From a virus: a stretch of DNA of 40,015 nucleotides. The notes under the pieces are model-generated. The model searched no databases and had not been told where the DNA came from. It worked only from the letters and a program-made list of their open reading frames with translations. The stretch lies in the IMG/VR virus record IMGVR_UViG_3300026512_000033, positions 1-40,015 of that record; one strand, written 5' to 3'. Below are positions 1 through 40,015 of the stretch, in pieces. The position numbers were made by a program, and so were the translations under genes. Position 1 is the stretch's first letter, and every line of letters begins with the position of its first letter.

Positions 1-158
1 TGTTGGGGGGACTTCACACAAACAACCGCCCTCAACCCCAACCAAATCCTTACCGTTAGCGGAGTAGTGTATCTGAGCAAGCCTGTGACTGTGCCCCATA
101 ACCAAATTACTCATCACAGAGTACATAGTATTCTTAGCCGAGTAGCCAGCGTACTTAC
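1..158. repeat. Terminal direct repeat, left copy (genome circle closure)
   Basis: These 158 bases recur at 39858-40015 with one difference (A at 127, G at 39984). The overlap lies inside one open reading frame that continues across the junction, so the window is one full circle of 39,857 bp plus overlap. The mismatch is a silent third-position change in a Thr codon. This suggests population variation or a read error, not two functional repeats. Confidence 0.95.
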
Positions 159-1638
159 TCAAACTACCCCCATTCAAACGCTTATCGCCATGCATAATAA
201 TAGTATCGCCAAGCTTAAGAGTTCCCGCTGTTTTCTTCCAATAATCAGGATCTGCACCAACCCACTTAACACCTTCAACGTTAAGCATTAAGAGGTTCTC
301 AAGCTTCAAACCTTCCAAACCGTAAAGCTCCTTATTCTTCCACAAATACTTCTGAAGCCTACTGTTACCAGTGAAATTAACCCTCCCATTCACACGAGTT
401 ATAAGAGTTTCTTCTTTCGTGGTAATGGCTACGAACTTTTTAATCTCTGGAACTACTTCAAAAGAAGCGTACTTGGAAACAATTCCTTCAGGGTAAATGC
501 TAACCTTGTAAACAGGCTTATTCCCAAACCCAGCGCGGTTATCCCTGACAGAGTACTTCGCTGGGATTCCGTGAAGAATACACATCCTCTGAACCCTATC
601 AACATTCTCAAAATCCGTGCTCGTCCAAACAATGTGATTATAAGCTCTCCCCCCATCAGTCTCAGCGAGAGTTTTTAAAAGAGCTTTTAACTGCTCTTCA
701 GAAATGTTCAGAACCCACTCTTCTGGAAAACGCTTAACACCTCCTAACAAGTTGAAGATGCGTTTAGCCCAGTAACCGTAAATCCTAATCATGAATGGTT
801 GTAACTTGTTATGCCTGCTCACAGTTGCTTTTCTGAGAGTGTAAGGAACCCCCATGCTATCCAACAGGTTTGTTAAACTTCTTATTTTTCTCTGTTTGGA
901 CAGTTTGAACTGAACCCCTACTTTTGAACTGTTAGGATTGTATTTTGAGTAATCCACAACGGTTCCGTCAGCGATCACCCAAGTGAGTAGTTTTATTTCC
1001 TCATTGGAGAGTGGTAAGGGGTTAGCAGTCTCGTAAAAGCCTGCGAATCTCTGCTCAGTTTGGGAGAAACCCTTCTTCATAGCGTCTGAAACCTTAACCC
1101 TCCTCCCATTGATTATTAATGCGTGGTTAAAGGTTACGTGTTCCTCCCCAAGCCAAGTTTTAACAACCACCCACTTATCCACTATGCGTGATGAAACTTT
1201 TAAAGGGTAATCAAATCTTACCCTGCCACTTCTCATGTTAAACTGAGCGACTTTATCCTGTTTGGTTATTTCCGCTGCGAGCTTCCAACCCTTATCAGTG
1301 AGTACTTCCGTGTCTTCAGTAACGCATTCGTGATTACCTTCCAAGTAGTAAATCTTAGTTTTTTTACCGACAGCTCTCCTAATCTTCCTAATGGCGTCCT
1401 TACCCTGTTTGAGCTCCTCATCGATTGAGTAGTGTTCGGGATTCTTATCAAAATTGGAGAGTGAGTAAAAGTCTAACAAGTCCCCGTTTATCACGAACAC
1501 GTTAGGCTTGTTCTCCTTAACATACCTCAACATCAGGCTGAAAGCCTTCCCATCAAGGTATGGAATGTGATAATCCCCTGTCACAACAACTTTCCTAACC
1601 TTTCCAACTTCTTTCATAACGACATCCTCTAAACTCAT
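1..1638 (-). CDS. Calcineurin-like metallophosphoesterase interrupted by an intein (N-terminal part; continues at 39857)
   Basis: The frame is open from ATG 1638 to the window edge and continues in frame across the circle junction to the stop at 39720, giving a 591-residue precursor. Metallophosphoesterase motifs are GDYH (D22, H24), GDLLD (D53), GNHE (N102, H103), an MHGD histidine (H483) and GHSH (515-518). Residues 105-425 are an intein, so the spliced enzyme would be 270 residues. Such enzymes hydrolyse phosphomono- or phosphodiesters at a two-metal centre; viral ones are often nucleases or nucleotide phosphatases, and the substrate here is unknown. It is the last gene of the primase/methyltransferase operon. 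Its leader holds a 13-bp inverted repeat, with a GGGGG ribosome-binding site after it. Confidence 0.92.
   Translation of the reverse strand, partial: MSLEDVVMKEVGKVRKVVVTGDYHIPYLDGKAFSLMLRYVKENKPNVFVINGDLLDFYSLSNFDKNPEHYSIDEELKQGKDAIRKIRRAVGKKTKIYYLEGNHECVTEDTEVLTDKGWKLAAEITKQDKVAQFNMRSGRVRFDYPLKVSSRIVDKWVVVKTWLGEEHVTFNHALIINGRRVKVSDAMKKGFSQTEQRFAGFYETANPLPLSNEEIKLLTWVIADGTVVDYSKYNPNSSKVGVQFKLSKQRKIRSLTNLLDSMGVPYTLRKATVSRHNKLQPFMIRIYGYWAKRIFNLLGGVKRFPEEWVLNISEEQLKALLKTLAETDGGRAYNHIVWTSTDFENVDRVQRMCILHGIPAKYSVRDNRAGFGNKPVYKVSIYPEGIVSKYASFEVVPEIKKFVAITTKEETLITRVNGRVNFTGNSRLQKYLWKNKELYGLEGLKLENLLMLNVEGVKWVGADPDYWKKTAGTLKLGDTIIMHGDKRLNGGSLSKYAGYSAKNTMYSVMSNLVMGHSHRLAQIHYSANGKDLVGVEGGCLCEVPPT
364..1326 (-). 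mobile_element. Intein with LAGLIDADG homing endonuclease, in the GNHE motif of the metallophosphoesterase
   Basis: The intein is 321 residues (precursor 105-425). Block A is CVTEDTEVLT, starting at Cys1 directly after GNHE. Block B is HVTFNHALI, with its histidine. The two endonuclease helices are LLTWVIADG (217-225) and LLKTLAETDG (320-329), and both keep an acidic residue. The C-terminal junction reads NFTGN followed by Ser, so the +1 nucleophile is Ser426. Removing it joins GNHE to SRLQKYL, the usual run of this family. The residue before the terminal Asn is Gly, not the common His. The length and both dodecapeptides suggest an intact, mobile intein. Confidence 0.93.
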
Positions 1639-1653
1639 AAGTCAAAACCCCCG

Positions 1654-1699
1654 AAGAATTTTTGATCAAGCACGGCTCCGAACCCCATCAAAAATTCTT
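1654..1699 (-). promoter_or_regulatory. Perfect 13-bp inverted repeat in the metallophosphoesterase leader
   Basis: AAGAATTTTTGAT at 1654-1666 pairs perfectly with ATCAAAAATTCTT at 1687-1699 around a 20-nt GC-rich loop. It lies between the primase stop (1702) and the ribosome-binding site of the next gene. There is no U-tract after it, so it looks more like an mRNA stability or translation element than a terminator. Confidence 0.6.
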
Positions 1700-1701
1700 A
1701 T

Positions 1702-2697
1702 TCAAGGGTTTTGCTTTAAAACATTTGCGGTAGTATGCTTGGGCACCAGTTTATTCTTACACCCCTCACACACCCCCAGTAGCGAAAACTCTGATAAAAA
1801 GCTCTTAATATACTTACAACTAATACTGCCGTTGACAGTTTTAGCAACGCTTTTCAAATAAGACTCTTTTAAATAATTATTAAGCTGGTAGGAATTGTAA
1901 TCCTCAAGTTTTTGGAGAATCTCACGCTCAGATAACCCCACACGCTTATAATAACTGGCGAGAATGAAAACAACCCTCTTACGACCATCCTTCTTATCCA
2001 AAAAATCGTTAGAGAGCAAAGCTTTAATACAGTTAGGCTCACCCCCAACCGCGAGGTAAGGCTTCTTAATCCTCAACCAAACCTTATTCTTAACCCTCTC
2101 AAACCTCTCCAAAACCCATTCTGGAAGCTTATTATCCCAAGTGAGTTCGGGCTTGTAACCCCCAACCCACTTTTTAAAACCGTGATTCTTCCTGTGAATC
2201 TCATTCTCCAACTGTATAAGAGTCTTAGGCACCATACAAACGTGAGCCGGGTGGGTTGGCTTCAAATAACCAATACCGAAATGCCTAAGAACAAGCCTTC
2301 TCAAAATCTTCCTATGAGGCTTAGAATACTTCATCATCTCAGGGAAGAAGCAGTGAAGGTGGTAACCGCTACCCCCACTGAACCACAGAGAAGCTTTAAC
2401 CCCTTCCTTCTCCATCCTTTTCAAAATCTTATTAGCGAGTTTCAAACCGACATCCTCATTCTCCAAAGAGTGGTTCTCAACATCAATATCGAAAACAACT
2501 TCATCAGGAAGTATCTGCCTCTGATTAGGAGTGGCGTAGTGCTTCTCCTCAAAAAAATGCTTATCAAGAACGAACCACTTGTGAGGACGTCCCAAAAACC
2601 TCATAACCCTAAAACTACCATACTTATCATAATAAAATTTTAGGATCTCAACAGGTGTGAGATCCACAAACTCTTTACCACCGAACAGCTTACTCAT
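1702..2697 (-). CDS. Archaeo-eukaryotic primase (PriS-like catalytic domain plus PriL-like Fe-S domain)
   Basis: This 331-residue protein carries the primase-superfamily metal motif FDIDVE (D70, D72) and the nucleotide-binding motif SGGSGYHLH (107-115, H113). A basic segment near IHRKNH (167-172) follows. The C-terminal third has PNCIKAL (C223), then C294, C310 and C313. This four-cysteine pattern resembles the [4Fe-4S] domain of archaeal and eukaryotic PriL, so catalytic and Fe-S modules appear fused in one chain. It probably makes primers for genome replication. Its start overlaps the upstream gene by 8 nt and has no clear ribosome-binding site, which suggests coupled translation. Confidence 0.88.
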   Translation of the reverse strand: MSKLFGGKEFVDLTPVEILKFYYDKYGSFRVMRFLGRPHKWFVLDKHFFEEKHYATPNQRQILPDEVVFDIDVENHSLENEDVGLKLANKILKRMEKEGVKASLWFSGGSGYHLHCFFPEMMKYSKPHRKILRRLVLRHFGIGYLKPTHPAHVCMVPKTLIQLENEIHRKNHGFKKWVGGYKPELTWDNKLPEWVLERFERVKNKVWLRIKKPYLAVGGEPNCIKALLSNDFLDKKDGRKRVVFILASYYKRVGLSEREILQKLEDYNSYQLNNYLKESYLKSVAKTVNGSISCKYIKSFLSEFSLLGVCEGCKNKLVPKHTTANVLKQNP

Positions 2698-2941
2698 TTT
2701 TGAAGAGGAGCTTTTCTAACAAGCCCTCACCGTTTTGAACCTGTATCAAATCATCCCCCACATTCTTGTAAAAGTGGTCGAACAAAACATCGTAGTAGAG
2801 CAGTCCCCTGCCACGCTCATCTTCGTAAAAACCCACGGGGTAAAGGGCGTAAGTGTTGTCAAAATCCGCAAAACCCTCCTTGTGAATGGTTCTGTGGTAA
2901 GCACTCACAAGGTTTTCAATATTCTTCTTATCAAATTTCAT
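2690..2941 (-). CDS. Hypothetical protein in the primase/methyltransferase operon
   Basis: An 83-residue acidic, aromatic-rich protein with no recognisable domain. A strong GAGAGGTGG site precedes ATG 2941. The 3' end overlaps the primase start by 8 nt, and only three bases separate it from the methyltransferase upstream, so it belongs to that operon. Residues such as YHRTIHKEGFADFDN and YEDERGRGLLYYD look like a compact globular fold. No function is proposed. Confidence 0.75.
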   Translation of the reverse strand: MKFDKKNIENLVSAYHRTIHKEGFADFDNTYALYPVGFYEDERGRGLLYYDVLFDHFYKNVGDDLIQVQNGEGLLEKLLFKNE

Positions 2942-2944
2942 TTT

Positions 2945-3472
2945 TTAACCACCTCTCAAACTTTTTTTTTCTAACTTGGCGAATAAGAGTTTTTCAGGTA
3001 AAACCCTCCAGCAAAACCAACTCGTGTTAAACCAGCAGGACTTACCCTTCATAAAATCCACTCTCCTATCCAGCACTAATAACTCAACACCGTGCTTTCT
3101 GAACAGTTCTCCTCTACTCACACCTTCTAAAGCTGTGAGTGGCAGTAAGAAACAAAAAGGTTTGTTCAACTCATACGCTCTTTCTAAAAACTTATCTTTT
3201 AAACTGTATGGCGGGTTTGTTATTAAAACATCCCACTCGTCTGGTTGGTATTCGAAAAAATCCTTGCCTTCACTCACATGACTCGTCACCACTTCAAACC
3301 CATCATTTCTCAACACTTTTGTTATGTTGCTTTTTCCAAAATCAGTGCACTCCCAAAAAATCTTATCTTTAAACTTTTTTAAATAAGGCAGTAAGGGTGT
3401 TATAGCATAGTCAGGAGTGTACAACTCATCATTCTTAACTTTTTGCATATATTTAATCATTGCTTTTTTCAT
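2945..3472 (-). CDS. DNA adenine methyltransferase-like protein (NPPY motif)
   Basis: The likely start is ATG 3472, preceded by GGGGGTG, giving 175 residues. An upstream in-frame ATG at 3508 lies inside the preceding gene and lacks a site. The catalytic motif IV reads VLITNPPYSLKDKF, typical of N6-adenine methyltransferases. An acidic 'FWECTDFGKSNI' stretch earlier probably corresponds to the AdoMet-binding motif I region. It resembles short stand-alone phage adenine methyltransferases and is probably used to mark viral DNA. It overlaps the preceding methyltransferase gene by 20 nt, which suggests the two enzymes are made together. No restriction endonuclease is next to it. Confidence 0.75.
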   Translation of the reverse strand: MKKAMIKYMQKVKNDELYTPDYAITPLLPYLKKFKDKIFWECTDFGKSNITKVLRNDGFEVVTSHVSEGKDFFEYQPDEWDVLITNPPYSLKDKFLERAYELNKPFCFLLPLTALEGVSRGELFRKHGVELLVLDRRVDFMKGKSCWFNTSWFCWRVLPEKLLFAKLEKKSLRGG

Positions 3473-4769
3473 TGTGCACCCCCAGTATCCTCTTCTTTGC
3501 AATTTCACAATACTTAGGATTCAACTCAATTCCAATCCACCGCCTGTTTAATTTCTCCGCAACGACAGCTGTAGTGCCACTACCCATAAAAGGGTCAAGC
3601 ACAACACCTTTATCCCATTCATTATTCCCACAAGAACAATATTCAGAATAACCGCATTCACGAAGAGAATTCCCAGAATCATCAACTACAGTATGAACAG
3701 TTTCTAAAAGCCATTTATCCCACTCGTCAGACAAATTATAAATACTTTTTAATTTGGTATAATCTTCAGGAGAGGGTAAAGATTGCCCATTAAGATCTGT
3801 TCTTAGCCAATGCTCCCATTTAGTTCTTTCAAAATACTTGTCAAGAATAGCCTTATCTTTACCAATCTGTTTTTTTAACCATTTAGCAAAAGCCACTTGC
3901 ATGGATTTAGGAATAACATACTTTCTTTCCACAGTATAATAATGCTTTCTACCACCAGCACTATCAACACTGTTGCTTGCCATTCTATACTTACCTGTTA
4001 CACCTTTCTCTTTGCCTCGCTTTTCAACCCGTTCATATATCCTTTCACGTGGCAGACCACATTTTTTACACACTTCTTCTGGACACCCCGCTCTTATAGG
4101 AATCTCGCATAACTCTTCAGGGTAAACAGCAAAGTGAGCACCTTTAAAAGGTTTTGTGCTTATGCTCCAAACAGTTCTTTTGTTACGCCCCCGACCACCA
4201 TAAAAATCTTGTTCTGTTGCGTATCTGAATTGAACATGTTTATCATCAGATTTTTTACCAATAAAACCAGCGTGTGGCGTGGACTTATAAGGTTCTAACA
4301 CTTGTTTAAAATAATACTTTTTATTTTTTACAAAGAAAAATATTTTCTCAAAATCTATTGTAAACCTATCCTTAACACTTTCAGGCATGGCATTCGGTTT
4401 GTGCCAAATAATCTCATTGCGGAGTATCCAACCTCGTTCTATCATTCCAATAGCAAAACGTTCTGGAATTAAACAGAGAGATTTTTGTTTCATAGTATCT
4501 CCCAAATTCACCCAACAAGTCCCTGTTGGTTTCAAAACTCTATAAACTTCATCAAAAATTTTCCACAACTTTTCCAAGTATTCATCAAAAGAACTTTCTA
4601 ACCCCAACTGCCCCCTAATTTTATAATCTCGCAAAGCCCAGTAAGGGGGGGATGTAACAACACAGTCAACACTCTCATCGGGTAACTTTTTAAGAATTTC
4701 CAAAACATCGCCATTGTAAAGAATTCCTTTATCATCCTCGTAATACACTTTTTCTTTTGGAAATTCCAT
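3453..4769 (-). CDS. DNA methyltransferase, N4-cytosine/N6-adenine type (TSPPYW motif)
   Basis: This 438-residue enzyme has motif IV as TSPPYWALRDY (39-49) near the N terminus and the AdoMet-binding motif LDPFMGSGTT near residues 391-400, followed by the IGIEL helix end. This is the beta-class order. SPPY favours N4-cytosine methylation, although some N6-adenine enzymes also have it. Between them lie cysteine groups (CPEEVCKKCG and CGYSEYCSCG) that probably bind zinc, as in archaeal and phage members of this family. ATG 4769 has a GGAGGAGTGA site. The enzyme probably protects the viral genome from host restriction; no cognate nuclease is evident. Confidence 0.88.
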   Translation of the reverse strand: MEFPKEKVYYEDDKGILYNGDVLEILKKLPDESVDCVVTSPPYWALRDYKIRGQLGLESSFDEYLEKLWKIFDEVYRVLKPTGTCWVNLGDTMKQKSLCLIPERFAIGMIERGWILRNEIIWHKPNAMPESVKDRFTIDFEKIFFFVKNKKYYFKQVLEPYKSTPHAGFIGKKSDDKHVQFRYATEQDFYGGRGRNKRTVWSISTKPFKGAHFAVYPEELCEIPIRAGCPEEVCKKCGLPRERIYERVEKRGKEKGVTGKYRMASNSVDSAGGRKHYYTVERKYVIPKSMQVAFAKWLKKQIGKDKAILDKYFERTKWEHWLRTDLNGQSLPSPEDYTKLKSIYNLSDEWDKWLLETVHTVVDDSGNSLRECGYSEYCSCGNNEWDKGVVLDPFMGSGTTAVVAEKLNRRWIGIELNPKYCEIAKKRILGVHNEKSND

Positions 4770-4775
4770 TTCTTA

Positions 4776-5171
4776 TCACTCCTCCGATGCGTTGTACTCA
4801 TAATCCTCATCTTCTCCAAATTCAGAAGCGTCTTCTTCAACATCAGGAGTTTCGAACAACTCCTCCTGTTTCTCACGGAGAAAAGCTTCTCTAAGAATTA
4901 GTAAGTAATTAATAGCGTCACTGATAGTATCATCAAAAGTTTCGGAAACGTCAGTGTTAGCAGTGTCAAACACTAATGATTTAAGCCTTTCAAACTTATC
5001 GGACAGTCTAACCATCACGCTCACTTTCGGACTGACACCGTAAGGTTTCAAAGCTTCAAAATTTTTGAGAACAGACCCGGAACCGCCACTGTAAAACTCA
5101 TCTTTCAATTGTAAAAGCATAAAAGAATTGTTCAGAAAGTTTCTCATTCTTTCCTTCTCGCTCATAAGCAT
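4776..5171 (-). CDS. Nucleotide modification-associated (Nmad1/DUF1599-like) protein
   Basis: A 131-residue helical protein. The run from YGVSPKVSVMVRLSDKFERL to ETFDDTISDAINYLLIL resembles the Nmad1/DUF1599 family: the pattern is RLSDK.ERL, then a conserved Asp pair, then DAINY. Such all-alpha proteins are found with phage base-modification or methylation genes and may be related to MazG-like nucleotide hydrolases. The C-terminal 30 residues are an acidic tail. It is the first gene of the methyltransferase/primase operon, with a GAGGTGG site before ATG 5171 and a BRE/TATA promoter upstream. The family assignment is from recognised pattern only. Confidence 0.55.
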   Translation of the reverse strand: MLMSEKERMRNFLNNSFMLLQLKDEFYSGGSGSVLKNFEALKPYGVSPKVSVMVRLSDKFERLKSLVFDTANTDVSETFDDTISDAINYLLILREAFLREKQEELFETPDVEEDASEFGEDEDYEYNASEE

Positions 5172-5194
5172 TTTAGAACCACCTCACATATTAG

Positions 5195-5224
5195 TTTATA
5201 AGTACTCCTTTATAAGTTTTTCCA
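5195..5224 (-). promoter_or_regulatory. Archaeal-type promoter (BRE + TATA) for the methyltransferase/primase operon
   Basis: On the minus strand, GGAAAAA (a BRE-like purine box) is followed by the TATA box ACTTATAAA (5209-5217). A second copy of ACTTATAAA lies 14 bp downstream (5195-5203). Expected transcription start is near 5190, about 20 bases before ATG 5171. The BRE/TATA layout matches the promoters at 17177, 39137 and 39704. The duplicated box could give two start sites or hold a regulator. Confidence 0.55.
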
Positions 5225-5233
5225 TAACCACAA

Positions 5234-5686
5234 TTATGTGTTCGGAACTTCCGACTCATAAATATTCTTTTTATTCTTTAAAAAATCAACAACATTAACA
5301 GGGGGTAAGATTGTAACTTTACCATTCTCGTTAAGTATTTCTATGACTTGCGCTGGCTTGTAATCAGCCTTGAAAAAAAGCCAAGTGTTCATTCCCCGAC
5401 TCTCACGAACACACTGATCAATCCAACGCTTCACAACAGCTAAGTCCAAAACGTTCTTCTTACGACCCAAACTCTTAATACGCTTACACTCAATAACAAC
5501 CCTGAAAATTCGGTTAAACTTCTCATCCTCTGTGAAAACATCACCCGAAAACACTGGGTTGTGAGACTTGTGAGAAGTTTGAAAAGCTCCGCTCATCGGA
5601 ACACGCATAAACTTAACGCCAAAACTCTTGCTGAGGAGGTGAGCTGTGAAGAGCTCAAACCTCTTCCCTTTTTTCAAACTGTTCAT
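5234..5686 (-). CDS. Hjc-like Holliday-junction resolvase / PD-(D/E)XK endonuclease
   Basis: From ATG 5686 (150 residues). An upstream in-frame GTG at 5698 is possible but too close to the AGGAG site. The protein begins with KKGKRFEL, in which the Glu is the first catalytic acid seen in Hjc-like resolvases. NPVFSGDVF then gives the Asp, and FRVVIECKR gives the E-x-K core. The fold is PD-(D/E)XK. The likely roles are resolving branched replication or recombination intermediates or trimming before packaging. It sits between the AAA+ ATPase and primase groups. A restriction-like or VRR-type nuclease is the alternative. Confidence 0.75.
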   Translation of the reverse strand: MNSLKKGKRFELFTAHLLSKSFGVKFMRVPMSGAFQTSHKSHNPVFSGDVFTEDEKFNRIFRVVIECKRIKSLGRKKNVLDLAVVKRWIDQCVRESRGMNTWLFFKADYKPAQVIEILNENGKVTILPPVNVVDFLKNKKNIYESEVPNT

Positions 5687-5731
5687 TGTTTCCACCAACT
5701 CCTAAAAAAAAGTGTTTTTTCAAAAAGAGGA

Positions 5732-5929
5732 TTATTTAACCTTTTCAAAAGATTCTTCTAAAAAAGCGTAAGCTTCCTCATCATCCCCGAAGAAGGGTCG
5801 GACAAAAGCTTCCTCATCATACTTGCATAACTCCACTTTAATAGTTCCTTCCCTTATCCTCCAACAGATTTGTCTTATCATTTCCTTCCAAGCGTCTTTT
5901 AACCACTGCTCTGACAACTCGGAGTCCAT
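5732..5929 (-). CDS. Hypothetical small acidic protein
   Basis: A 65-residue protein with a good AAAGGTGATG site before ATG 5929. The N-terminal half is probably an amphipathic helix (SEQWLKDAWKEMIRQICWRI), and the C terminus is acidic (GDDEEAYAFLEESFEKVK). It lies 7 bp after the following small gene and is co-directional with the replication genes. No family is recognised. Confidence 0.7.
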   Translation of the reverse strand: MDSELSEQWLKDAWKEMIRQICWRIREGTIKVELCKYDEEAFVRPFFGDDEEAYAFLEESFEKVK

Positions 5930-5936
5930 ACTCTCA

Positions 5937-6182
5937 TCACCTTTTATAATGCTTGTGAGAACCCCACATCAAAAACTCAACAGCATCCTCACACTCCTTC
6001 TTCAAAGGCACTATGAAAGGCTCCTTCTCCTTGTAAAACCAATCGTTGCTGGGATTGTAAAGCAGTTTCCCACCCCCAGAGAAGTCGCTGTAACTCCCAA
6101 CAACAAAATAACCCTTGCAAAAGGGGTATTTTGAAAACTCCTTCCAAACCTTCTTATTCCTAAGTATTCTTTCCAAACCCAT
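5937..6182 (-). CDS. Hypothetical protein downstream of the AAA+ ATPase
   Basis: An 81-residue protein with a GGGGTGAT site before ATG 6182. It is aromatic and Lys-rich, with YFVVGSYSDFSGGGKLLY and a C-terminal HKHYKR. It lies 6 bp after the AAA+ ATPase stop, so the two are probably co-translated. No domain is recognised; a small partner of the ATPase is possible but is inference from position only. Confidence 0.7.
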   Translation of the reverse strand: MGLERILRNKKVWKEFSKYPFCKGYFVVGSYSDFSGGGKLLYNPSNDWFYKEKEPFIVPLKKECEDAVEFLMWGSHKHYKR

Positions 6183-6188
6183 TTTAGA

Positions 6189-7343
6189 TCACCCCACAAC
6201 CACTTCTTCCACAGGCTCTTCAAAACTCTCAAACTTCCCAAAACCCTCACCGCTCTTAAGCATCTTCTTATACTGCAAAAACCTGTTGTAAAAAAGCTTC
6301 ACTAAGTAATCAAACTCTTCAAGCGTGGAAGCGTAAAGTTTCAGAAATGGTAAGAGCTTCTCAAAAGTAACTACGTGCCTACCCCTAATCTCGGGCAGCA
6401 AATCCCAATTAACACTCCAACCTTTACCCTTAGCCTCATCCAAGTAGTGGTGCTTATACCACTCCAAACTCTTCAAAAAATCCAACAAGTAATCCTTACT
6501 ACTCAGAAAAACCTTATCAAGCTCGGAACCCGTCAAGGTTTTAAACTGAGACATGTCAAGCTTCCCCTCAAGCTTAAAAGGAACAAACCTGTCAAGAACC
6601 GCCTCTGTGAAAACATTGTCAAAAAACTTGGACTCCCCACCAACCTTCGCGTAGTATTGGAGGGGGTTGTAAAGAATAACCATTGACAAGTCGGAAATAT
6701 CATAAACATCCTTACCCCCATTAGTCCCACGACTACTCTTCTCATAAAAACTCTTATAATCCCCCACGAGGAGGAGAAGCTCTTGCAAAAGCTTCTTCTG
6801 CTCAGAACCCAAATTACTCAACTCGTTAAGAACCAAAACACTGTTCTCCAAACGGTACTCAACCGCTGGAACAGTCCTGGGATTAACAACTGAAACGTGA
6901 TTGGTAAGAAGTTTAAGAATGGAAAACACACTGTCCTTACCGAACCCTGCGGGAGCGGCAACCCTAAAATTAACCCTCCCACAATAACTCGCCAAAGCTA
7001 AAAGCTTCAAAACGAGAAAATCCTCAGGATTACTATGCTCCAAATCAAGCCCATCAACCAACTCCTTAAAACTCATCTTATGCTCAGGTAAAACCTTAAC
7101 AGCTTGGTAACCAATAACGTGGTGGTAAAGCTTATTCCTAAACGGAACCTCCTCCGCCCTAGTAATCCTTATAGGAAGCTCATCTATGAGGTCCACGTCG
7201 AGAAGGTACTTCACCTTATTCAAATGGACCAGCCAAAACGTTTGGTCCTGAATAACAATCTCCTCAATCAGATCCGACGCAGTAACCGTTTGGGAGTAGT
7301 AGTAACGCTTAAACTTTTCCAAAACCGAGTACTGCCATTTCAC
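6189..7343 (-). CDS. AAA+ ATPase, probable replicative helicase or helicase loader
   Basis: A 384-residue protein starting at GTG 7343 behind GGAGGTGG. The Walker A loop is APAGFGKD (130-137); the residue after Lys is Asp, not the usual Ser/Thr. The Walker B-like strand is VLVLNELS (170-176), with Asn before the Glu. A sensor-1-like MVILYNP follows near residue 230, and a possible arginine finger DRF near 270. The N-terminal 120 residues are a separate domain. Position among the primase, nuclease and OB-fold-like genes suggests a hexameric DNA motor. The substitutions around the nucleotide site are worth noting. It could instead be a loader or an MCM/MoxR-like chaperone. Confidence 0.72.
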   Translation of the reverse strand: MKWQYSVLEKFKRYYYSQTVTASDLIEEIVIQDQTFWLVHLNKVKYLLDVDLIDELPIRITRAEEVPFRNKLYHHVIGYQAVKVLPEHKMSFKELVDGLDLEHSNPEDFLVLKLLALASYCGRVNFRVAAPAGFGKDSVFSILKLLTNHVSVVNPRTVPAVEYRLENSVLVLNELSNLGSEQKKLLQELLLLVGDYKSFYEKSSRGTNGGKDVYDISDLSMVILYNPLQYYAKVGGESKFFDNVFTEAVLDRFVPFKLEGKLDMSQFKTLTGSELDKVFLSSKDYLLDFLKSLEWYKHHYLDEAKGKGWSVNWDLLPEIRGRHVVTFEKLLPFLKLYASTLEEFDYLVKLFYNRFLQYKKMLKSGEGFGKFESFEEPVEEVVVG

Positions 7344-7522
7344 AAAACCACCTCCCCTTCTTTCTCAACTTTTCCAAAATTCAAAACGTTCTTCTTCTTA
7401 CGCACTCCTTCTTTTAAAGAATCCCCTTTAACAGGGGTTATGAACTGTTTAGCGATTCTGAAACGCTCACCATCCCACACTATGAGTTGGTGAGCCCAGA
7501 ACCTGAGTTTGAGCGAAGCCAT
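7340..7522 (-). CDS. Hypothetical small basic protein
   Basis: A 60-residue basic protein (MASLKLRFWAHQLIVWDGERFRIAKQF...). ATG 7522 is preferred; GTG 7528, overlapping the upstream stop, is the alternative. Its end overlaps the AAA+ ATPase start by 4 nt (GTGA), so the two are coupled. The WDGERF run looks like a small beta-barrel or DNA-contacting fold, but no family is recognised. Confidence 0.65.
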   Translation of the reverse strand: MASLKLRFWAHQLIVWDGERFRIAKQFITPVKGDSLKEGVRKKKNVLNFGKVEKEGEVVL

Positions 7523-7524
7523 CT

Positions 7525-7938
7525 TCACTTCTTACCCTTCTTCGCCTTCTTCGCTTTTTTAACGGTTAGTGTTGGCTTGCTCGTTTGCTGTTCAACCCTC
7601 TCCTCCTGAGCTTTCTTCTCCAAATCCTGAGCGGCTTCTTCCTCACTCTTCTTCAACTCCTTCTCATAGAAGTCTATTTGAACGTCCAACTGCCTAATAT
7701 TCTCCAAAAGGTTCAACGCTTGAAGCTCAACATCATTACTCCACTTCTCAACAAGCACCTTATAATAATCCTCTTGCGTTTCAAAAGCGTACTCTGGCTT
7801 AAGCTTTTTAGGACTATTACACATCACGTAATTGAGCTTTCTCAGAATGGTTATCTTCTGAGTTAACAATTCCCTACTCTTTTTCAGAACGTTCAGCTTT
7901 TTCAAAATTTCTTTTTTATTGTTAGAATCGTGCTTCAA
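7525..7938 (-). CDS. Coiled-coil protein with lysine-rich tail
   Basis: The longest frame starts inside the preceding gene. The likely start is TTG 7938, six bases after GAGGTG, giving about 137 residues; GTG 7944 is possible. The same GGTGGTGA-plus-TTG layout is seen at 39079 and 30316. The protein is mostly helical, with coiled coils (EILKKLNVLKKSRELLTQK and LDVQIDFYEKELKKSEEEAAQ) and a basic tail ending KKAKKAKKGKK. That tail may bind DNA. It lies between the OB-fold-like gene and the AAA+ ATPase, so a replication accessory role is plausible but unproven. Confidence 0.7.
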   Translation of the reverse strand: MKHDSNNKKEILKKLNVLKKSRELLTQKITILRKLNYVMCNSPKKLKPEYAFETQEDYYKVLVEKWSNDVELQALNLLENIRQLDVQIDFYEKELKKSEEEAAQDLEKKAQEERVEQQTSKPTLTVKKAKKAKKGKK

Positions 7939-7948
7939 ATTCACCACC

Positions 7949-8539
7949 TCACAATCTCCTCTTAGCTTCTTCCAGAAGCTTCTCAGCTTGCTCTTTTGAA
8001 TACTCCTTACCAGCTTCTTTAAAACCGCTAATAACCCCTTGTATGAGGTCTTCATCGCTGAACTCTTGCATTCCAAGAGCCGCCACTAATTGTCTAATCA
8101 TATCTTCTTCTTCAGGGGAGTATTTGCTTTTCAAAACTTTTTTCAATCCCAAAGCAAGTCTCGGCTTCTCTGTCGTTTGCGTCTGCTGTGCTTTTTCAGA
8201 AGCTTGTTTAAAAGTTTCATTCCTAACAACTTGGTAAATGTTGTAAGTCCTACCAGTTTTCTTACTGGTTCTCGTAATCTTACTTATCAAAATGTTATCC
8301 CCTTCTTTCAACTCTTCAACTTCTTCTATGAGCTTCTTACTCCTCCCAAGCATTGAGTGGTTAACAAAGAAGCTAACCTCCCTACCATCACTGAGAGTTC
8401 CAGTCACTATCGCAAACCTGCCGTATTGTCCCTCACCAAAATAAGGGTTTTTGGTTAGGGTCATCTCAACCACTTCATTAGGCAGAAGTGATTTGACATC
8501 CAAATTCAAATATTCTCCTTTTTGTTCTACATTCACCAT
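7949..8539 (-). CDS. Putative single-stranded DNA-binding (OB-fold-like) protein
   Basis: From ATG 8539 (196 residues; TTG 8545 is the alternative). The N-terminal 100 residues look like an OB fold: VVEMTLTKNPYFGEG, FAIVTGTLSDGREVSFFV, EGDNILISKITRTSKKTGRTYNIYQVV. A Q/T-rich linker (about 118-128) is followed by a charged helical C-terminal domain (EEEDMIRQLVAALG..., ending KLLEEAKRRL). This architecture and its place before the AAA+ ATPase suggest an ssDNA-binding protein acting with primase and helicase. No sequence search was possible. Confidence 0.55.
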   Translation of the reverse strand: MVNVEQKGEYLNLDVKSLLPNEVVEMTLTKNPYFGEGQYGRFAIVTGTLSDGREVSFFVNHSMLGRSKKLIEEVEELKEGDNILISKITRTSKKTGRTYNIYQVVRNETFKQASEKAQQTQTTEKPRLALGLKKVLKSKYSPEEEDMIRQLVAALGMQEFSDEDLIQGVISGFKEAGKEYSKEQAEKLLEEAKRRL

Positions 8540-8541
8540 TT

Positions 8542-8823
8542 TCAATCATCCTCCAATAAGTAGTTTAAAAGTATTTCATAAGCGGATGCTTTGTTCAAAT
8601 ACTTGTAAATAGTCCAACCAACCGCCCGCTCAATATCATTACCCTCATCTATCAAAGTGTCTGCAAGAGCAGCGGTTGCTTTTAAAAAATCCTCTTCTGA
8701 ATAACCAGTCGCTATTTGCATTGCTAACAGCAAATCATCAATTTTGTCAGAGTCTTCAAACGAAGTTTTCAACGCTTCGTTAATCTTCTCCTCTTTCGTT
8801 TTTCTTCTCCTTCTAAAAAACAT
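8542..8823 (-). CDS. Hypothetical helical protein with basic N terminus
   Basis: A 93-residue protein with a GGAGGGGATTG site before ATG 8823. The start MFFRRRRKTKEEK is strongly basic, and the rest is acidic and helical. It is adjacent to the OB-fold-like gene and may be translated with it. No family is recognised. An N-terminal Arg cluster on an acidic helical body could contact DNA or partner proteins, but this is only a guess. Confidence 0.7.
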   Translation of the reverse strand: MFFRRRRKTKEEKINEALKTSFEDSDKIDDLLLAMQIATGYSEEDFLKATAALADTLIDEGNDIERAVGWTIYKYLNKASAYEILLNYLLEDD

Positions 8824-8826
8824 TTT

Positions 8827-9030
8827 TCAATCCCCTCCAAGTTCTTTTTTTATTTTTTTCAAACCTTCCAAGTTTTGAACAATGTTCTCAGTCCAATCAA
8901 GGATTTCAACCATTTTGTTTTGGAAGGTTTTATTAAAGTCAGGTCTGACAAGTTTCACACTGTAAGTGTAACCCTTACTATTCTTATTGATCTCAATAGA
9001 AACTTTATTCTCATACTTTGCTTCTTCCAT
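8827..9030 (-). CDS. Hypothetical small protein
   Basis: A 67-residue protein from ATG 9030 behind AAGAGGTGAT. The N-terminal half alternates beta-like (NKVSIEINKNSKGYTYSVKLVRP), and the C-terminal half is a helix (WTENIVQNLEGLKKIKKEL). The beta-then-helix pattern may be a small dimerisation or nucleic-acid-binding fold. It belongs to the minus-strand operon with short spacing on both sides. No family is recognised. Confidence 0.7.
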   Translation of the reverse strand: MEEAKYENKVSIEINKNSKGYTYSVKLVRPDFNKTFQNKMVEILDWTENIVQNLEGLKKIKKELGGD

Positions 9031-9035
9031 GACAA

Positions 9036-9506
9036 TCACCTCTTAACAGTTTTCCCTTTATAAACTTTTCCATTGCTACCTATGAGTATTTCAGAATACT
9101 CATCGCTCTCACCGTAAAAAGGTAATGGTTGGAACGGGTCAAGCCTAAGCCCCATAGGAGTGAAGAGGTAATCATCCCAAAACCGCCAAAGCTCATCATA
9201 AATTTTCAAAAGTTCTTTACCCTTCTCCGTTAAAAAGTATGAGTGGGTTCTACCGTCAAACACCCCTCTCCTAACAAGTCCAAGTTTTTCTAAGGAAGAA
9301 GTGTAATTGTACCACGCTGCGAAAGTGAAGAAACTCCTAATCTCCACCTTCCCATCCCTACTCTCAGCTTTGTCAATAATCCTCAAAACTTGAGGAATCC
9401 ACTTCCTAAAAGGTAAGTCGGAAACTCTGAACTGAACCCTCTCATTAAAGATAATCCTCTCCTCATTCATAACAGGCGTGGGACCCTTATCCGTTTTTAA
9501 CGTCAT
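9036..9506 (-). CDS. Winged-helix DNA-binding regulator
   Basis: A 156-residue protein from ATG 9506 behind CGGAGGTGAT. Residues about 45-100 look like a winged helix-turn-helix: 'RSFFTFAAWYNYTSSLEKLGLVRR' as recognition region, then the wing GVFDGRTHSYFLTEKG, then helix KELLKIYDELW. This pattern is common in archaeal transcription regulators. It overlaps the upstream gene by 20 nt. It is a candidate for the factor binding the palindromes near 11140 or 17965, but nothing in the sequence proves this. Confidence 0.6.
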   Translation of the reverse strand: MTLKTDKGPTPVMNEERIIFNERVQFRVSDLPFRKWIPQVLRIIDKAESRDGKVEIRSFFTFAAWYNYTSSLEKLGLVRRGVFDGRTHSYFLTEKGKELLKIYDELWRFWDDYLFTPMGLRLDPFQPLPFYGESDEYSEILIGSNGKVYKGKTVKR

Positions 9507-9708
9507 CAGAATCACCTCCGAGTTGGAGTTTGGGATTCTTCCTCAAAACCCACCGTTCCAAAACCTCCGCGGTTTCTAAAATGTCCTGAATGACTTGCGA
9601 GTAGTCATCAGGTTTGCTCCTCATATTCCTGTAAATGTTAGTCGCTGTGTTGAGAACTGCCATTCTCAAAATAAGCTTTTCATCTTTTAAATTTTTTTCA
9701 TCTGCCAT
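9487..9708 (-). CDS. Hypothetical small helical protein
   Basis: A 73-residue protein with AAGGAGGTG before ATG 9708. It is mostly one or two helices (ILRMAVLNTATNIYRNMR and IQDILETAEVLERWVL) with a charged tail (GGDSDDVKNG). It overlaps both neighbours (11 nt upstream, 20 nt downstream), indicating tight translational coupling with the two winged-helix-like genes. It may be a partner of one of them. The family is not recognised. Confidence 0.7.
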   Translation of the reverse strand: MADEKNLKDEKLILRMAVLNTATNIYRNMRSKPDDYSQVIQDILETAEVLERWVLRKNPKLQLGGDSDDVKNG

Positions 9709-10021
9709 TTTCCAACACCTCCTTACAATTCAGTTTTATTTTTCCTTTACACTTTTTTAACGCTCCAAGCTTTACCAAATCGTCAATAGTGTTACTCACC
9801 GCTTCACTTTCAAAGCTTTCACCATACATTTCAAAGTCATCAAAAAGCTTCGCCACTCCACTAATGATTTGAGTATCTTTAAAGATCTCCCGCTGCACTT
9901 CTCTCCTCGTCACTCCCTTATTTTTAAACTCTCCCAGGAACCATACAGTGTAGAGCACATAAACTTCTTCACTGTTCAAATCATCGTATTTGGAAAGAAT
10001 GCGAACAAAACATTTTTTCAT
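9698..10021 (-). CDS. Probable winged-helix protein
   Basis: A 107-residue protein with AAAGGAGGTG before ATG 10021. The segment 'NKGVTRREVQREIFKDTQIISGVAKLFDDFE' followed by SNTIDDLVKLGALKKCKGKIKL looks like a helix-turn-helix with a short wing. It sits in a run of three likely DNA-binding proteins (9036-10530), suggesting an early regulatory block. The assignment rests on secondary-structure pattern only. Confidence 0.5.
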   Translation of the reverse strand: MKKCFVRILSKYDDLNSEEVYVLYTVWFLGEFKNKGVTRREVQREIFKDTQIISGVAKLFDDFEMYGESFESEAVSNTIDDLVKLGALKKCKGKIKLNCKEVLENGR

Positions 10022-10530
10022 ATTTCAGCACCTCCTTTAACAATTTTTATTTTCGGATTCCTAATCTCAAGAGTGGTTTTTTTAATAAGCCCAAGTTCAA
10101 ACCACTCTTTTATCCTACGCTCAGCGGTTCTAACACTTTTAACAAGCCCCAAACTGAGCATAAGCTTTTTAACTTTCAAAACCCTGATGGGTTTTTGAAG
10201 GTAAGGTATCAGCTCTTCAGGGATGATGCTTTGCTCTTCAACATCCACTCCTAAAATGTGGAATTGGTAAAGCTGTTTTAAAGAGTAATCCCTGCTCAGA
10301 ACAGGTTTCATACCGAGAACCTGCTCAGCCCAAAGAACATCCCTCTTCGTAACTTTGTAAATGAGAGTTCCTTCTCTAACACGCTTCGCATCTCTGCTTA
10401 AGAATATTTGAGTGTTCAACCTTTCTTGAATGTTGAGGATCTCCCAAAACTTTTCTGGAAAGTCCTCACCAACAATCGTCACTCTCAAATCATCCCTTTC
10501 CACAACTTTTTTCAAAAGCTCTCTAAGCAT
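10018..10530 (-). CDS. Protein with C-terminal winged-helix domain
   Basis: A 170-residue protein with CAAGGAGGAG before ATG 10530. The C-terminal part (about 118-165) reads KVKKLMLSLGLVKSVRTAERRIKEWFELGLIKKT, a clear helix-turn-helix with a wing. The N-terminal domain has alternating strands and helices (DDLRVTIVGEDFPEKFWEI...) that could be an effector or oligomerisation domain. Its 3' end overlaps the next gene by 4 nt (ATGA). It is a candidate early transcription factor; its target is unknown. Confidence 0.6.
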   Translation of the reverse strand: MLRELLKKVVERDDLRVTIVGEDFPEKFWEILNIQERLNTQIFLSRDAKRVREGTLIYKVTKRDVLWAEQVLGMKPVLSRDYSLKQLYQFHILGVDVEEQSIIPEELIPYLQKPIRVLKVKKLMLSLGLVKSVRTAERRIKEWFELGLIKKTTLEIRNPKIKIVKGGAEI

Positions 10531-11110
10531 ATTCTCCTCCTTGCAAAATTTTATCCAACTCTTTTATAATAGGAGCGTATTTTTTATAACTCCTACCGAG
10601 GAGTTGCCTTATATCCTCAAATTTCTTAACAAGATCCTCTTTGATCTTCGCAACATCCTCCTCTGAAAACTTAGGTTTCAGATGATTACTTGCGAACACA
10701 CTCCAAGTTATGAAGTAGTCCGCCAAGTCCTCAGGATCTGCTTTGAACAACCTCTCAACATCTTCTGAGGGTATTCCCAAACGGAGAACCGTTTCGTCTT
10801 TTCTCAGAATGTGATCCACTCCCAACTCAACTTTTTTAAAAGGAGTCACAACCCAGTAAAACACTCTATCATCTCTTCTGAGTTCTTTTTCTAATCTTCT
10901 CAATTCTTTTTCCAAATTAACCACCTTTTTGAAAACTTCGTGAGGCATGGTTGGATTGGTAGTATTTAAACTTTTTGTTATCACTATTCCGTTACCATTC
11001 CAACCAAGCTCTACCCCGTTTTGTTCAAACCATTTAAGTATTTTCTCATCTGTTTTGGTTAAATGCTTCTTCCTTTTTATATTTTCCAAAATATATTTTT
11101 CAAAACCCAT
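10523..11110 (-). CDS. Hypothetical protein, first gene of the regulatory block
   Basis: A 195-residue protein with TTGGAGGGTGATG before ATG 11110. It has a basic N terminus, an 'EKELRRLEKELRRD' helical repeat in the middle (about 70-80) and a helical C-terminal half. It is the first gene after a 183-bp control region holding a perfect 14-bp palindrome and inverted AAGGTAAG elements, so its expression is probably switched. No family is recognised. Confidence 0.75.
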   Translation of the reverse strand: MGFEKYILENIKRKKHLTKTDEKILKWFEQNGVELGWNGNGIVITKSLNTTNPTMPHEVFKKVVNLEKELRRLEKELRRDDRVFYWVVTPFKKVELGVDHILRKDETVLRLGIPSEDVERLFKADPEDLADYFITWSVFASNHLKPKFSEEDVAKIKEDLVKKFEDIRQLLGRSYKKYAPIIKELDKILQGGEYA

Positions 11111-11293
11111 TTTTCATCACCCTCCAATATATTTGTACTTATATGTACATATATGTTACATATATGTTCTTATTATAATGTACTTTTAAAAAGCTTTTTT
11201 TAAATATGGTAAGGTAAGTAGTATAGTATAATGTATATGGTAAAGGTAAAAAAAGAGTTTTATACTATCATCCTTACCTTTTTATTATACTTC
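11111..11293 (-). promoter_or_regulatory. Control region with TATA-like boxes and inverted AAGGTAAG elements
   Basis: This 183-bp A/T-rich gap lies upstream of the gene at 11110. It has TATA-like boxes on the minus strand (near 11199-11207 and 11183-11193). An element AAGGTAAGTAGTATAGTATA at 11211-11230 has two diverged inverted copies, at 11261-11280 and 11284-11300. The first pair matches at 17 of 20 positions. It probably combines the end of the upstream island with the promoter and operators of the regulatory block. Confidence 0.5.
11140..11153. promoter_or_regulatory. Palindromic operator candidate TATATGTACATATA
   Basis: A perfect 14-bp palindrome lies just upstream of the ribosome-binding site of the gene at 11110. 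The identical 14-mer occurs at 17965-17978 inside the tandem repeat of the main intergenic region, with close variants there (TATATGTACGTAT). Sharing one exact palindrome between the two main control regions suggests a common regulator. Confidence 0.55.
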
Positions 11294-11542
11294 TTACCTT
11301 TTATTGTAAAGCTTTTTAAAAGCTTTTATAACTCTTTTAGTAAAGCTTTTTAATAGGTACATAATGGATGGTAATAGGTCCGAATACGCACCTATTATGC
11401 TGAAACGCTTTTGAACTAAGAGGTAAGCTCTCACAACCCCCCCACTTTGCAAAATTTCCGCTTTAATTAGCCGTAGAGCCCTTTTTTGCTGTGGGGGTAA
11501 TTGATTATACCTGCTCAGTTCTAAAATTTGAATGTCGCTCAT
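11294..11542 (-). CDS. Hypothetical small basic protein
   Basis: An 82-residue protein with AGAGGTGGTT before ATG 11542. It is basic and helical, with LPPQQKRALRLIKAEILQSGG near residues 15-35 and a Lys/Arg-rich C terminus (KSFTKRVIKAFKKLYNKR) suited to nucleic-acid contact. It is the last gene of the small-gene island, and its 3' end overlaps the inverted repeats of the control region. No family is recognised. Confidence 0.7.
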   Translation of the reverse strand: MSDIQILELSRYNQLPPQQKRALRLIKAEILQSGGVVRAYLLVQKRFSIIGAYSDLLPSIMYLLKSFTKRVIKAFKKLYNKR

Positions 11543-11553
11543 TTAAACCACCT

Positions 11554-11916
11554 CTAAAACGATTTTTTACTCTTGTTCCAAACCCGCTTTTGTTCTTTAA
11601 TTTTTTCCCCTGCTCTAATCTCTTCTATTACATCTACTTGGAGACAGTAGCCGTCTAACAAGGGCCAATGCTCCTGTCTAAACTTAACTTTGACAGGGTT
11701 AAGACCCTTATTTTTGTTATTCATTCTTCTAATTTTTTTCTTAAACCACTCTTTCTTATTCTTAAGCTCCCTATTTAGAGAGCTTATCACTTCTTCTATC
11801 TTAAGAGCCCTCTTTACAAGGGCGTTTCTTTCTTCATATAAAGCATTCATTTCTTCCAGTTTGCGGTTCTCATAGCTTTTGTAATTTTCAATGACTCTTT
11901 TTATTTCATCATCCAT
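11554..11916 (-). CDS. Coiled-coil protein, paralogue of the gene at 16809-17120
   Basis: From ATG 11916 behind AGAAGGTGAT (120 residues). It aligns without gaps to the first gene of the island (16809-17120), with about half of roughly 100 residues identical. Shared landmarks are LYE.R at 27-31, the NN..KG.NP run, KF.QE.W and GY.L.VD. The first 65 residues are coiled coil. The C-terminal portion is a compact conserved module. The two copies bracket the whole small-gene island. Function is unknown. Confidence 0.75.
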   Translation of the reverse strand: MDDEIKRVIENYKSYENRKLEEMNALYEERNALVKRALKIEEVISSLNRELKNKKEWFKKKIRRMNNKNKGLNPVKVKFRQEHWPLLDGYCLQVDVIEEIRAGEKIKEQKRVWNKSKKSF

Positions 11917-11921
11917 TTTTA

Positions 11922-12686
11922 TCACCTTCTCTGTTTAATTACCCAATAATTCGGCGGGACATATATTGTCAACTCGTGAGAAGTAGACCACCCGCCATTT
12001 TTATTGTAATTGGTAATGGTCTTCAGTATCCCCGCGACTTCCTCCCCCTTGTACCTGTACCAATCAGACACGCTGTAAATGCTATCCCTACGCGATTTTT
12101 CAATCTCATCAAACTGTGACGGATTAATCAGCTTGTATTTAATCTCAGATTCAAAAGAACTCTCCTTAAGCTCAGTTATCACACTTATCTTCTCCCCCGG
12201 GTAGGGAGTTGCTACCACAACGTAACATTTGCTCGGCAAATCAACGCGCAACTGTTTCAATAGATCCCATTGCGAAACACACACGGGTTCTTGTGTGTGA
12301 ACCTCGCTAAGATCAATGTCCCCCTTCAAATATGCGTATAGCACAGGAGGGTAAATGTACTCTTTGAACAGGAACTTCTGCGAAATTTTCTGCACTTTTT
12401 CAAGTGCGTCTTTCAAACACTCCAAAACGCTGTCCAGAGTGTAATTTTTGAGAGTGTAGTCAAAATGCACCTTCCTAACTTCCAAACTCAAAGTATACCA
12501 CTTTGACCAGTGGTTTATCGTGAAGTATTGATGTGCGAAGATTTGGTTTCCTTCCAAATCATCATACCTAACATCCCAAATGGGAATAATGATCTCCGCA
12601 CGATCCTCAAGTTCATACACTTTTTTTATCTTGTCCAAATTCTTTGGACTTATAAAAAAATTATTTATCCTTGATGCTATTCTCAT
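11922..12686 (-). CDS. Hypothetical 254-residue protein, largest gene of the island
   Basis: ATG 12686 follows GAGGAGGCG. The protein mixes strands and helices with no recognised catalytic motif. It has a beta-rich N-terminal half (EIIIPIWDVRYDDLEGNQIF, YTLSLEVRKVHFDY), a helical middle (VLECLKDALEKVQKISQKF) and a beta-rich C terminus (STSHELTIYVPPNYW). It is several times larger than its neighbours, so it may be the main effector of the island. Candidate roles such as host takeover or counter-defence are speculation. Confidence 0.75.
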   Translation of the reverse strand: MRIASRINNFFISPKNLDKIKKVYELEDRAEIIIPIWDVRYDDLEGNQIFAHQYFTINHWSKWYTLSLEVRKVHFDYTLKNYTLDSVLECLKDALEKVQKISQKFLFKEYIYPPVLYAYLKGDIDLSEVHTQEPVCVSQWDLLKQLRVDLPSKCYVVVATPYPGEKISVITELKESSFESEIKYKLINPSQFDEIEKSRRDSIYSVSDWYRYKGEEVAGILKTITNYNKNGGWSTSHELTIYVPPNYWVIKQRR

Positions 12687-12699
12687 TTTTTACGCCTCC

Positions 12700-12951
12700 T
12701 CATAATTTTTCTTTGTATTTCTGATTAACCTCTTTCACCAAATGGTAAAACAAAAAATAGGTTGGCGTTGCGGTTTCAATGTTGGGTTTGTTCAACTCGC
12801 TTCTAAGCCAGTTTTGAAGCGTTCCAATGATGATTTTATGTTTTTTTCTGCTGTCGCTCATAATGTTTAAAATGTCATTAAGAGCTCTGCTCAAACCGTG
12901 CTTTTGGCAAAAGTCCTCAAACTCCCCAAAATTTTTTATTTTGCTCCTCAT
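12700..12951 (-). CDS. Hypothetical small protein
   Basis: An 83-residue, mostly helical basic protein with GAGGAGGTG before ATG 12951. FCQKHGLSRALNDILNIMSD followed by HKIIIGTLQNWLRSEL could be a helix-turn-helix-like pair, but no wing or family signature is clear. It lies in the small-gene island with 13-bp spacing to the next gene. Confidence 0.65.
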   Translation of the reverse strand: MRSKIKNFGEFEDFCQKHGLSRALNDILNIMSDSRKKHKIIIGTLQNWLRSELNKPNIETATPTYFLFYHLVKEVNQKYKEKL

Positions 12952-12970
12952 TTTTCACACCTCCTCATAA

Positions 12971-13141
12971 TCATTTTTTATAATATTTGATAATTTTTCT
13001 AAAAATTTTTATTAAATTATTGGTTGCTTCTCTTAACTCTTCTGCATTGTTGAACAAACCTTCTTCTTCCAAGTCGTCCGCCACTCCGAATATTCGGATG
13101 GCTTCTCCTAAAAAATTGTTTTCAAAATCTTCTCTTTCCAT
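12971..13141 (-). CDS. Hypothetical small acidic protein
   Basis: A 56-residue protein from ATG 13141 behind a good GGAGGTTGG site. Sequence features are MEREDFENNFLGEAIRIFG, an acidic centre (DDLEEEGLFNNAEELREA) and a basic C-terminal helix ending KIIKYYKK. It fills the gap between two genes of the island with the usual spacing, so it is probably real despite its size. No family is recognised. Confidence 0.65.
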   Translation of the reverse strand: MEREDFENNFLGEAIRIFGVADDLEEEGLFNNAEELREATNNLIKIFRKIIKYYKK

Positions 13142-13157
13142 TTTTACCAACCTCCAT

Positions 13158-13388
13158 TTAATAACTTGTTTCGTAATACTTGCTTCTTTCTTCTTCGCTC
13201 AGCTCATCAAAAAGAGCTCGCCAGTCACAAACCGAAGCCAAACCGTTTTTACTGTACTCCTGATAAGTAGGTAGCACTTCCTCTTTCAAGTGAGGAATGC
13301 TCCTCAACTTGTGCCACGCACTTATAGGCGTGGATGCTTCAACTTCTACCCTAAAGTTTTTCCTCGTTAAAAAAGCATATGTTTTCAT
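13158..13388 (-). CDS. Hypothetical small protein
   Basis: A 76-residue protein with AGGAGGGGAT before ATG 13388. KTYAFLTRKNFRVEVEASTPISAWHKL resembles a small beta-beta-alpha unit in which a strand pair is followed by a helix starting at SAWHKL. The C terminus is acidic (DELSEEERSKYYETSY). Its start overlaps the upstream gene's stop by 4 nt. Function is unknown. Confidence 0.65.
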   Translation of the reverse strand: MKTYAFLTRKNFRVEVEASTPISAWHKLRSIPHLKEEVLPTYQEYSKNGLASVCDWRALFDELSEEERSKYYETSY

Positions 13389-13576
13389 GTTCGATCCCCT
13401 CCTGTATTTTTTAATACTTTTTTAAATTTTTCAAAATCTTTATACCCCGTCCTCGCGAACAGGACTTTTTCTAAGGTTTTCTTACTGTACCCGCACAGAT
13501 CCACTGCTAAGTGGATCTCACTACTGCTTGCAATATTGTGATCTATTAGGAACTGCCACATCTCTTCTTTTTCCAT
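13385..13576 (-). CDS. Hypothetical small protein with GYxDFxxF C terminus
   Basis: A 63-residue protein from ATG 13576 behind AGAAGGTGGTG. Its C-terminal half (ARTGYKDFEKFKKVLKN) matches the C-terminal half of the next upstream gene (GKAGYTDFNNFIDAIDQ), so the two are probably a diverged tandem duplication. The N-terminal half is helical and acidic. Function is unknown. Confidence 0.65.
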   Translation of the reverse strand: MEKEEMWQFLIDHNIASSSEIHLAVDLCGYSKKTLEKVLFARTGYKDFEKFKKVLKNTGGDRT

Positions 13577-13578
13577 TT

Positions 13579-13800
13579 TCACCACCTTCTTTTTACTCTT
13601 ATCACTTGATCTATAGCGTCAATGAAATTGTTAAAATCTGTGTATCCTGCTTTTCCCATTAAATCCTCCAACTCGTGACATTTGAAGGAGTTAATAAGAA
13701 CCGCTTTGACACTGTAATTTTCAGTGTCATACAAGTCGTACCATTTTATTGTTTTAAGCTTCTTCTCCCCGAAGTAAAGGTCCGCTACTGATCTTTTCAT
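13579..13800 (-). CDS. Hypothetical small protein with GYxDFxxF C terminus
   Basis: A 73-residue protein from ATG 13800 with the leader ATGGAGGTAAAA, which is identical to the leader of the gene at 17120. The C-terminal AGYTDFNNF motif is shared with the adjacent downstream gene. It is preceded by the terminator at 13868-13889, so it may have its own promoter or depend on read-through. Function is unknown. Confidence 0.65.
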   Translation of the reverse strand: MKRSVADLYFGEKKLKTIKWYDLYDTENYSVKAVLINSFKCHELEDLMGKAGYTDFNNFIDAIDQVIRVKRRW

Positions 13801-13867
13801 TTTTACCTCCATTTATTTTTTATTTTTTTGTTTTTTAAAATCCATTTAATAAAAAAACAAAAAATTG

Positions 13868-13889
13868 GAAGCTCTCAACTGAGAGCTTC
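13868..13889 (-). terminator. Intrinsic-type terminator overlapping a 3' coding end
   Basis: A perfect 10-bp stem, GAAGCTCTCA with TGAGAGCTTC, encloses a 2-nt loop. It is followed on the minus strand by a U-rich run (CAATTTTTTGTTTTTTT). The stem covers the last codons of the gene at 13875-14207. This hairpin-plus-U layout recurs at 16796-16826. Confidence 0.7.
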
Positions 13890-14207
13890 TTGCAACTCTC
13901 TAAAGAGGTACTCAACGTACCCCTTTAGGATTGTGTTTCCTACGGAGGATAACACTTTACCATCCTTTGTTTTAATGGCAAGGAGATAATCCCCCTTTTC
14001 TTCATCATGGAAGACATCAACATACGCCCCGCCTTCCAGCCCAATAAAAACCTCTTCATCAGATGTATCGATCTTTTGGATTTGTTCCGTTTTGAAGCGT
14101 TCAAGAAATTCTACAATTTCTTGAGCTTCTTTTTTATCCTCCTGTTCTTTTGAACGGAGAACATTATTCACAAATCCATTTATGCTGTTCACGATATAGT
14201 ACTCCAT
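13875..14207 (-). CDS. Hypothetical acidic protein
   Basis: A 110-residue protein with GATGGAGGTG before ATG 14207. An acidic helical segment (SKEQEDKKEAQEIVEFLERFK) is followed by strands (EEVFIGLEGGAYVDVFHDEEKGDYLLAIKTKDGKVLSSVG). Its last codons form the stem of a terminator. Acidic composition and small size are common in DNA-mimic or inhibitor proteins, but no assignment is possible. Confidence 0.7.
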   Translation of the reverse strand: MEYYIVNSINGFVNNVLRSKEQEDKKEAQEIVEFLERFKTEQIQKIDTSDEEVFIGLEGGAYVDVFHDEEKGDYLLAIKTKDGKVLSSVGNTILKGYVEYLFRELQEALS

Positions 14208-14239
14208 TTTTTTACACCTCCATCTGTTTTTTTTATTTT

Positions 14240-14620
14240 TTAAATGGCGTCATCAGAGGCGGGTACAAATTCCACTCTGACAACGCTTTGAGGTATTGGT
14301 TCACCTTCCAATACCCTTCTAAGTAGAATTTTTTTTCTCCTACTCATCCTACTCTTATATTTTCTGTATTCCTTCGTTTCTAAACCCTGACAATCCTCAC
14401 AGACGCCAGAATAAAACGAAGGAGTGCCACACACGGGACACTTGAAGAAATTGCGATCTCTCGCTTTCCTACTCTCCTGAAGAGTAGTTACGAAAGATAA
14501 CCCGTTGATGTTCTTCAAGAACATGGGGGCGGGTATGTGGCACACCGCCCCATCCTTATATTCTACCTCAACCAAGCTGTAGTACAGCTTGATTGTGTTT
14601 ATAAATAGATCTTGGTTCAT
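14240..14620 (-). CDS. Zinc-ribbon protein
   Basis: A 126-residue protein with CGGAGGTGAGG before ATG 14620. Two cysteine pairs, CPVCG and CEDC, are spaced like a zinc ribbon (about 61-78). They are flanked by basic segments: ESRKARDRNF before and KEYRKYKSRMSRRKKILLRR after. It could be a nucleic-acid-binding or transcription-modulating protein. It overlaps the upstream gene by 4 nt. The family is not recognised beyond the zinc motif. Confidence 0.72.
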   Translation of the reverse strand: MNQDLFINTIKLYYSLVEVEYKDGAVCHIPAPMFLKNINGLSFVTTLQESRKARDRNFFKCPVCGTPSFYSGVCEDCQGLETKEYRKYKSRMSRRKKILLRRVLEGEPIPQSVVRVEFVPASDDAI

Positions 14621-14850
14621 TCTTCCTCACCTCCGAAGACAAACCTCTTAATTTCTCTGCTTGTTTTCTCGTCAAACGGGTACAACTTGCACCCGTACCT
14701 GTTAAAAACTAATTGATCGCCGAAGGAACTTTTAAAAATCCTTCCAGGCACCACTTCGTGTTTAAGAATTTGTTCAACAGTATAATGATCTCCATAATCA
14801 CAGATTTTTATCTTTTGATTCCTTCTTGTTTTAAATACTTTACATCTCAT
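14617..14850 (-). CDS. Hypothetical small basic protein
   Basis: A 77-residue protein with TGAGGTGAAA before ATG 14850. It has a basic N terminus (MRCKVFKTRRNQKIKI), a beta-rich centre and an acidic end (FVFGGEEE). Its stop overlaps the start of the zinc-ribbon gene, so the two are coupled. VVPGRIFKSSFGDQLVF resembles a short beta-hairpin. Function is unknown. Confidence 0.65.
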   Translation of the reverse strand: MRCKVFKTRRNQKIKICDYGDHYTVEQILKHEVVPGRIFKSSFGDQLVFNRYGCKLYPFDEKTSREIKRFVFGGEEE

Positions 14851-14859
14851 TTTTTCACC

Positions 14860-15234
14860 TCACAAATCTTTTATTTTTGTTAAAGCATCTGCTCCAACAA
14901 TTTTTTTATTTTCATCTCTTATTGTGTTTCCTATGATGAACACCCTGTTTTTCTCATCGTCGCTTAACCTGTCGTCGTCTTTCAGTCGCTGTCCTGCAAG
15001 CAAGCTAACAACGACTATATTATCTTCGTCACTCAAAGCCTGCTTAATCTTTCCTATATCCTCACTGCTGATCTCTGTCAAAATTTTTTTAATCACTTTA
15101 ATATTTCTTACTGTTCCGACTTCTTTGGTAGTGGTTCCGACACGGACAGAACCACTACTTATTATTTCAATCTTTTTATTATCCACATCCAACAAGGTTA
15201 TTGAATGCGGAGTTAAATTAACTATCTTTTCCAT
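14860..15234 (-). CDS. NLTPH-motif phage-type protein of unknown function
   Basis: A 124-residue protein with AAGGAGGTCGG before ATG 15234. It opens with IVNLTPHSITLLD, a signature of small proteins found in many phage genomes, and the rest fits their pattern: SSGSVRVGT early, VVSLLAGQRL in the middle, and RVFIIGNTIRDENKKIVGADAL near the end. To my knowledge these proteins have no settled function. Finding one here links this virus to a broadly spread accessory family. It overlaps the upstream small gene by 17 nt. Confidence 0.6.
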   Translation of the reverse strand: MEKIVNLTPHSITLLDVDNKKIEIISSGSVRVGTTTKEVGTVRNIKVIKKILTEISSEDIGKIKQALSDEDNIVVVSLLAGQRLKDDDRLSDDEKNRVFIIGNTIRDENKKIVGADALTKIKDL

Positions 15235-15340
15235 TTATACCGACCTCCTTAATTTTTTTAATGATTTGTTTTTCTAACCTTGCCTTTTTAACAAGGTTTA
15301 AAAAGTTTAAAAAAGTTTTGATCTTCTCTTTCTCACTCAT
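15218..15340 (-). CDS. Hypothetical 40-residue basic protein
   Basis: From ATG 15340 behind GAGAGGTGAG. It is a Lys-rich helix (KEKIKTFLNFLNLVKKARLE then KQIIKKIKE). The 3' end overlaps the next gene by 17 nt and contains its ribosome-binding site (AAGGAGGTCGG). Its spacing and site match the neighbours, so it is probably translated. No family is recognised. Confidence 0.55.
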   Translation of the reverse strand: MSEKEKIKTFLNFLNLVKKARLEKQIIKKIKEVGINGKDS

Positions 15341-15354
15341 TTTTTACTCACCTC

Positions 15355-15480
15355 TCATATTGGTTTGAAATCTATTACTTCTCCATCGTTAAAGTAAATT
15401 CTGCCAACAACATCTCCATCATTGTACTCTAAGATCACCTTTTTTATTTCCTCTGCGTTAAAAGTTTTTACATTATTCAT
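15355..15480 (-). CDS. Hypothetical 41-residue acidic protein
   Basis: From ATG 15480 behind AAGAGGTGAG. VKTFNAEEIKKVILEY is followed by a beta-hairpin-like NDGDVVGRIYFNDGEVIDF. Two similar beta strands around DGD/DGE turns suggest a tiny folded domain. Its end carries the ribosome-binding site for the next gene. Confidence 0.6.
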   Translation of the reverse strand: MNNVKTFNAEEIKKVILEYNDGDVVGRIYFNDGEVIDFKPI

Positions 15481-15487
15481 TTTTTAC

Positions 15488-15547
15488 TCACCTCTTCACC
15501 TTCAACTTCATTTTAAACTCTTTAAAATCTTTTATCTTACTCCACAT
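15488..15547 (-). CDS. Possible 19-residue leader-like micro-ORF
   Basis: ATG 15547 (or ATG 15550) follows GAGGTGGTGG and encodes a very basic peptide, starting MWSKIKDFKEF and ending KLKVKR. It overlaps the end of the upstream gene and ends just before the next ATG. It may be translated or may only serve as a coupling leader. Confidence 0.35.
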   Translation of the reverse strand: MWSKIKDFKEFKMKLKVKR

Positions 15548-15851
15548 CATCCACCACCTCTTTTAACTTTTTTAAGAACTTAGCTTTTGCAGTGTAATAT
15601 TCCTTATTATCCTTCATAAAAAACTCATCTAAGTAATAATTTGGGTTTAAGAGATCGTGAGAATTCCTCAAATTCCTCAGAAAGTCATCAAAGTCGGAAT
15701 AATACGCCTTAAAACCGTTGATGTCGTAATGGGCTATGAACCCTGAGAGGTTCATAACAACTTCATACGCCTCTTTTGACAAGAGGTTTATATCTTTTTT
15801 CTTCAAAACTTTTTTTAGATTTTTCAGAACTCTTTCAAAGTTTATTTTCAT
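15537..15851 (-). CDS. Hypothetical protein
   Basis: A 104-residue protein with GTGGAGGTGAG before ATG 15851. It has a basic N-terminal helix (FERVLKNLKKVLKKKD) and an aromatic, acidic remainder (YDINGFKAYYSDFDDFL, NYYLDEFF). It overlaps its upstream neighbour by 4 nt. No family is recognised. Confidence 0.7.
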   Translation of the reverse strand: MKINFERVLKNLKKVLKKKDINLLSKEAYEVVMNLSGFIAHYDINGFKAYYSDFDDFLRNLRNSHDLLNPNYYLDEFFMKDNKEYYTAKAKFLKKLKEVVDDVE

Positions 15852-16123
15852 TTTCTCACCTCCACTAATTTTATTACTCTTAGATTTTCTAATAAAATTA
15901 AAAAAAGTATTGCACCTCGGAAGTATTCTTTTAAATCTAACTCATAATGTTCCGAATTGTTCAGAATATACTCTAAAAGGATATCCGTATCTAAATCCGT
16001 CTCTTTTTCAGTATCTACCAAATCTTTGATACTGTTAAAAACTGTTAAATATCCTTTCTTTTTAGCTAATTCTTCTACATCCTCTAAAACCAACCCTTTT
16101 TTTAGAACCTTTGCTTTTAACAT
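15848..16123 (-). CDS. Hypothetical protein with hydrophobic C-terminal helix
   Basis: A 91-residue protein with AGAGGTGAG before ATG 16123. The N-terminal half is charged, and the C-terminal GAILFLILLENLRVIKL is strongly hydrophobic. It may be a buried helix or a weak membrane anchor. It is coupled to the next gene by a 4-nt overlap. Function is unknown. Confidence 0.65.
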   Translation of the reverse strand: MLKAKVLKKGLVLEDVEELAKKKGYLTVFNSIKDLVDTEKETDLDTDILLEYILNNSEHYELDLKEYFRGAILFLILLENLRVIKLVEVRK

Positions 16124-16126
16124 TTT

Positions 16127-16339
16127 TTACTCACCTCTTTTTACTCGGGTTCCCGCCAGGAACCCATCAATCCACATTTTCAACTCTGAAGTATTCATCA
16201 CTTCAGAGTTTACTATTGCACCCGTTGGAACGCCCGAATATACTTTATAAAGCATCTTCCTGTCGGGCTTCCATGCTAACAAATTTAAATTATACTCTTT
16301 TAATATTCTTTTTATCTCCTTTAACTCTTTTTTATTCAT
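16127..16339 (-). CDS. Hypothetical small protein
   Basis: From ATG 16339 behind GGAGGTTAAA (70 residues). The longer in-frame start at 16384 lies in the upstream gene. It has a Lys-rich helical start (NKKELKEIKRILKEYNLNLLAW), then VYSGVPTGAIVNSEVMNTSE and a C-terminal WIDGFLAGTRVKRGE. No family is recognised. Confidence 0.6.
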   Translation of the reverse strand: MNKKELKEIKRILKEYNLNLLAWKPDRKMLYKVYSGVPTGAIVNSEVMNTSELKMWIDGFLAGTRVKRGE

Positions 16340-16362
16340 TTTTTTAACCTCCATGTTTTTTT

Positions 16363-16656
16363 TTAATTTGTTGAACCTCTCCACATCTCAACTTTTGAGA
16401 GGTCCAGGTTAAGAGATGGAATATAACCCTCGTCTGTTTTGGTTACAAAAGTAACCTCTATAACTCCGCGGATTGAAGCGGGTAATTCCTCAAAGGTTTG
16501 CAAAATCTTCGCCTTTGAACTTTCTATTTCATCCTTAAAAAATAAACCCTCAAGGATAAGGATTATTCTTGACTTTGAAGGAGACACCCTCCTGTCTCCT
16601 TTTAACCATATTCTATTAGCTCCTTGAATAAGGAGTTCTACTTTTTCATCTTTCAT
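16363..16656 (-). CDS. Hypothetical protein with hairpin-flanked ribosome-binding site
   Basis: A 97-residue beta-rich protein (KVELLIQGANRIWLKGD, SRIILILEGLFFKDE, IRGVIEVTFVTKTDEGY). AAGGAGGTG precedes ATG 16656, and a 12-bp perfect hairpin (16670-16694) ends right at that site, so translation may be gated by RNA structure. It lies downstream of a strong terminator, so its transcription probably relies on read-through or a separate promoter. Function is unknown. Confidence 0.68.
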   Translation of the reverse strand: MKDEKVELLIQGANRIWLKGDRRVSPSKSRIILILEGLFFKDEIESSKAKILQTFEELPASIRGVIEVTFVTKTDEGYIPSLNLDLSKVEMWRGSTN

Positions 16657-16669
16657 TTTTTACACCTCC

Positions 16670-16694
16670 TTAACCGCCTTTTAAAGGCGGTTAA
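16670..16694 (-). promoter_or_regulatory. 12-bp palindromic hairpin abutting a ribosome-binding site
   Basis: TTAACCGCCTTT (16670-16681) and AAAGGCGGTTAA (16683-16694) pair perfectly around one base. On the minus strand the stem's last bases run into AAGGAGGTG of the next gene, so folding could limit ribosome access. It could also be a weak terminator. Confidence 0.5.
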
Positions 16695-16720
16695 TAATCT
16701 TTTTTTTTAAAAAAATTTAA

Positions 16721-16751
16721 AACGGCTTTAAAAAAAATAAAAAAAGCCGTT
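16721..16751 (-). terminator. Secondary hairpin with internal U-tract
   Basis: AACGGCTTT (16721-16729) and AAAGCCGTT (16743-16751) form a 9-bp stem with an A/T loop. It lies between the main terminator and the palindromic hairpin. The flanking TTAATAATC runs near both this stem and the one at 16694 suggest duplicated elements. It may be a back-up terminator or processing site. Confidence 0.4.
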
Positions 16752-16795
16752 AATAATCCGGGCTTTAAAAAAAAATAAAAAAATAAAAAAGTAAA

Positions 16796-16826
16796 GAGGT
16801 TAAGGAGTTCAAAACTCCTTAACCTC
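16796..16826 (-). terminator. Intrinsic-type terminator overlapping a 3' coding end
   Basis: A perfect 14-bp stem, GAGGTTAAGGAGTT (16796-16809) with AACTCCTTAACCTC (16813-16826), has a 3-nt loop. On the minus strand it is followed by ACTTTTTTATTTTTTTATT. It overlaps the last codons of the gene at 16809-17120. It probably limits expression of the island to a fraction of transcripts. Confidence 0.75.
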
Positions 16827-17120
16827 GTCTAGTTTATCCACTAGGAGGTAGTAACCTCCCAGTGAACACCATCTTTCTTGTTTAAACTTAATATGAATAG
16901 GATTAATTCCTTTTTTTCTGTTGTTCCTTTCTCTTATTTTCTTTACAAAATCTTTCTTCTTTCTCTGTAATTCTTCGTTTAGAGAACATGCTTTCTCCTC
17001 AAGTTCTCTAGCCCTCTTTATGAGGACTTTTCTTTTTTCATAGAGAACATCCATCTTCTTAATTGTATCTCTTTCATAATCCTTATATTCTTTTATCATT
17101 CTTCTTATTTGTTCTTCCAT
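16809..17120 (-). CDS. Coiled-coil protein, first gene of the early arm; paralogue of 11554-11916
   Basis: From ATG 17120 behind ATGGAGGTAAAA (103 residues). The first 65 residues form a charged coiled coil. The rest (NNRKKGINP, IKFKQERW, GGYYLLVDKLDEV) is conserved with the paralogue at 11554-11916, about half identical with no gaps. It is the first gene after the intergenic region, with its own BRE/TATA promoter and its own strong terminator. It is therefore likely the earliest and most abundant transcript. Function is unknown. Confidence 0.78.
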   Translation of the reverse strand: MEEQIRRMIKEYKDYERDTIKKMDVLYEKRKVLIKRARELEEKACSLNEELQRKKKDFVKKIRERNNRKKGINPIHIKFKQERWCSLGGYYLLVDKLDEVKEF

Positions 17121-17176
17121 TTTTACCTCCATTTATTTTTATTTTTTTTATTTCTGATATGTATATACCCGTCACA

Positions 17177-17191
17177 TTTATATACTTTTCT
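17177..17191 (-). promoter_or_regulatory. Archaeal-type early promoter (BRE AGAAAAG, TATA box TATATAAA)
   Basis: On the minus strand, AGAAAAG (17185-17191) is followed directly by TATATAAA (17177-17184), close to the archaeal BRE/TATA consensus. A start near 17152 would give a leader of about 30 nt to ATG 17120. A second TATA-like run (TATATATAA) lies near 17240-17250. Confidence 0.65.
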
Positions 17192-17320
17192 AAATTCCAA
17201 TATACACAATAAAGAATAATATACTAAAAAACACAAAACTTTATATATAAGCACCTAACCACCACCGCAAAGTAATAAAAACAACAAGAAATAAACAATA
17301 AAAACGAAAAACCAAAATAA

Positions 17321-17380
17321 AAATATCAAACAATCCAACAAATTATCAAACAATTTGATAAAATATCAAACAATTTGATA
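17321..17380. repeat. Three tandem 20-bp iterons with internal dyad
   Basis: The three consecutive 20-bp units are at 17321, 17341 and 17361. The second and third differ by one base, and each holds the palindrome TATCAAA-CAA-TTTGATA. The first keeps the left half only (TATCAAACAA then TCCAACA). Tandem dyad iterons next to the early promoter are typical binding sites of an origin-binding protein or repressor. Confidence 0.75.
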
Positions 17381-17623
17381 AAAACACAAAAACATAACAA
17401 AAAACCACAAAAAACAACACAAACATGACAAAAACAAGCACAAAAATAACACAAATATGACACAAATAAGCATAGAAAAGTAAAATTATACAAAATTATA
17501 CAGGTTCTTTTATTTTTTCTTATGTTTTCCCGTATTGGTTCCTTTTTATTGTTTTTTAGTATGTTTGTATCTTTTTCTGCATATTAGTATGGTTTTTTAT
17601 ATACTGGTATTGTTTTTATGTGG

Positions 17624-17645
17624 AAATATTCATATGTGAATATTT
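17624..17645. repeat. 9-bp perfect hairpin in the origin region
   Basis: AAATATTCA (17624-17632) and TGAATATTT (17637-17645) are separated by TATG. It is the clearest of a nest of dyads in 17600-17755; others are GTTAC/GTAAC (17647-17665), TCACT/AGTGA (17675-17688) and CACT/AGTG (17727-17741). TACTGGTATTG (17602-17612) pairs with CAACACCAGTA (17743-17753) with one mismatch, enclosing them all. Confidence 0.6.
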
Positions 17646-17930
17646 TGTTACTGTTTGGTGGTAACAAACGGTTTTCACTGCTGAGTGACAGCACCTTTTC
17701 ACGACTAAAAAATGGTAAGAAGAAAACACTACTGAACAGTGACAACACCAGTAAAAAATATACAACCAAAAATACATAACCAAACATATACAACGCAAAA
17801 CATAAAATCAAAAAAACACAAAACAAAACACACAAAACAAAACAACAATGGTTACAGGTTATTTTTCAGTGTGTGTTTTTAGTGTGGGTTTTTGTATATT
17901 GGTGTGGTTTTTTGCTTTGTTGTGTGGGGG

Positions 17931-18030
17931 TCCTTATATGTACGTATTTGTTCTTATATGTATGTATATGTACATATAGGTTCTTATATGTATGTATATG
18001 TACGTATTGGTTCTTGTATGTGCGTGTTTG
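17931..18030. repeat. Modular tandem repeat of 10-bp units (20-30-30-20 bp)
   Basis: The units begin TTCTTATATG (or a variant) at 17931, 17951, 17981 and 18011. The two central copies add TATGTATATG and end TACATATAGG or TACGTATTGG. The central copy holds the perfect palindrome TATATGTACATATA, identical to that at 11140-11153. It looks like an array of binding sites phased by one helical turn. Confidence 0.7.
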
Positions 18031-18209
18031 TTTTGATTGTTTTGTACTGTTTTTATAAACTGTTTATAAACTGTTATGTACTGTTCTTTTACTTTTCTCC
18101 TTACCCTTTTTTTCTTCCTTACCGTTTTTCCCCTTACCCCCCTATTATATAAAGAAAGAGGATTCTATTGTATTGGGAGAAAGAAAGTTCTTCCCCCCCT
18201 TTCCCCTGG

Positions 18210-18391
18210 CGGTTTTTGGGGGGTTTTGCGGTTAAAATGCGGATTTTTGATTTTAGGCGGTTTATTTGCGTTCTGAGCGGTTTTTTTGTTTTAGATAGGT
18301 ATTTACACTTTTTTGCAAAAAAAGTGGCTCTGCGTTGATTTAAACGCGGTTTAACACAAAGTTATGATGTGTTTTAACTTGTGTTTTGCGG
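18210..18391 (+). repeat. GCGGTTT elements upstream of the late genes
   Basis: Seven GCGG(T/A)T elements occur on the plus strand at 18210, 18229, 18240, 18258, 18278, 18346 and 18388, several about 20 bp apart and followed by T runs. They lie in the long gap before the terminase genes. They could be regulator or packaging-recognition sites, or a product of the G/T-rich bias here. Confidence 0.4.
18306..18326. repeat. 9-bp hairpin upstream of the late genes
   Basis: CACTTTTTT (18306-18314) and AAAAAAGTG (18318-18326) enclose GCA. A second dyad follows near 18357-18385 (CACAA-GTTA with one bulge, against TAACTTGTG). Either could be a regulatory or processing element; no U-tract makes them clear terminators. 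Confidence 0.45.
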
Positions 18392-18458
18392 TTTTATCTT
18401 TTTTTGAGGGTTTTGGTTGGGTTCCGCTTTTGAAATTGTGTTTTTTAATGCTTATTTC

Positions 18459-18472
18459 TGAAAATATATTTG
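18459..18472 (+). promoter_or_regulatory. Candidate late promoter (BRE TGAAAA, TATA box TATATTT)
   Basis: TGAAAA directly followed by TATATTT lies 63-75 bp before the TTG start of the small terminase gene. That distance resembles the early promoters, where the TATA box is about 53-66 bp before the start. Alternatives are TATTATATAAAG near 18143 and TTTTTAAATG near 18490. Confidence 0.45.
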
Positions 18473-18533
18473 TGTTTATGACAATCTTTTTAAATGCTGT
18501 GTTTTTCCGTTTTGTTACTGGTAGGTGGTTTTT

Positions 18534-19073
18534 TTGGCGCGTCCTAAGGGTTCTAAAAACAAGCACGGTTATAAGATGAGTGATAAGGCTTGGAATCAAA
18601 GAGTTCTGGCTCCTCTCAAAAGCGGGGAGCACAGTAAGATTTTCAAAGAGATTATCGCTAAGGAATTGGATGGTAAGTACGGTGATGAGATTGCTCAGTT
18701 GAAATTGGAGTTTTGGAAGCGTACAAGTTCAAGCCCGGCTCTCGCACTTCTCGACTTGGCTAGTGAGCTTTACAGTTTCATACAGGTTGAGAGGCTTCAA
18801 CACCCTGATAAGCCCATTTCTAAAAATGTTGTTTCGGCTACTAAGAGTTTGGTTGATATTATGAAGGAGCTTAGCAGGATTAGTCTTGTCAGTGCTGATA
18901 AGAAGATGGAGTTTTTGCAGGGGAGGGATTTGGATGATTTGAGCTTCTCAGTTATTCCTGAAGAAGAGGTTAAGAAGGCTGAAGATGCTGAGTTCAAAGA
19001 GGTAAGCGACGGGAACGACTCTGGCGACGCAGAAGTCACAAGCGACAAGGAGGGTGGTGAGAGTGGCGAGTGA
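18534..19073 (+). CDS. terS: Terminase small subunit
   Basis: The likely start is TTG 18534, six bases after AGGTGG, giving 179 residues that begin (M)ARPKGSKNK, a common small-terminase opening. The upstream GTG 18525 adds three residues and lacks proper spacing. The body is helical (IFKEIIAKELDGKYGDEIAQ, KNVVSATKSLVDIMKELS), and the C terminus is acidic and Gly/Ser-rich. Small terminases form rings that recognise viral DNA and regulate the large subunit. It overlaps the large subunit gene by 11 nt. The assignment comes from position and the N-terminal pattern. Confidence 0.8.
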   Translation: MARPKGSKNKHGYKMSDKAWNQRVLAPLKSGEHSKIFKEIIAKELDGKYGDEIAQLKLEFWKRTSSSPALALLDLASELYSFIQVERLQHPDKPISKNVVSATKSLVDIMKELSRISLVSADKKMEFLQGRDLDDLSFSVIPEEEVKKAEDAEFKEVSDGNDSGDAEVTSDKEGGESGE

Positions 19074-20508
19074 TGAGTTGTTTGTTAAAATCACGCCTGA
19101 GATTGTTAAGCGTTACGCCGAAACCTTCGCTTTGGAAGGTGGGATTTTCAAAGTTAAGTACGCTCGGGAGAACCCGACTCTTATGGCGTATTACATGCTC
19201 GGTTTGAAACCTTACATTTACCAAGACTTGTTCTTCCACCAAATCCTCAATTATGATAGGCTCCTCATTGTTAAAGCTCGTCAGTTGGGGTTCTCCACTT
19301 CTCTCGCAATGTTTTCACTGTGGGCTTGTTTTTATAACAAGTTCCCAAGCGGTATTAAGAAGAATACGAAGATTGGTTTGATCAGTAAGGATGACGATGC
19401 GAGTAAGGGTCTTTTACTAACCATTAGGGATATGATTCACATGGGTGATAAGTGGATGAGCACTGTTTTGAAGGGTCGTAAGGAGTGGACTAACACTTTC
19501 TTCTCATCGAGGCTTGCTGAGCCTAACAATTCCGACACTATCACTTTCAGTAACGGTTCCGTGATTAAAAGCTTACCCCCTACTAAGAAGGTTAGGAGTA
19601 AGAGTTTTGATGTTGTGTTTGTTGATGAGGCGGCGTTTCTCGGGGCGGAGGATCCTGAGAAGTTTTTTCACGAGGTTATTGAGCCTACAGTGGTAGCTAC
19701 TCACGGTAAGATTGTTGTTCTCTCAACTCCTAACGGTCAAGCGGGTTTTTTCTACAAGTTAGCGGACCCTGAGAACATTCAGAAGAGTCACCCTTATAAG
19801 CGTTTCTTTTACCACTACACTGTCAGTAGCGATCCTAACTATTTGGAGTTTGTTAGGATGCAGAGGCAGAGTATGGATATTTCTAATTGGAATCAGGAGT
19901 ACTGTTGCGATTTCACGAGTAGCAGTAAGAATTTTTTCATACCTCAAAAGGTTGAGGAGGCTGTTGATGAGGTTATTAATCAGACTGATTTTTCGGGTAG
20001 GGATGTTGTTGTCGGTATTGATTTTGGTATGACTCACAGTAGGACTGTTGTGAGTGTGGTTTTGAAGGATTCTGACGGTTTGATTAAGGTTATTGAGGTT
20101 CACAGGTTTGAGAGTGGGGAGGATGTTAATAAGGTTCTCCCACTCGTTGAGAATATTCGTAAGAGGTATAATGTTGTTAAAATCGTTGCTGATGATTGTC
20201 CTCAGGGTAACGCTATTATTAACAAGATGATTAGTTTGGGTTGGAATGTTTTTCCTTTCAATTTTACCAGTTTGAAAAACGCTACTTATGTTGCTTTCAG
20301 GAGTTTTTTGAATAATGGTAAGGTTAAGATTTTGAAGAATGATGATTTGATTAGGGAGATGCATGAGCTTCGTCAGGAGGAGACTAAGCAGGCTAAGTTG
20401 AGTATTCATAAGCCTAACGGCGGCACTGATGATGTTATTGACTCCGTTATTATGGCGGCTAAGCCTTTCCTGGATGATCAGGAGAGTTTTAAAGTTTTGC
20501 TTGTGTGA
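19063..20508 (+). CDS. terL: Terminase large subunit (packaging ATPase-nuclease)
   Basis: About 481 residues. GTG 19063 is best placed relative to AGGAGG at 19048; GTG 19054 and 19057 are also possible. The ATPase has Walker A-like LIVKARQLGFSTS and Walker B VVFVDEAAFLG, then a coupling motif VVLSTPNG. The RNase H-like nuclease has VVGIDFGMT, KIVADDCPQG and TDDVIDSVIMA as its three acidic motifs. It pumps DNA into proheads and cuts it. All key motifs are intact. It shares the small subunit overlap upstream. Confidence 0.95.
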   Translation: MASDELFVKITPEIVKRYAETFALEGGIFKVKYARENPTLMAYYMLGLKPYIYQDLFFHQILNYDRLLIVKARQLGFSTSLAMFSLWACFYNKFPSGIKKNTKIGLISKDDDASKGLLLTIRDMIHMGDKWMSTVLKGRKEWTNTFFSSRLAEPNNSDTITFSNGSVIKSLPPTKKVRSKSFDVVFVDEAAFLGAEDPEKFFHEVIEPTVVATHGKIVVLSTPNGQAGFFYKLADPENIQKSHPYKRFFYHYTVSSDPNYLEFVRMQRQSMDISNWNQEYCCDFTSSSKNFFIPQKVEEAVDEVINQTDFSGRDVVVGIDFGMTHSRTVVSVVLKDSDGLIKVIEVHRFESGEDVNKVLPLVENIRKRYNVVKIVADDCPQGNAIINKMISLGWNVFPFNFTSLKNATYVAFRSFLNNGKVKILKNDDLIREMHELRQEETKQAKLSIHKPNGGTDDVIDSVIMAAKPFLDDQESFKVLLV

Positions 20509-20515
20509 TGGGAAA

Positions 20516-20776
20516 ATGTTCGTGAGGTATTATGGTCGTAAGGGGGTTAAAGGTGTTAATTGGGAGATTATCATCTCTGAGAGCGAGGCTGGTAAGTGGC
20601 GTCGGAACGATTACGCTTTGGTTATGCGTAATACTCGGTGGGTTCTTGACAATTTGGAATACCTTCCGACTTACCGCGTGGTTAGTGATAAGACTTACCA
20701 ATCGCTTCTTCAGAAGAAGGATGAGTATTACGATAAGAGAAATAAAAAGGTTTATAAAGGAGAAGCGGTGAATTAA
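20516..20776 (+). CDS. Hypothetical protein between terminase and portal
   Basis: An 86-residue basic protein from ATG 20516 (MFVRYYGRKGVKGVNW...). A longer frame runs back into the terminase gene but is a shadow. It is rich in Arg, Lys and Tyr, with a helical C terminus (SLLQKKDEYYDKRNKKVY). Its place suggests a packaging or portal-assembly accessory, but no family is recognised. Confidence 0.65.
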   Translation: MFVRYYGRKGVKGVNWEIIISESEAGKWRRNDYALVMRNTRWVLDNLEYLPTYRVVSDKTYQSLLQKKDEYYDKRNKKVYKGEAVN

Positions 20777-20804
20777 ACCTTTTTGAAAGGAGCATGCTCA
20801 GGGT

Positions 20805-22142
20805 TTGTGGAATAAACGTTTATTTTTCAAAATGGCAAAATTACTCATAGGCAAAACTGCTAAAGGAATCATTAAGGAGTGGTACTCCTCAACGCCTAAC
20901 AGTGGGAAGTTTTCTTCTGACGTGTTCGCCACTAATTCTTTCAAAGCTGGTTACGGCGTTAATCTGAAAGAGTTGGAAGAGCTTATGAACGATCCCATTG
21001 TTAACAATGCGGTTAGAACAACCGCTAACGCTGTTCTTCTCAACGGTTGGGACATTTTCGACGCTGTTAGTGGGGATAAGGCTCCCAGGGTTACCACTCG
21101 TTTTAGGAGGATGGGCTTCTCCAGGATTCTTGAGGGGGTTGTGTCTCAAGCCCTCATTTACAATGTTGCTATGACTGAGCTCGTTAGGGATAGGAGCTCA
21201 GGGCTTGTTAAGGAGTTGTTTCTTATGGAGACTCCTGAGGTTAGGATTATAACTGATGAGGAGGGTCACGGGGAGATTAAGAAGTTTGTTCAGAATCATA
21301 ACGGTATTGCTTTCGCTTCTTGGAATCCTGATGAGGTGTGGATGTTTGTCAACACTAAGTTTGACACTTCTCTCACGGGTTTTCCGAACGCTAAGAGTAT
21401 CCTCCACCTCGTTAGGACTAAGAGGATTATTGAGGATTACATTCTTTACCTTTTTAAGAATAATAAGTTTGCTAAGAGTTGGGTTATTAACAATGGGACT
21501 ACTCAACAGGTTGAGTTGCTTGTTGAGGGTTTGAGAGCTCGTCAGAAAGATCCTAATAAGGAGATGGTGGTTCAGGGGGATGTTTCTGTTCTCACGCAGT
21601 ACACTCCTGAGGACATTCCCAGACTGATGGCGTATCTTGATTACATTGTTTCTCAGATAAGACAGCTCTTACTCCTGCCCCCCATTGTTAGCGGTGAGGC
21701 GGGGAGTGCTAATAGGAGTAATGCGGAAACCCAGTTTAGGGGTATTTTCGGAATGAACATTTCTGCTTTTAGGCAGAAGCTTGAGGACAGTATTAATTAC
21801 GATTTGTTCCCGAAGATGGGGATTAACGGTTACGTTTTCAAGTTCAGACCTTCTGACAAGCTCGATGAGAGGGATGCTATTCAAAACGCTATTTATCTCA
21901 AAGGCTTGGGCTTTTCCAACAGTTCGATTAAGAAGTATTTGCTGAGTAAGGGTTTGACCATTTTGGAATCCGCAAAGTTTGTTCAAACACCTGACTCTTC
22001 CAAAATTGTGAATCACGAAGTTCAGAATCATAAAAGTGTTAGTAGGATGCCCACTCCTGATAACATAACTAATTTTCAGGATAAGCAGACGCCTGTGAAC
22101 TCAAAAAAGGCTAACACGCCTATAAGAACTACTCAGAAGTGA
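20805..22142 (+). CDS. Portal protein
   Basis: A 445-residue protein. TTG 20805 is the best start upstream; AAGGAG is somewhat far, and ATG 20832 is the alternative. Typical portal features are an N-terminal alpha/beta core (ELMNDPIVNNAVRTTANAVLLNGWDI), the middle segment MVVQGDVSVLTQYTPEDIPRL, and LLLLPPIVSGEAGSANRSNAET before the crown helices. This LPP...ANRS..E pattern is conserved in portals. Twelve copies would form the DNA gate at one capsid vertex. The C-terminal 40 residues are polar and low in complexity. Confidence 0.85.
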   Translation: MWNKRLFFKMAKLLIGKTAKGIIKEWYSSTPNSGKFSSDVFATNSFKAGYGVNLKELEELMNDPIVNNAVRTTANAVLLNGWDIFDAVSGDKAPRVTTRFRRMGFSRILEGVVSQALIYNVAMTELVRDRSSGLVKELFLMETPEVRIITDEEGHGEIKKFVQNHNGIAFASWNPDEVWMFVNTKFDTSLTGFPNAKSILHLVRTKRIIEDYILYLFKNNKFAKSWVINNGTTQQVELLVEGLRARQKDPNKEMVVQGDVSVLTQYTPEDIPRLMAYLDYIVSQIRQLLLLPPIVSGEAGSANRSNAETQFRGIFGMNISAFRQKLEDSINYDLFPKMGINGYVFKFRPSDKLDERDAIQNAIYLKGLGFSNSSIKKYLLSKGLTILESAKFVQTPDSSKIVNHEVQNHKSVSRMPTPDNITNFQDKQTPVNSKKANTPIRTTQK

Positions 22143-22147
22143 TTATT

Positions 22148-22768
22148 ATGAATTTCAAGAAGGAATATTACAAGATTTTCAAAAAGGTTTTGTCCAAGGT
22201 TGGGGATTTGGAGAGAGCTGTTAAGATTTCGAGAACTGTTTTTCAGAAGAAACTGGCTAGTCTGAGCGAGGTTACTGCTGAGCTCGGTTTGAAGCCGAGC
22301 GGCGTTGCTGTTGGTAAGAGTGGTGAGGGTAAAACCTTGGTTGAGTTTGTGCTTACTGGTAAGTCTGTAGACGCTCATAATCAGAGGCTTACGGACTCTC
22401 TGCTTCACAAGATCCTTTCAGATATTAAGAGTGGTAAGGAGATTTTAGGGGATGTTGAGCACGCGTCTATGAATCCTGATGAGAAGGACCCCCTGCTCAA
22501 AATGCCTGTTTTGAAACTTGTTGACGGTAAGATTGTTGACGGTGAGCTTTACGCTGTTGCGGAGTTCCTACCGCACCCTTACCTTGACAGTATTAAAAAC
22601 GCTGTTTTTAAGGGGGATTTGTCAGGTGTTTCGATAGAGTTAGTAGTTCCTTCGGAAGAGTTTGAGAGGGGTGTGCTCAGCGACGGTTCGATCGTTGGGT
22701 TTTCGCTGACGAGAAAGCCCGCTTATCAAAACGCTAAAATTTTCAGAATCAAAAACATTGCAGGGTGA
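22148..22768 (+). CDS. Prohead maturation protease
   Basis: From ATG 22148 (206 residues); GTG 22139, overlapping the portal stop, is the alternative. The conserved pattern GDVEHASMNPDEKDPL holds a candidate catalytic His. LSGVSIELVVP holds the nucleophile Ser, and VGFSLTRKPAYQNAKI is the usual C-terminal strand of XkdF-like (herpesvirus-type) prohead proteases. It probably cleaves the scaffold and capsid N termini during maturation. The order portal, protease, scaffold, capsid agrees. Confidence 0.75.
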   Translation: MNFKKEYYKIFKKVLSKVGDLERAVKISRTVFQKKLASLSEVTAELGLKPSGVAVGKSGEGKTLVEFVLTGKSVDAHNQRLTDSLLHKILSDIKSGKEILGDVEHASMNPDEKDPLLKMPVLKLVDGKIVDGELYAVAEFLPHPYLDSIKNAVFKGDLSGVSIELVVPSEEFERGVLSDGSIVGFSLTRKPAYQNAKIFRIKNIAG

Positions 22769-22773
22769 TAATA

Positions 22774-22944
22774 ATGGGTAGGAAGCCTAAGTTGGGAACT
22801 GGAACGAGGTTCAGAAACCTTGTTAAAGCACTTATGAAAAAAGGTTATTCAAAAGAACAGGCTACTCGAATAGCAGCTTATATTGGTTGGAAGAAGTACG
22901 GTAAAAAAATGGGTAAGTGGGCTGCTAAGAGTAGGAAGAAGTAA
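22774..22944 (+). CDS. Hypothetical 56-residue basic protein
   Basis: ATG 22774, immediately after the protease gene. It is very basic (MGRKPKLGTGTRFRNLVKA, then KKGYSKEQATRIAAYIGWKK and a Lys/Arg-rich end). The KKGYSKEQATRIAAYIGW run looks like a helix-turn-helix. It is probably a DNA-binding or capsid-interior protein made with the head proteins. It is too short to classify. Confidence 0.65.
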   Translation: MGRKPKLGTGTRFRNLVKALMKKGYSKEQATRIAAYIGWKKYGKKMGKWAAKSRKK

Positions 22945-22978
22945 AATCTCACATTCATCGAAATGAGGTGATTTTGAA

Positions 22979-23455
22979 ATGGCGGATGAAAAAAAAGAAG
23001 AACAAAAAATTGAAGAAGTTAAGGAACAGGAGAAGGTTGAAAAACCAGCTGAGCAGAAAGCTCCAGCTGAGAACGAAGAAGCAGGGACTGTTGAAAAAGG
23101 TGGTGAGGATGAGCATTCGGGAGAATCTTCAGAAGAGAACCGTGAAAGCGATGAGGGTTTACTCGACATTTCTGAAGAGGATATTGCAGAAGCTGAGAAG
23201 ATTATTGAGGAAGAGGATAAGAAGAAAGCAGAAGCGTTGAGACAGCAGTTGAAAAGTGAGCTTGAGAAGACTTTTGAAGAGAAGATAAACGCTTTGAAGA
23301 AGGAGTATGAGGAGAAGATTAATGAGCTTCAAAGCAGGAGAAAGTCAATTGTTAAGGATTACGGTCTTGCCGAGCAGGAACAGTCTTCACAGCAGAAGCC
23401 GAAGGTTAGACCTCCAAATAAGGAAGAGTTTTTTGAAATGTTAAGAAAGATGTGA
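22979..23455 (+). CDS. Capsid scaffolding-like protein
   Basis: A 158-residue protein with GAGGTGATTTTG before ATG 22979. It is highly acidic and low in complexity in the first half, then a coiled coil (LKSELEKTFEEKINALKKEY and EKINELQSRRKSIV), and ends with a basic capsid-binding-like tail (PNKEEFFEMLRKM). This composition and its position right before the capsid gene fit a scaffold. It would be removed by the protease at maturation. Confidence 0.78.
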   Translation: MADEKKEEQKIEEVKEQEKVEKPAEQKAPAENEEAGTVEKGGEDEHSGESSEENRESDEGLLDISEEDIAEAEKIIEEEDKKKAEALRQQLKSELEKTFEEKINALKKEYEEKINELQSRRKSIVKDYGLAEQEQSSQQKPKVRPPNKEEFFEMLRKM

Positions 23456-23484
23456 AAAAAAAAGTTTTAAATGGTGATTAGAAA

Positions 23485-24384
23485 ATGGCAATAGCAACAG
23501 ATATTTTTAAGAGCACTTCAACAGGTGCTGAGTACGTTGACCCAGAAATTTGGGATAAACAAATAGAACAGGTTGCAAGACAGAAAAATGTTATGCTCCA
23601 ATTAGGAGTTGAGAACACAACTCTGCTTGGAAAACCTGGAAAGCAGATCAACATTGCGAAGAACCACGCGTTTGTAGCTTCCGACCTTACAGAAGGGGTT
23701 CAGACACCAGTGTCCGCAATAGACTTCGATCAGGTTACAATAACTGTTAAAGAGGTTGGACTTGCAAAGCAGGTTTCACAACTCCAATTGGATTACGAGT
23801 TTGAAACAGTTATTAATGATGTTATTAGAAACATGGGTTTAGCAGTTGCTGAGAAGTTAGACGCAGATATTATTAGTGAGTGTGTTTCAGGAGCTGGTCA
23901 CAGCGTTTATCCTAACGGACACGACAGCTCTTCTGTAGATGCTGGTGATGTTTTGGATTATGACACTTTACTCTCAGCGAGAAAGGCTTTGAGAAGCTCT
24001 AACAGAACACCTCTCTACTTAGTGATAAACCCCGATCAGGAGATGGAGCTTTACCAGATTAAAGACCCCGCTGGAAGGTACATTTTTGTAGATTCTTCAA
24101 TAAGCGGTAACAGGGAACTGCTAAACGGTCAGATAGGAACCATTCTCGGTATGAAAGTGTTCGTCTCAACAAGAATACCTTCAGCAACAGAGAACACTTC
24201 AGTAACTGTTTACAAGGCTTTGATGCTTGGTGAGAGACCTTTCGCAGTTGCTTGGAAGAGAAAACCGCAGCTCAAGTATAAGGAAGACAGTATTTTGGAT
24301 AGAGCAGTAACATTCACAGTTACAGCAACTTACGGTGTTAAGGTTTTGAACCCTGAGAGTATTGTTGTCATAACAACTGCTTAA
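23485..24384 (+). CDS. HK97-fold major capsid protein
   Basis: A 299-residue protein with GGTGATTAGAAA before ATG 23485. The pattern fits HK97-fold capsids of the N4-gp56 type. It has an N-terminal arm (DPEIWDKQIEQVARQKNVML), an E-loop region (LLGKPGKQINIAKN), the spine helix (NDVIRNMGLAVAEKLDADII) and a P-domain/A-domain run (LYLVINPDQEMELYQIKDP). It ends in beta strands (VTFTVTATYGVKVLNPESIVVI). A T-tract terminator follows, as for a highly expressed gene. Confidence 0.9.
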   Translation: MAIATDIFKSTSTGAEYVDPEIWDKQIEQVARQKNVMLQLGVENTTLLGKPGKQINIAKNHAFVASDLTEGVQTPVSAIDFDQVTITVKEVGLAKQVSQLQLDYEFETVINDVIRNMGLAVAEKLDADIISECVSGAGHSVYPNGHDSSSVDAGDVLDYDTLLSARKALRSSNRTPLYLVINPDQEMELYQIKDPAGRYIFVDSSISGNRELLNGQIGTILGMKVFVSTRIPSATENTSVTVYKALMLGERPFAVAWKRKPQLKYKEDSILDRAVTFTVTATYGVKVLNPESIVVITTA

Positions 24385-24386
24385 GC

Positions 24387-24430
24387 GGGTTGAACAAAAA
24401 CCCTTTTTTTTGTTTTTTATTTTTTTTTGA
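24387..24430 (+). terminator. Terminator after the capsid gene
   Basis: A 5-bp stem GGGTT/AACCC (24387-24403) is followed by a long T run (CCCTTTTTTTTG then TTTTTT and again eight T). Archaeal RNA polymerase also stops at T-tracts alone. It probably lowers transcription of the genes after the capsid gene. Confidence 0.65.
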
Positions 24431-24462
24431 TGAGCTTATTTATAAATGTTAGGTGGTGCGGT

Positions 24463-24906
24463 ATGAATGAAAATTTAAAACTTAAAGGACATATTACGAT
24501 TAAACGTTATCATAATGATGAGCTTGTGGAGGTTAAAGAATTTCCCAACCTTGTTGTTAACGCTGGTAAATCTGAGGTTGCTAAACTCATAAGTGGGTTG
24601 TCAACAACGCCTTTTAAATACATTGCGATAGGAACTGGAACAACCGCTGAAACCGCTTCGGACACCGCTCTTCAAACTGAGGTTCAGAGGGCTGAAGCCA
24701 CTGTCAGTAGTGGAACCACTAATGTTTCTGGCGACACAGCTGTTTTTGACGCTGATTTCACTTTCTCATCGGCAACTGCTGTTACGGAGTACGGTTTGTT
24801 TAACGCTTCAACTGGCGGGACCATGCTGAGTAGGAAGGTTAAAAGTGCTCTTAACCTTGACAGTGGAGATTCGGTTCACATCACTTGGAAAATAATCCAA
24901 GAGTGA
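24463..24906 (+). CDS. Hub-like virion protein, paralogue of 34048-34395
   Basis: From ATG 24463 behind AGGTGGTG (147 residues). The N-terminal half (LKGHITIKRYHNDELVEVKE, NLVVNAGKSEVAKLISG) is a known phage virion pattern. The second half (YIAIGTGTTAETASDTALQ, VTEYGLFNASTGG) matches the protein at 34048-34395. Each copy lies directly before a fibre gene. It probably anchors the beta-helix protein to the virion. The location inside the head genes suggests a capsid-bound fibre, but this is inference. Confidence 0.65.
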   Translation: MNENLKLKGHITIKRYHNDELVEVKEFPNLVVNAGKSEVAKLISGLSTTPFKYIAIGTGTTAETASDTALQTEVQRAEATVSSGTTNVSGDTAVFDADFTFSSATAVTEYGLFNASTGGTMLSRKVKSALNLDSGDSVHITWKIIQE

Positions 24907-24913
24907 AGTTAGA

Positions 24914-26353
24914 ATGGCTTGGGATGATGTTAAAGGCTCGGGGGATTTAATTAGGAGTTCTGATTGGAATAGTATGGTTTCCGATCAGAAGAGCAGGCTG
25001 CTTTCGGTTTTTGATGATCCTTCCCCCACACTTTCATCAGACCTGAACGCTAATAATCACACTATTCTTAACCTTTTGACTTTGACTGTTGGGGGGAATC
25101 CTGTTTTAACTGCTACTCCTGCTGAGAGGGTGATTTACATTGATAATGTTAATGGTGATGATACGAGTGGGGATGGTTCGGAAGCTAATCCTTACAAGAC
25201 AGTCAGCAGGGCGAAACAGGACATACCTGACAGCATAACTTATCCAATAACAATTCATATGAAAGCTTCTCCAAACACTTATGACGGGTTTGTCCTGATG
25301 AACAAGGTTTTCACAAACACTTCAGGAAGCTTAACCGTAGAAGGAGAGATGAGTGTTATGGACAGCGGGACGATTAGCAGTTACCAGTATTATGCGAGCG
25401 ACCCAACTTATCCAGATGCTCATGTTTTGAAGGTTGTTGATAACTCTAAGAGTTGGACTAATAACCAGTTCAAAGATAAGCTGATACAAATTTTTGATTC
25501 CAATGGGAACCAGATTCACGAAGCCCTCATAGAGAGCAACACTTCTGACACTCTTTACATTCCGCATATGTATTATGGGGATATAACTAATTTTACATAC
25601 AAAATTCTTGATTGGGCGACTACTTGTGAGAAGGTTCAGTTGGCTTACATTCCAGGTTCTGTGACTGTTCGTAACCTTCACTTGGAAAATAACACTTATT
25701 ACCAAGTATATTTGAAAAATGTTGCCTACACTGTAGTTAAGTATTGTAAAATAGACAAGACAGGGGATAAGAAGACGGCAGTGTATGTGAATGCGACAGC
25801 TCTTTCGTTGAACGAATCGGTTCTTTACGGGCACGATTTGAACTATGATGGGATAAGTGCTGGTTATGGAACTCCTATTTATGTTTTTATTGTTGGAACT
25901 TTTTTCAGAGATTTCAGATACGCTGTTAATCTTAGCGGAACGCAGGCACTTATATTTTTCAGGGACGGTTGCAGGATTACAACTTCTTCAAACAGTTCAA
26001 TAGCGAGAGGAGGAATATTCCTCAACAACCCAGGAGCTAATATGAGCTGTTACAGTCCGAGGGGCAACCCAGTAATTGATTGCTTGGGAACAGCAATTAT
26101 ATTGAAAAATACAACAGTCCAATATGAGAATTTTATTGTTTATGGACCAAATGTTGAGACGAAGAAGGATTACCAATTCTCACAGGAACAAACTGCGGGA
26201 ACTATTTATTTTAAAGCTCCTGTGATTACGGGAACCGCTCCGAGTAGCAGTTCCTCCTCAGGAGTTAAGGGTCAAATAGCTTGGGATTCAAATTACTTGT
26301 ATGTTTGCGTAGATACTAACACTTGGAAGAGGGTTGGTTTGAACAATTTTTAA
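24914..26353 (+). CDS. Beta-helix receptor-binding/spike-like protein
   Basis: A 479-residue protein. The N terminus (MAWDDVKGSGDLIRSSDWN) is a usual virion-anchor motif. YIDNVNGDDTSGDGSEANPYKTVSRA (start near residue 75) is the typical beginning of a pectate-lyase-like right-handed beta-helix. The repetitive beta-strand body extends to about 435. The C terminus has a six-Ser run and GQIAWDSNYLYVCVDTNTW. Such proteins bind or degrade host glycans. It lies between the capsid and connector genes, which is unusual for a tail spike. Catalytic residues cannot be assigned. Confidence 0.75.
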   Translation: MAWDDVKGSGDLIRSSDWNSMVSDQKSRLLSVFDDPSPTLSSDLNANNHTILNLLTLTVGGNPVLTATPAERVIYIDNVNGDDTSGDGSEANPYKTVSRAKQDIPDSITYPITIHMKASPNTYDGFVLMNKVFTNTSGSLTVEGEMSVMDSGTISSYQYYASDPTYPDAHVLKVVDNSKSWTNNQFKDKLIQIFDSNGNQIHEALIESNTSDTLYIPHMYYGDITNFTYKILDWATTCEKVQLAYIPGSVTVRNLHLENNTYYQVYLKNVAYTVVKYCKIDKTGDKKTAVYVNATALSLNESVLYGHDLNYDGISAGYGTPIYVFIVGTFFRDFRYAVNLSGTQALIFFRDGCRITTSSNSSIARGGIFLNNPGANMSCYSPRGNPVIDCLGTAIILKNTTVQYENFIVYGPNVETKKDYQFSQEQTAGTIYFKAPVITGTAPSSSSSSGVKGQIAWDSNYLYVCVDTNTWKRVGLNNF

Positions 26354-26372
26354 ATGAAAAAGGTGGTTGAGA

Positions 26373-26687
26373 ATGGCTTTGCAAAAGGATATTGAGGTTA
26401 ATAATACGGGGGTTGTGGCTTCTTATTGGAAGATTACTGAAACAGATATTGATTGGTTTGGCAAAACAGCTGATGTTGCTATCAGCGGTTTTTTAAACGC
26501 TGACGCTCGGCACAGTGGCAAGAAACCTCTTATGGTTAAGCACTTCCACTTTTCAGGAGCTTCTTTCCCCTTCACTGTTGGCGGTAATGTTTTGAGTGAG
26601 GGTTACTTAGCAATTAAAAATTATTCTGAAACCTCTCCTGATGGAACTGTTATTTACAGTATTTTCAAAGACGCTGAGGATATTTGA
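26373..26687 (+). CDS. Small virion-associated protein
   Basis: From ATG 26373 behind AGGTGGTTGAG (104 residues). The opening MALQKDIEVNNTGVVASYWKI and the strands after it are typical of small phage tail or decoration proteins. It is part of the fibre cassette between capsid and connectors. Its start is 20 bp after the beta-helix gene. The exact virion site is unknown. Confidence 0.6.
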   Translation: MALQKDIEVNNTGVVASYWKITETDIDWFGKTADVAISGFLNADARHSGKKPLMVKHFHFSGASFPFTVGGNVLSEGYLAIKNYSETSPDGTVIYSIFKDAEDI

Positions 26688-26689
26688 GA

Positions 26690-27469
26690 ATGGAATCAGT
26701 AGCTTCCTTTGACGTTGGAAGTTTTGATGAGTGCTACTTTGATACAGGAGTTTTGGAAAATTTTCTCTCTGTTAATGAGGCTAATTTTTCGAATGTTTCA
26801 AAAATTTTCTCAGATAGTACTTCTCTTTCTGAGAGGTTTTCAAAAGCTGTTGATATCCTTTTTGAAAACACTCTCACAGCTTCTGAAGTTGAAGCGTTGT
26901 CTATTAATTACCTGTTGGAAAATGCGTTGCAACTGTCAGAGGGCGTTTCATCCCAACTTAAGAAATTATTAATTGATTCCCTTACCCTGTCAGAAGTTCT
27001 GAAGAGCCAGTTTTCAGAGGTTTTGGAGGACTCTTTAACTCTTGATGAGGTGGCTGAGAAATCATTATCCTTACTTTTGAAGAGTAACCTTCACATTTTG
27101 GAAAATTTTCACAACGCTTTACTTATCTCTTTTTCTGAGGGTTTAAACCTTTCCGAAGAGTACGCTTCTTTAGTGATACTTACTGTTTTGGAAAATTTAA
27201 CTCTTTCAGAACAATTTTTGGCGGTTGCGACGTGGGGGGATTCCGCTCATTTAACAGATACTCTTTCTCTTTCTGAGAATTTGTTTGTTAAAATTGCTGA
27301 GAAAATGTTCTCCAAACCCAACCTCTTGTCGTTGGGAGTTAGAGAAGCGGTTGTTCATTCTGCTATTGAGAAAAAGCCTTCTGTTTTTTCATCTGAGCGT
27401 GTCAAAGCGTTTTTGAAGAGGGTGGGTTCGGACAAGCCTCAAATAAAAGTGGTTAAGAGAAAGGTTTAA
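26690..27469 (+). CDS. Repeat protein with LxLSE repeats
   Basis: From ATG 26690 (259 residues; TTG 26684 is the alternative). From about residue 40 to 215 it has about eight helical repeats of roughly 20 residues built on the pattern (D/E)(S/N)LTLSE, for example DSLTLSEV, DSLTLDEV, ENLTLSEQ and DTLSLSEN. The C terminus is basic (KAFLKRVGSDKPQIKVVKRKV). Such LxLSE repeat proteins occur in phage and archaeal virion genes as elongated rods. It may be the shaft of the fibre in the same cassette. This is not proven. Confidence 0.6.
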   Translation: MESVASFDVGSFDECYFDTGVLENFLSVNEANFSNVSKIFSDSTSLSERFSKAVDILFENTLTASEVEALSINYLLENALQLSEGVSSQLKKLLIDSLTLSEVLKSQFSEVLEDSLTLDEVAEKSLSLLLKSNLHILENFHNALLISFSEGLNLSEEYASLVILTVLENLTLSEQFLAVATWGDSAHLTDTLSLSENLFVKIAEKMFSKPNLLSLGVREAVVHSAIEKKPSVFSSERVKAFLKRVGSDKPQIKVVKRKV

Positions 27470-27505
27470 AAAGGTTTTGCAGTGAATAAACATTTTTGAT
27501 AGAAG

Positions 27506-28375
27506 ATGATAATACAACTCATTTGGGATGAGCCTACAGACCCTTCAGTAACTCAGGTTTATATTTACAGGAGCTCTGAAAGAGATGGAGTTTATAATGA
27601 GGTCACTCATATTGATGCTAAAGACGCTAATGGTAACTGGGTTACTTCTTACACTGATGATAACTCATCCGCTGATTACTGGTATAAGATCAGGTTTTTT
27701 AATGGTTCCGAGTACTCTGACTTTTCAGATCCTAAAAATGCTATTTATAATGTGAGGTACACCAGTCCAGAACTTGTTGGGGAGCTGTTAGGGTTGGATT
27801 TTAAGAATGACGCTTCCAGCACAACTCCTTCCAACACTGCGGTTTGGAGATGGGTTGAGTGGGCTGAGGATTACATCGACCAACTCGTAGGTTACAGTTT
27901 CAAAATTAAAAACGCTGTTGAGTATCACAATTTTGACAGGTCCACTTCGGAGTTTTACACTAAACACCCTTTTGTTTATAAGATTAATCATTTGTATAGG
28001 AATGTTGGTAATTGGATGAGCCCTGAGTGGTCTGAGATGGTTATTCACACGGATTTCAACCTCGTAGATGCTAAGAGCGGTAGGGTTAGGCTTGGCACGA
28101 GTGTTTTCGGAGATTTAGCTGTTAAAATTGATTACGATTACGGTTTTGGAGAGGTTCCTAAGGATGTTCAGCAGTTAGCAACTATGCTCGTGGCTCGTAA
28201 CGTTGTTAAGTACATTTTGAATAATAAGGTTCAAAACGTTGGTCAAAGCATCACTGTGGGAGCGATTAAGATTTCGAATAAGCTCTCGGATAGCGTGGTG
28301 TTTTTGAACGACGCTTCCAGAACAATTCAGGAGTTGGAGAATAAAGTTGGAGCTTTGAAAGTGTGGTTCAGATGA
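27506..28375 (+). CDS. Head-tail connector with N-terminal fibronectin-III-like domain
   Basis: A 289-residue protein. Residues 1-80 form a fibronectin-III-like beta sandwich (IQLIWDEPTDPSVTQVYIYRS, SYTDDNSSADYWYKIRFFN). Residues 85-289 look like a gp6-type connector: SPELVGELLGL, the helix WVEWAEDYIDQLVGY, then a C-terminal helical half (VQQLATMLVARNVVKYIL). The domain fusion suggests a surface-exposed ring at the neck. The start has a weak site. Its end overlaps the next gene by 4 nt. Confidence 0.65.
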   Translation: MIIQLIWDEPTDPSVTQVYIYRSSERDGVYNEVTHIDAKDANGNWVTSYTDDNSSADYWYKIRFFNGSEYSDFSDPKNAIYNVRYTSPELVGELLGLDFKNDASSTTPSNTAVWRWVEWAEDYIDQLVGYSFKIKNAVEYHNFDRSTSEFYTKHPFVYKINHLYRNVGNWMSPEWSEMVIHTDFNLVDAKSGRVRLGTSVFGDLAVKIDYDYGFGEVPKDVQQLATMLVARNVVKYILNNKVQNVGQSITVGAIKISNKLSDSVVFLNDASRTIQELENKVGALKVWFR

Positions 28376-28722
28376 GTTTCAAAGACCAAATAGACGGCGT
28401 TATTGACGCTTACGGAACTGAGATTAACCTTTTGAAAAAGACGGAAGTTGTTAATGATTATGGGGATGTTGAGTACTCAACAACTCTTGATAGGAGTATT
28501 AAGAGTGTTCCTTACAATTACACTTTTTTAAAAGACACTTTGCAAAAACTCGGTGTGGAAGTGTCTGCAAGCCTTTACTTCATTGTGAAAGGCGACGAAT
28601 CAATAAATAATGATTACATTATTGATTATGACGGTTCGCAATTTAAAATTGTGAGCGTTGAGAAGTATGTGCTTCAAGGTGTAACCTTAGCACAGCTCAT
28701 AAAAGTTTCAAAAATTGAGTGA
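28372..28722 (+). CDS. Head-closure (stopper) protein
   Basis: A 116-residue beta-rich protein from ATG 28372, coupled to the connector gene by ATGA. The pattern fits small stopper proteins of siphovirus necks: INLLKKTEVVNDYGDVEYS, ASLYFIVKGDESINNDYIIDY, QFKIVSVEKYVLQGVTL. It would close the portal channel and bind the tail. The assignment is from order and fold pattern. Confidence 0.6.
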   Translation: MSFKDQIDGVIDAYGTEINLLKKTEVVNDYGDVEYSTTLDRSIKSVPYNYTFLKDTLQKLGVEVSASLYFIVKGDESINNDYIIDYDGSQFKIVSVEKYVLQGVTLAQLIKVSKIE

Positions 28723-28807
28723 TGTTACGATCAAGCGTAACGGAAAAGGTTTAAACGTTACGATGCATCATAACGTTTGTGCTGAAAATTTCAAAGTGTA
28801 TCATTAA
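28709..28807 (+). CDS. Possible micro-protein in the neck-gene gap
   Basis: A frame of about 32 codons, open from TTG at the end of the stopper gene, runs to TAA near 28807 and covers the palindromes (SDVTIKRNGKGLNVTMHHNV...). The peptide looks protein-like, but there is no ribosome-binding site, and the palindromes may explain the sequence better. Confidence 0.25.
   Translation, partial: QKLSDVTIKRNGKGLNVTMHHNVCAENFKVYH
28724..28778. repeat. Two adjacent palindromes in the neck-gene gap
   Basis: GTTACG/CGTAAC (28724-28741) and AAACGTTA/TAACGTTT with inner GATGCATC (28753-28778, one mismatch in 26 bp) lie in the only gap above 100 bp among the connector genes. Both contain the direct repeat GTTACGAT. 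They may be an operator or an RNA element. Confidence 0.55.
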
Positions 28808-28830
28808 GTTTTGGAGGGTGTAGCCCTAAA

Positions 28831-29238
28831 ATGGAAGAGGAGACTATTAGACAGGACGTGTACGCAGTCCTGCACGGAATTTTGAAGAATAACATTTCAG
28901 AAGTTAGCGGTAGGGTTTACTCTTCTTACCCTAAGACCAAGATTTCTTTACCCCTAATAATTGTGGAACCAGCTCAGGTTAAAAAATTATCATTCTTATC
29001 CAATACTGGTTTTGAAGTTACCGTTACAATTACTGTTTATTCGAAAAAGAGTAGTGAGTTGGACCTGCTCGCTGATAAGGTTGATTACTCACTTACCCAC
29101 TCCCAAGTTGAAACCCTCTGGCAGAACAAGATGTACCTGTTGCAGAGTTACGATTCGAACACAGCTGATTTTGAGGATTTGAATAACAATGCTGGTCATT
29201 ATAAGGTTTTAACTTATGTTTTCAGGGTGATAAGGTGA
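28831..29238 (+). CDS. Tail-completion/neck protein
   Basis: A 135-residue protein with GGAGGGTG upstream of ATG 28831. The sequence (TIRQDVYAVLHGILKN, PLIIVEPAQVKKL, FEVTVTITVYSKKSSELDLLADKV) resembles tail-terminator proteins (gpU or gp17-like) that cap the tail. Its last bases overlap the next start (GTGA). Moderate confidence, because order and pattern agree. Confidence 0.55.
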   Translation: MEEETIRQDVYAVLHGILKNNISEVSGRVYSSYPKTKISLPLIIVEPAQVKKLSFLSNTGFEVTVTITVYSKKSSELDLLADKVDYSLTHSQVETLWQNKMYLLQSYDSNTADFEDLNNNAGHYKVLTYVFRVIR

Positions 29239-29705
29239 CTTTTTCAATCACCATAACTGAGAAGGGTTGGGATGAGTTGTCCAACACTCTGCTCGCGGAT
29301 GTTAGAAGCGTCACTGACAATCAGAAACTCGTTGAGGAATCAGCTCGCAAGGTCGCTAACAGGGTTAAGCAGATGATTAATTTGGGTTGGAGGTGGCACC
29401 ACCCAACTCACAGAGGTGCTTTGTCAAAAAGCATATTCCACTCATTAGTTAGTAAGCACGAAGCGGTTGTGGGTAGTAAAAGCCCTTACGCTTTAGCAGT
29501 GTTTGAAGGGACCAGACCTCACTTGTTGAACGGCGGTAAGCCTGTTAGGATTACTACTTATAAGCGCGGTAAGGGTTTGATAACTTACTGGGCTGTAACG
29601 CATAAGGGCAGTGAGCCTCACAACTATTTGGAGAAGGGTTTGGAAGTGTTTTGGAAGAGGGATTTGGAAAAGATTATGAGTAAATATTTGAAAAAATTTA
29701 GGTGA
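29235..29705 (+). CDS. HK97 gp10-like neck/tail-joining protein
   Basis: A 156-residue protein starting at GTG 29235, in the GTGA overlap. The central part PTHRGALSKSIFHSLVS, then EAVVGSKSPYALAVFEGTRPH, is typical of the gp10-like neck family, where a conserved 'pYA..vE.Gt' run is found. It also ends with a helix (KRDLEKIMSKYLKKF). It probably joins tail to head. It is placed before the tail tube gene as usual. Confidence 0.7.
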   Translation: MTFSITITEKGWDELSNTLLADVRSVTDNQKLVEESARKVANRVKQMINLGWRWHHPTHRGALSKSIFHSLVSKHEAVVGSKSPYALAVFEGTRPHLLNGGKPVRITTYKRGKGLITYWAVTHKGSEPHNYLEKGLEVFWKRDLEKIMSKYLKKFR

Positions 29706-29711
29706 GTTTAA

Positions 29712-30227
29712 ATGGCTGTAGATAATTGGAAACAAAGGGCTCTTGTTAAAATAACTCCGTTAGGGGGAACTGGTATAAATGCTAGTATAAACACTAAAGA
29801 CCTGCAAATAGGCGGTGGCGAGTGGGATGTTAAAGCGGAAGCGAACCTCCAAGGTGGGAACATGGTTAGTTTCACACCTCAAGCACCCTTCGAGTTAACA
29901 CTTGACAACATACAATTCTCCACTGATGACTATGATAAGTTGTTCTCCGACGGAACTCTTGCCAGGAAGGATGTGAGAGTTGTGATTACATGGGTTGACG
30001 ACCCATCAGTGACAGACGCTGAAGCCGCTACCACTGCTGAAACTTACAGGAATGTGTTCAATCACGGTTATGTGGTTAGTTTTGATAAGAAGTTCAGCGG
30101 TGATGATGGTGTTTTAATAGGAACTTTAAAAATTAAAGTCCCAGCTAGGAATTTGGACGGAACTGAAAGCAATGGTAATGTGGAGTACAACGCGAGCGGG
30201 TTAAGTGCGGTTCCATCGTACAGTTAA
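29712..30227 (+). CDS. Major tail tube protein
   Basis: A 171-residue beta-rich protein from ATG 29712. NTKDLQIGGGEWDVKAEANLQ, then FTPQAPFELTLDNIQF, and the late part NHGYVVSFDKKFSGDDGVLIG, are typical for siphovirus tube subunits, which form stacked hexameric rings. A T-rich terminator-like region follows, as after the capsid gene. Position before the chaperones and tape measure supports it. Confidence 0.75.
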   Translation: MAVDNWKQRALVKITPLGGTGINASINTKDLQIGGGEWDVKAEANLQGGNMVSFTPQAPFELTLDNIQFSTDDYDKLFSDGTLARKDVRVVITWVDDPSVTDAEAATTAETYRNVFNHGYVVSFDKKFSGDDGVLIGTLKIKVPARNLDGTESNGNVEYNASGLSAVPSYS

Positions 30228-30230
30228 AAG

Positions 30231-30276
30231 TTAAAAAACCCTTTTTTTAAAAACTTTTTTTTTAAATTTTTTGGGG
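30231..30276 (+). terminator. T-tract terminator after the tail tube gene
   Basis: An A/T stem-like run (TTAAAAAACCCTTTTTTTAA) is followed by TTTTTTTTTAAATTTTTT. It resembles the tract after the capsid gene. A TATA-like TTTAAAT at 30261-30267 could serve as an internal promoter about 50 bp ahead of the next gene. Confidence 0.5.
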
Positions 30277-30315
30277 GAAAATGCTAAACTTTATTGAGAT
30301 ATGAAGGTGGTAATT

Positions 30316-30591
30316 TTGGATAAGAACGAAACGGTTGAGGATATTGAGAAGATGATTAGGAGCACTTTGAAAATAAGCGGGTTGAGCTTGGATCTTAAGA
30401 AGAAGTTTTGCGAAACCGCTAAGAGGGATTTTAACGATTCATACTCAGCTTACCTCTCATTCCTAATGCAGAGGAGTGAGGATTACGAGCGACTTTTAAA
30501 CTTTAATGCTCCTATGAAAATCCTGTTCGAGATGATTAACGAGTTGTCAGAACAGGTGAAAAGTTTGAAGAAGGAGGTAGAGAAGAAATGA
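30316..30591 (+). CDS. Tail assembly protein (before tape measure)
   Basis: The best start is TTG 30316, six bases after AAGGTG (91 residues). The ATG at 30301 overlaps that ribosome-binding site and has none of its own. It is helical and charged (ETVEDIEKMIRSTLKISGLS, FEMINELSEQVKSLKKEVEK). Its end overlaps the next gene by 4 nt. The position matches tail assembly chaperone genes, but no family is clear. Confidence 0.6.
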   Translation: MDKNETVEDIEKMIRSTLKISGLSLDLKKKFCETAKRDFNDSYSAYLSFLMQRSEDYERLLNFNAPMKILFEMINELSEQVKSLKKEVEKK

Positions 30592-30872
30592 ATAAGGAAG
30601 AGTTAATAAGTAAGATATTTGCTGGTGAAGGCGAGGACTTTGTTATTAGAACAATTAACGATGTGGATTTTAAAATCCCAATACTTAAAACTAAAGATTT
30701 AAAATTTTTCATCAGAGGCGGAGCTTCTGAGGATAAGCTTTCAGAAGAGCTTTTGAAAAAGGTTTTGAAACTTAACGAGTTGCCAGTGGAAAAAGTTGAT
30801 AGTGTGAGGTTGGGATTCGCCTCTCAACTTTTAGAAGCGGTTATGGAAGTTAATGGTTTGGCGAAGAAATGA
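30588..30872 (+). CDS. Tail assembly chaperone-like protein (gpG position)
   Basis: A 94-residue protein from ATG 30588. FVIRTINDVDFKIPILKTKD resembles the start of several gpG-type chaperones. In lambda-like phages the second chaperone arises by a -1 frameshift. Here the next gene begins by ATGA overlap instead, and I see no slippery heptamer at the junction. It probably coats the tape measure before tail assembly. Confidence 0.55.
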   Translation: MNKEELISKIFAGEGEDFVIRTINDVDFKIPILKTKDLKFFIRGGASEDKLSEELLKKVLKLNELPVEKVDSVRLGFASQLLEAVMEVNGLAKK

Positions 30873-31069
30873 TTCAGCTTCCCCCATTCGTTGAGGAGTT
30901 GAGAAGGGAAGAGGAGTCTTACAAAGCACTCCTACTCGTTGTTGAGTACTTGTTAATGAACGGTTTGAGTTTGGAAGAGGTTGGGGAAATCCCCTTACCC
31001 CTCCTGATGGACATGGTTGAGAATTGGAAAAGCCTTTTGAAAATGAAAGGGGTTATGGTGAAAAATTGA
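30869..31069 (+). CDS. Second tail assembly chaperone-like protein
   Basis: A 66-residue acidic helical protein (PPFVEELRREEESYKALLLV, GEIPLPLLMDMVENWKSLLK). Its start overlaps the previous stop (ATGA), and it ends just before the tape measure gene, the place of the lambda gpT part. It appears to be a separate gene rather than a frameshift extension. Confidence 0.5.
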   Translation: MIQLPPFVEELRREEESYKALLLVVEYLLMNGLSLEEVGEIPLPLLMDMVENWKSLLKMKGVMVKN

Positions 31070-31073
31070 AAAA

Positions 31074-32393
31074 ATGAAGTCCGAAGCTAATGTTAAGATA
31101 AAATTTAGGAGTGAAGGTTCTAAAAAAGTTGAGAAGGACCTTGAGAGTATTAGTAAGAGGTTGCAGGAGCTTTCCAAAAGCAACGCTGCTTTGAGAAAAA
31201 ACATCTCAACTCTTAAGGGTAGGATTACTCATCAGAGAAACTCTTTGAGAACTCTCAGAACTGGCTTGCGAAGAACTGGTAAGAGTTTTAAAGAGACTGG
31301 TGATTCCGCTTACAACTTCTCAGGGAAGCTTTTCAGAACTTACCTACCCCTGCTATTCTTCTTCCAAAACATTAAGAGGATGTTTGAAGGATTAGCTAGG
31401 TGGGCTTCTAACAGTTTCTTAAAAGTTATGCAGGGGACTGATGAGATGGTTAGGAACACCAACCCCGCTTACACAGCTATCAGTGCGTTGAGAGCTGAGA
31501 TGAGTTACTTAGGGTTTGTTATCGGTCAGGCTTTCGGAACAACTCTGAAATCAGTGCTACCTAACATAATAAAGCTTGTTGAGAAAGTGTCGGAGTTTGT
31601 GGGTAAGCATCCGAAACTCGTGTCTATGGCTATTGCTTTTTCAATAGTCGCCGCTTCTTTAGAAGTTTTAAAAGCTGATATTATGCTCGTGGTTGGAGCT
31701 CTTAAAAGCACCATTGCAATTTCAGCAATTTCATCATTTGCTAATCCTTGGGTTTTAGCGATAGCTCTTGTAACCGCTGCGATATCTTATTTGGTGTGGT
31801 GGATTTTGAACGCTAAGAAAAAGCTTGGCAGTTGGAAAGAAGTTTTAAAAGCTTTAGCAGTTATGTTCTTACAAACCTTTACAGGGTGGATACCCACCGC
31901 TAAAGTTTTGTTCATAGAGTTTTCCAAGTGGATCGCTGGGAAGTTGCTGGTAATTCTGAACTTTTTAAACAGGGTTATATCCACTATGAACAGTTTGCTC
32001 CACACACACATACCCACTATTGACACTTCAGGGGTTAAGAGGTTTTACGATGAGTATAAGAATTTGAGTTTCGCAACTCTTATGAAAAAAGAGACTGAGG
32101 GGTACTCCAAGTTTTTGCAAAGAATGATGGGTATGAAACACACTTTCACAGGTAACATTGCTAATCCCAAAAATTGGAAGGTTGAAGGGTTACCCAGCAG
32201 TGAGAACGTCTTATCACAAGCGTCTCTGCTGAGACCACCCCAAACGATTCCAACTCCTGTAAGCCAAACTATCAACCAAATCGTTGTGACAACCACTGAT
32301 CAAATTAGGAACGCTGTTAACAATCCTTTAGCTTCAAGTCTTTTAAACCCTTCAGACTTCCACACTAACAATTTCACAGGGTTTGGGGGGTGA
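31074..32393 (+). CDS. Tape measure protein
   Basis: A 439-residue protein. The N-terminal coiled coil (KVEKDLESISKRLQELSKSNA and so on) is followed by hydrophobic segments near 170-245 (MAIAFSIVAASLEVL, WVLAIALVTAAISYLVWWIL), and the C terminus is Gln/Thr/Asn-rich. This layout is typical of tape measures. At about 1.5 angstrom per residue it would set a tail near 65 nm, which is short for a siphovirus. Position and neighbours support it. The ribosome-binding site is weak. Confidence 0.85.
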   Translation: MKSEANVKIKFRSEGSKKVEKDLESISKRLQELSKSNAALRKNISTLKGRITHQRNSLRTLRTGLRRTGKSFKETGDSAYNFSGKLFRTYLPLLFFFQNIKRMFEGLARWASNSFLKVMQGTDEMVRNTNPAYTAISALRAEMSYLGFVIGQAFGTTLKSVLPNIIKLVEKVSEFVGKHPKLVSMAIAFSIVAASLEVLKADIMLVVGALKSTIAISAISSFANPWVLAIALVTAAISYLVWWILNAKKKLGSWKEVLKALAVMFLQTFTGWIPTAKVLFIEFSKWIAGKLLVILNFLNRVISTMNSLLHTHIPTIDTSGVKRFYDEYKNLSFATLMKKETEGYSKFLQRMMGMKHTFTGNIANPKNWKVEGLPSSENVLSQASLLRPPQTIPTPVSQTINQIVVTTTDQIRNAVNNPLASSLLNPSDFHTNNFTGFGG

Positions 32394-32400
32394 GTGAAAA

Positions 32401-32895
32401 ATGGAAAGCATAATAAAAATACATGATACTGGACAAAACTTATCAGGAGTTTTGATGAAGGATGTGGCTCCAGACGTTGAGCTGTTCAACACGAGACTGT
32501 CCTACACTTTGAATTGCGAGGTTGATTCTCAAAGCGAGCTTCTCAACTTCAGACTGGTCTCTGGGGATTCGGATCAGGACGCTCAGAAGAGGCAGTTCGA
32601 AATCCCACACGCAGAAGTTGTGAGTTTGAAAAGCCCCACTGTTATTATTGTAGGAGTTTTGGATGAGCAGTCCTCTAACGACATGGTTAAGTTAGCCACT
32701 CTTAACAGGCTCGCTAAGACTCAGGGGGTTAAGGAGGTTAGCGGTAGTGCTTTACTCTCCTACCTTGATTATTGGGAGAATGGGGAGCAACCCTCGAGCA
32801 GTGTTAGAGCTGTTATTAAAAACGTTTCGTTCATTAGGGATAACACTTCGCTTAACAGGATAAGTTATCAAATAACTCTTTTAATGGTGAAGTAA
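32401..32895 (+). CDS. Tail tip/distal tail protein
   Basis: A 164-residue beta-rich protein with GGGGGGTGAG before ATG 32401. Sequence features are VELFNTRLSYTLNCEVDSQS, KSPTVIIVGVLDEQS, and NRISYQITLLMVK at the end. Located between the tape measure and hub genes, it is probably the distal tail ring. Assigned mostly from order. Confidence 0.55.
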   Translation: MESIIKIHDTGQNLSGVLMKDVAPDVELFNTRLSYTLNCEVDSQSELLNFRLVSGDSDQDAQKRQFEIPHAEVVSLKSPTVIIVGVLDEQSSNDMVKLATLNRLAKTQGVKEVSGSALLSYLDYWENGEQPSSSVRAVIKNVSFIRDNTSLNRISYQITLLMVK

Positions 32896-34047
32896 ATGTT
32901 TTTCAAAATAGTTGCGGACACGGTGGATGGTTGGGTTGATGTTAGCAGGTTCGTAACCCACTTCTCAGTCTCTCAGAAGATTAATCTTAAGAGCAGTGAT
33001 TTCTCCGTAACGCTTAGGAACCCTTGCAACGTTTGGGGTAAGGTTGGGAGTAATTGGAACGTGTTTCAAAGTGAGGGTTTAGACGTTGGCAGTCAGGTGC
33101 AGATCTTCATTTCTGAAAGCCCTGTGGACTTGTCTAACGATCAGCCGCTTTTCGTTGGGATAATTTCTGATGTTGGCAGTGGGAATAAGAGCGGTAAAAC
33201 TCTTGTTTTGAAGGGTAAGGATTATAATTTGAGGGGGTTGTCGCACTTGTGGAGTCAGGGTTTTGTTAACAAAACAGCTTCTGAGATTGTTAAGGAGTTG
33301 GTTTTAAGAGCTTTTGACGGAGCTGTTGACGTGTCCCACGTTCAGAACACCTCCCTTACCATCGACTCCTACTCTGTTAATTACCAACCGCTTTACCAGG
33401 TTTTGCAACAGTTGGGAAGCCCCCAATACACTGGCAGTAGGAACCAGTTCGTATTCTTCCTGAAAGGTAATGGTAGGAGCGACCCTTCGCTTTACTGGTT
33501 CGACCCCTCCACTAACCCTTCCAAAACTGTTAAAACTCTCAACGCTTCACAAGTGAGTATTGATGGGAGTAGGAACACTGAGGGGGTTGTTAATCACGTT
33601 ATTTTTTACGCTGGTGAGGATAAGAACGGTTTGGGAATTACAGATCACGTTTTCGACCCGACAATTGTTTCCTCAGGGGTTAAGAGTGTTTGGGAGAATT
33701 ACGGTTTCATAAGTAAGAATGTTAAGAACGCTTTGCAACTCAGCGGGGATTATGACAGTATTAGCAATGAGAATTTCAGAGCTAAGTGTATTGATATTGG
33801 TAAGACTTTAGCTCAGAATCTGATTAACGGTTTGGGAAATCCACGTTATGATATTAAGATTAGCGGTAAGAAATTGTTGGGTTTGAACGTTGGGGATTTG
33901 ATAAGCTTCTCAGACCCGCTCACAAACCTTTCGAAAGTCGTGTTGAGAGTTCAAACTGTTAAAACGTCTTTCTCAACGGGTCAGGGTTTCAGAGCTGATT
34001 ACGAGTTGAAACAGGACCAATTAGCTGTTAGCGAGGTGAACGCTTAA
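32896..34047 (+). CDS. Tail hub protein (gpD/gp27-like baseplate protein)
   Basis: A 383-residue protein, start directly after the previous stop with GGTGAAGTAA. It opens KIVADTVDGWVDVSRFVTHFSVSQK, as in phage late-control or gp27-like hubs. NDQPLFVGIISDVGSGNKSG and the C-terminal LLGLNVGDLISFSDPLTNLS fit the same family. It would form the trimeric hub at the tail end. It has no visible lytic domain. Confidence 0.7.
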   Translation: MFFKIVADTVDGWVDVSRFVTHFSVSQKINLKSSDFSVTLRNPCNVWGKVGSNWNVFQSEGLDVGSQVQIFISESPVDLSNDQPLFVGIISDVGSGNKSGKTLVLKGKDYNLRGLSHLWSQGFVNKTASEIVKELVLRAFDGAVDVSHVQNTSLTIDSYSVNYQPLYQVLQQLGSPQYTGSRNQFVFFLKGNGRSDPSLYWFDPSTNPSKTVKTLNASQVSIDGSRNTEGVVNHVIFYAGEDKNGLGITDHVFDPTIVSSGVKSVWENYGFISKNVKNALQLSGDYDSISNENFRAKCIDIGKTLAQNLINGLGNPRYDIKISGKKLLGLNVGDLISFSDPLTNLSKVVLRVQTVKTSFSTGQGFRADYELKQDQLAVSEVNA

Positions 34048-34395
34048 ATGTTTGTTGACGATTTTAAAAACTGGATTGTGGATGAGATGACTGGGCAGGT
34101 TGTTACTTTGGAGATCGGTAGCGGAACAACTCCTGAGAGCAGTTCCGACACCGCTTTGGAAAGCCCTATCAGTGGCGGTAGCGTCACCCCTACTGTTAGA
34201 AAGTTTAATAAGGGGTTTGAAGCTTCCGCAGTGTTTAAAGGTTCCGATTTTGAGGGGGTGACTATTTCGGAAGTGGGTCTTTTCGTAACGGATGCTGAGG
34301 GGGTTAAGACTCTTGTTTTGAGACAGACTTTTCAACCTTTCACACTTTCAAACTCTGATGAGGTTACTATCATCGTTACGGGTGGTTTTGAATGA
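34048..34395 (+). CDS. Hub-like virion protein, paralogue of 24463-24906
   Basis: A 115-residue protein with GAGGTGAACG before ATG 34048. It shares with the protein at 24463 the pattern EIGSGTTPESSSDTALE, then ISEVGLF near the middle and a beta-rich end. In both places the gene lies directly before a large fibre gene. It is probably an adaptor joining fibre to tail tip. Its end overlaps the fibre gene by 4 nt. Confidence 0.65.
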   Translation: MFVDDFKNWIVDEMTGQVVTLEIGSGTTPESSSDTALESPISGGSVTPTVRKFNKGFEASAVFKGSDFEGVTISEVGLFVTDAEGVKTLVLRQTFQPFTLSNSDEVTIIVTGGFE

Positions 34396-35930
34396 ATATT
34401 ATTGAGCAGAGCATTGTGGATAAGGGTTTTTTGAAGAGGAATGTTAATCCTGACTCGGTTCACAGACAGCTCATATTCCCACGAAGATCTTCAAACGCAA
34501 TTTCTAATTCGTCTCAAAGAAGCACTTCTGCGGTGATACTGAGAACTCCCCAAGGAGAACAGATGCTGTGGGGGGATACCAACTCTCAAGGAATTGTTTG
34601 GGGGGATGTTAATAATAAACATTTTAGGTGGGGGGGTAATTTGTACACTCACGACCCAGACATTAAGAGCGTTTCCAATATTAATAACATTTTTCTTGAT
34701 AAGAAAAACATCCTTTTCGACGAGTTATCAGTTGAGGAGGGTTCCCCCTTACCCCTTCTCGATTGGAAGTATAGGAAACCAATCGTTATTAATAACCCTA
34801 ATAGCGGAGAGTTACAAGGCTTTTCTGTTTGTGTGAAGTTAGATTCGACTAATTTTGACTTTTCAAAAGCTAAGAGTGATGGGAGCGATTTGAGATTCAC
34901 CCTTTCAAATGGGGTAATTAGAATTCCTTACTGGATAGAAAGTTACGATTCCTCAAATGAGAAAGCAGTGGTTTGGATTAGGGTGGATTTAAGTGTTGGG
35001 GATAACACTTTTTACATGTATTATGGAAACCCCTCAGCAAGTTCCGAATCGGATGGTGACAGTGTTTTTGAATTCTTTGACGATTTTAACGGTGCGGAGC
35101 TGGATATGAACAAGTGGCAACACATCGACTTGTACCACAATGGTCTTCACGGTCAATACTCAGTGTCTAACGGTGTGCTAAGCACTACTGGTCAGACCTC
35201 TGATGATGATACTGATGGGTTAGTAAGCAAGACTGTTTTCGGTCCTGCAATAATTCTTGAATCAAAAGCGAAGCTCAATTTGCAAGGGAATAATGAACAG
35301 CTGGGGCTTGTTTACTCAGCTGATAATGAGAAAAATAATTATGTTGCGAGGTATACAAACGGCGGAACTGATTATGAACTGATTTCAAAGATTTCGGGTA
35401 GCTCTTCTGTTAACAGTGATTGGATAGACATCACTGCTGATTCTAATTGGCACAGATTAAAGATTATTTTTGACGGTTCCAATCACAAATTCTTTGTTGA
35501 TGGTGTTGATGTTGTGGATTGGCAGAATTCCGATTTGGGGGCGGGATATGTAGGTGTTTGGATGACTTATAATGGAAAGACGGAGTATGATTGGTTCTTC
35601 GCTCGCAAATTCGCCGACCAAGAACCAACAGTTACCTGCGGAACTGAAGAGCACTCCTCGTTTGAGCATTACGAGTTTTACATTTTAAAAGGAGAAGAGC
35701 CCCACTACAAAAAAATAAAGATCAATTGGGATGACTCCTTTAACAACTGGTTGACTGATAATAATTACGCTGTTAAACTTTTTAATGGGTCTGAGTGGGT
35801 TACAGTCACAAAAGACTCTACAATCACATTCGCTAACCCTCTTAACAGTGTGAAAGTGAGATTTGTCAGCCTCAACGGGCTTAAAAAAGAAATAAATTAT
35901 GATTGGTTTTCAGCTAAATTTTCAAAATAA
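34392..35930 (+). CDS. Tail fibre with DUF2341 and concanavalin-like domains
   Basis: A 512-residue protein. After an N-terminal anchor come three WG(D/G) repeats (60-82), then DUF2341 (about 125-215): WKYRKPIVINNP, KSDGSDLRF, PYWIESYDS, FYMYYGNPSAS. A concanavalin-like lectin fold follows (about 225-420: FFDDFNGAELDMNKW, WHRLKIIFDG, FFVDGVDVVDW), then a C-terminal beta domain. DUF2341 is common in archaeal and bacterial surface proteins. It probably binds host surface glycans. It overlaps its adaptor gene by 4 nt. Confidence 0.82.
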   Translation: MNIIEQSIVDKGFLKRNVNPDSVHRQLIFPRRSSNAISNSSQRSTSAVILRTPQGEQMLWGDTNSQGIVWGDVNNKHFRWGGNLYTHDPDIKSVSNINNIFLDKKNILFDELSVEEGSPLPLLDWKYRKPIVINNPNSGELQGFSVCVKLDSTNFDFSKAKSDGSDLRFTLSNGVIRIPYWIESYDSSNEKAVVWIRVDLSVGDNTFYMYYGNPSASSESDGDSVFEFFDDFNGAELDMNKWQHIDLYHNGLHGQYSVSNGVLSTTGQTSDDDTDGLVSKTVFGPAIILESKAKLNLQGNNEQLGLVYSADNEKNNYVARYTNGGTDYELISKISGSSSVNSDWIDITADSNWHRLKIIFDGSNHKFFVDGVDVVDWQNSDLGAGYVGVWMTYNGKTEYDWFFARKFADQEPTVTCGTEEHSSFEHYEFYILKGEEPHYKKIKINWDDSFNNWLTDNNYAVKLFNGSEWVTVTKDSTITFANPLNSVKVRFVSLNGLKKEINYDWFSAKFSK

Positions 35931-35957
35931 GCAAGAATTAAAAAAGGTGATGAAAAA

Positions 35958-36977
35958 ATGATAGAAAATGGGTACACTCCAGATGCAGATGAAGTTTTAG
36001 GAGCAATGGGTAGAATCGCAAGAGAAGTAATTGAAATTATTAATGGCAATAATGATCACAAAAGAGTTTTTTACCAAGCTATAAACACAAACAACGCTAC
36101 TGCAGAAGGAGCTGTTGATTTTGCTGAAGGGTACTTCTTTGGTCCTGTAAATATAGCCAATGATGATTTATCCACTATTGACGAGTTTGATGATACAACA
36201 GTTGATCCCAACTTATGGGTGACGAGTTCACATGTAGGCGGGCAGGGCAATGTAAGTATAACTGAAGATGGAGAGTGTCAGATTCTTCATGCACACAATT
36301 ACAATGGCTCAGGAGCTTATCAAAGAAGCGAAATAAAAACAGATCTAATCTCGAATTCCTGGACTCTTATCAGAATTCATATTAAGAAAATTTATCATAA
36401 GCGAGGTGCGGACTATGGATCAGTAAGTGCATATGTTTATTTAACTGACAGCGATCACACTTTAGCATTATTTAGTAAAAGTTACGAAAAAGGTGAGGGG
36501 ACAGACAATACAGGTTACACAATTGATTTATTAATTGCTGACGATGTGATTTTTTTCAAGGTTAATGATGAGGATTGGTCTTACGCTGATATTTCCTCTT
36601 GGGACTTAAACAATCTAAAATTCTATTTTGAAGCATGCGCGGGTAGCCCTGAAGCCGGATATTATGCATCTACCTTGGATATGTACTTTGATTGGGTGAG
36701 GTATTACTCATTTAACAACCCCCCCACCGCATCCATAAGTACTAATTTAACAGAACTGCCCCAGAACACAACTAACATAGTTGCTTATTGTAATAACAGA
36801 GGCAGTGTTCCAACTATGTATTTAACACCTGACAATTCCGCTTTCATAGCGGCTGATAAGAATGGATTGGTTAGGTTTGATAGTGCTACGCCCACGATTG
36901 GAGCTAAATTTCAGTACTCTGCATATACTAAACCTTTTGCGTTAAAAGGCTGGGGGGCTTTTGTGAATTTTTATTAA
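35958..36977 (+). CDS. Second tail fibre / receptor-binding protein
   Basis: A 339-residue protein with AAAAGGTGATG before ATG 35958. After an N-terminal helical stem it holds a concanavalin-like fold (about 75-250: DEFDDTTVDPNLWVTSS, SWTLIRIHIKKIYH, FDWVRYYS), related in layout to the previous fibre. A beta-rich tip follows (NNPPTASISTNLTELPQNTT...). It is probably the terminal receptor-binding subunit. No enzyme motif is seen. Confidence 0.7.
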   Translation: MIENGYTPDADEVLGAMGRIAREVIEIINGNNDHKRVFYQAINTNNATAEGAVDFAEGYFFGPVNIANDDLSTIDEFDDTTVDPNLWVTSSHVGGQGNVSITEDGECQILHAHNYNGSGAYQRSEIKTDLISNSWTLIRIHIKKIYHKRGADYGSVSAYVYLTDSDHTLALFSKSYEKGEGTDNTGYTIDLLIADDVIFFKVNDEDWSYADISSWDLNNLKFYFEACAGSPEAGYYASTLDMYFDWVRYYSFNNPPTASISTNLTELPQNTTNIVAYCNNRGSVPTMYLTPDNSAFIAADKNGLVRFDSATPTIGAKFQYSAYTKPFALKGWGAFVNFY

Positions 36978-37002
36978 TCTTTTCATTTAGGGGGTAACGA
37001 AA

Positions 37003-37230
37003 ATGGGTAAGAAGAACAACAATGATAAAACCTTCGTTAGGATTACAAACCAGGATATTTACAACTCAATACAGGAGTTGAAACAGCAAGTGACAGACCT
37101 AATAACCCATAATGATTCAGAACACAGGAGGATAATGGGAAGGGTTAATCTTAACAAGTGGATAGCCACAACTTCCCTAAGCCTCGTTCTAATACTCATG
37201 GGTTGGCTCCTACAACACTTATTAAAATAA
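37003..37230 (+). CDS. Small membrane protein with coiled coil
   Basis: A 75-residue protein with GGGGGTAACG before ATG 37003. It has a charged N terminus, a heptad-like helix (IYNSIQELKQQVTDLITHN) and a C-terminal membrane segment (WIATTSLSLVLILMGWLLQH). The layout resembles XhlA-like phage membrane proteins that act with holins. It is the last gene of the late plus-strand operon, opposite the lysis genes. A role in lysis is plausible but unproven. Confidence 0.6.
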   Translation: MGKKNNNDKTFVRITNQDIYNSIQELKQQVTDLITHNDSEHRRIMGRVNLNKWIATTSLSLVLILMGWLLQHLLK

Positions 37231-37251
37231 GAAGAAATAAAAAAATTTTTT

Positions 37252-38106
37252 TTAAACTTTTTTAGGCTTCTCCAAATCAAACTCTTTAAGAATCGTTCCT
37301 CCAAAAGTGTTACCGCCATTGACCGCCCAAGTGTCCTCACCATCAGTCATAAATTCTATCCTGTAATGCTCGTTCGGATACTTCCTCTTAGTATAAATGT
37401 TGTTAGTAGCTTCCAGAACGAACCAGTTCAGCTTCTCATCTATGAATACGGGAAACGCGTGACCGCCAACACTGTCACCCCTGACATACTCACCAACCGC
37501 CATGAAGAAAACCCCTCTAAGCTCATCTTCCAAACCAATACTCTTAGCGGTTGCAACTCTGAAAGCTGTTGAGTCATCGCAATCCCCTTTACCGAGAATG
37601 TAAGTTTCCAAGGGGAGTTGCCAAACGTCCAAACAACCCTTATAAGTGTAATTATCCCTAACATATTCTATGTTGTGGTTCCAAACCTGCTCAACACTGC
37701 TACCCATGAAATGGTTTCGGAGAGTTGTGCTTTTCTGAACGAAATCTGAGAAGAGCATCGGCTCCTCAACGTTTTTAAGGCTTAAAACCCACCTCTTCCT
37801 GTAGAAGAGGAGCACCCTGTGATAGTTCTGGTTCAAATAATTCTTAATCTTACTCCTGTAATCGTTTTTGTGTTCTAACTCGTAGGCTTTGTTCTTCCAA
37901 GCCTGCTCTGACAGTTTCAAATTGTTATACTGTTTGGTTAACTCTTCCAACTGCTTTTTAAAAGTTTGTATAACTTTCTGATCGGCTAAAACCTTATTCT
38001 TTTCAACGCTGTAAGCGTTTTTGTAATAGTCAAGTAAATTATCATTGTTTTTACAAACAACGCTTAGAATGGATTTAAACGCTGTTCTGAGCCAATTATT
38101 ATTCAT
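37252..38106 (-). CDS. Transglutaminase-like cysteine peptidase (candidate endolysin)
   Basis: A 284-residue protein with GGGGTGAG before ATG 38106. Residues about 30-85 are coiled coil. The catalytic domain has WQLPLETYILGKGDCDDST (C176), GGHAFPVFID (H216) and WFVLEATN (E232), matching the Cys-His-Asp/Glu pattern of transglutaminase-like peptidases. Pseudomurein endoisopeptidases of methanogen viruses use this fold, so cell-wall cleavage is one option. A structural peptidase is another. It is next to a holin-like gene. The third catalytic residue appears to be Glu instead of Asp. Confidence 0.7.
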   Translation of the reverse strand: MNNNWLRTAFKSILSVVCKNNDNLLDYYKNAYSVEKNKVLADQKVIQTFKKQLEELTKQYNNLKLSEQAWKNKAYELEHKNDYRSKIKNYLNQNYHRVLLFYRKRWVLSLKNVEEPMLFSDFVQKSTTLRNHFMGSSVEQVWNHNIEYVRDNYTYKGCLDVWQLPLETYILGKGDCDDSTAFRVATAKSIGLEDELRGVFFMAVGEYVRGDSVGGHAFPVFIDEKLNWFVLEATNNIYTKRKYPNEHYRIEFMTDGEDTWAVNGGNTFGGTILKEFDLEKPKKV

Positions 38107-38212
38107 TCGAACTCACCCCTTAATATTCTTGTTTTGACAATGGGAAAAAAAAGGTAAGGTAAAAAAAAGGTTTTTTTTTCTGGGAACTTTTCAAGGAACC
38201 CTTTCTGGGAAC
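38107..38212 (-). other. Gap with T-rich runs and GGTTCC repeats
   Basis: Between the holin-like gene and the peptidase gene, GGTTCC/GTTCCC units recur three times in about 35 bases. They are followed on the minus strand by T-rich runs (CCTTTTTTTTACC then CCTTTTTTTTCCC). This suggests a T-tract termination zone before the peptidase gene. No clear promoter is seen. Confidence 0.4.
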
Positions 38213-38386
38213 CTACTCTGACTTCCAATGCTTTATTAGATTCGCGAGCCATTTGAGAGCTGCGATTGTCAGGATAATTGTTGGGGTTTGCGGTTGCTTG
38301 CTGAAATATGAGAGCAACCCGCCAATTCCCGCGTATGCGAAGATTTCCAACAGTTTAACAGCTCCTTTTTTCCAAGAGTAGCTCAT
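38213..38386 (-). CDS. Holin-like membrane protein
   Basis: A 57-residue protein from ATG 38386 behind GGAGGTGTTG. It has two hydrophobic segments (LLEIFAYAGIGGLLSYF and PTIILTIAALKWLANLI) separated by a short polar turn, and charged ends (MSYSWKKG at the start, KHWKSE at the end). This is a two-segment holin layout. It is directly upstream of the peptidase gene. Its start overlaps the upstream stop by ATGA. Confidence 0.6.
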   Translation of the reverse strand: MSYSWKKGAVKLLEIFAYAGIGGLLSYFSKQPQTPTIILTIAALKWLANLIKHWKSE

Positions 38387-38478
38387 TCTTCAACACCTCC
38401 TTCATCCTCTTTCACACTTCCAAAACTTTTCAACTTCTTATTACCCACCATGTGCTCATAACTTATCTTTTTACCCAT
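38383..38478 (-). CDS. Hypothetical 31-residue protein
   Basis: From ATG 38478 behind GAGAGGTGATT (MGKKISYEHMVGNKKL..., acidic end). Its stop overlaps the holin-like start, and its last codons form the holin's ribosome-binding site. It may be a coupling leader or a holin regulator. It is real by the same criteria as its neighbours but has no recognisable domain. Confidence 0.5.
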   Translation of the reverse strand: MGKKISYEHMVGNKKLKSFGSVKEDEGGVEE

Positions 38479-38483
38479 AAGAA

Positions 38484-38729
38484 TCACCTCTCAAATCCTA
38501 TTTTTTTCTTCTCCAACTTCTCGTAAAGAACATCTCCACTTTTCAAATCGTAAAAAAACTTCAAAGAGTAGTTCTGCTTGTAAAACTCAACATCTCTCAA
38601 AGTTTGTAACAACTCTCCAATCTTAGCTTCGTAAGATTCCTTTTCAGCTTCTAACTGTTTCAAAGCATCGTAAATCTTCGTGACAAACTCGCTTTCCGAA
38701 ATCTCCACGAGCTTCTCCAACTTTTTCAT
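38484..38729 (-). CDS. Coiled-coil protein
   Basis: An 81-residue protein from ATG 38729 behind GGAGGAGTTG; GTG 38735 is the alternative. It is almost fully helical (FVTKIYDALKQLEAEKESYE, AKIGELLQTLRDVEFYKQNY). It overlaps the nuclease-like gene by 4 nt. It may be a partner of that nuclease or part of the exit module. No family is recognised. Confidence 0.65.
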   Translation of the reverse strand: MKKLEKLVEISESEFVTKIYDALKQLEAEKESYEAKIGELLQTLRDVEFYKQNYSLKFFYDLKSGDVLYEKLEKKKIGFER

Positions 38730-39079
38730 TTCCACAACTCCTCCTCAAAATTGTTGTGAATGTAAAACTTCTCAACCTTGTAGTTCGGGAAGTACTCATT
38801 CATCAGAAGCTCTTCAACGCTGAGCTGATGCCTCGCCTTATTTCTCAAATGGTCCCTCAACTTGTACTCTACGAGGTAAATGGTGTGACTTCTAGGCTGG
38901 TAAATAGTGATGTCAGGCTCAGCAACAATATTCTGACCCGAGTAAAACCTACCCTCCTTCGCTACGAATACGTCTCGTTCGAGGTCGGGGAAGTATCTGT
39001 GCGGGTGTTCAAACATTTCTTCCAAGTGAGAACCGTGACGAGTCTCATCTTTGGAAACGTGCGAATGTTTGTGTTTCAA
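38726..39079 (-). CDS. PD-(D/E)XK nuclease-like protein
   Basis: TTG 39079 lies six bases after AAGGTG (117 residues); TTG 39094 and two GTG codons upstream are less well spaced. The core motif reads EPDITIYQPRSHTIYLVEYKLRD, a good match to the D-x(n)-E-x-K active site (VEYK). A His-rich N terminus (MKHKHSHVSKDETRHGSHLEE) may bind metal. It may act in DNA processing, host DNA degradation or packaging. It lies outside the replication operon, which is unusual. Confidence 0.6.
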   Translation of the reverse strand: MKHKHSHVSKDETRHGSHLEEMFEHPHRYFPDLERDVFVAKEGRFYSGQNIVAEPDITIYQPRSHTIYLVEYKLRDHLRNKARHQLSVEELLMNEYFPNYKVEKFYIHNNFEEELWK

Positions 39080-39136
39080 AATCACCACCTTCAAATTTTT
39101 TTAACAATGATTGTAAAAAAAAATAATAAAAAAAAG

Positions 39137-39153
39137 TTTTTATAATCCTTTCC
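39137..39153 (-). promoter_or_regulatory. Archaeal-type promoter for the nuclease/lysis operon
   Basis: On the minus strand, GGAAAGGA is followed by TTATAAAAA (39137-39145). Expected start is near 39113, about 34 bases before TTG 39079. It fits the BRE/TATA layout seen at 17177 and 39704, and it lies just after the terminator of the upstream gene. Confidence 0.55.
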
Positions 39154-39171
39154 AAAAAGGGGGAAGCCCCC
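39154..39171 (-). terminator. Intrinsic-type terminator after the Cys-rich gene
   Basis: GGGGG-CTT-CCCCC (39159-39171) followed by TTTTT on the minus strand, beginning directly after the stop codon at 39172. It separates the Cys-rich gene from the nuclease/lysis operon. Confidence 0.65.
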
Positions 39172-39651
39172 TCACTCATCGTCGTTTACCCAGCAAGCAC
39201 AAGCATTACTTCCAACACCGCAATTGTTCAAACAATCAGCGTAGTTGTTGAAAGCAGTGTATGTCTGATTGTGCCCGTTGAAAACACGCTTATCACCAAC
39301 GATCACTGAGACTTTGTGACCGTCAACGCAGTAAGCGGCACAGTCAGAGTCTGTTATGAAGTTTCTGATATTACTGTGGTTTATTAATGTGCAGTTACTC
39401 TCGTTCAAAGCTTCTTCTATGAACCCTTGGCAGAGACTTCTTGTCGGTTGCAAATACTTTATCACTGTTTCATTGTGATACACTGGAACTTCTTTTATCA
39501 CTGTGCGGTTTCTGAAAACTATGTGGTCTGCTACTACTACTTCTGGTTTTATTCTCGCTTTAGTCACTGTGTACGTTACGAAGCTTGTTAGCAGAATCCC
39601 TGCTAAGAATAGCAAAGTCACTGCTAGTGCTGTGCTGTTTTTCTTTACCAT
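39172..39651 (-). CDS. Cys-rich, sequon-rich membrane-anchored protein
   Basis: A 159-residue protein with GGAGGTGTG before ATG 39651. It starts with a short basic stretch and one membrane segment (TALAVTLLFLAGILLTSFVTYTV), and the rest faces outside. That part has eight cysteines, the last four crowded in a CLNNCGVGSNACACW run, and six N-x-S/T sequons (such as NRT, NET, NES, NHS). It is therefore probably disulfide-bonded and glycosylated. It could change the host surface (superinfection exclusion) or act in release. It has its own strong promoter and terminator. Confidence 0.7.
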   Translation of the reverse strand: MVKKNSTALAVTLLFLAGILLTSFVTYTVTKARIKPEVVVADHIVFRNRTVIKEVPVYHNETVIKYLQPTRSLCQGFIEEALNESNCTLINHSNIRNFITDSDCAAYCVDGHKVSVIVGDKRVFNGHNQTYTAFNNYADCLNNCGVGSNACACWVNDDE

Positions 39652-39703
39652 TTTCTTTCACACCTCCTTCTTGTTGTAATTTAATAAAGGAAAGGCTTAT
39701 CAG

Positions 39704-39718
39704 TATTTAAACTTTTCG
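39704..39718 (-). promoter_or_regulatory. Strong archaeal-type promoter (BRE CGAAAAG, TATA box TTTAAATA)
   Basis: On the minus strand, CGAAAAG (39712-39718) is followed directly by TTTAAATA (39704-39711), a near-perfect BRE/TATA pair. Predicted start is near 39681, leaving a 30-nt leader to ATG 39651. It is the best archaeal promoter in the window and supports an archaeal host. Confidence 0.72.
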
Positions 39719-39719
39719 G

Positions 39720-40015
39720 TTATTTTTTGGTTTTGTAAACTCTCCCACCATCGTAAAGCCTGTACTCCCCACCGATCTTCACAATCCTGTTAAGCTTCAC
39801 ATCAACCAGCTTACCGTTAGAATAGGTAAGGGTTACGAAGCCCTGCTGCCAATTAACTGTTGGGGGGACTTCACACAAACAACCGCCCTCAACCCCAACC
39901 AAATCCTTACCGTTAGCGGAGTAGTGTATCTGAGCAAGCCTGTGACTGTGCCCCATAACCAAATTACTCATCACAGAGTACATGGTATTCTTAGCCGAGT
40001 AGCCAGCGTACTTAC
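39720..40015 (-). CDS. Metallophosphoesterase, C-terminal part (continuation of the gene at 1-1638)
   Basis: This is the 3' end of the intein-bearing metallophosphoesterase; the frame is open to the window end. It carries the last metal-binding motif, GHSH, followed by a beta-rich C-terminal tail ending in KTKK. The stop at 39720 directly abuts the BRE/TATA promoter of the downstream Cys-rich gene, so the early operon ends here. It is listed separately only because the circle was cut inside the gene. Confidence 0.92.
   Translation of the reverse strand, partial: KYAGYSAKNTMYSVMSNLVMGHSHRLAQIHYSANGKDLVGVEGGCLCEVPPTVNWQQGFVTLTYSNGKLVDVKLNRIVKIGGEYRLYDGGRVYKTKK
39858..40015. repeat. Terminal direct repeat, right copy
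   Basis: Second copy of bases 1-158, with one substitution at 39984. It is what a circular or circularly permuted genome looks like after linear assembly. True fixed terminal repeats are less likely because the copy falls within the 3' part of a gene. Confidence 0.95.

Follow-up and report, generated by a model that had tools for sequence, protein, structure and literature searches.

Evidence for a class 1 intein at the GNHE motif of a viral metallophosphoesterase and for repeated entry of inteins into that motif

What are the 321 residues that follow the catalytic GNHE motif of a viral metallophosphoesterase, and how did they come to be there? The question is raised by virus record IMGVR_UViG_3300026512_000033, a 40,015-base viral contig (hereafter, the window). 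Profile searches identified terminase, portal, and major head and tail genes in the window, which therefore derives from a tailed virus. The same kind of search found no integrase among the approximately 30 window proteins scanned, there was no close DNA match to known phages, and a search of the plasmid collection returned no match. The phosphoesterase is encoded by a minus-strand ORF from position 1638 to position 1, in which Cys105 (base 1326) directly follows ...YYLEGNHE and Asn425 (base 364) directly precedes SRLQKYL. Because the contig carries a 158-base terminal repeat (positions 1-158 equal 39858-40015 with one mismatch), the reading frame continues across the left end as far as a stop at 39720, which makes the gene complete. 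The whole record probably represents a full genome, circular or permuted, of ~39.86 kb. The features of the locus, all on the minus strand, are the following:

1327..1638, minus strand: N-extein of the metallophosphoesterase, residues 1-104, ending ...YYLEGNHE (PHROG 221, Pfam Metallophos)
364..1326, minus strand: intein, 321 aa, C1 to N321 (junctions; solved inteins match its fold from residue 1 to residue 321)
1282..1326, minus strand: splicing block A, CVTEDTEVLTDKGWK, with the Cys1 nucleophile (weak TIGR01445 match; residues invariant in 16 inteins)
1111..1143, minus strand: splicing block B, EHVTFNHALII region, T65/H68 (conservation among 16 inteins)
964..990, minus strand: first LAGLIDADG motif, LLTWVIADG (helix 108-120 in the model)
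652..681, minus strand: second LAGLIDADG motif, LLKTLAETDG (Pfam LAGLIDADG_3; helix 210-222 in the model)
364..408, minus strand: splicing block G, ending VNFTGN, G320-N321 (both invariant in 16 inteins)
1..363, minus strand: first part of the C-extein, SRLQKYL..., in which Ser is the +1 residue (ORF reading)
39720..39857, minus strand: last part of the C-extein, with the stop codon (the 158-base terminal repeat connects it across the contig ends)
1702..2697, minus strand: primase-like gene, context only (PHROG 16345)

The sequences that flank the insert belong to the calcineurin-like enzymes of PHROG 221 (metallo-phosphoesterase, E 2.5e-33), also match Pfam Metallophos, and keep the D, GD, GNH[E/D], H, and GHxH motifs that are invariant in the host alignment. 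When joined and compared with the phage collection, they matched 663 records, most of which are mycobacteriophage proteins with the annotation metallophosphoesterase or recombination directionality factor (RDF). The joined ORF gives a precursor of 591 aa and, after splicing, an enzyme of 270 aa, the length that the initial annotation had given for a product in which GNHE-SRLQKYL is restored. Directly upstream lies the primase-like gene (PHROG 16345 primase, E 1.2e-8, with a LigD primase-polymerase match below threshold), to which nothing in the phage collection matched; the RDF gene of phage Switzer likewise has the primase gene nearby.

Residues 105-425 could in principle be a normal domain of this enzyme, as the continuous reading frame, and nothing more, would allow. 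More than 70 of the best 80 homologues on viral contigs have an uninterrupted GNH[E/D], most often GNHEER. These homologues keep the motif intact without the insert, which is therefore not a normal domain of the enzyme. Given that an intein fold also covers the whole length of the insert, we consider this reading to have next to no probability. A near-identical allele of the window virus that lacks the intein was not found.

The insert instead has the anatomy of a class 1 intein. It begins with Cys1 as the nucleophile and ends with N321 followed by Ser. In an alignment of 16 related inteins, C1, D5, T6, T10, and G13 of block A are invariant, and block B (EEHVTFNH) has the Thr-x-x-His arrangement, with H68 invariant and T65 at least 90% conserved. 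Both LAGLIDADG motifs (LLTWVIADG and LLKTLAETDG) retain their acidic residue. Block F reads FVAITTKE, without the Cys or Asp that is common in that block among relatives, which might bear on how efficiently this copy splices. The penultimate His is absent, its place being taken by Gly320. In class 1 inteins this His is usual but not universal, and its absence is no bar to membership.

Sequence models alone would leave doubt about this assignment. Pfam LAGLIDADG_3 scores over its cut-off on the insert, but the NCBIfam intein N-terminal model TIGR01445 is matched under its cut-off, and phmmer against solved chains gave only weak matches to RecA inteins. The predicted structure was obtained from the alignment of 16 related inteins (pLDDT 93.1, pTM 0.90). 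The predicted model has the horseshoe splicing fold, and the endonuclease region folds confidently. The best solved match is the TliVMA intein (Foldseek E 2.4e-17; Z 23.2, rmsd 4.7, 293 residues aligned), and the agreement with the TliVMA, PI-PfuI, and PI-SceI inteins extends from residue 1 to residue 321, thereby reaching both of the proposed splice junctions. Thus, the intein that had been proposed at 364-1326 stands, with exact junctions, splicing blocks, fold, and empty homologues all in agreement, and its individual elements (block A after GNHE, two LAGLIDADG-like helices, and a GN/Ser junction) are all present in the sequence.

It had also been suggested that few or no inteins were described in this enzyme family, a suggestion that is wrong. 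In the mycobacteriophage RDF, a calcineurin-like metallophosphoesterase, 37 inteins next to a conserved motif were described by Kelley et al. (2016; PMC5050341). We used phage Switzer as the stand-in for phage Bethlehem in the phage collection. The Switzer RDF (gp53) reads EGNHD/CSWTN...HLTGN/SRARDYL, where slashes outside brackets mark the junctions, and its intein has 317 residues, with the penultimate Gly at position 316. The window reads EGNHE/CVTED...FTGN/SRLQKYL, and its site and junction are the same as those of the Switzer RDF. Nor can Gly before the terminal Asn be called a less usual junction, as initially thought. The Bethlehem RDF intein (gp51), which has a penultimate Gly, had already spliced to completion at time zero in Escherichia coli, and its G316H mutant needed >5 hours to reach ~50% splicing (PMC5050341). 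The Gly-Asn ending was found in all 15 distinct related inteins examined at the motif and in 16 of 16 comparison phage inteins of other proteins (terminase, ribonucleotide reductases, polymerases, RtcB, and others). Because the comparison inteins share it, this ending is not peculiar to the GNH[E/D] site. Inteins ending SGN/S were also observed on three viral contigs (L008:3001-3960, L009:3001-3969, and L010:3001-3945), in host proteins whose sequences, by eye, look like anaerobic ribonucleotide reductase.

Single-sequence scans of viral contigs and genome contigs gave nothing usable, but alignments and a degenerate GNH[E/D]C DNA pattern revealed how widely the motif is occupied. The nearest relative found, on contig L006 (IMG/VR contig 3300033149_004289), has the same site and junction and is 51% identical to the window's intein. 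The phosphoesterase insert of Rheinheimera phage Barba is 35.8% identical over its whole length (E 1e-58). Identities at these levels are far beyond chance, and we reject a fortuitous resemblance to inteins. At this motif we found about a dozen further distinct inteins, each with a terminal Gly-Asn and with Ser or Cys as the next residue. Those on viral contigs, directly after GNH[E/D], are L095 (of which L107 is a near-copy), L096, L097, L099, L100, and L102-L106; those on genome contigs are L116 (Melainabacteria) and L126 (Parasutterella muris; same as L100). Most of the pattern matches on genome contigs were due to chance and contained no intein, only L116 and L126 being real. The identical copies L100:2159-2839 and L126:1555-2235, both on the minus strand, encode a mini-intein of 227 residues that seems to have lost most of its endonuclease.

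In the Barba gene (L002:2755-4224), whose product is recorded as a hypothetical protein or phosphatase, the intein is not annotated, and the joined Barba protein would have Cys after GNH, so that the usual Asp or Glu is missing. We found no paper in the open-access literature that describes the Rheinheimera insert as an intein, nor one on a superfamily-wide intein site at GNH[E/D]. Separately, ORF-187 of Tenacibaculum phage PTm1 (L134:601-1551), annotated as hypothetical, has an intein-like insert after GGAG.

In the intein tree, the inteins at the motif fall into two groups. The first comprises those of the window, L006, Barba, L103, L096, and L100/L126 (100/100), and the second those of Switzer, L095, L097, L099, L102, L104, L105, L106, and L116 (95/94); the tested Bethlehem intein is placed in the tree through Switzer. 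Inteins of other proteins fall between the two groups, and the split is unchanged when long branches are removed. A single origin for all inteins at the motif is disfavoured (p-AU 0.027 and 0.016), values to be read with the long branches in mind and with the fact that the group was not fixed blind. The host proteins form separate families by BLAST, namely the PHROG 221 type, a GDIHG type (L103, L104, L106, and L116), Barba, and L099, and each intein lineage is present in more than one host family. In the tree of the PHROG 221 type, proteins with an intein are interspersed with proteins that lack one, a pattern that requires at least four to six changes. The inteins of the window and L006 are sisters, but their host proteins are only ~34% identical and stand apart in the host tree, where L006 lies beside the intein-free L086 and L016 and away from the window. 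These comparisons are constrained by long branches, modest sampling, and midpoint rooting. The relationships of the inteins disagree with those of the host enzymes, and horizontal movement of the window's intein lineage, as judged from these sequences, is the simplest reading of this conflict and is indicated by it. We lean toward the view that, across the metallophosphoesterase superfamily, the catalytic GNH[E/D] motif acts as a hot spot for homing. At least two separate intein lineages, both ending in Gly-Asn, would have entered it, and each may cross between non-orthologous families because its endonuclease relies on a short conserved motif.

Taken together, we propose, with a probability of roughly 0.93, that the insert is a class 1 intein, bearing within it a LAGLIDADG homing endonuclease and lodged as a selfish element after the GNHE of a PHROG 221 metallophosphoesterase. 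For the window's intein we observe the anatomy, the fold, the empty sites, the same site in other proteins, and the conflict between intein and host trees. We infer that this copy both splices and cuts, and that it homes into conserved catalytic codons. In splicing, Cys1 would begin an N-to-S acyl shift, Ser+1 would take over the chain, and Asn321 would cyclise with no His in the usual penultimate place, so that GNHE is joined to SRLQKYL in the 270-residue enzyme. The endonuclease would most likely cut intein-free alleles at the GNH[E/D] codons, after which the intein would be copied in. The motif may be favoured because its loss kills the enzyme, and the same constraint would shield the intein from imprecise deletion. 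Several points count against this proposal, namely the block F without its common Cys or Asp, the absent penultimate His, the failure to find a near-identical intein-free allele, and the fact that the tested RDF intein belongs to another intein lineage than that of the window.

Two other views grant that the insert is an intein. It might still splice with a decayed endonuclease, as an inherited passenger that no longer homes, and mini-inteins with deletions at this very site (L100 and L126) show a precedent. We find this unlikely for the window copy, given that both LAGLIDADG acidic residues are kept, that the endonuclease region is confidently folded in the model, and that the intein and host trees are in conflict. 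The initial annotation had suggested that the intein could act as a folding- or redox-triggered switch. On the view of a conditional switch, the enzyme would remain inactive while splicing awaits a cue from folding, redox state, or some other signal of infection. An insertion beside catalytic residues would indeed leave the precursor inactive, and a mycobacterial DnaB intein is reported to splice in response to stress (PMC6195587). Nothing in our analysis spoke for such a switch at this locus, where we identified neither a trap cysteine pair nor any regulatory feature. Most homologues function without any intein, and the tested RDF intein was completely spliced at time zero (PMC5050341). We thus hold a switch to be very improbable, and the insert is better read as a homing selfish element.

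The enzyme family, the insertion site, and the Gly-Asn junction all have published precedents, one of them with splicing data. What is new is a separate intein lineage at the known site, together with evidence of repeated entry into the motif across enzyme families. The range of the known site thereby grows beyond mycobacteriophages to take in a tailed virus of a very different kind. As the same motif has been repeatedly invaded in enzyme families with little else in common, it offers a clean test of how a homing endonuclease can target a catalytic motif, and the window's intein and its relatives provide a test case for splicing without a penultimate His.

Among known systems, the mycobacteriophage RDF inteins (Bxb1 gp47 type) share with the window's intein the host protein family, class 1 membership, and the penultimate Gly. 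The Switzer and Bethlehem RDF inteins also have LAGLIDADG-type motifs and a similar length (317 vs 321 aa), and the insertion point read in Switzer, GNH[E/D]/C...TGN/SR, equals that of the window. In contrast, the RDF intein sequence is only ~22% identical to the window's and belongs to a different intein clade, and no integrase was found among the ~30 window proteins scanned, so that an RDF role for the window enzyme would be conjectural. The Barba insert belongs to the same clade as the window's intein and has the TGN end, but it interrupts a different phosphoesterase family one codon earlier (GNH/C...TGN/C). The intein of L006 resides in an enzyme from another branch of the family than the window's. 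Finally, although PI-SceI, PI-PfuI, and TliVMA reside in other host proteins and have 10-17% sequence identity to the window's intein, they share with it the two-domain fold of a splicing domain and a LAGLIDADG endonuclease.
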